Shown: positions 1-35,479 of the stretch, in pieces
Layout of the letters: the number at the start of each line of letters is the position of its first letter
How positions within the stretch are numbered: the first letter of the stretch is position 1
Translations under genes and position numbers: made by a program
The notes under the pieces: model-generated
Told to the model about the DNA's origin: nothing
The model's input: the letters and a program-made list of their open reading frames with translations, nothing else
Databases searched by the model: none
Assembly: GCA_023515795.1 (NCBI GenBank)
Contig: JALGPX010000120.1
Location: 1-35,479 of the forward strand
Reading direction: 5' to 3'
Length of the DNA: 35,479 nucleotides
Source: Amoeboaphelidium occidentale
Lineage: Eukaryota; Aphelidiomycota; Aphelidea

Positions 1-21
1 TCAGTTACTTTAGGTGTGGGT

Positions 22-512
22 TCGGCTGTGGCGGCCGGGGTTGAAACAAGTAACAAACGGGAAGTTGCAAAAAAAAACATGCTAATTGCCCGTCCGAAGG
101 ACGGGGGAGACATCTAGTTTTGCTCGTATAAAAAATCTATTTCGTTTCTGTCGCTGTGACTTGCTTCTGCTTTTGTCGTCGATATTCCTCCAGTTCCTTC
201 ATTTGTTGACGCATAAAGGCGTTTGATGGCTCTTCCTTCTTTGTTGAGATGTTATGCTTTGATGCTANTCGGCTGTGGCGGCCGGGGTTGAAACAAGTAA
301 CAAACGGGAAGTTGCAAAAAAAACATGCTAGGTGCCCGTCCGAAGGACGGGGGAGACATCTAGTTTTGCTCGTATAAAAATCTATTTCGTTTCTGTCGCT
401 GTGACTTGCTTCTGCTTTTGTCGTCGATATTCCTCTAGTTCCTTCATTTGTTGACGCATAAAGGCGTTTGATGGCTCTTCCTTCTTTGTTGAGATGTTAT
501 GCTTTGATGCTA
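22..512. repeat. Direct duplication around a 1-base gap (villin gene 3' end)
   Basis: Copy A is 22-267, a single N is at 268, and copy B is 269-512. The copies differ by one A in a poly-A tract, by 'aatt' versus 'aggt' and by one C/T change. Both carry the last codons and 3' flank of the gelsolin-repeat gene. The pattern fits two overlapping contig ends or alleles joined by a scaffold gap. Bases 1-21 are outside the repeat and I recognise nothing in them. Confidence 0.9.
335..351 (-). other. 7-bp hairpin in the 3' flank of the gelsolin-repeat gene
   Basis: A perfect inverted repeat CCCGTCC-TTC-GGACGGG (minus-strand reading) starts about 30 bases beyond the stop codon. It is followed about ten bases later by a run of eight T. 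The duplicate contig end holds the same hairpin at 89-105. In a bacterium this would be called a rho-independent terminator. In this eukaryotic setting it is probably a 3'-UTR stem-loop of unknown role. Confidence 0.5.
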
Positions 513-3500
513 TTGCTTCACCTTGTGTTGCATCAATACCAAGAACTCTATGACCAGCAGGTTCAATTTGATATTTATCACCCCATCCCAGGAAGAACGC
601 TTTGAAATCAGCAGTTTCAGCACCTTCTCTTACCATAACCAAATCACATCTTAAAACGCCAGTAATTGTTGTTCTCTTTCTTGGAGCTTTTCGTTCTTCC
701 TTTGTTTTATCGCTTGTATCCCATTCAGATCTATCTAGAGATCTTCCGTCGTCTAAATGATCAAAATATGCATCAGCGCTCTTCTTTGCTAATTTAATAA
801 CGACATCACTAGCCTCTTTTCCAATCCATGCCCATAGCAGATTAGGTTTTCCTAAACCGGGAGCAGCGTCAAGTAAACACACAGTTTCACTTCTTAAATC
901 AGATACTGTGTAATTAAAGGATAAATCTTGTACTTCAAACTTTCCATTCTCTGTTGAACATCTAAACATTCTTGGAGGCGGAATGGAATAATAAAATCCT
1001 TGGCCATACGGGACAGGATTGGATGCAGTCGGTCTTTCAAATGTCGGAGCAATTAATGACCAAAAAGCCTTTGGCTCTGACTTCTCTTTAACAACCGAGT
1101 ACAGTGTAGGGGCAGACAAAGATGCTCTTGTAACTGATCCAGGATTTTGTTGTGGCTCAAGTCGGAGAGCTACCAGTCTGTTTACGATTGCATAAGCCTT
1201 TCTTTCCTCTTCTTTTGATGCACCTTTGCCAACCCATACAAAAGTATTAGATTCAGTATTAGGATCTAATCCGTTCTTGCCCGTATACATGATTATATAG
1301 ATATCTCTGGTGCACAGAGATGTAACCATTGGACATACTTGAACAGCACGGCAAACTTTGTATTTCAAGTCTGTTCTGACATGATACATAAACACATTAT
1401 CAGGGTTGATGCCATCAGCAGCATTTCTAGTCAAATCTTTGAGTGGTCTTGGAATGAGCTCTTCAAACTTTTCAGGACGGCTTCCGCGATGTACCACAAT
1501 TTCTCTGTCTAAATGAGCCAAGAATGCAATACTTTCTTTCTCCTGTTCAAAAAACACTGTCTTTATATCAATAGTTCCATCAATGACTTGAGATACTAGC
1601 TCCTCAAGAACGCTCTTAAATTGGAACTGGAATTGCAAGACTCCAAAAGAAGGTTTGCCAACATCACGTCCTTTCCACAAATAAATTGCGCATTCATAAG
1701 ACGTTTGCTTTTCTTCATCTGCTTTTTCTTGCTCTGAAAGGTCGGCTTTAGAGCTTATTGGGGATAGAGGAACGTCATCTTCAGTCTTTTCTTCCTCCTT
1801 CTTGTAAATACAAAGGAAAACATATGTCTCTTGACTCCAGAAATGGCATCTTTCTCTGCAGCCTTCTTGAGTCCATTCAGGCAATCTTAAATATCTGTTG
1901 GAGCTCTTTTCAAAGATGAAGCATTGCGTAGATTGTAGCAGCAAATTAGCCTTCTTGAACATTTGATCGATGATATCGTCTTCTTGAGTTGTATTCTTAC
2001 CGCTATAAGCAGGTGAATACAAGACTTTGATATCAACTTGAATTCCGCCTTCCTTCCTTTGCCTCTGATACTTCTCTTTAGCATCAATAGAACGAGCAAA
2101 AGTTGCTTTAACTTCACTGAAATCAACAGACTTTGATGAATTCTCCCAATAATGGAATCTTGCTTTGAAAGCTTCATTTTCAACTCCTTCCATCTGCTTT
2201 GAGTTGAGGCAGAACTCTGGTCTCTCTTTCAAAGGATAAATTTTGTTGATGAGAACAAACTCGACAATTTCTCTCAATTCCAAAGTAGATTTTCGTCCTG
2301 TCCAGAAGTAAATCTCGTTACCGCAGTCCAAGACAGCGCAACCTTGACTATTCAAAAGCTCCCTCTTTGGCAAAACCAGCTTTCCTGAATTGTTTACATT
2401 GTCAAGTGGATAAGCCTTTTGCATGCTTGGATGAATTGAGTTCACATTCTTCGACTCGCATTCAGGACCGAAAACGTAAAGGCAAGGAAGAGCATTCTGC
2501 TCCATTTCAGAAGAACATTCACCTGCATTTCTTCTGTCTCCGCCAAAAACATCCCAAAACTCATCAGGTTCTCTTGCATCCTGAACTTCAAACAGATCAG
2601 CTTTTCCAACTGGACGTTCATTACTTATAATCCTGTTTGCCAAGAACTTTCCTTGAATTCTGTCACCCAAAGAGCTCGACTTGCCCTGCCATAGATACAA
2701 AATCAATCCTCCATCAATCAAATAAACATGTTTAGAGTTAAGAGAATTCGGTGAAAGACTTATCAATTCAACAACGAGATCACCCATTAAAGACTCCTCC
2801 TTCGCCTCGCCTTTAATTGTTTTGCGAAGAAACCTCTTGCAACCGACACGATACATCAACACAGCGTATTCTCTTTCTTGAACAGTGAACAATCCGCTAT
2901 CAACTGCGTTGGTCGCGTCTGTCACTGTGTAGTCGATATTATTACCCAAGAACATGTTTACAAAGTTTTTACTGGCGTTCGAACTTTCTTCTCTGGAAAC
3001 TTTGGTTTGAACATTTAGCATGTCCTTCAAACCAACTGCATACACTGCTGATGATGCTTTCTTGTCTAACGAAGCCTCCTCTCCGACATATTGATAGACA
3101 CGATAGTCCAGTCTTCCATCATTCTTAGAGAAGCTTTCCAGAATAACATAAGCATCGCCCTCACAAAACGTTCCAATTTCATTCTTGCTTAACTCAACTG
3201 GTTTCATGTCTTCAATTCTAAAGACCGAAATACCCTCCTTCATTCCAACGCTAGTAGGAAAGAACTCAGAGTAGTCAACTATATTCTTTTGAATTGTTTC
3301 AGTCCATTTCTTCTTACTTGAATACGACTCAGCCGTGCCTTTTTCTGGCTTCTTGTCCTTTGACGCTTTTCCAGAAGTAAGATCATCGGAAGAGGCCCAA
3401 AAATCATCTTCACCATTCTTTTTCTTCATATCTTCCGCATATTTTCGCAACAGTAGAACTTCTTCGTCTTCTTTTACTTCACTGATACGCGCTAAAGAAC

Positions 3501-4122
3501 CTTGGAAGCGTTTCTTTCGTAGCAAATCCTCAACACGCCCATGATCCATAGCAGTTGTTTCAGCCAATGCTTTAACGAAAGCGTTACCTGCAGTCATAAA
3601 AGCATCAAAGTAAGATGGATTCTGAATGATCTCCTCCTCTCTGCGTCTTGAGAGCTCAAACAACTCCCTCTGTTTTGAGTCGATATGTGTAGACACAGAG
3701 AAATCAATACCGTAGAACTCAACGGGATGTATAGTATAACGCTTTGGACGAGGAGGTATCTTTTTCTTCCTTCTCAATAGAGCCAAGTCCTTCAAACGCT
3801 TGCGTCTCATATTGAACAGTTCCTTATCAGCATCTCTTCTGTTCCTATTGGCAGCACTCCTACTCTCGAACTCCTTCTTTTTCAGATCAGCTTCCAAGCT
3901 CTTGATATCAGCCCTTTTGAATGACTCTTCAATGGTCTTCCTTGTAAGATTCCTCATTGCAATATCCGAGCTCTGTTCCTTTTCTCGTGTAGCCAAACGA
4001 TCAACTTTTCTTGCTTCCCTTCTCAATGCCAATTCCTTTTCATACTTTTCAAGATCAGCCTTCCTTTGCTTCTCTCGCTCGGCCCTTTCCTGCCTGAGCT
4101 TCTCCACGATATCAGAGGGCAT
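382..4122 (-). CDS. Gelsolin/villin-repeat protein with charged N-terminal coil
   Basis: This 1246-residue single-exon gene starts at an ATG and ends in TAG. Residues 1-125 are very rich in K, R and E with heptad-like spacing and probably form a long helix or coiled coil. Residues about 126-245 are unassigned. Residues about 295-1130 hold what look like six divergent gelsolin-like repeats. Recognisable pieces are the G1-type 'VFRIEDMKPVEL' with 'GDAYVILES', the G2-type 'VYLIDGG..LYLWQGK', and the G5-type 'DIYIIMYTG' with 'FVWVGKGASKEEE'. The family severs, caps or bundles actin filaments, often under calcium control. I see no C-terminal villin headpiece; the protein ends in another short K/E/Q-rich helix. 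Length and order resemble the extended villin-like proteins of amoebae rather than plain gelsolin. Gelsolin-repeat proteins are unusual in fungi, so an actin role in amoeboid or zoospore motility is a reasonable inference. Confidence 0.85.
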   Translation of the reverse strand: MPSDIVEKLRQERAEREKQRKADLEKYEKELALRREARKVDRLATREKEQSSDIAMRNLTRKTIEESFKRADIKSLEADLKKKEFESRSAANRNRRDADKELFNMRRKRLKDLALLRRKKKIPPRPKRYTIHPVEFYGIDFSVSTHIDSKQRELFELSRRREEEIIQNPSYFDAFMTAGNAFVKALAETTAMDHGRVEDLLRKKRFQGSLARISEVKEDEEVLLLRKYAEDMKKKNGEDDFWASSDDLTSGKASKDKKPEKGTAESYSSKKKWTETIQKNIVDYSEFFPTSVGMKEGISVFRIEDMKPVELSKNEIGTFCEGDAYVILESFSKNDGRLDYRVYQYVGEEASLDKKASSAVYAVGLKDMLNVQTKVSREESSNASKNFVNMFLGNNIDYTVTDATNAVDSGLFTVQEREYAVLMYRVGCKRFLRKTIKGEAKEESLMGDLVVELISLSPNSLNSKHVYLIDGGLILYLWQGKSSSLGDRIQGKFLANRIISNERPVGKADLFEVQDAREPDEFWDVFGGDRRNAGECSSEMEQNALPCLYVFGPECESKNVNSIHPSMQKAYPLDNVNNSGKLVLPKRELLNSQGCAVLDCGNEIYFWTGRKSTLELREIVEFVLINKIYPLKERPEFCLNSKQMEGVENEAFKARFHYWENSSKSVDFSEVKATFARSIDAKEKYQRQRKEGGIQVDIKVLYSPAYSGKNTTQEDDIIDQMFKKANLLLQSTQCFIFEKSSNRYLRLPEWTQEGCRERCHFWSQETYVFLCIYKKEEEKTEDDVPLSPISSKADLSEQEKADEEKQTSYECAIYLWKGRDVGKPSFGVLQFQFQFKSVLEELVSQVIDGTIDIKTVFFEQEKESIAFLAHLDREIVVHRGSRPEKFEELIPRPLKDLTRNAADGINPDNVFMYHVRTDLKYKVCRAVQVCPMVTSLCTRDIYIIMYTGKNGLDPNTESNTFVWVGKGASKEEERKAYAIVNRLVALRLEPQQNPGSVTRASLSAPTLYSVVKEKSEPKAFWSLIAPTFERPTASNPVPYGQGFYYSIPPPRMFRCSTENGKFEVQDLSFNYTVSDLRSETVCLLDAAPGLGKPNLLWAWIGKEASDVVIKLAKKSADAYFDHLDDGRSLDRSEWDTSDKTKEERKAPRKRTTITGVLRCDLVMVREGAETADFKAFFLGWGDKYQIEPAGHRVLGIDATQGEAIASKHNISTKKEEPSNAFMRQQMKELEEYRRQKQKQVTATETK

Positions 4123-4182
4123 TTCTTACAACGGAAATGATTTAAAAATAAAACGCAAAAGCTGAAACAACGCAAAGTTCAT

Positions 4183-4671
4183 CTATTCGCGCAATTCAAA
4201 GGGATAATTTCTTGATAGACCACTGGAGACATCTTGAAACAACCATTTATGATATTCTTCCAGTAAGGATTGATGATCAAAAGCTAAAGGGACATTTCTC
4301 TTGACAAGATCTTCAATATCAAACCATTTGTAATCATGAGCATCATCGTCAGCCTTTAAGTCATCCACATTAGCAATTTTGACAGCGTAAGCAATCGTTA
4401 CGATGTGTTGACGCGGATCTCTGGAAGGGTCACCTCTAACGGAAACAAGTTCAGGTTCAAAGCCCTTCAAATGTGTCTCTTCTTCAAGCTCTCTTAGAAC
4501 AGCCATCTTAGGATCCTCGCCATAATCAACAAACCCACCAGGAAAAGCGTAAAATCCCTTGAATGGATCCCTGCCACGTTGTATCATTAACACTTTGAGT
4601 TGTTTCGTAAGAGGATTCAAAGTTGAAACCAGAGTGTCTACGGTTAATGCAGGATTTATATAGTTTGGCAT
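4183..4671 (-). CDS. Nudix hydrolase (162 aa)
   Basis: Nudix enzymes hydrolyse a nucleoside diphosphate linked to another group, for example NADH, ADP-ribose or 8-oxo-dGTP. The Nudix box is clear: GGFVDYGEDPKMAVLREL then EEET, matching Gx5Ex7REUxEE. The usual glycine two positions after the last glutamates is His here. The N-terminal strand 'VLMIQRGRDPFKGFYAFPGG' is typical of ADP-ribose or NADH pyrophosphatase-like members. The reading frame stays open 11 codons upstream of the ATG, but only from a TTG, so I start at the ATG (4669-4671). The start lies 34 bp from the ATG of the divergent guanine deaminase gene. The substrate cannot be decided from the sequence. Confidence 0.88.
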   Translation of the reverse strand: MPNYINPALTVDTLVSTLNPLTKQLKVLMIQRGRDPFKGFYAFPGGFVDYGEDPKMAVLRELEEETHLKGFEPELVSVRGDPSRDPRQHIVTIAYAVKIANVDDLKADDDAHDYKWFDIEDLVKRNVPLAFDHQSLLEEYHKWLFQDVSSGLSRNYPFELRE

Positions 4672-4705
4672 TTCTAGGAAATAATCCAAAAGAGAAACTT
4701 CCAAA
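4672..4705. promoter_or_regulatory. 34-bp divergent spacer, Nudix gene / guanine deaminase
   Basis: Only 34 bp separate the two opposing ATG codons. Any shared promoter must extend into one or both coding regions, or the 5' UTRs must overlap. If guanine deaminase starts at its second Met (codon 9) the spacer becomes 58 bp. I see no TATA box. Confidence 0.5.
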
Positions 4706-6163
4706 ATGACAGCCGCTACTCAAAGCAAAATGTCACACGATAAAATCTCGAAAGTATTTGTTGGGCCTTTCATTCATTCAAAAGGTCTGAAACAGTTGGA
4801 AATTGTGCCTTTTGGAGCTATAGGTGTTTCTATTGATGGAAAGATTGCATTTGTTAAAGAAGCTAAAGGGTTCGATGGAGCCTCTGGGAACAAAGAAGCT
4901 ATAGAAACATGGTTGCGCTCTTTAAAAAATGAATACGGTTTCACTGAAGACATTGTGACTATGTTGGGTGTTAATCAATTTCTATTGCCGGGATTTATCG
5001 ATACGCACACGCATGCGCCGCAATATGTTAATTCTGGTTTGGGTTTGGACTTGCCGCTGCTGGACTGGTTAAGAAAATACACGTTTCCAAAAGAGGAACA
5101 GTTCAATAATGTTTCAATGGCCGACAGAGTGTATCCTGCTGCAATACGTCGTCATGTATCCTTTGGCACTACTACGTGTTGCTATTATGGGACTATACAC
5201 TTGGAATCTACCAAACGTCTGGTTGATTTGGTGCAAATGGTTGGCCAAAGAGCATTAATTGGTAAAGTGAATATGGACAAGAACTCGCCACCCGATTTAA
5301 CTGAAGACACAAAAAGAAGTGTTCAGGAAACTAAAGAGTTTGTGGAATATGTTCTGGCAAAGAAAGACTCTCGTTTAATTCCTTGTATCACACCAAGATT
5401 TGCTCCTTCTTGTACTGATGAGTTAATGAAAAGTTTGGGCGGCATTTCAAGACATTATAAAACTCCTATTCAGAGTCATTTATCAGAGAATGTTGCGGAA
5501 TGTGAATGGGTCAAGGATTTATTTCCTGATTGTTCAAATTATGCATCTGTTTATGATAAGTTTGGATTACTGACTGAAAAGACTATTATGGCACATTGTA
5601 TCTATTTATCTGATGAAGAGATTAAGCTCTTGAAAGATCGTGGAGTTGGTGTTTCCCATTGTCCCAATTCAAACTTTGGGTTATCTTCTGGTATCTGCAA
5701 TGTCAGACGGCTTTTAACTAATGGCGTGAAAGTTGGCCTTGGTACAGATGTGTCAGGAGGGCATCATCCTTCAATGCTTGACGCTATGAAACATGCGATT
5801 CTCGCTTCAAAGCTGTTGCCTAAGGAAGAGGCTTTGACTGTTGGAGAAGTCTTCTATTTAGCAACGATGGGCTCCGCAGAAATTTGTGGTCTGAAGAACA
5901 CAGTTGGAAACTTTGAATTCGGAAAAGATTTCGACGCAGTACTGGTCAACATCAAACAACTTTCGCAAATAGTTGGTGAAGAGGTTAAGCCGCATCATCA
6001 CAAGATTGCTCTGGAGTTAAGTAGCAATCATCACATTAACAATATTGATTTATGGGATCATGATGACTTGAGTACTGCTTTTGAGCGCTTTGTTTATTTG
6101 GCAGACGATAGAAACATTGAAAAAGTCTTTGTTAAGGGGCAAATAATTAAAAACTCTTCATAA
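4706..6163 (+). CDS. Guanine deaminase
   Basis: This amidohydrolase converts guanine to xanthine and ammonia in purine catabolism. The protein has 485 residues (human about 454) and a single exon. Metal and catalytic residues of the family are in place: HTH at 101-103 in 'PGFIDTHTHAPQY', H258 and E261 in 'IQSHLSEN', H297 in 'MAHC', and D348 in 'LGTDVSGG'. 'SHCPNSNFGLSSG' and 'LLDWLRKYTFP' are typical guanine-deaminase signatures. A second Met at codon 9 is an alternative start. Xanthine made here would feed urate, allantoin and urea, and the urease chaperone UreG lies 7 kb away, although the two genes are not clustered. The stop codon is 18 bp from that of the convergent membrane-protein gene. 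Confidence 0.95.
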   Translation: MTAATQSKMSHDKISKVFVGPFIHSKGLKQLEIVPFGAIGVSIDGKIAFVKEAKGFDGASGNKEAIETWLRSLKNEYGFTEDIVTMLGVNQFLLPGFIDTHTHAPQYVNSGLGLDLPLLDWLRKYTFPKEEQFNNVSMADRVYPAAIRRHVSFGTTTCCYYGTIHLESTKRLVDLVQMVGQRALIGKVNMDKNSPPDLTEDTKRSVQETKEFVEYVLAKKDSRLIPCITPRFAPSCTDELMKSLGGISRHYKTPIQSHLSENVAECEWVKDLFPDCSNYASVYDKFGLLTEKTIMAHCIYLSDEEIKLLKDRGVGVSHCPNSNFGLSSGICNVRRLLTNGVKVGLGTDVSGGHHPSMLDAMKHAILASKLLPKEEALTVGEVFYLATMGSAEICGLKNTVGNFEFGKDFDAVLVNIKQLSQIVGEEVKPHHHKIALELSSNHHINNIDLWDHDDLSTAFERFVYLADDRNIEKVFVKGQIIKNSS

Positions 6164-6181
6164 TCTTTATCTATCTACACA

Positions 6182-7362
6182 TCAAGACGTGGTTTCGATC
6201 GTGCTCGATTTGATAACTTCAGGCTCTTTACCTTCACCTTCATCTTTCCCTGTTTCCGGATCTTTCTTCTCATCAAGAGAAACATTTGATGAATGCGGTG
6301 TTTGAGTTTCTGTTGCCAGTCTGAATATCAAAAGCACGCACGACAAGAACCAGATAACAACAGTGTAGAACGAACCAACCGTATTAATAACTCCAAGGAA
6401 AATACCATCATCCTGAACATAATTCGTCACTAGAATTATTAAGGAGTTTTACAAAAAAGAAATAGCTAACCTTGATAAGTAGGGAATGTTCTGATTTGAA
6501 CTTGATAGTATAATCCGCTAACAAAGCGTATTAGCGTTGAAGAAACGTTATTTATCGTAAAAGATTCCAACTCATAGTGATCATTAGCTGTGCCCATATC
6601 ACCGTTCGTGCGACAAGTTGCTTCCAGTAAAGATGTGGAAGTTAAGTCTCTAGGACAACATGCGTTTGTGTCGTCTAGAATAGTTTCAGAACTCAATTGG
6701 AAAGGTGTCAAGGACCAAGATTGTGCATCTGGTTTAGAGCTAGTGTCCGCAACCGTGAAGAACTTCCATTCTTGATACTGGAAAGCGTGAGTCCCGTAAA
6801 ACAGATCAATATGCTTTGTGGCCGAAGTAACAAACGTAAAATTCTTTGACAGAGAGATCGACTGTAATGCAAGTTTAACACCAGAGGAGCAGCTTACTGT
6901 CCCTGAGAAGTCATCATATACAGCAGAATCACAATTTTGACTGCGCTTCCAAATAATACGCGGTCCATCATTAGGATTTGTGGTAAAGCAAAAGTTCAAA
7001 TCAATTGCTGACCCAGAAGGATAAAATCTACAAAGGTCCATAAAAGGGTTGAGATTTCCTTCTTTGATCTTTCGTACACATCCACTGCTAACGACTGACG
7101 AGTAACTGTCTGTAACATAACATCCTTCTGGCGCTGTACAGTTCAAACTTGCCGAAAATACTTGATCAGACACAGATACAGTCTCAAAAGTAACTTGAGG
7201 CTTTCTCGTAGTGAGTGTAAGAATACTGACAGTGATGTATGCAGCAATTATCAAAGGCAAGAACACGGTGAACAGACCACCTAGAGAAGTCCTGGTACCA
7301 GGATCATCTTTCTTCCTAACAAAGAAATCAATTCTCTGCAAAAAGTTAAGTCTTTTAGCCAT
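6182..7362 (-). CDS. Two-pass membrane protein with Cys-rich lumenal/extracellular domain (unknown)
   Basis: Two exons, 7362-6471 and 6429-6182, are joined across a 41-bp GT..AG intron (6430-6470). Splicing is in phase 1 (CAA G|TG ACG) and gives a 379-residue protein. The order is a short basic N-terminus with 'FLQRIDFFVRK', a transmembrane helix at about residues 30-50, a roughly 240-residue domain with many cysteines and several N-x-S/T sites, a second helix 'FYTVVIWFLSCVLLIFRL', and an acidic, K/E-rich cytoplasmic tail. The N-cytoplasmic, loop-lumenal, C-cytoplasmic layout resembles ERGIC-type cargo receptors, but I see no diagnostic motif. I do not recognise the family. It is divergently arranged with the secreted protein gene, 228 bp away. 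Confidence 0.75.
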
Positions 7363-7590
7363 TTTCGTGGGTTTGTGAAGAAAGCGGCGGCATCTATTTA
7401 TAGATCAGGGCCTCCAAGTGACGTTCCTCCCGAATAGAAATGGCCGTTACAATCCTCAATGCTCGATAAGTTGTATCTAAGTATTTTTGTTGCTGTTTTT
7501 AATTCTCCTGATGCTACAACAATCTACTGCGCAGATGTATAATGCTCGAGCCCAATCATGTTTCTTTCCCGCGATTTTTGAATCTTTCTA
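7363..7590. promoter_or_regulatory. Divergent intergenic region (membrane protein / secreted protein)
   Basis: This 228-bp spacer separates two opposing ATG codons and must hold both promoters. I see a pyrimidine-rich stretch just before the plus-strand start but no motif I would name. Confidence 0.4.
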
Positions 7591-8811
7591 ATGTTAATTT
7601 TACTTCTTCTCATACTTATAGACTTTTGCTTAGCTGCAACAACAATCCCAACTGTAGATATTTCTTTTGGCCGAGCTTTGCCGAAAGATCATGCGTTTGA
7701 TGCATATTGTCCTCAGAATTCTCACGTTTCAAGAATCAACCTTTACAAATACACTTCTCAGACCATTACTTATCTTGGTGGCTTAATTTTCTTTTGCTCT
7801 GTTCTGGATGATACTGGAAAGTTGTACACGTCAAAGTTGTATGGATACGTTCAAGCTCAAGGAAATGGAAATCTGGACTTCACAACCATCACGCTGCCAG
7901 TAGATAGACCAGCAGGCCATCGCATCACCAATGTTGGTATTTCCATGTGGAACGATACTCTGTGGAATGTGGAAATTGATGGGTCTGTTGCAACTGATAA
8001 ATTAATGACCCAAATGGTAAAAGCTTCAAATGATGGATGTGAACTTATTGGCATCCGTGGAACTTATGACGATATCGCATTGCGCAGTTTGGTACTGAGT
8101 TTCAAGAATTGTAAAGATCAAACTGCTCAAGAGCGTTCCATAAACACTCAATACGGAAAAATGCTTGGCTTGCCATCTTTTGAAGGACAGTCAAGTTCAG
8201 GATTTATTTGCAATCCAGGACAATATCTTGTTCGCGTTGACGGAAACCGAGACTTGAGACTTAATGCACTTAAATTTGTATGTTCCGATGGCGAGGAAAG
8301 TCCAGTATTTGGTGATCACAGTTCTCTGAGTAATCCAGTCAACGGAGAAGTTTTGTCGGAAGGAATTTACGCTGTGTCCATTGGATATCATTTATCAGAA
8401 CGCCGAATGATATCATTAGCTTACGGAAACACAGTCTTAGGTAATGATGGCTCTAGTGACCCAGACCCAACTTATGGACAGAATCCTGGCGAAGAAACTT
8501 ATGCGTTCACTATTGATTCAAGCGGTAATGTTGTAATGCCTTTTGGTACAGAGAGTGATGGACTTAATTGCAAAGCCGTTGGCGCGCAAGTATGGTCGAC
8601 ACAGACTCAAGTGAATAGCATGCAAATGATTTATGATTGTACTGTTAACACTGTTGCTGTTTCATCGACGCCAATATCAAAGCAACAAACTTTTATCACG
8701 GAGCAGTTAGATTCTTTGGACGGCTACAGCGCAAACTATACAGCACTGATGAATACTCAAAGAGAGTTCTTTGAAGAATTGCCAAAATTGGTCTTTCTAA
8801 ACCAGTACTAG
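7591..8811 (+). CDS. Secreted cysteine-repeat protein, possibly lectin-like (unknown)
   Basis: A 406-residue single-exon protein. The first 16 residues ([16 protein letters not shown]) form a strong signal peptide, with no later transmembrane helix or obvious GPI signal. The mature part repeats a loose module: a cysteine, 25-40 residues of beta-type sequence with a hydrophobic 'L..L.F' strand, then a second cysteine. Modules appear near residues 40-70 (CPQN..FFC), 150-175 (CELI..KNC), 206-232 (CNPG..KFVC) and 329-352 (CKAV..IYDC). The spacing recalls jacalin-like beta-prism repeats with an added disulfide, but this is weak inference. No catalytic motif is visible. A host-, substrate- or wall-binding role would fit a secreted repeat protein. 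I do not recognise a named family. Confidence 0.7.
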
Positions 8812-8860
8812 ACACAAACTGAATCGCGCCACTTCATTTTTCTGTTCACTGAGATTTGCG

Positions 8861-9440
8861 ATGGGAATCCTTCTAACAAAACTCATGACGCTTTTCTGGC
8901 GGAAGGAAGAAATAAAAGTAGTCCTTGTTGGTCTTGACAATGCGGGTAAAACCACCGTACTTTATAAACTGTAAGTCTGTACAATATCGCTAGGCCGTAA
9001 CCTGTTGAAGGCTTCTGAACGAAGTGGTCGCAACAACACCGACTATCGGTTCTAATGTGGAGGAAATCATTTACAAGAACATTCACTTTCTTATGTGGGA
9101 CGTTGGGGGTCAGGAATCACTGCGGAAGTCATGGGCAACTTATTATATCAACACAAAAGCAGTTATTATGGTCATTGACTCTACAGACAAGGACCGGCTG
9201 GGCATAGTGACAAATGAACTGCATAAAATGATGGAACATGAGAGTCTGAAGCATTCGAGTCTTCTTGTGTTGGCTAATAAGCAGGATATGAAGGGTGCGA
9301 TGACAGCGTCGCAGATTTCTGATGCACTGCGGCTTACTTCTTTGAAAGATCGGCAATGGCACATTCAAGCATGTTGCGCTTTGACGGGGGAGGGACTATT
9401 TGATGGTCTCGACTGGATAGTCACAAAGCTGACATCTTGA
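8861..9440 (+). CDS. ARL5: ADP-ribosylation factor-like GTPase Arl5
   Basis: Two exons, 8861-8970 and 9011-9440, around a 40-bp intron (8971-9010, GTAAGT..AG, branch-like CGTAACC). Splicing inside a Leu codon gives 179 residues, the length of animal ARL5. Gly2 follows the initiator Met as an N-myristoylation site. Motifs are 'GLDNAGKTT' (G1), '[11 protein letters not shown]' (switch I), 'WDVGGQES' (switch II) and 'NKQD' (G4). '[15 protein letters not shown]' and '[14 protein letters not shown]' match Arl5 more closely than Arf1 or other Arls. Arl5 acts at the trans-Golgi network, recruiting the GARP tether for endosome-to-Golgi transport. The open frame of exon 2 alone would give a false start; the splice restores the P-loop. 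Confidence 0.95.
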
Positions 9441-9512
9441 TAGGTTTTTATTAGGAGGGTATCCAATAGTCTCTTGCTGTGCGCGATTTCATCATTAACT
9501 TTCTTTTACTGT

Positions 9513-11459
9513 TCAAATACCTTGCAACCATGTTCCTCGTCCAAACGACAAAGGCGGTAATGATAATAAAGCATCAATCTCTTGTTGGCCGTTTTGGACA
9601 GAATGAACAGTTTTCTTCATTGTGGTGGGCAAATCTATACGAGCCAATTGTTCAAATGAACGAGCATCCAAGATAACGAATGCAGAAACAGGCCTTGAAG
9701 TGTCTGGAAGAGCATGGCCAAGCTCTTGAGGATCAAACACTTGCTCATCGTCAGCTTTTGGAATCTTGTAATCAGAAATATCTGCTGACTGGGGCACATC
9801 AGAGTGAATTGTGTCAACAATAACGTTCATCGGACCCTTGCAGTCTAGAATTTGGAACATTATAACACCTTCGTCTTCCTGTTTTGAATTAGGTTTTGGT
9901 ATAAACGTAGGCGCTGTTACAACTGATCCAGGATCCTGCCATTGTCTCAACACAGTTTTAGTATTAACATCCACTTTGACAATGACATCCCATAGTTTTG
10001 CTTTTGATGCTCTAGCTTCCTTGGATTGTGAAACTGCATAAGTAAATTGATATTGTTTTCCTCTGAACAAGGAATTAATTGCAGATAGCTCCATCATCAT
10101 ATCACTTAAAGACGATGATTGTACAGCAGAAGATACCGATGGGGTACTTGTTTTATCAAAATCAGACTGTGCACCAGAGATATTTGATAGTCTGAATCGA
10201 GTAAGTTTAGATAATGGAAGTAGAGGCGATGTAGTGTTGTTGTCAACTGGGCCACGAAGATTATCCAGTTTGAAGAAATCAATGACAGAAGCATCTTCAT
10301 AAATAAACATATCCAATTCAATTGAACGAGATCCGTTTTGTTCAGTTGTTTCGAAAGCATTTGCACCATGGAGACCAAATCCATTAGGAGAGACTTCATA
10401 AGTAATAATTCGTTTGCCGGTCTTCTTTGACAATACATGAAATCGTATTGGCTCTTTGTAGCTGAATGCAAAGCACTGTGAGATAGGCGCAGTAGCATTA
10501 ACAAATGATGAGGCTGCCATTCCACTTTTAGGAACATAAGGAAATACCGGCACAATTATGTAATTTTCAGTGTGTAGAACTTGATAAACTAAACCAGCTG
10601 AAGGTATCTTGCAAGTTATTTTATCCAAAGTTGTTATACTGTCACCAGGGCCTGCTCTCCAAACGTGATAAATGCATGAACTACTCAAAATCCCAATTGA
10701 ATATTCTGTAGAACAACCGTAAAATACATCACTGTCTTTAGCAAGAAGTGGTGATACAAATGAAGGCTTGAGCGGTTGACCTGCAAAGCTAGATGGTAAA
10801 ATCGTTCCAGAAGGTTCACCAGAAACTGGATCCAGTACCTGAACGACAGGCGGCGCAGAAGAAGCAACAGAAACCAACTTGGAGCTGTTACCTCCAACAG
10901 GAAATCCAGAGTACAGAGCATCACCAGCACAAACTTTATCACCTTCCAACTGCTTCATCTCACTCTCAGTATTCTGTGAGAACGCAACTGCCATTGAAGC
11001 AAAGTAAGACTGATTAGAAGTAGTTGCCCATGTGTTTATATAAGGAGGAAGACCATGGCGAGCAAAAATCTTTCGCTCCATTCCCTTCGCTGTCAAATGA
11101 GCAGAGAATGTTACACGATCATCTTGAAGGGTAAGCTTCTGGAGCAGCGGTAGACTGTCGAACCAATGCTGAAACCGAAACCACTCTGTAGATTTGTCTT
11201 CATTCTCCGTTACCACTGAGTATGGAACTTCGAATACTCCAGGCCCAATTCTGAAGAGTGTCCCACGAAGCCATTTAGGCAGTTTAGAATCCTTGTGCAG
11301 CTCGATATCAAACTCTTTTGGAGCAACTGTCTTGTAAGACACAAAACCCTGTTTCAATCTTTCATTCAATAGACGATATGCATCGCTTTTGGTCATAATC
11401 GGCGGAATTTCTTCCAAAGGTGCGGGCTTCCTGTCAATTTCTGTTTGCGCTTCAGTCAT
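9513..11459 (-). CDS. Carotenoid-cleavage-oxygenase-like protein, probably an inactive homologue
   Basis: A 648-residue single-exon member of the BCO/RPE65/carotenoid oxygenase family. Fold signatures are clear: 'LPKWLRGTLFRIGPGVFEV' (59-77), 'FQHWFDSLPLL' (97-106, usually HWFDG), 'LHGANAFE' (363-370) and 'PTFIPKP....EDEGVIMF' (517-535). Active members bind Fe(II) through four histidines. Aligning by eye to RPE65, only the third (H364) remains. The first, in an AHP motif, appears as Lys231; the second (YVHSFGLT) as Tyr292; and the C-terminal FHG motif reads F-G-R-G (639-642). The second-shell Glu before 'FIPKP' is Ala. About 22 extra residues precede the C-terminal motif. This suggests a pseudoenzyme, perhaps a carotenoid or lipid binder. 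The by-eye alignment is the weak point. Confidence 0.85.
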   Translation of the reverse strand: MTEAQTEIDRKPAPLEEIPPIMTKSDAYRLLNERLKQGFVSYKTVAPKEFDIELHKDSKLPKWLRGTLFRIGPGVFEVPYSVVTENEDKSTEWFRFQHWFDSLPLLQKLTLQDDRVTFSAHLTAKGMERKIFARHGLPPYINTWATTSNQSYFASMAVAFSQNTESEMKQLEGDKVCAGDALYSGFPVGGNSSKLVSVASSAPPVVQVLDPVSGEPSGTILPSSFAGQPLKPSFVSPLLAKDSDVFYGCSTEYSIGILSSSCIYHVWRAGPGDSITTLDKITCKIPSAGLVYQVLHTENYIIVPVFPYVPKSGMAASSFVNATAPISQCFAFSYKEPIRFHVLSKKTGKRIITYEVSPNGFGLHGANAFETTEQNGSRSIELDMFIYEDASVIDFFKLDNLRGPVDNNTTSPLLPLSKLTRFRLSNISGAQSDFDKTSTPSVSSAVQSSSLSDMMMELSAINSLFRGKQYQFTYAVSQSKEARASKAKLWDVIVKVDVNTKTVLRQWQDPGSVVTAPTFIPKPNSKQEDEGVIMFQILDCKGPMNVIVDTIHSDVPQSADISDYKIPKADDEQVFDPQELGHALPDTSRPVSAFVILDARSFEQLARIDLPTTMKKTVHSVQNGQQEIDALLSLPPLSFGRGTWLQGI

Positions 11460-11569
11460 CTTTCAAACAAGACACAGTTGATTGCTCGTCGTTGTTTAAA
11501 CTCATCAACAGATCAGATCGACCAATTACATTAATCATTTATTGATACTAGGAAAATCGGGTCAAACAG

Positions 11570-13291
11570 TTAGATAAAACTCTGCAAAAGATCAGGATAC
11601 GCAACCATATTTGATCTGTGCTTTCTTCTGTTACCAATGTCTGGTGGTTGCACTCTTGCTCCAGTTGATTTTCTGAAATTAGAGCAATGAGAATGAATTG
11701 GCTGGATTTCTTTACAGGGGTTGTGTACTTTGTAACCAGCGTATTTCAGAGCTTCAATGACGGTGTTTTCGGCGCCCCATGTGTTCTGTTTGAACTGTAA
11801 AGAAGATGTAACACTTGGATCCACTGGTGCCAAAAACACAAAAGAATCATGCGATCCTTTATAGCGAAGACATAGATTGTCATTATGACTTCCTCCAGAC
11901 GTAAAGCATTGAGTTTCAGGGCGATCTTCTAGGTTTGAGTGACGTGAAAGAGCGTAGACCATTCCTTCTTGGATTGTAGACATATTCTTTACGGATTCTT
12001 CGTTGAAGTAGATGTCAGCATTCTGTATCACAAATATAGAAGATCCATCATGATATCTGTTGGCATACTCGAATAGATCTGAGTAAAGTGGCTGAGACTC
12101 TGAATAGACAAACTTGATCTTCTCACTCTGGTAAGGAATAATGTCTGGCGTGGACGTACCATCAAGCCAAATGTGAATGTAAGAGAAGTACTTGTTTTCG
12201 ATATTTGATCTTAAGGCAAAGAGTAATTCCTTCTGACGATCAGCATTAGATGATGCGTAGAACGTTGTAATCAAATGTATCTTCTTCTCTTTAGAGGGCA
12301 AGTTCTTATAAATGTCTTGAGATGTTCCATCTGACTTTTCTTCTTGTGGACAATTATATCTGCGACCTCCTGGCGCGCTCGATATCTTAAAGGAGTAATA
12401 TCTCTCACTAAGACTGATTAGTTGAGACAACTTAGAACTCTTCAATAATTTTGCATTATCGTCGTAGAACTGTTGAATGGATTCCTCATGATTCTTCCAA
12501 GAGCTGAGAGATTTGTCCAAACATTTGCGTATATCTTTAAGACCTATGTGATTGATATTCACCAACTTTTTCATCACTTTGTGAAGTAGCAATGAAGGAT
12601 CTGACCTCAACTCAGACCAATTCAAGATTATATACGGTTTAACACCGTGATGAAGAGTATTCCAATACTCATGAAACCTTTTCCATAAATGCGACCTTGA
12701 AACAATGTAACTCATAAAGAAATCCGTCGAAACCAGCTCTTGGTTAATAACAGTTTGATATTCATTCTGAAAAGATGCCAGAAGATCTGAGGCAGGATCT
12801 CTTTGTAAATGAACAATAATATCATACTTATTTAGTGTCGCTTCAGTTATTCGTAAAGGTTGCTGCGTGAAGACAAAATTGACCCTGCATCCAGACGGAA
12901 TAGTCGCATTAAAATCATAGACCGAGTTGAAGCAGAAATATCTCAAGTAAGGCAAATCTTGAAATAATCGCAAAACAGAAGAACCGAATGAAGCAACCAA
13001 AACAGTGACTTTTCTGTTGGACCTGTTCATAAAAAGCTTCGCTCCATTCAGCGCCGTGCAATCCATAAGATTTTCTGTATCTTGCAAAAGTGCTTCTCCG
13101 GAATTAACATTTAATCTTGATTTTGCACTCAGCCTATTATTATCATTATGATCATTTGGATATGACTCGGTTGGTATCGCTTCATTAGATCTTGAAGTTA
13201 TTAGGGTATATAATGATAGCACAGCACAAGAATAGAAGACCAGGTACAAACTTATCAATTTACCACTGCACTGTAGAGTAAACCAAAACAT
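11570..13291 (-). CDS. Type II membrane protein with sulfotransferase-like and glycosyltransferase-like domains
   Basis: A 573-residue single-exon protein. An N-terminal signal anchor (about residues 10-31) after a short cytoplasmic end implies Golgi or ER lumenal placement. Residues about 93-290 look sulfotransferase-like: a strand-loop start 'VTVLVASFGSSVLR' where PAPS enzymes bind the 5'-phosphosulfate, then 'DIIVHLQRDPASDLLASF' (157-174), which resembles the 3'-phosphate motif with Arg and Ser. Residues about 338-550 form a second domain: 'HLITTFYASSNADRQKELLF', a helix with 'SNIENKY', and 'IFVIQNADIYFNEES' (419-433). The last resembles the acidic DxD-type site of nucleotide-sugar transferases. 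I infer a glycan-modifying enzyme that may both extend and sulfate a chain, but neither activity is proved. It is divergent from ureG with a 202-bp spacer. Confidence 0.65.
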   Translation of the reverse strand: MFWFTLQCSGKLISLYLVFYSCAVLSLYTLITSRSNEAIPTESYPNDHNDNNRLSAKSRLNVNSGEALLQDTENLMDCTALNGAKLFMNRSNRKVTVLVASFGSSVLRLFQDLPYLRYFCFNSVYDFNATIPSGCRVNFVFTQQPLRITEATLNKYDIIVHLQRDPASDLLASFQNEYQTVINQELVSTDFFMSYIVSRSHLWKRFHEYWNTLHHGVKPYIILNWSELRSDPSLLLHKVMKKLVNINHIGLKDIRKCLDKSLSSWKNHEESIQQFYDDNAKLLKSSKLSQLISLSERYYSFKISSAPGGRRYNCPQEEKSDGTSQDIYKNLPSKEKKIHLITTFYASSNADRQKELLFALRSNIENKYFSYIHIWLDGTSTPDIIPYQSEKIKFVYSESQPLYSDLFEYANRYHDGSSIFVIQNADIYFNEESVKNMSTIQEGMVYALSRHSNLEDRPETQCFTSGGSHNDNLCLRYKGSHDSFVFLAPVDPSVTSSLQFKQNTWGAENTVIEALKYAGYKVHNPCKEIQPIHSHCSNFRKSTGARVQPPDIGNRRKHRSNMVAYPDLLQSFI

Positions 13292-13493
13292 TCTTCTATC
13301 TATCTTCTAAGCAAAAGTGCCAATGGAGTTGAAACAGAGCAACTGTTATCAAAATTGTGGACAGAAATGAGAAACTTGCTTGTTTGAGTTTTGTTGACTT
13401 CGGGGGTGGCTTAGCTTTGCTTAGTTTGCACGAAGCCTCATCGATAACTGAGAGTCTGAGCGATTTCAATTGAGCTAATTCTCAATTTTCAAG
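13292..13493. promoter_or_regulatory. Divergent spacer, sulfotransferase/GT gene and ureG
   Basis: A 202-bp region between two opposing ATG codons; presumably both promoters. I see no element I can name. Confidence 0.4.
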
Positions 13494-14288
13494 ATGACCA
13501 CTCAGTTTAAAGTTGGAGGTAAAATTGGCAGTAATGGCGAGACGCATTCGCATTCTCACTCACACTCGCATGATGGCGGGCATGGTCACAGTCACGACAA
13601 TATTGAGCTTCCTGGCTTGTTCACTCATAGGCCAATGCCTGACTTGGAAAGAAGAGACTTTGATGAGAGAGCATTTACTGTAGGCGTAGCTGGGCCTGTT
13701 GGTACAGGAAAGACTGCATTAATGCTTCAACTGTGCAAGCATTTTCAGAAAGATGGTTCAAGTATTGCAGCAGTTACCAATGATATTCTTTGCAAAGAAG
13801 ATGCAGAATTTCTCGTAAAAAACTCTGCTTTAGATGACGTGAGGAGAATTGTTGGCATTGAGACAGGCTCTTGTCCTCATGCGGCTATAAGAGAAGACAT
13901 TTCTGTAAATTTAAACGCTTTGGAATCGCTGCACGCTCAATTCAAAACTGATTTGCTCTTGATTGAAAGCGGTGGTGATAATTTGGCTGCGAATTTCTCT
14001 CGCGAATTGGCAGACTTCATTATTTATGTTATTGATGTCGCTGGTGGCGATAAGATTCCTAGAAAGGCTGGACCAGGAATTACACAGAGTGATTTGTTAG
14101 TTATCAACAAGACTGATTTGGCTGTGCATGTTGGTGCAGACTTGGGAGTTATGGACAGGGATTCTAAAAAGGTGCGACAAGGTGGTCCTGTGGTTTTCGC
14201 TCAAGTTAAGCATGGCGTTGGCGTGGAAGAAATTGTGAGACAAATCAAAGAAGCAAAACACGAAGCATTGAAGACTAAAAACCAATAA
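13494..14288 (+). CDS. ureG: Urease accessory protein UreG (GTPase nickel chaperone)
   Basis: A 264-residue single-exon protein. UreG hydrolyses GTP to drive nickel delivery into apo-urease with UreD and UreF. The N-terminus (residues 17-35) is a run of HS/HG repeats, the usual metal-binding extension of eukaryotic UreG. The GTPase core has the P-loop GPVGTGKT (67-74), 'VTNDI', the nickel-binding CPH (127-129), '[11 protein letters not shown]' (about 155-165), and NKTD (205-208). The match is strong across the whole length. The gene implies a urease elsewhere in the genome. A small GC hairpin followed by T5 (14348-14363) lies about 60 bp past the stop codon. Confidence 0.97.
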
Positions 14289-14347
14289 ATACTAGCGGTA
14301 GACGCTTCAGAACGCATCAAATGCGCTCTTCATTGCTACGCGAAGCC

Positions 14348-14363
14348 CGATGGGCGTTTTTGT
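14348..14363 (+). other. Hairpin plus T-tract downstream of ureG
   Basis: GCCC-GAT-GGGC followed directly by GTTTTT. It resembles a bacterial intrinsic terminator but sits in a eukaryotic 3' flank, so it may be chance or a 3'-UTR stem-loop. A stronger hairpin with a T-run follows the gelsolin-repeat gene. Confidence 0.3.
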
Positions 14364-14420
14364 ATTTGTGAATTACATTTGATATTGTTTTTATACTGTA
14401 ATATGATGAAAACTTGACAT

Positions 14421-14701
14421 TTAGTCTTATTGAGTAAGCGCTTGGTAGAGCAATGATAAGAGGGTAACTTATGGTGACTGTAACTTGTCGATAAGAATTT
14501 TACTTTATTTTAAGCCAACCTTAAAACAGGATTAACACTCCTTTATTCCTAATNNNNNNNNNNNNNNNTTAGTCTTATTGAGTAAGCGCTTGGTAGAGCA
14601 ATGATAAGAGGGTAACTTATGATGACTGTAACTTGTCGATAAGAATTTTACTTTATTTTAAGCCAACCTTAAAACAGGATTAACACTCCTTTATTCCTAA
14701 T
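14421..14701. repeat. Direct duplication around a 15-N gap
   Basis: Copy A is 14421-14553, the N-run is 14554-14568, and copy B is 14569-14701. Each copy is 133 bp and I see one difference (ATGGTG versus ATGATG). This is the same signature as the other gaps: overlapping contig ends. The unit is non-coding. The intergenic stretch from 14289 to 14763 contains this repeat, the ureG 3' flank and no gene that I can support. Confidence 0.9.
14573..14644 (+). other. Possible structured RNA element (unassigned)
   Basis: The sequence can fold with an outer stem CTTATTG/CGATAAG and an inner 5-bp stem ATAAG/CTTAT closing a 7-base loop (AGGGTAA). It also holds a tRNA D-arm-like piece, CTTGGTAGAGCA. The T-arm and the U33 expected of a tRNA are missing. 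It could be a decayed tRNA, a tRNA-derived element, or chance pairing in AT-rich DNA. The other copy is at 14425-14496. Confidence 0.2.
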
Positions 14702-14763
14702 CGCCTGATGTTGAAGCCTGCCCTTTTAACAATAACATATCGGGTAATTTATTTCCGCCTATG

Positions 14764-15042
14764 TTAACGCCTCACAAGCACATTTGGTAAATAGTTAGCA
14801 ATATCCACATGTCCTCTCTGAGCTGCCTCATCCATAGCATTTGTAGTACATCCTTCTGTTCTATGTTGATGTAACCATTCAACAACCGCTAAATGTCCAT
14901 CTGCAGCCGCCCGATCGATAGTAGGTTTAAGTGTTTCCTGCTCATACTGTAATCTTAATGCAGTAGGCGATGCCAAGTAAATGGCTTTCTCAAAAGGCAG
15001 ATAAGTAAAAATATGATCCAATATTTCTCGCGGCAAACTCAT
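14764..15042 (-). CDS. Short F-box-like / ankyrin-repeat protein
   Basis: An ATG-started frame of 92 residues ending in TAA. The first 25 residues (MSLPREILDHIFTYLPFEKA) look like the start of an F-box. The rest contains one to two ankyrin-like repeats, 'AAADGHLAVVEWLHQH' and 'DEAAQRGHVDIANYL'. Proteins of this kind form large, fast-changing families in zoosporic fungi, where F-box parts recruit SCF ubiquitin ligase. At 92 residues it is much shorter than usual for the family and may be a truncated member or a gene cut by the adjoining gap. Its 5' half also appears as a duplicate contig end just upstream. Confidence 0.55.
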   Translation of the reverse strand: MSLPREILDHIFTYLPFEKAIYLASPTALRLQYEQETLKPTIDRAAADGHLAVVEWLHQHRTEGCTTNAMDEAAQRGHVDIANYLPNVLVRR

Positions 15043-15276
15043 CTGAGAAAAGGTCCCAAAAATGATATATCCTTCTCTCTAAGGATATCAGGTTCNCGAT
15101 AGTAGGTTTAAGTGTTTCCTGCTCATACTGTAATCTTAATGCAAAAGGCGATGCCAAGTAAATGGCTTTCTCAAAAGGCAGATAAGTACAAATAATATCC
15201 AATATTTCTCGCGGCAAACTCATCTGAGAAAAGGTCCCAAAAATGATATATCCTTCTCTCTAAGGATATCAGGTTC
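14916..15276. repeat. Direct duplication around a 1-base gap (F-box/ankyrin gene)
   Basis: Copy A is 14916-15095, N at 15096, and copy B is 15097-15276, each 180 bp. They differ at several positions, three of which change amino acids (H/I, F/C and T/F). They are probably alleles or overlapping contig ends of one locus; recent paralogues cannot be excluded. Confidence 0.85.
15097..15223 (-). pseudogene. Duplicate 5' fragment of the F-box/ankyrin gene
   Basis: An ATG at 15221-15223 opens 42 residues nearly identical to the neighbouring F-box-like protein, and the frame runs into the N at 15096. It is most likely the second haplotype of the same gene, not a separate gene, and should not be counted as a paralogue without read evidence. 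Confidence 0.6.
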
Positions 15277-15280
15277 GTTT

Positions 15281-15641
15281 AGTATCTGGAAAGTGCAGTT
15301 TAACAACCAAGAATAGATCAACTATCGCTTCTCAATAAGTGTAACAGACCTCTTGTCTTACACTTGTCAATCGACTCAATCAAGCCCATCTTAGCAACAG
15401 TTGTCAAAGGGCTACCGTGCAACAGTCTCACTTGATCAGTCAAGAGATCAATGTTNTAAGGTCCGGTAGTATCTGGAAAGTGGAGTTTATTAACCAAGAA
15501 TAGATCAACTATCGCTTCTCAATAAGTGTAACAGACCTCTTGTCTTACACTTGTCAATCGACTCTATCAAGCCCATCTTAGCAACAGTTGTCAAAGGGCT
15601 ACCGTGCAACAGTCTCACTTGATCAGTCAAGAGATCAATGT
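15281..15641. repeat. Direct duplication around a 1-base gap
   Basis: Copy A is 15281-15454, N at 15456, and copy B is 15468-15641, each 174 bp with about four differences. It is the third gap of this kind within 1 kb and marks a poorly assembled stretch. Confidence 0.85.
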
Positions 15642-15669
15642 CACGGCCAATGCCTTCATTATCAATCAT
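15505..15669 (-). CDS. Small unassigned ORF, doubtful
   Basis: From the ATG at 15667-15669 the frame encodes 54 residues rich in L, D and K ('DIDLLTDQVRLLHGSPLTTVAKMG') and ends in TAG. The frame is open only 12 codons upstream of that ATG, to a TGA at 15706-15708. I recognise no family. It could be the end of a larger broken gene or a chance ORF in this repeat-bounded stretch. The same amino-acid run is present in the duplicate copy on the other side of the gap. Confidence 0.2.
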   Translation of the reverse strand: MIDNEGIGRDIDLLTDQVRLLHGSPLTTVAKMGLIESIDKCKTRGLLHLLRSDS

Positions 15670-15772
15670 AAAGCCATCCTTCCCCTCCACGTGGCCGCTT
15701 GGCAGTCAAAGGGTTAAAACTAATTTATCGCGCAGAGCTCCAGCTCAAGCGTCTACATGCTGCGAGCTGTAG

Positions 15773-16015
15773 TGCGAATGCGCTTTCTTAAAGGGGGTAT
15801 ATCTAGCTCCCTCTGAGCCCTGCAAGTTATGTTCCTTTTGTTTACATGAGTTGAAACAGACAAAGTTTTGGGCGGTTAAAATCTGCAATTCAGATAGCTT
15901 AACTGTTTGGAACAGGGACATCAACGCTGCACGAAATATCAGACACGTTTTCTTGGATTTGAATGCAAATGGTGGTAAAAGATCATTTGTGTTCTCCAGG
16001 AAGAATCGTGCATGA
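15773..16015 (+). pseudogene. C-terminal remnant of a Fanzor/TnpB-type RNA-guided nuclease
   Basis: An 80-codon open stretch is bounded upstream by an in-frame TAG (15770-15772) and ends in TGA. It contains a zinc-ribbon-like 'PCKLCSFCLHELKQ', a further Cys in 'VKICNSDS', and then 'VWNRDINAARNIRHVF'. The W-N-R-D-x-N-A-A-R-N-I block is the RuvC-III signature of Fanzor and TnpB proteins, with the catalytic Asp at about residue 49. Such proteins are known from chytrids, for example the Fanzor of Spizellomyces. The RuvC-I and RuvC-II parts are not visible upstream, so this is the decayed tail of a mobile-element gene. The identification rests on the motif order alone. Confidence 0.65.
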
Positions 16016-16494
16016 TGTTTCGTCAGCTAGCTGCAAATTTAATTGGTAGTTAAAGACAGGTGATTATGCTTGCATATTTACTTGTACAGTCTCCACCAGC
16101 GTAGCCGAGGAATCATGCGATTCGTGTAACGCTCTTCTCAGTAAGATTTGGTTTTATTCGAACTAATCCTATAGCGAAGGGCCATTTATTTTCATTGTGT
16201 TCTAGTAACTGTATTAGAGCAGATTTCTAGTAATCAAACCAAAAGTAATATCATTTTAACTANAAATTTAATTGGTAGTTAAAGACAGGTGATTATGCTT
16301 GCATATTCACTTGTACAGTCTCCACCAGCGTAGCCGAGAAATCGCGCGATTCGTGTAACGCTCGTCTCAGTAAGATTTGGATTTCATTCGAACTAATCCT
16401 ATAGCGAAGGGCCATTTATTTTCATTGTGTTCTAGTAACTGTATTAGAGCAGATTTCTAGTAATCAAACCAAAAGTAATATCATTTTAACTAAA
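16016..16494. repeat. Non-coding stretch with direct duplication around a 1-base gap
   Basis: Copy A is 16035-16262, N at 16263, and copy B is 16264-16492. They differ at roughly seven positions in 228 bp. I see no reading frame, tRNA or other gene here. Copy B abuts the stop codon of the RRM-protein gene, so this is its 3' flank. Confidence 0.85.
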
Positions 16495-18559
16495 CTAATC
16501 CAAATGTTCATAAACTTGGCTAGCAACTTGGAATGCAACATGATCATCTCTATCATCATCGTTGTTCCGTTCCTCGGAATTATTTTTCATCTTTTCTGAG
16601 TTAAATCCGTTATGTTGCTGCAGTTGTTGATCATGCTGAATGTAATCATCTCTGTCAGAAGCTAACGTTTTCTTTGCAGAGGCAACAATTGGAGATGATT
16701 GTAAACGAGACTGATGCAAAGTTCTAAACAAAATATCAGGAGATGAAGGAGCTGATGCGAAAGAGTTGCTTTTTTGTAAGCCATTCAAAGTGGAATAAGG
16801 TCCAGGAGAGCGTAATGGTCTCAACGTCGTATTGAAAGCAGAGGCTGGCCTGGTAATGGTATATCCCGATGAATTTAATTGTGGAGAGTGCTGATGCTCA
16901 GAATAAGAACTAGTGTTAGCATTGTTCTGTGATGCGCCTTTCCACATAGTACCTTCCAAATCGTTCTCATTAGAAACAGTCTCGAAAGCAGGAAAGCGAC
17001 CATGCCCCAACAAAAATTCACTGGAGTTCCCACCAACAGGTGAAGTGACACCTGAAGGGAACGAAGAAATTAATGTTGAACCGTTATTCATGTTTCCAGT
17101 GCCGCTCATTTTCCAGCTTGCGCCTCCAATGACAGATTCCGGCGAGTTCAAAGTCGAATTAAAGCCAGATCCAGGCGTTCCTCCAACAGCAGAACTTCTT
17201 CCCCAACTCAGACGGACTCTGTTATCAGAAATCAAGCATCCATTCATGTTTGCGATAGCTTGTTCTGCAGATTGCTTGTGTACAAATGAAACAAAGCCGC
17301 AACCCTTTCCAGCTGGTATTTTAACATAGGTGATTGGACCAAACGGTGCGAAGTAACTAATTGTTAGACTGAAGTTAAATAATTACCTAGCAAGCTCTTC
17401 TTCGCTAACAAAACTGTTTGTCAATCCTCCTACAAAAACGGTGGTATTGTACGGATCCATTTGAGGGTTCCAGTAAGGATAATTCATTGCGGTTCCTCCT
17501 AAAGGCGACACAAGGCCATTGGAACTCTGAGCAACAGGGACTGCAGTGCTTGTAGTATTCAAAGCCCAGTTAGCCAATGAGCCATTGAACCTGTTTTTAG
17601 GAGTAGCCACACTGATACGCATCTGTCGACTTCCACATAGTTGACCTTGCATTTCAATCATTGCCCTTTGTTGTTCAATAGGGTCCGTGAATCTTACAAA
17701 GCCATAACCTCTTGATAGACCAGTGACGGCATCAGTGACAACTTTGGCAGCTCTGCATGAAGGATAATATCTCTCAAACGTGCTCATCAAAAGATCATCA
17801 TCAACTTCAGGGCCTAAATCGCCAACAAAAATGGAATATTCAGGACCTTGCCACTCCCTACAGCTATTAGAAACACGCTAGGAGTTAAATTACTTCTTGT
17901 CATTAATACCACCACCAGACGCCCAGTTGAGCTTGAATATCTTTCCGGTACCTTGCATCGGTAACCCATTGAACGAATTCAAGGCAGCTTGCGCTGTCTG
18001 ACAATCTTTAAATTCAACAAAGCAATAGCCAGCGTTCATTCTAAAAATTAAAACCAACGCCACGCATCAGAACGAACCCTGTAAACTTGTCACGTATGAC
18101 TTTTGCGTTAACAGATTGACCATACTGTGACCACAAATGTTTGATAAATTCTTCATTCATCCAAACTTCCAAATCTCCCTGCCACAGCGTGCGTTTATCA
18201 TCATCTTGAGGACTAGGCGACGAGGTGCCACTGGATTTGCCATTTTGCTGTTGCTGCTGTAGCTGCTCTTCCTCCTCGTCCTGATTTTCGCCAACCCTTT
18301 GACCGTGATGCTTATCGATCCTATGATGACGCAACACGGAGGTATCTGGGGTCCTTGTAAGGCTCAGCTTCTGTAAGGAAGATACCAAGCGGTCCGTGGC
18401 TGGCGTTCCTTGAGGCGATGGCGAGCTAGAACCGAAAGAACTTGCATTGATGGGTGACAATGAAGCTTGGCCATTTAAAGGCTGAGGCGTCGTTGGTGGA
18501 CTATAGTGAGTAGAATCTGAGTGTGCATTTGCTAATTGTGTAGTCTGTTGGTTGAACAT
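16495..18559 (-). CDS. Three-RRM RNA-binding protein (Nam8/Csx1/RBP45-like)
   Basis: Four exons: 18559-18078, 18040-17894, 17857-17387 and 17356-16495. The introns are 37, 36 and 30 bp (18041-18077, 17858-17893, 17357-17386), all GT..AG. Splicing yields 653 residues. RRM1 starts at residue 124 ('TLWQGDLEVWMNE') and continues over the splice to 'GYCFVEFKD'. RRM2 has 'YSIFVGDLGPEVDDDLL' and 'GYGFVRFTD'. RRM3 has 'TVFVGGLTN' and, after the 30-bp intron, 'YFAPFGPITYVKI' with 'GCGFVSFVHK'. Low-complexity, S/Q/N-rich regions flank the RRMs. The 'TLWxGDL' start and three-RRM plan match yeast Nam8 and Ngr1, fission yeast Csx1 and plant RBP45/47, which bind U-rich RNA in splicing or mRNA stability. 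Which of these it does is not shown. Confidence 0.92.
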
Positions 18560-18780
18560 TGCCTAAAAATTATTTTCGGTCCTTGTGAAAAATTGTTGTA
18601 GATTTTTGAGGAGTTGAAACCTAAAGGTTCAAGACGTTTCGGTTATTGGAACTTGAAGATTTCAGCATGAAACGCGTCCTTTATTTTACATAAAGTGTTT
18701 TAAGCGTGAAGATATAGTGAATTTGCTTCAGTAGGATATCGAATGCTTAAGAGGTTACGTGTTTATCTTAAGAAAGTGGC

Positions 18781-18993
18781 TCAGAGCATAAGCTCAGGTT
18801 CTTTATGCAAGCGTGATATTCTTTTTAGAAACACGTCAATATAATTAATGAAATTCGTTTCGGATAATGTTACAATTTTGCAGTCCCACCCACTAGGAGA
18901 TTTAGCCGATGAATAGGCTAACTCAGTCCTCCAATCAAAATCTTCCAGAAAGGTGAAACGAATCCTCTTCAGCTGTTTCACTTCATTTTTCAT
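18781..18993 (-). CDS. 70-aa protein, possible COMM-domain (COMMD6-like)
   Basis: An ATG-started ORF of 70 residues ending in TGA. 'FLEDFDWRTELAYSSAKS' (residues 15-32) resembles the conserved opening of the COMM domain, where a Trp follows a short acidic stretch and leads into 'SS'. 'VTLSETNFINYIDVFLKRIS' fits its closing helix. Human COMMD6 is also almost only a COMM domain, about 85 residues. The central beta-strand part seems shortened here. COMMD proteins work in the Commander complex for endosomal recycling. The ATG is only 16 bp from the ATG of the divergent LisH gene. This is a tentative call; it could be an unrelated small protein or a chance ORF. Confidence 0.4.
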   Translation of the reverse strand: MKNEVKQLKRIRFTFLEDFDWRTELAYSSAKSPSGWDCKIVTLSETNFINYIDVFLKRISRLHKEPELML

Positions 18994-19009
18994 CGGTTAG
19001 CGTTGGTGC
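18994..19009. promoter_or_regulatory. 16-bp divergent spacer
   Basis: Only 16 bp separate the ATG of the COMM-like ORF and the ATG of the LisH gene. If both are real, their 5' UTRs and promoters lie within each other's coding sequence. The 221 bp at 18560-18780, on the other side of the small ORF, must hold the promoter of the RRM-protein gene. Confidence 0.35.
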
Positions 19010-20245
19010 ATGGCTTCTTTAACATCAGATAGTTTCTTAGATTTTCTCGCTGATGATTATTCTCACAATGATCAAGCCCTCGATACTACCACGTCGCCAG
19101 CTGCCAAAATTCCAACCAAGGCACCTCCCCCGCAACCAATTGCTGCCGTTTCAACTGCCTCAAATTCCGAAAAGGCTCTAGAGTCATGCATTTGTGCGTA
19201 TCTGTTGCAGAAGGGATACGCTAATGCAGCGAAGGCATTGCAAAGCGAGTCCGGAATGATTTCAGGTGTTGCAGATGATCTTGGCAATCTATCCGTTACA
19301 CACTCACAGAATGCAAAACTTTTCAGCGAATTTTGGGCAATTTACTGCGAAGCTCGACTTAAGAACCCTAATTTGAACTCAGAAAGACCTGAGTCTACAG
19401 TAACACGGCCGCAAGACAAGAGAAAGAATCTAGAAGATGCTGAAAATTCTCCTAGCAAGAAGATTATGACAGAAAATTTCCCTCCTGCTCAAATTAGCAA
19501 CGGCTTAGATCGCGGTGATCTTTTTTCTGTGCCTGCGCCAATGACAAGACCAGAAGTTCCACAACCTGTTCCGACTCAAGCATCAATCTCTCTGCAGGCT
19601 AAGGAAACACAAGCATTGTTTATTCAGTTCCTTAGCTCACATCAAATTTCTTTACAGGCTTTCACCTCTTACCCTGTTCAGCAGAAGCAGATGATATTCT
19701 TGGAGTTCCAGAAGGCTTTATTGGCGCGTAAGCAGCATTTGATGATCCAGCAAGCTCACACAACCAAAACCCAACAACAAGCACACGCAGCACTAGTATT
19801 CCAGCAACAGCAAATGCAAAAGGCTAAACAGCAGTATCAGGCTAAACTATCAAACACAATTCAATCAAATTCGATGTCAAGATCAAACTCCACTTCAACA
19901 CGTAGCTCCTTTCAGCAAAGACCTTCTGCTGATAGAAATAGCCAAGTCCAAAGTATTCAAAGCGTTAATTCAACTCCTCCTGAATTGGTTGATGCTTCAT
20001 CTCTTCTATCTTTCCCTCAAAATGTTTCTGCAGCAACTCCACAACAGCAGCAACCACAACAAGCCCTCAAACAGAATGATGAGAATGATGAATTAGGATC
20101 ATTCATCAACATGCTTTCTGATAATGGAGACAATTCATCAGTATCTCAAAAGTCTGCCTCCAACACCAAACGCGAGGAGCATTTTTCCCAACCTCTGCCG
20201 ATTTCTTCTGAGAATGATATGCTAGACGACTGGCTTAACTTTTAA
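19010..20245 (+). CDS. LisH-domain, Q-rich transcriptional regulator-like protein
   Basis: A 411-residue single-exon protein. A LisH motif lies at about residues 56-82 ('LESCICAYLLQKGYANAAKAL'), followed by 'LFSEFWAIYCEARLKNP', the LUFS-like extension seen in Flo8, LEUNIG and SSBP proteins. A basic 'DKRKNLEDAENSPSKK' patch may be a nuclear signal. The middle and C-terminus are rich in Q, S and N. An acidic 'LGSFINMLSDNG' and a C-terminal 'ENDMLDDWLNF' look like activation-domain motifs, and the N-terminal 'SFLDFLADDY' is similar. LisH mediates dimerisation. The likely role is a Flo8- or SSBP-type transcription co-regulator, but no DNA-binding domain is visible. The gene is convergent with the KH gene, with 94 bp between stop codons. 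Confidence 0.8.
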   Translation: MASLTSDSFLDFLADDYSHNDQALDTTTSPAAKIPTKAPPPQPIAAVSTASNSEKALESCICAYLLQKGYANAAKALQSESGMISGVADDLGNLSVTHSQNAKLFSEFWAIYCEARLKNPNLNSERPESTVTRPQDKRKNLEDAENSPSKKIMTENFPPAQISNGLDRGDLFSVPAPMTRPEVPQPVPTQASISLQAKETQALFIQFLSSHQISLQAFTSYPVQQKQMIFLEFQKALLARKQHLMIQQAHTTKTQQQAHAALVFQQQQMQKAKQQYQAKLSNTIQSNSMSRSNSTSTRSSFQQRPSADRNSQVQSIQSVNSTPPELVDASSLLSFPQNVSAATPQQQQPQQALKQNDENDELGSFINMLSDNGDNSSVSQKSASNTKREEHFSQPLPISSENDMLDDWLNF

Positions 20246-20339
20246 AATCATCTTCGAATAAACATGATATTGATATGTTAGCAACTAGAATTTATTTTTA
20301 AAAGCTTTTCAGAATCAAATTTCAAAACCAATAAAGGAA

Positions 20340-21335
20340 TTACTGCTGAGTCTCTGTGCCGACAACGTCATCGCCTCCATCTCCTGCTTCAGCATCTTCC
20401 TTTTTCTTGTTCTTTTCTTGCTCTAATCTTTGATAAACCATAGACAAAGCTTTTTGAACAGATTGTTTGGTACCGGAAATTGTTACATCTCTTTCTTGTC
20501 CTCCTGTAGATTCTTCTGAAGCAGAAGCAACATGAACCGATGCGCCAGACTTGTATCTAATGTCTTCGATTTGTCTTCCTCTTCTACCAATTAGTGCACC
20601 AACTAAATCAGCTGGAACTTTAATGGTTTGACTCTCAGTCGCACCAACTGAACCAGATCTGTGACTACCACTACCAGCACCTACAAAGAAATTAACCTCT
20701 ATCATAGGAGCAATTGAACCTCTTCTGCTTTGAAGGAATGAATAATCTTTTGATGGCCTGTACTGAATGTGCCCAGCCAATCGATCATCCTTGTGCTCGA
20801 ACAACCAGTTACAAACATTTTCAATAACTTTCATAAAGTCGCCCCCTGCTGCGGAATAAAAACCCACTGTGAGCGCTCTGTCTGTGGAGTTGTAAAGTAA
20901 ACTCTCTGAAGCAGAACACCTCGCAGTCTTTTGCAGTTCCTTGATCCTTGCTCCCTGTTTTCCAATAACTTTAAAAGTTAGCCTCAATACTATATAGTTA
21001 CTTGATCCCATCTGCTGATGTGGAATTAGCAATGTGACTTCTCTTGATCTTCCTTCCTGTTTTAGTTTGTTTAGGATAAAGCTGTAAGCCTTCACAACAT
21101 CTTCACAGGTATCAGCTGAAACACTTAGAATTCGTTCATAAGAATCCTCAACATGTTCACTGACTTTAACTCTGCAAATGACTTCTGACCGGAGCTGCTT
21201 CACATTCTGTCCTTCTTTGCCAATAATCAGTCCACTCTGCTGTGTAGAAACTAAAGCTCTTAAGGTGAATAGCGGCCTGCTGGGACCGGATGTGGATGCC
21301 AAATTGTGTTCGCCGGAAGGCTCTTCGGTAGACAT
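20340..21335 (-). CDS. Triple-KH RNA-binding protein (PCBP/Pbp2-like)
   Basis: KH1 is at about residues 23-90 ('GLIIGKEGQNVKQLR'), KH2 at about 98-165, and KH3 at about 222-295 ('GALIGRRGRQIEDIR'). The unspliced frame reads through 331 codons, but KH2 then has 11 foreign residues between 'HQQMGS' and 'VIGKQG'. Removing 20969-21001, a 33-bp GTAACT..AAAG intron with a GCTAAC branch-like site, gives MGS-I-IGKQGARIKELQ, a perfect KH signature, and a 320-residue protein. Exons are therefore 21335-21002 and 20968-20340. Three KH domains in this order match poly(C)-binding proteins, hnRNP K and yeast Pbp2/Hek2, which act in mRNA localisation, stability or translation. The C-terminal tail is acidic. 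Confidence 0.92.
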   Translation of the reverse strand: MSTEEPSGEHNLASTSGPSRPLFTLRALVSTQQSGLIIGKEGQNVKQLRSEVICRVKVSEHVEDSYERILSVSADTCEDVVKAYSFILNKLKQEGRSREVTLLIPHQQMGSSNYIVLRLTFKVIGKQGARIKELQKTARCSASESLLYNSTDRALTVGFYSAAGGDFMKVIENVCNWLFEHKDDRLAGHIQYRPSKDYSFLQSRRGSIAPMIEVNFFVGAGSGSHRSGSVGATESQTIKVPADLVGALIGRRGRQIEDIRYKSGASVHVASASEESTGGQERDVTISGTKQSVQKALSMVYQRLEQEKNKKKEDAEAGDGGDDVVGTETQQ

Positions 21336-21444
21336 GTTTATTAGGGCTGAGGACTAGTCAGCGTTGAAACTCAATCATAGCGAAACTGAACGTCAAACAA
21401 ATCAAGTGCGTTGATTATTCAGAGTGGCTGAATATGTTCCGGAA

Positions 21445-24400
21445 TCATCTGGTAAGTCTGATATAAATACATTCTTCAATATTAGAATTTTCATCTGATA
21501 TTACAACGTAAAGCTCTTCATCGCAGTCTTCGGTGAACTGGAATCGAATATAGCCCTTTTCTTTAGGTTTCAAGATTAGCTCGTTTGTACACTTAACCCT
21601 TTTATCTGAACAGGATATGGTAAAACTCTTATTTGCATTATAAGAATTTTGAAATGAAACCTTCTTTGGTACTTGAGTGGATCTATCAGCGAGAGCATGG
21701 GGAACATTAATCTTGAATGACTTCGTTATCTCAGGAGCTTTCAATGTAATCTTTACCATAAATCCAGCAACCAAAGTATCTCCCTGTGTTATGTTTATCA
21801 AAGAGGTTAATTCTTGATTTGATGGGCGGGGAACTGCACTGGCAACCACAGAAAACTTGATTTCGTTCAATTCAGAATTCTCAACTAAGCTTATCGGTTT
21901 ATCCGAAATGTTGAGCTTAATTAGATTCGAAGGTATCATAGCAAAGGCTTTAACTGTTGACGGCATAGATGTATGCGACGAGCGAGCGAAAGTATTTCCC
22001 CGAATCAACAGCGAGGATTTTACTATAGCTCCATAGCTTGCAACCACATCAACCCTATGCATCAAGTGAACATGAATGCACCAAACATCCTGGAGTTTGA
22101 ACTTGTATTCGTCAGAATAGAATATCAAGTAAAATGTATCTTCATGTTTTCTGTTGTTCAGTCTGTCAACTGACGGTCTAAACTTCAGAAACACTTTAGT
22201 ATCATTGTCACCATCCATCATTTCAAACGACACACGAGTAGAAGAAGACTTCATATACTTTGTTGGAACCTTCATTTTCTTTATAATTGTTTCGCTTACT
22301 GAAGAGTACCATGTTAGATGCTTTGTGATGTTTAGACATTCGGTGAAGTTTATATCCAAATCTAGGGCAGAAAGCACAATGTTATTCCTGGTATCAACAA
22401 ATTTCACGCTGATAAACTTCTTTTCGCCTTTAGTGCACCGTAAAATGTTTTGCGCTTGATAGACAAAAGGAACTTTAAAATTTGCATGAGATCTTAACCA
22501 AACTTCTTGAGGATTATCTGTAAAACCATTCTTCTTGTTAGAAGTCGACGAGGTAATATTTAAGCTCTCTCTTATGAAATAGGCCTCTTTTTCATCCCTG
22601 ACAATCCTCAAGTCTAAATCTGACCATTGAATATTTACCAAGATATCAGTAGAGTATGGATTTGTCAGCTCGTACTCAAAAAAGTACGTTCTGCCAAACT
22701 CTGCAACGATAGTATGGATGACTGTTATTCTCTGTCGTATAGTTTGGCTCAAGAAATCTTTACGTGTATTGTCACGGCATAAAATTGCGCCTTGAAGTTC
22801 TTCGCGTCTCCGAACAAGATTATCATCATAACTTCCTACCATACCTCCTCTCTGTTCATTTGGATAAAAGGCATCTTTGATCTTATGAATCTTGCTCTTA
22901 ATTATATCATTCTCTTGTTCTTCAGCTGCGAGACAATCAGAAACGAAGCTTCTGTACAAAGTATCAACATCGAAAAGTGGAATTCCGCGACTAATTTTCT
23001 GACCACCTTTCTCATGAAGAGATTTCTCTGTTGCTCTCGTTAAACTATCCTGCATGAGAATCGACGAAGTAGAGACATGCGAAGCATCTTTAAAGAAAAC
23101 ACCATCATTCAAAGAGTTCAGCTGGTCCATACGCATAATAAGTTCATTCGATTCTAAGGGGGTCGCAAAAATATTCGAGTCAGACCTTTTCAAAGTCAAA
23201 GATAGCCTCAAATGTAATAGGCCAACGTTTTCACCTGAATCTGAAGCTTCTTCTACCATAAGAGATGACCATTCAAAGCCAAATAATGGAGCGTCAAAAC
23301 ATATAGCGAACTCAGCTTTCGTACTACTTGATTGAAAAACCTTCGTTAGGCTTACAACAGTTTTCGCGACAGGAAATAAGGAATCGCCATCCCATAGTTC
23401 AATATGTACAAAACCAGTGCTAAGGAAATCAACAAATCCTGAAGACCTTACTAATGGAGCCGAAAACGAATAAGATAGCCCACATCGCCCGGTTTGCTTC
23501 TCTTTGAGAAGCCAGGTAGTGTTCCTTCTTTCTTGTTCTAAATCTTCCAATTTTGTGTTTTCATTGTCACAGGATAGAATATCAGTAGTAATAAAGGGAA
23601 ACGAATGAAACTGCATCTTGAAATAAGAATTCTTGCTTAGCTTCTTTGAACGGCCGAACTCTTCAGTAAAGGATACTCCCATAAACGTCAGGCCGCAATC
23701 TAGTAACCAATGTTCTTTTGACTCAAAGTTATCGTTGAATCTGCTCATAATATCAAAGTTTGCGGTAAGCATCTGATAATTCTCTTGTAATAATTCGTTT
23801 TGCAATATATTTCCATTGCTATCAAGCACATCTTCAAACCCAGATGTCATCAATTTCGCTCTCTCTGATAGCGTTAAAGTCATGCCGTCAAAAGTTTGGA
23901 GATGGACGACATTCTTCTGATAAAGCTCCGACTTAGCCTTAGATAACTTTGGATTCTGCTCAATTACACAAGGCTCCGGCTGTACTCTGGTAACATCTTT
24001 TACATCCAGCACTGACTTCGACTTTGTCAAGGCTGAAGTGCCTGTCATAACACTGCTAATCAAAGGAACATTTTTCGATGCGCCATCAATAGCAGTCCAT
24101 TGCATAATAATTTTGCTCTCTCGCCCTGAATTCTTCCAGCTAAAGTTATTCTTCAAAAGTTCATCCAAAGACAAACCAAGAATCCGATTAGGATTTAGCA
24201 CAGAGACATCTTTTGAACAGTCCAACGATATAGAGCAAGAAGATCCTGCATCCAGTTGATGCTGAGGCGGAAACCAAGATCCCCAACTGAGTAAAACATG
24301 CTTCTCTAAATCAGGCACAGCCTCAGGAGCTTTTTGTGAAAGCCTGCGTGCCAACCAGCCATTTTCCTGCTGTTGCTTCTGTTTCAACTGAACCACATAC

Positions 24401-25878
24401 TCCAAAAGAAATACAACACCAATATCTTGGCGTCCTTGGCTGAATTTGTCGAGACTGATACTACCACTGAACTCCAGAGAGAATGGATCCAAATCATTCG
24501 ATTGTAAAGTTACAATATTCGGGCTAGAGATGTATTTGAGCCCATTATGAAATCGGATATGTAATCTTCTTTCCAATACTTTAATGGGATCCGGTTTATC
24601 TGTAGGCAGCACATGCTCATAAACGGTTTTCAAGTATTTCATCATCTCACTTTCAACGCTTTGGACTTCTGTGGCGAGCGATATATTAATTCCTGAAAAC
24701 ACTATCTGTCTAGTTGGCAGCGATTTGATATCTGGAAAAGTTTCCATTCCAGGAACTGTATCAGCAGGCCCAACAAAAAAATACTGTGGTGTAAAATTAC
24801 AGAAGACCTTTAGCAAAGGCTCAATAGCAACTTCAAATGTCATTTTTGAATTTTGCAGAGATATGAGCGGCGACATACTTGAGCTCAAAGTATGCGAATT
24901 CATCCGCGTTAGAATCCTTGGAGAACCTGAGCATAAAGCTTGACTTTTGGGGCCAATAACTTCCAATTTCGATCTAGCCACTTCATCCTCCTGCTTAAAG
25001 TATGCAGATATATCAAAGCCTTGCTTGTTTGAGTCCCAAATATTAATAAACGACCATCCACAACCTATATATAACGGAGAATCTCGAGCTGGCACAACAA
25101 GAACAAATTCTGTGACCAAGATCACATAAGGGCTGACTGTAGAACAATGAAACAAGACTTCAAAATCATCAAAAGAGATATTCAGGAGTTTGTCACCGAC
25201 TACATTTATACTCGCTTGTGTGGTTTTGTCGTCGTTTAGGTTATTCTCAGGCGTTTCAACAATGTTGCTATCTTTCGCGATTCTGTTGCTTTCGCTTTCC
25301 GTAGATTTAGCAGCTTTGGTCCTTTGTTTTGCAGCTGAATTGAATGCTGTTACTGCAGCCAACTTCCCTCTGATCTTTGAAAGATTAGCATCAGGCTCAG
25401 ACTTTGTCCTAGCGCGATCACTACCGTTTAGGTTCGACTTAGCCTCTAAAGCACTCTTTTTCTTAAAGGAACTCAATGTAAAAGAACCAAGCGCCGCACT
25501 TTTCCACGTAGACCCAACGAAGCACTGATTTTCAGTATCATAGAATGATAGCCACACTTGTACTTCAACCCTTCCATGTGGAATATCATAATCATTATAC
25601 AACTTTCCGGATTCTAAGTAACTAGGAATACAAAGGTTTTGAACTTCAGACAGGTAAAATGAGTATCCCAAAGAAGAGTTTTTCAGATCCGTCTTTCTTG
25701 ATGAAGTCTTTGATCTTGATGATAATGTCAAAGTCCCATCCAGCGGCTCAGCAACAGTATCAGGAAGGGCTAGGCTTCTGGTGATATTGTTCAAAGCATA
25801 CTTTGCTTGAAACTCTTCTGATGGAACCACATGTTTCGATGATATGAACTTCAAACGTTTCCTCCACTCATCAGCCAT
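21445..25878 (-). CDS. NPHP4: Nephrocystin-4 (ciliary transition zone protein)
   Basis: A 1477-residue single-exon protein (human about 1426). The frame is open slightly further upstream but only from TTG, so I start at the ATG 25876-25878. Matches to animal NPHP4 recur in order: 'GRVEVQVWLSFYD' and 'GSTWKSA' near the N-terminus; 'VLERRLHIRFHNGLKYI'; 'FLLEYVV'; the C2-type 'FVHIELWDGDSLFPV'; 'FFEYELTNPYS'; 'FYLIFYSDEYKFKLQDVW' with 'HLMHRVDVVASYG'; and an Ig/MSP-like C-terminus 'LILKPKEKGYIRFQF'. NPHP4 works with NPHP1 and RPGRIP1L at the ciliary transition zone as part of the diffusion gate. Its presence means the organism builds, or recently built, a cilium. It is divergent from chitin synthase with a 181-bp spacer. 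Confidence 0.93.
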   Translation of the reverse strand: MADEWRKRLKFISSKHVVPSEEFQAKYALNNITRSLALPDTVAEPLDGTLTLSSRSKTSSRKTDLKNSSLGYSFYLSEVQNLCIPSYLESGKLYNDYDIPHGRVEVQVWLSFYDTENQCFVGSTWKSAALGSFTLSSFKKKSALEAKSNLNGSDRARTKSEPDANLSKIRGKLAAVTAFNSAAKQRTKAAKSTESESNRIAKDSNIVETPENNLNDDKTTQASINVVGDKLLNISFDDFEVLFHCSTVSPYVILVTEFVLVVPARDSPLYIGCGWSFINIWDSNKQGFDISAYFKQEDEVARSKLEVIGPKSQALCSGSPRILTRMNSHTLSSSMSPLISLQNSKMTFEVAIEPLLKVFCNFTPQYFFVGPADTVPGMETFPDIKSLPTRQIVFSGINISLATEVQSVESEMMKYLKTVYEHVLPTDKPDPIKVLERRLHIRFHNGLKYISSPNIVTLQSNDLDPFSLEFSGSISLDKFSQGRQDIGVVFLLEYVVQLKQKQQQENGWLARRLSQKAPEAVPDLEKHVLLSWGSWFPPQHQLDAGSSCSISLDCSKDVSVLNPNRILGLSLDELLKNNFSWKNSGRESKIIMQWTAIDGASKNVPLISSVMTGTSALTKSKSVLDVKDVTRVQPEPCVIEQNPKLSKAKSELYQKNVVHLQTFDGMTLTLSERAKLMTSGFEDVLDSNGNILQNELLQENYQMLTANFDIMSRFNDNFESKEHWLLDCGLTFMGVSFTEEFGRSKKLSKNSYFKMQFHSFPFITTDILSCDNENTKLEDLEQERRNTTWLLKEKQTGRCGLSYSFSAPLVRSSGFVDFLSTGFVHIELWDGDSLFPVAKTVVSLTKVFQSSSTKAEFAICFDAPLFGFEWSSLMVEEASDSGENVGLLHLRLSLTLKRSDSNIFATPLESNELIMRMDQLNSLNDGVFFKDASHVSTSSILMQDSLTRATEKSLHEKGGQKISRGIPLFDVDTLYRSFVSDCLAAEEQENDIIKSKIHKIKDAFYPNEQRGGMVGSYDDNLVRRREELQGAILCRDNTRKDFLSQTIRQRITVIHTIVAEFGRTYFFEYELTNPYSTDILVNIQWSDLDLRIVRDEKEAYFIRESLNITSSTSNKKNGFTDNPQEVWLRSHANFKVPFVYQAQNILRCTKGEKKFISVKFVDTRNNIVLSALDLDINFTECLNITKHLTWYSSVSETIIKKMKVPTKYMKSSSTRVSFEMMDGDNDTKVFLKFRPSVDRLNNRKHEDTFYLIFYSDEYKFKLQDVWCIHVHLMHRVDVVASYGAIVKSSLLIRGNTFARSSHTSMPSTVKAFAMIPSNLIKLNISDKPISLVENSELNEIKFSVVASAVPRPSNQELTSLINITQGDTLVAGFMVKITLKAPEITKSFKINVPHALADRSTQVPKKVSFQNSYNANKSFTISCSDKRVKCTNELILKPKEKGYIRFQFTEDCDEELYVVISDENSNIEECIYIRLTR

Positions 25879-26059
25879 GATCACTATGCGCAAACAAGAG
25901 ATGATGCAACCTTTCTAAATAAATTGGTACCTTCATTCTTATTTTGATCATCACATTAAAATGAGCTGAAACTGTTCCAAAGGACAATCTAAGACGATCT
26001 TTCCATAAAAGCCACGTTTTGTTTCAATTTTCTTTGAGCAACCAAAGCAAAGCAGTTCG
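25879..26059. promoter_or_regulatory. Divergent spacer, NPHP4 / chitin synthase
   Basis: This 181-bp region lies between the ATG of NPHP4 and the ATG of the chitin synthase. It presumably contains both promoters. A pyrimidine-rich tract (CAATTTTCTTTG) precedes the chitin synthase start. No named motif is seen. Confidence 0.4.
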
Positions 26060-28773
26060 ATGGCCCACCACGGTTTTCCGAGAGGAGACTCAACCCAGAG
26101 TATACTGGAAGGCTCACAAGACGCTCTCTTCAACTCCGAGTCTTACAATGGAATACCTGACGCACAGCCACAATTGGGATGGCGGCCTTTGCCAATGGTC
26201 CAACCATCTCCAAGAAACAATGGCCCTGTACGTTCAGGCCCTTCAGATCCATTGAGTGACATGTCTGGTAACTTTTCTCCAACCGGAGATATCAGCATGG
26301 CCTCGACAATGTCAAGCAATCTACCGCCACCTTCCTTGTCAAGAGTCCCAACAGCTATCCACAGCTTTCGATGCCCTGTCGCTTCCGATGTGTTGAAACT
26401 TGTGGATGGACAGTACCGTAACGTGGACGAATTTCGTAAGGTTCTGTAAGATTTGGTTCTGATTTTAAGGTTACATGACATATACACCTGTGCTCTGCGA
26501 ACCGGAAGACTTTGCTGTTCCTGAGAATCAGTATTCGTTGAGACAAATGCGTATGAGACGAAGAACTGAGTTACTTATTGCAATTACCATGTACAATGAA
26601 TCTGATGAGTTCTTGATACGTACATTATCAGCTGTATTTAAAAACATTCGTTTCTTTTGTGAATTAAACTCTGGTGAACGAATTGGAACAAGAAGAGACT
26701 CTACTAAAGGAGCGTTAATAGGAAAGTTGAACGATGAGACATTTGTTGCTTCAAAGAGCAGGACAAATCCAGATTTGGAGGCTGGCGTCAGAGGTGATCA
26801 AATGTGGGACGAAGATGCTTGGCAAAAGATAGTTGTTGTAATTATTAGTGACGGAAGGACTAAAGTTCATCCTCGCGTTATGAAAATGTTGCAAGTTATG
26901 GGCGTGGTCCAGCCTGAAGTCATGTTGATGGAATCTACTGATCCGTTAGAGGAGCCTCCTAATAATCCCAAGAAACCAGTTCAGGCTCACCTATTCGAAA
27001 CCACATGTCAAGCAATTGTAGAAGAAGACTTAATGGTTAAAAGTGGCTCTAAAAACGGAGTTGTTCCTGTCCAAATGTTGTTTTGTCTGAAGGAAAAGAA
27101 CAAGAAGAAGCTTAACTCCCACAAATGGCTCTTTCGTGCATTCTGTCCTTTGTTGAATCCAAACACTATAGTTTTAATTGATGTTGGTACTCGTCCAAAA
27201 ACTTTAAATTCTATTTATCATTTGTGGAAAGCTTTTGATAGAGATGAGAATATTGCTGGTGCTTGTGGAGAGATTTGTGTCATGTTGGGCAAGGGCTGTG
27301 ATAATTGCAAATCAATTACAAGCCCTCTAACTGCAGCCCAGAACTTTGAATATAAGATCAGCAATATTTTGGACAAAACACTTGAGAGCTGTTTCGGCTA
27401 TATTTCTGTTCTTCCTGGCGCTTTTTCGGCTTACAGATGGGAAGCTTTACAAGACACAACCTCTGAAAATGGTCCACTAGTTCAGTACTTTAAGGGTGAA
27501 ACTCCAAAACCAAAAGGGAATGTTTTCAGTTCAAACATGTATTTGGCAGAAGATAGAATTTTGTGTTTTGAGCTGGTTGCAAAATACAATGCGAAATGGG
27601 TTCTACATTACGTCAAAGATGCACGTGCAGAGACAGATGTGCCAGGATCAGTTCACGAATTCATTTCTCAGCGAAGGCGTTGGCTGAACGGGACATTCTT
27701 CTGTCAGATTTACGCTTTGTTCCATTTACACCGTCTTTGGACAACAAGACACACTATCTTCAAAAAGCTTGCGTTTATGTTTCAATTCTTGTACTTTACC
27801 ATTTCGCTGATATTTAGTTGGTTCGCTATTGCAAACTTTTACCTCGCATTTTACTTGATTACTCGACAGACTTTGGATCCGGACATTTTTTGGCAAGAAT
27901 TAATATTTCAAGTTGTTAGACTCTTTTACTGGGCAATCATTATAGCTCAGTTTATTTGCTCTATGGGTAATCGGCCACAAGGTGCAAGATTCATTTATGT
28001 CGGTTCATTTGTTATTTTCGGTCTCATTATGATGTTTTTAACTGGTGTATCTGTCTATTTAATGGTTCAAATCTTCAGTAACTTAAACGGTTCAAGCTGG
28101 CTTTTGGGAGGCACCGCCACAACTTTGGTTATATCTATTGGATCCACATATGGTGTTTACATTATTTCTTCTTTGCTGTTTGGTGAAGCGTATCATATTC
28201 TATCATGTATGTTTCAGTATCTAACTCTTCTTCCAAGTTTTATCAATACCATTCAGATATACGCTTTCTGTAAGTTTTCTTATATTCGCATCTAATTATA
28301 TCTAAGGCAATACGCATGATGTTTCTTGGGGGACTAAAGGCGACACTGCTGCATCTACTGGACTAGAAAAGAAGGAAGGACAAAAGGCAGATTTGAGTGG
28401 AGATAAAAAGCCTGTTTCAACTGAGCCTGCTCAATTACCGCCAGAAGCCTTATCTTCATCTTACAGAAAAGCATGGGAAGAGATGGCTCACAGGCCAGAA
28501 GAACAGGTCGCTAAAATTGATGCTGGTCAGAAAAGAGAAGATTATTACAGAAACTTCAGAACATGGTTTGTTCTTTTGTGGGTTATGACAAACGGATTAC
28601 TCATTGCAGTTGTTTCATCTGAGACAATATCTTCTCTTCTTATTTCGGGCGGCAGCTCTGGTAATAGCAATGCTTACTTGGCATTCATTATGTACGCTGT
28701 TGCTGGATTCGCCATTATTCGTTTCCTCGGTTGCGTGTTGTATTTGATCATGAGAGCAGCAAGGGGTTACTAA
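26060..28773 (+). CDS. Chitin synthase, division 1 type
   Basis: Three exons, 26060-26435, 26470-28269 and 28307-28773, with introns of 34 bp (26436-26469) and 37 bp (28270-28306). Splicing gives 880 residues. The first splice joins 'DEFR' to 'YMTYTPVLCEPEDF'; the second joins 'IYAF' to 'CNTHDVSWGTKGD', a hallmark of class I-III enzymes. Catalytic features are 'ITMYNE', 'LIDVGTRP', 'AEDR' (about 485-488), and QRRRW at 526-530 in 'SQRRRWLNGTFF'. Several transmembrane helices follow, and two more near the C-terminus. The enzyme polymerises UDP-GlcNAc into chitin at the plasma membrane. The N-terminal 125 residues are P/S/G-rich and cytosolic. There is no myosin motor. The stop codon is 5 bp from that of the convergent gene. 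Confidence 0.96.
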
Positions 28774-28778
28774 TAGAC

Positions 28779-30539
28779 TTAGGATCTATTCAAATGATTT
28801 TCCAACTTTCTTTTCAAACTCAACACTTCCCTGTTCTTTTTTAGGATTCCGTAGTTATCATGGTAAAAATAATCCTTTGCATCATTCGCCTCTTCTATCT
28901 CAACTATTTCTTCGATTAATTTTGATGCTTCGGCAGGATTATCGCTTGAAACGGCACTTAAAGCTTTGCTTAAAGAGGCTTCTCGTTTAGAAAGCTTTTC
29001 ATCCGCAAGAGCTACAGATAAAACCTCTAGAAAACCATCCATTCCAATACCAGTTTTGGAAGAAACACAAAATATTCCTTTTGGTTGTATCCTGCATTGT
29101 TCTTGAATCTTCTTAATGAGTGCATCAACAGATTCCATTTGTTCGGCCTTTACAAACTCGCATTTACCTGGAATCAAAGGCATCACACTTTGCAATATTC
29201 CCTTTGCCAACTCTTCTTTAATACAACCCAATTCAGCAACAATAACTCCATTTGGCACTTTTGCTTCCCAATGATCGAAGGGACTCTTTCCTTTACCCAT
29301 TCTAGTTCCGACTGGTCTTTTACCACAAGGATGATTAGGATTGACTTTCAACCAAAACCTTCCACCTTTGATCTTTTTAATCTCTCTATACAATGAAGAT
29401 CTAACTTCTTGTAAGCATCTTTCGGTCATTCTGATATCTTCGAGAACTCTGACACCATAAGATCCAAATTCAATTTCATTTCCTAGTCGATTATGAACAT
29501 TATCCTCTTCTCGAAGTGGTATTCTTCCTCTTTTTGCAGTTCTTAAAACATCGCCTTGTGGGCCCAATGGTGAATTCTTGAATCTCATTCTTGTTGGAGG
29601 CAGCGGAGTCCGTATATTGATGCTGTCGCGTTTGGTAATAACAACAAAAGTGTCAGCATCTATGCTTTCGACTAATTCTTGTGGTAATTTCTTATTTTCT
29701 CCATAAACGTCATTCATGTCAATACAGAGAAGCTTCAATGGCGAGATTTCAGCTTGTTGAGTCGAATCTTTCAAAACCACTTCACGTCCACCAATTCTGA
29801 CTAAATTAGATACTGATGTTTCGCCTTGCATAATTGATTTTACAAGTTCAGTTTTTCCAGAGGATTTAGGCCCAACCAAGGATGCAGTGATTACTTTTGG
29901 TATGGTTTCCAAATGTTGCTTTATCTGAGCTTGAATGGTCGATACCTTCTCGCTTATCAATTTCTGCAAAGCATCACCACCACTTAGAACGTTGGCCTTT
30001 TTAAGCGCATCAACAAAATCCAATTCATCTTTCCATAAGGAGTACAAGGTCGATACACCGCCACCAGTTCTGGACAAGCGCGTTCTTCGTTCCGATTCTC
30101 CGTCAATTTTCAAGAGGCTGTGCACAAGAGGAATATTATACAGCTTAACTTCGCCTTTATCATATAAGCTATTCATTATACGTTCATAATCAACTTGCAT
30201 CACATCCGATGGCAGCTTAAGTGAATCTGCTTTTCCAAGATATTCGATTCTATTCCCAACCTTCACAACCAAGTCAGAGCCATTACACGCAGCAACAGTA
30301 ACGCCTTTTCCAGAACAAGCTACTCCAGTTATAGATTCAAAAAGCTTTTCCGATTCATTTGATATGAGTATCGCGTTTCCATCCGGCGCCTTCGCGTAAA
30401 TAGACTCGCTCTTTGATACCACATTCTGCGCATTGAACTCTTCTATAAGCTTGTATGGGTTAATTCGAGATTTTGCTTTAAGAGGCTGGGCTCGTACAGA
30501 AGCAGCAGCCGATGAGTAAAATCTCTTAACGGCGATCAT
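28779..30539 (-). CDS. Mitochondrial P-loop GTPase-like protein with ribosomal protein uL16m nested inside
   Basis: A 586-residue single open frame without gaps. The N-terminus (MIAVKRFYSSAAASVRAQ) looks like a mitochondrial presequence. Residues 217-305 begin a GTPase-like fold: P-loop GPKSSGKT (223-230) and a TKRD motif (302-305) after 'TFVVI', the G4 position. Residues about 314-465 are a whole mitochondrial L16: 'RFKNSPLGPQGD', 'KRGRIPLREE', 'IEFGSYGVRVLE', 'GTRMGKGKSPFDHWEAKVP', and 'LPIK..FV'-like 'LIPGKCEFV'. The GTPase fold then resumes with 'ESVDALIKKIQE' and 'IFCVSSKTGIGMDGFLEVL' (G5 SSKTG at 493-497). L16 is a large-subunit protein near the peptidyl-transferase and 5S rRNA region. 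The G3 motif is degenerate (CIDMNDVYG). A role coupling ribosome assembly to GTP binding is inference only. Confidence 0.85.
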   Translation of the reverse strand: MIAVKRFYSSAAASVRAQPLKAKSRINPYKLIEEFNAQNVVSKSESIYAKAPDGNAILISNESEKLFESITGVACSGKGVTVAACNGSDLVVKVGNRIEYLGKADSLKLPSDVMQVDYERIMNSLYDKGEVKLYNIPLVHSLLKIDGESERRTRLSRTGGGVSTLYSLWKDELDFVDALKKANVLSGGDALQKLISEKVSTIQAQIKQHLETIPKVITASLVGPKSSGKTELVKSIMQGETSVSNLVRIGGREVVLKDSTQQAEISPLKLLCIDMNDVYGENKKLPQELVESIDADTFVVITKRDSINIRTPLPPTRMRFKNSPLGPQGDVLRTAKRGRIPLREEDNVHNRLGNEIEFGSYGVRVLEDIRMTERCLQEVRSSLYREIKKIKGGRFWLKVNPNHPCGKRPVGTRMGKGKSPFDHWEAKVPNGVIVAELGCIKEELAKGILQSVMPLIPGKCEFVKAEQMESVDALIKKIQEQCRIQPKGIFCVSSKTGIGMDGFLEVLSVALADEKLSKREASLSKALSAVSSDNPAEASKLIEEIVEIEEANDAKDYFYHDNYGILKKNREVLSLKRKLENHLNRS

Positions 30540-30593
30540 TTTCGATAGAATGCGCTTTGACTGTTTGTCTCAAACATCTTGACGCAATCGAAC
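30540..30593. promoter_or_regulatory. 54-bp divergent spacer, uL16m-fusion gene / receptor kinase gene
   Basis: Fifty-four bp separate the two opposing ATG codons. The receptor frame extends 5 codons further upstream only through TTG, so I use the ATG at 30594. The promoters must overlap the neighbouring coding sequence. Confidence 0.4.
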
Positions 30594-33500
30594 ATGAAAT
30601 CTATCTGTGTGATACTTGTACTATTCATAGCCATTATTCTGAGCCTCGATCATTTTAAGACATTCTTATTGCAAGAGAATGCCGACACTTTGAAGTCAAT
30701 GGGAGTTTACAAGAATTCTATACTTTACACTGCATCTGCAGATATTGTGCAAAAGAACATTGAGACTGGTATGGTAGAGAGAACCTTCAGAGCACATATA
30801 AGATCAGTTTATTCCCTTATGGTAGTGAACAAGACTACAATGATCTCAGGTTGTTGGGGCAACTTGGTGATTCTTTGGGACCTTGAAACCGGTTCTGTCT
30901 TGAAGCGATACTCTCTTGGTTCCACTGATATTCTATTGAGTGGTCTTGTCCTAAGAAATAATCTTGTTTTGACAAGTGGTTTAGATGGAGTACTGAGAAA
31001 GATCGACTTGGATTCTGAAAGAGTTTCGATCATTTCTCGTCAAGACAACATAGTGACGTGTATACAAGCATACGGAGACTTTCTGTTCGCTTGTGTTCGT
31101 CAATTCCCACTGCTTAGAAAAATCAATATCTTTACTGGTGCTACAGTCGCAAGCCTTGTTGGTCATGAAGATCCTTGCACTACAATGGCATCTTATGAAG
31201 AAAATATATTCACAGCCGGAACTGATAAAAATTTTTTGCACTGGAATGCAAAAACCGGTGTGATGATTAAAGAGTTCAACAATATTGGTATTAGAGTCGA
31301 TATACTCGCTGTCTTTGATGGGTTCTTGTACTCGGCTGACAGATCTAATGCTGTCGTCAAATGGAACATTGACTCCGGAGACCCGGTATTTGTTCTTGAA
31401 ACTCCTGGTTTAGCCTATATTAGAGGCTTTGCCTTAAATAGCCAAAGTTTGTTCGTTGGAACAGATTATGGGGAGATTTTCGCTTTTGACTCTTTGAGTG
31501 GAAATCAGTCGAGTTTCTTAAAGGGCATTGAAAAACGTTTGGATTCAATTGTTCTGTGGAAGAACTTTGTTATAAGTGGCGATTTTAGCGGTTTCCTGAG
31601 TGCATGGGACACTTCCTCGAATGAAATCGAGCCTTATTTTAAATTAAGAACTGAACCATCATTCGTTTCTTGTTTGAGTGTTCTTAATGATTACATTTTC
31701 TTCACAGGATTAGATTATAGTGTCGTTCAGTGGAATTTATCCGACTTTAGCCTAATTAAAACCTTTAAAAGTCATCAGAATGAAATTCATTCTCTGGCTT
31801 TAAATTCAGAAGATTTGTTTTCCGCTGATATCGACGGAAAAATATTCTGGTGGAAAATAACATCTGGAATGATGCATAATGAGTTTGTATGGCATACAGC
31901 AGCTGTGTACACAATATGTTTAACGAATGATCGATTATTCTCCGGCGGTACAAGTCAGATAGTTGCAACATGGGATTTGACCACCCTAGAAGGTTCAGCG
32001 ACTTTCGATGCAATGTTCTTTATAACAGAATTATTGGTTGTTAAAGATTTAGTTTTTGTAGCCCATGGTGCTGGAATGTTGAATTTTCTTTTGGCATCGA
32101 GCGTAGTCGTTAGCCAACTTATAGAGCCATTCACGTGCCGAACGATGATTTCAGACGGGTTTAAACTTTATGGTGGTTTCACAGATGCAAAAATAAGAGC
32201 CCGAGATTTCCAATCGTTGAATATTCTCGAAATTTATAATGGCCACACAGACTATGTGAGTTCTTTGGTCATGAGTGATAGTTTGACTTTGTATTCGGCG
32301 AGTCTTGATGGTTCTATTAAAGTTTGGAATATGGCTACCAGAACTGTTGCATTCTCGTTCGAAGTTCGAACCGAAGCTGTTTCATCTTTATGCGCTATAG
32401 AAAATACTCTCTTTGTTGGATTACGCAGCGGCACTTTGGTTTCTTACAACATTCAAACAGCAGAATTAATTGGGTTTAATCAAATTCATCGAAAAAGGAT
32501 CTTTTCACTTCAGGTTCAAGGAAAAGAAATGTACTCAGCTGGAAAAGATGGCCTTGTGTTAAAAATGATTTCAACTGCTTCGAGCGACAAACATGTCATC
32601 TACAACAATACCATGGCTTCCATTCGGGGGCTTTTCATAACTGTAGATTATGTTGCTTTTGTAAAGTCAGAGACGGAGATATTATTTCGGAAAAACAATG
32701 GCTCTGATTACACATTTCAGACAATAAGTGCTATATCTCCAATTATTTCTTTAACTATATCAAGTTCGTTCTTACTTGCGGGATCTAGGTCGGGAAAGAT
32801 TTTCGCATGGAACTCCAAGAGCGGAAGTTTCATTTTTGAGCTACAAGGTCATAATTCTGCAGTCAATGATATTATTCTGGACGGACCTACTCTGTTTTCA
32901 GCATCTGATGACATGATGATCATTCAGTGGTCACTTGAAGAAAGACTGGCTATTAAAGTTTTGAGAAGACTGTCTGCAACTTCTTTGGGTCATCTTGGAC
33001 CTGTAAATTCATTGAGTATTTGTGAAGGAGCTTTATTCTCTGGAGGGGCCGATCTCACTACCAGACGCTGGAACCTCAATACCGGCGCACACGAGGATGT
33101 TTATTTCGGTCCAACCAAAGCGATTAATTCTGTACTATGTCATAACCAATCTGTGTTTTCAGGAAGCGAAGATTTTGCTGTGTACAATTACTATCCTTAT
33201 TTTGATGTTCAGAAACGTTCTACTGTTGATGCCAAGATCTCATCTTCAAAGAAGCGGAGAGAAACATTGAGAGTAAGATTAAGTACCCAAGATAATCAAG
33301 TTGGTGTTAGTTCTGATATTTGGGTTATAATTGCGGCGGCGGTCATGATAGTGATAATTACTGCATCTTTATTCATGTATTATCTGGTATGGAAAAGAAA
33401 GAAACGTAATGCAGAGCCAAGAAATCATGAATTTACTTCGTCCGATACTAATAGCTCCTCATTCGGTCTCACAACCATTGTAAATTCTTCGATCGGCATT

Positions 33501-34196
33501 TCAAAACACGCAGCCTTAGAAATTCCGTCTTCTTCTGTGGCAAGTCTGAAAAAGTTGGCGGCTGGCGGAGGCGGTGAAGTTTACTTGGCTACATTAATGG
33601 ACTCAAAACTGGTCGAAAAACATGGCCCTCAGGTAGTCCAAAAGATAGTATTCATAAGAAGTAAGATAAGCGAAGAAGCATTCTTCCAGGAGGTCGGAAT
33701 CATGCTTCTACTCTCATCTTATCCAAATTTTTGTCAAATAATTGGATACACACTTAATCCTATCGCGATGATTTTAAAGTATTATCCTGCTGGAAGCCTA
33801 AAAGAATGGTGCACAAACAATTCATATGGCAAAAATGCTATATTGAAGATATTGAGCGAAGTCAGTGGAGCCCTGGAAACAATGCATAATCACCATCTTG
33901 CTCACTGTGACATCAAACCGCAGAATGTTTTGATCGAGCTCAAAGAGATTTATCCAACATGCTTTTTAACAGATTTTGGAATCACTCAAATTCTTTCGGA
34001 GCAGGTTGTTGCAACCAAAATGTTTCATATAATCAACCAACGTGGCGTTTCCCTTTATTATGCTGCTCCAGAAGCTATTACTAATTTTAAAACAAAAAAA
34101 TACGCCAGAGTCGACTACAAATGTTATGACATCTATTCTTTTGCTTGTATCATCTATGAAGTTAGTTCGAAGAAAGCGCCATGGGCTTCTCAGTGA
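30594..34196 (+). CDS. Putative receptor kinase with extracellular WD40 beta-propeller repeats
   Basis: A 1200-residue single-exon protein. A signal peptide (residues 1 to about 22, 'SICVILVLFIAIILSL') is followed by about 880 residues of some twenty degenerate WD40 repeats, for example 'MISGCWGNLVILWDLETGS' and 'LYSASLDGSIKVWNMATR', enough for about three propellers. A single helix at about 908-931 ('WVIIAAAVMIVIITASLF') with a following KRKK stop-transfer leads to a cytoplasmic kinase domain. Kinase motifs are the Gly-rich 'LAAGGGGEVYLA' (about 986), a Lys in 'QKIVF', 'HCDIKPQN' (H1104, D1106), DFG at 1127-1129 and 'AAPE' ending near 1160. Helix F is 'DIYSFACIIYEV'. The frame ends right after 'KAPWASQ', so the rest of the C-lobe is absent. 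WD40 repeats are normally cytosolic. A paralogue follows directly downstream. Confidence 0.8.
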   Translation: MKSICVILVLFIAIILSLDHFKTFLLQENADTLKSMGVYKNSILYTASADIVQKNIETGMVERTFRAHIRSVYSLMVVNKTTMISGCWGNLVILWDLETGSVLKRYSLGSTDILLSGLVLRNNLVLTSGLDGVLRKIDLDSERVSIISRQDNIVTCIQAYGDFLFACVRQFPLLRKINIFTGATVASLVGHEDPCTTMASYEENIFTAGTDKNFLHWNAKTGVMIKEFNNIGIRVDILAVFDGFLYSADRSNAVVKWNIDSGDPVFVLETPGLAYIRGFALNSQSLFVGTDYGEIFAFDSLSGNQSSFLKGIEKRLDSIVLWKNFVISGDFSGFLSAWDTSSNEIEPYFKLRTEPSFVSCLSVLNDYIFFTGLDYSVVQWNLSDFSLIKTFKSHQNEIHSLALNSEDLFSADIDGKIFWWKITSGMMHNEFVWHTAAVYTICLTNDRLFSGGTSQIVATWDLTTLEGSATFDAMFFITELLVVKDLVFVAHGAGMLNFLLASSVVVSQLIEPFTCRTMISDGFKLYGGFTDAKIRARDFQSLNILEIYNGHTDYVSSLVMSDSLTLYSASLDGSIKVWNMATRTVAFSFEVRTEAVSSLCAIENTLFVGLRSGTLVSYNIQTAELIGFNQIHRKRIFSLQVQGKEMYSAGKDGLVLKMISTASSDKHVIYNNTMASIRGLFITVDYVAFVKSETEILFRKNNGSDYTFQTISAISPIISLTISSSFLLAGSRSGKIFAWNSKSGSFIFELQGHNSAVNDIILDGPTLFSASDDMMIIQWSLEERLAIKVLRRLSATSLGHLGPVNSLSICEGALFSGGADLTTRRWNLNTGAHEDVYFGPTKAINSVLCHNQSVFSGSEDFAVYNYYPYFDVQKRSTVDAKISSSKKRRETLRVRLSTQDNQVGVSSDIWVIIAAAVMIVIITASLFMYYLVWKRKKRNAEPRNHEFTSSDTNSSSFGLTTIVNSSIGISKHAALEIPSSSVASLKKLAAGGGGEVYLATLMDSKLVEKHGPQVVQKIVFIRSKISEEAFFQEVGIMLLLSSYPNFCQIIGYTLNPIAMILKYYPAGSLKEWCTNNSYGKNAILKILSEVSGALETMHNHHLAHCDIKPQNVLIELKEIYPTCFLTDFGITQILSEQVVATKMFHIINQRGVSLYYAAPEAITNFKTKKYARVDYKCYDIYSFACIIYEVSSKKAPWASQ

Positions 34197-34352
34197 CTTG
34201 GAGGGCAATAGACATTGTGCAAGTACTCTTTCTACAAAATCCTATTTACTCCGTAAATAATTCATGCTGACCGCTAATGTAACTTGCCAGCGCTTTGGTT
34301 GTTTGCTTTTGTTAATGCCACTCCTCTGCTTGTTTCAACTTCGACCGCTGCA

Positions 34353-34825
34353 ATGAAAATTCAGTCTTCTGTAAAGATCGTATTGGCAGCAACATATGTT
34401 CCTATGGATTCATGCTTACATCATGAAAAAAGCTTCCTTGCTAGCGATGGAGTCTCAACTGTCCAAAGCATGGCCGTTCACAACAATTCCTTGTTCATCT
34501 CAACTTCAAATGATGTGGTTCAAAAAGATATTGGGACAGGTTCTATCCAAAGAATGTTTAGAGATCACAAGGAAATGATACAGTCTTTCGTTATTGCGGA
34601 TGATTCCAGGATGATCACATCATCCTATGATGGAACGGTTATAATATGGAGTCTGAGTACTGGCTCGATACTAAGAAGAATATCGAGCGAGAGCTCCAGA
34701 ATTCAGATTTCAAAAATTTTGTTTGATGATAAGAATGTTGTTATCGGAGGCAGAGAAGGGGATATAAGAAGAATTGATGCCACAACCGCTCTGTATTTGC
34801 TGGAAGCGAGGATTTTTCAGTCCTG
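34353..34825 (+). CDS. Second WD40-receptor gene, 5' part (disrupted by misjoin)
   Basis: From the ATG at 34353 the protein aligns with the upstream receptor through its first propeller blades: 'VVQKDIGTGSIQRMFRDH' with 'IVQKNIETGMVERTFRAH', and 'GTVIIWSLSTGSILRR' with 'NLVILWDLETGSVLKR'. After 'GDIRRID' (34777) the sequence jumps into the last-blade and stalk region in another frame and stops at a TGA (34823-34825). In the intact paralogue about 700 residues separate these points. The likeliest cause is a collapsed or misjoined repeat next to the gap at 35028, hiding about 2 kb. A real internal deletion is possible. The initial hydrophobic segment is weaker than in the first gene, so the true start may differ. 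Confidence 0.65.
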
Positions 34826-35300
34826 ATGTTCAAACCAAATCATCCTCAAAATCTGGATTCCGCTACGACGACAACTAAACCGTCAGATTATAAAACTTCT
34901 CGAAAGAGCAAGGTCATTGTAAAGAGCATTACATCAAAGGAATCTAGCTCTTTTATTCAACAAACTCTGATTCCTATTCTAGCGGCTGTTTTATTTTTGG
35001 CAATATGCTTGTTTTCTTTCATATATTNGAAACCCGTCACATCAGTATTGTGCCACAACCGCTCTGTATTTGCTGGAAGCGAGGATTTTTCAGTCCTGAT
35101 GTTCAAACCAAATCATCCTCAAAATATGGATTCCGCTACGACGACAACTAAACCGTCAGATTATAAAACTTCTCGAAAGAGCAAGCTCATTGTAAAGAGC
35201 ATTTTATCAAAGGAATCTAGCTCCTTTATTCAACAAACTCTGATTCCTATTCTAGCGGCTGTTTTATTTTTGGCAATATGCTTGTTTTCTTTCATATATT
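34778..35300. repeat. Direct duplication around a 1-base gap (second receptor)
   Basis: Copy A is 34778-35027, N at 35028, and copy B is 35051-35300, each 250 bp with about five differences. The unit encodes the end of the propeller, the stalk and the transmembrane helix. Copy B continues into downstream sequence; copy A continues upstream to the misjoin. The gap probably hides the missing propeller. Confidence 0.9.
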
Positions 35301-35479
35301 TCAGGAAATCAAAAGGCAGAAAAGACTCACCGAATTTACCAGAGAACAGTTCGGCTTTGAACGAAACCGTGTCGGACTAACAAACTGTTGTAAACAGTGT
35401 CACGGGAATTGCTAAACATGCTGCTTACCTTATTGAAAACTCAGTGCTTGCAAAGATCAAATCGTTAGCAGTAGGCGGT
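35029..35479 (+). pseudogene. Second WD40-receptor gene, 3' part (last blade, TM, start of kinase) with in-frame TAA
   Basis: The frame starts at the gap with 'KPVTSVLCHNRSVFAGSEDFS', matching the last blade of the upstream receptor ('INSVLCHNQSVFSGSEDFA'). A Ser/Thr/Lys-rich stalk, a transmembrane helix ('TLIPILAAVLFLAICLFSFIY') and an RKSKGRK stop-transfer follow. A TAA at 35378-35380 closes the frame, yet the same frame goes on with 'QTVVNSVTGIAKHAAYLIEN' and 'KIKSLAVGG'. These residues match 'TTIVNSSIGISKHAALEI' and 'LKKLAAGGGG' of the first receptor. So the gene reads through the juxtamembrane segment to the Gly-rich loop before the window ends. The TAA is a nonsense mutation, an allele-specific break or a sequencing error. 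Confidence 0.65.

Follow-up and report, generated by a model that had tools for sequence, protein, structure and literature searches.

A probable mitochondrial uL16 ribosomal protein nested in the G domain of an MnmE-like protein in the aphelid Amoeboaphelidium occidentale

Mitoribosomal proteins are known to carry lineage-specific extensions, and one GTP-binding protein, mS29/DAP3, is a permanent subunit of the mitoribosome. It resembles the case described here in that a GTPase fold is built into the mitoribosome, but it belongs to the small subunit and is a separate protein of an unrelated family. GTPases of the RbgA/MTG1 type have circularly permuted G motifs, in contrast with the fused protein, in which the motif order is G1, G4, insert and G5. 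RbgA/MTG1/GTPBP7 and Obg/GTPBP10 are large-subunit assembly GTPases whose cycle is tied to the entry of uL16, as described in excerpts of PMC10693566. They share with the present case a GTPase tied to uL16, but they are separate proteins of other GTPase families.

In the tRNA-modification GTPase MnmE (TrmE; MSS1 in yeast, GTPBP3 in humans), the G domain interrupts a helical domain, and the Cys (C451) of the C-terminal FC(V/I/L)GK motif is called crucial for tRNA modification (both from extracts of PMC12397908). E282 of Escherichia coli MnmE is the invariant catalytic Glu, which positions the attacking water, according to part of PMC2749940. Our protein resembles MnmE in the order and predicted fold of its N-terminal, helical and G-domain parts; it differs by the presence of mitochondrial uL16 (uL16m) after G4 and by the lack of the catalytic Glu and of the FC(V/I/L)GK tail. 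Yeast MRPL16, the fungal uL16m, has the same complete L16 domain with its RMGKGK loop, but it normally stands alone and has only short extensions (232 aa in 3j6b), whereas here the domain lies inside a domain of another protein. No description of an MnmE/GTPBP3-uL16/MRPL16 fusion was found among the matches listed from a full-text literature mostly without subscription journals and preprints.

Architecture of the chimeric reading frame

We analyzed a window of 35,479 nucleotides, i.e., the whole stretch of DNA to which all coordinates refer. Translation of its reading frames identified an ORF on the minus strand (30539-28779) that starts with ATG, contains no internal stop and encodes 586 aa. 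This ORF encodes a complete L16 domain, probably that of uL16m, between the G4 and G5 motifs of a GTPase domain. Its parts are as follows.

28779..30539, minus strand: whole ORF, 586 aa, an MnmE-like protein that carries uL16m between its G4 and G5 motifs; relatives have this plan too
30465..30539, minus strand: probable mitochondrial presequence, residues 1-25 (basic, Ser- and Ala-rich sequence, by eye)
29904..30404, minus strand: residues 46-212, corresponding to the N terminus and first helical segment of MnmE in degenerate form (profile match, NCBIfam MnmE, model helices)
29625..29897, minus strand: first G-domain part, residues 215-305, with P-loop and TKRD, G3 lost (motifs, alignment, model)
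29145..29606, minus strand: uL16m insert, residues 312-465 (Pfam PF00252 at 353-463; PDB matches including yeast uL16m at 318-469)
29004..29144, minus strand: second G-domain part, residues 466-512, with G5-like SSKTG (motifs, alignment, model)
28785..29003, minus strand: C-terminal helical MnmE part, residues 513-585 (model helices and alignment)
28833..28871, minus strand: YFYHDNYGILKKN, residues 557-569, the fused family's own motif at the position of the MnmE FCIGK (alignment, pattern scan)

A pattern scan placed the G motifs of the window protein at residues 223-230 (GPKSSGKT), 302-305 (TKRD) and 493-497 (SSKTG) and detected no G3 (DxxG) in this copy. Ribosomal_L16 (PF00252) matched residues 353-463 (E 1.8e-25; 89.8 bits for a cut-off of 27.9; profile positions 21-132 of 132) and was the sole Pfam family above cut-off in the window protein, which also scored above cut-off with TIGR01164 (87.4 bits for 76.85). 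The original prediction of an uninterrupted ORF with P-loop, TKRD, L16 and SSKTG in that order is thus borne out by the ORF, the Pfam match and the motif scan. In searches of the PDB with the window protein, bacterial L16 came first (76 bits) and yeast uL16m third (69 bits). With P0004, one of the relatives presented below, the two top matches were yeast uL16m (best 88.2 bits), and the best bacterial match scored 85.4 bits.

A joint alignment showed that L16 begins directly after G4 and stops ahead of the stretch leading to G5. An end-to-end fusion was ruled out, because G5 and helical parts follow L16; that L16 is an insertion, as originally proposed, is upheld by this alignment and by nine related protein clusters. 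The further proposal that the flanks form one fold agrees with the predicted structures, which place both flanks within one G domain, across the insert. In the model of the window protein, helices span residues 513-531, 535-545, 548-558 and 565-585. Residues 1-109 of this model have a pLDDT under 50, as do residues 311-328 and 330-356 around the start of the insert, and L16 itself is poorly modelled, with an rmsd of 5.8-15.6 to the L16 chains among the 50 matches listed.

Scanning the ORF (28779..30539) for the donor-like signals GT[AG]AG[TC] and GTATG[TC] yielded none, whereas an intron of 37 nt (GTAAGT...AAG, 28270-28306) is plain to see in the neighboring chitin-synthase-like gene (26475-28773, plus strand). 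There is thus no sign that the L16 part is spliced out. Together with the lack of donor-like signals, the identical order of the parts in the predicted proteins of relatives led us to reject a gene nested in an intron. A separate L16 start at Met318 was also rejected, since this Met is present only in the window protein, P0001 and P0008 and is absent from the other seven of the ten aligned rows. The third-position GC content differs little across the parts of the gene (22-38%), so that the insert is not marked as recent.

The chitin-synthase-like gene ends 5 bases before the stop codon of the chimeric ORF, on the opposite strand, which indicates that the genome is compact here. The plus strand has a long ORF at 30594-34196 that encodes numerous WD40-like repeats along with a hydrophobic segment and, at its end, a protein-kinase-like region. 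By eye, it reads as a membrane-spanning WD40-kinase chimera that may continue beyond an intron at 34196. Visual inspection of the window also identified a urease accessory GTPase similar to UreG, the N terminus of which is rich in His (13494-14288, plus strand), and a gelsolin/villin-like ORF of 1246 aa (382-4122, minus strand).

The fused family and its MnmE-like host

Nine further protein clusters, P0001 to P0009, have the same order of parts as the window protein, in the parts that they hold. Five were obtained in a search of approximately 5.8 billion proteins. A second search, restricted to long proteins and with the G4-L16-G5 segment of P0004 as the query, picked out 7 matches from 624 candidates and thereby added four clusters. 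The sources were lgn, jgi, ena and ncbi/nr, and the number of relatives is a lower bound. The search for the same architecture, called for by the original prediction, thus turned up a fused protein in another aphelid: P0003, the only named relative, is encoded on a 2.2-Mb contig of Amoeboaphelidium protococcarum (phylum Aphelidiomycota). P0001 has the same length as the window protein, 586 aa, and is 96% identical to it, with 26 substitutions; P0002 to P0009 are 30-45% identical to it. Five clusters (P0002, P0005, P0006, P0007 and P0008) begin inside the MnmE part and look truncated or differently predicted, and P0002, P0005 and P0008 are without the P-loop part.

L16 has a mean pairwise identity of 64% across the family, compared with 39% and 36% in the two G flanks and 24-25% at the ends. 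Selection is thus strongest on L16, whereas the flanks are retained under looser constraint. Of the 26 differences between the window protein and P0001, 17 fall among the 216 N-terminal residues, three in each G flank (95 and 50 residues), two among the 154 residues of L16 and one among the 71 C-terminal residues. Linker residues I-R-x-P-x-x-P are invariant in the alignment of the fused family. In a tree of window residues 305-510, only the grouping of the window protein with P0001 has full support (100/100); P0004 and P0006 group at 81/80, and five of the seven inner branches are unsupported, so that one loss of G motifs cannot be distinguished from several.

Profile comparisons identify the GTPase host as a homologue of MnmE. 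The original prediction of a GTPase-like domain stands as regards homology, and the family can now be named, but G3 is missing in the window copy. The NCBIfam MnmE model matched the window protein weakly (E 3.4e-4, residues 127-242). In an hhalign comparison, the profile of the fused family matched a fungal MnmE, P0042, with a probability of 99.7% over window residues 89-309. P0004 matched the MnmE model NF003661 at 2.7e-39 (135.8 bits, under the cut-off of 380) and L16 at 3e-28, and P0006 gave 8.1e-43 (under the cut-off for full members) and 3e-29, respectively. In Pfam searches with P0004, MMR_HSR1 was above cut-off and TrmE_N just below it (29.1 versus 29.8 bits). The flanks include the N-terminal and helical parts of MnmE besides the G domain. 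As the MnmE G domain is itself an insertion in the helical domain, the chimera is a three-layer “Russian doll,” with uL16m in the G domain and the G domain in the helical domain.

We compared the fused proteins with unfused MnmEs. The reference comprised 119 proteins from 120 listed of 252 matches, and the remaining one was P0004, the only fused protein among the matches listed. P0002 and P0005 fell under the length limit of that search. It was not exhaustive, since P0006 and P0007, whose MnmE part is the same, were missing from the matches listed. Among these matches, the C[ILVM]GK tail is present in 114 of 119 unfused MnmEs, and the other five end otherwise, perhaps by truncation. None of the ten fused proteins, a set that includes the window protein, has it; P0005 stops before the tail position. 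The pattern of the catalytic Glu, DT[AV]G...[VIL]ExxG, occurs in 118 of the 119 listed unfused MnmEs and in none of the ten fused proteins; it is absent from all five that have DTVG, and trivially so from the other five, which have no DTxG in the G domain. The two catalytic landmarks of MnmE are therefore missing in all ten fused members examined.

Nine of the ten fused sequences carry a YHxxYG(V/I)LxxN-type motif at the position of FCIGK; a pattern scan found it in none of the 119 unfused MnmEs among the matches listed. This motif (window 28833-28871) is a candidate contact site of a new function.

The nucleotide-binding motifs vary among the members. P0004, P0006 and P0007 have kept G1, G3 (DTVG), G4 (NK[RS]D) and G5 (SCETG), and P0002 and P0005, the starts of which are missing, have kept G3 to G5. 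G3 is lost in the window protein, P0001, P0003, P0008 and P0009, and altered motifs are found in the window protein (TKRD), P0001 (TKRE), P0008 (NQRD) and P0009 (SLTSK). Judging from these motifs, P0004, P0006 and P0007 may still bind GTP, and the window copy probably does not hydrolyze it.

Related genes in the assembly

The assembly to which the window belongs comprises 11.31 Mb in 204 contigs, and gaps of 1,026 and 3,534 N are present in two of five 10-kb stretches sampled. Two PF00252 matches were found in it, the chimeric ORF and an ORF of 219 aa that reads as cytosolic RPL10, in agreement with the expectation that no separate MRPL16 gene exists. The nested gene is the only uL16m gene found in the assembly. 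The mitochondrial DNA is apparently not part of the assembly, since cox1 was not found there. A mitoribosomal bL27-type gene is present.

We then looked for MnmG, the partner of MnmE, and for MnmA/TrmU. No TIGR00136 match, and thus no MnmG, was detected in this gapped assembly, and no MnmA/TrmU match either, whereas both controls were positive in 14 of 14 prokaryote genomes. PF01134 gave four matches in the assembly. The only one above cut-off reads as dihydrolipoamide dehydrogenase, and none of the three that were read is MnmG, the others being glycerol-3-phosphate-dehydrogenase-like and fumarate-reductase-like; the fourth had an E value of 0.235. If the assembly is near complete, this suggests that the whole mitochondrial pathway of wobble-uridine modification has been lost.

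No unfused MnmE emerged from the assembly with TIGR00450, which gave 11 matches on ten ORFs or stretches, none above cut-off. Eight of these loci encode proteins that we take to be NOG1-, Ras-, Rab-, YqeH- and eIF5B-like, two ABC transporters and an unassigned P-loop protein (C132). Hidden MnmEs among the other GTPases of the assembly were thus rejected for the eight matches read, a reading that left out the weak matches on C1 and at C95:49637. As the TIGR00450 matches did not include the window's own gene, a second, equally degenerate copy would escape that search. With a fungal MnmE as the query, the best match in the assembly was the chimeric ORF itself, at an E value of only 0.067, and with the window protein as the query, the assembly yielded, apart from that protein, a single match, at E 0.35.

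Contig C84 carries an ORF that reads as MTG1, below the cut-off of the family (approximately 40794-41840). In contrast to the genes of the window, this ORF has extended tracts of Gln, Gly, Thr and Asn codons, and the contig has unusual repeats and possibly belongs to another organism.

Origin and function of the fused protein

In our judgment, an essential uL16m has probably taken over the gene of a dead MnmE and keeps the MnmE fold as a lobe. The event would have been a single in-frame insertion of the uL16m coding sequence in an ancestral mitochondrial MnmE gene, within the loop that follows G4; that it happened once is assumed from the common junction, as the tree of the family lacks resolution. 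The chimera would have become fixed and the separate uL16m gene lost, presumably because uL16m is essential, and the tRNA-modifying function would have lapsed afterwards or might already have done so. The protein would be imported by means of its own presequence, and L16 would dock in the large mitoribosomal subunit, with the MnmE-derived G and helical parts remaining attached as a lobe at its N and C termini. Selection might maintain this lobe for folding, for contacts with rRNA or partners or for the timing of L16 entry. The flanks have kept an open reading frame and a predicted fold and have acquired a new C-terminal motif, which argues for a permanent lobe rather than mere baggage. According to excerpts of PMC8209004, the GTPases that fold the peptidyl transferase center (PTC) work next to uL16m; a domain attached to both termini of this protein could thus act at that step, and the lobe may contribute to docking, timing or stability.

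Conversely, the flanks could be removed after import. The chimera would then be a polyprotein, a single translation product from which a matrix protease releases L16 and whose flanks merely deliver the presequence, in line with the far stronger conservation of L16 and with the low confidence of the window model around the insert start (311-328, 330-356). However, the flanks are predicted to retain a G-domain fold across the insert, and the C-terminal motif of nine of the ten members and the invariant I-R-x-P-x-x-P linker would be needless in a discarded flank, which makes this explanation rather improbable. A protein that combines uL16m with the wobble modification of tRNA by MnmE is very improbable: P0004 and P0006 are clearly MnmE-homologous, but the Cys of FC(V/I/L)GK is missing in ten members, P0005 ending earlier, and MnmG was not found in the window's assembly. 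The degenerate G motifs of the window copy might evoke a pseudogene, an assembly chimera or a chance ORF. We give almost no credence to these possibilities in view of P0001, 96% identical over 586 aa, and of eight more divergent clusters, from four source collections; an assembly artefact is already refuted by these relatives.

The original prediction had also raised the possibility of a tethered GTPase switch. On such a reading, a GTP-binding G domain would couple its nucleotide state with the docking of L16, since L16 is suspended between the loops of G4 and G5, which grip the guanine base, and the protein would bring its own checkpoint to late assembly of the large subunit. P0004, P0006 and P0007, with all G motifs, and P0002 and P0005, with G3 to G5, are compatible with such a built-in assembly switch. 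We nevertheless hold it to be unlikely, because the catalytic Glu pattern is absent in ten of ten members, G3 is lost in the window protein, P0001, P0003, P0008 and P0009, and an MTG1-like ORF elsewhere in the assembly may indicate that the usual GTPase still serves. A switch driven by GTP is improbable in the window copy but may exist in P0004, P0006 and P0007, the members with intact motifs; the earlier interpretation is partly supported. There is a small but real chance that uL16m, strung between the G4 and G5 loops of a GTP-binding domain that still works, forms a cis-acting assembly checkpoint in the members with intact motifs, and that the switch has decayed into a lobe in the branch of the window protein.

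Whichever function the MnmE-derived lobe may have, the family shows that a foreign protein of approximately 150 residues can be accommodated between G4 and G5 of a P-loop domain. It represents a natural experiment in the loss of MnmE and MnmG, and it allows a direct test of what a GTPase fold does when attached to uL16, whose entry is tied to GTPase checkpoints according to excerpts of PMC10693566. If the switch were real, this lineage would have turned a tRNA-modification GTPase into a cis-acting checkpoint of ribosome assembly. The MnmE-uL16m chimera may also be a rare genomic marker for the aphelids, near the root of the fungi, if wider sampling agrees.
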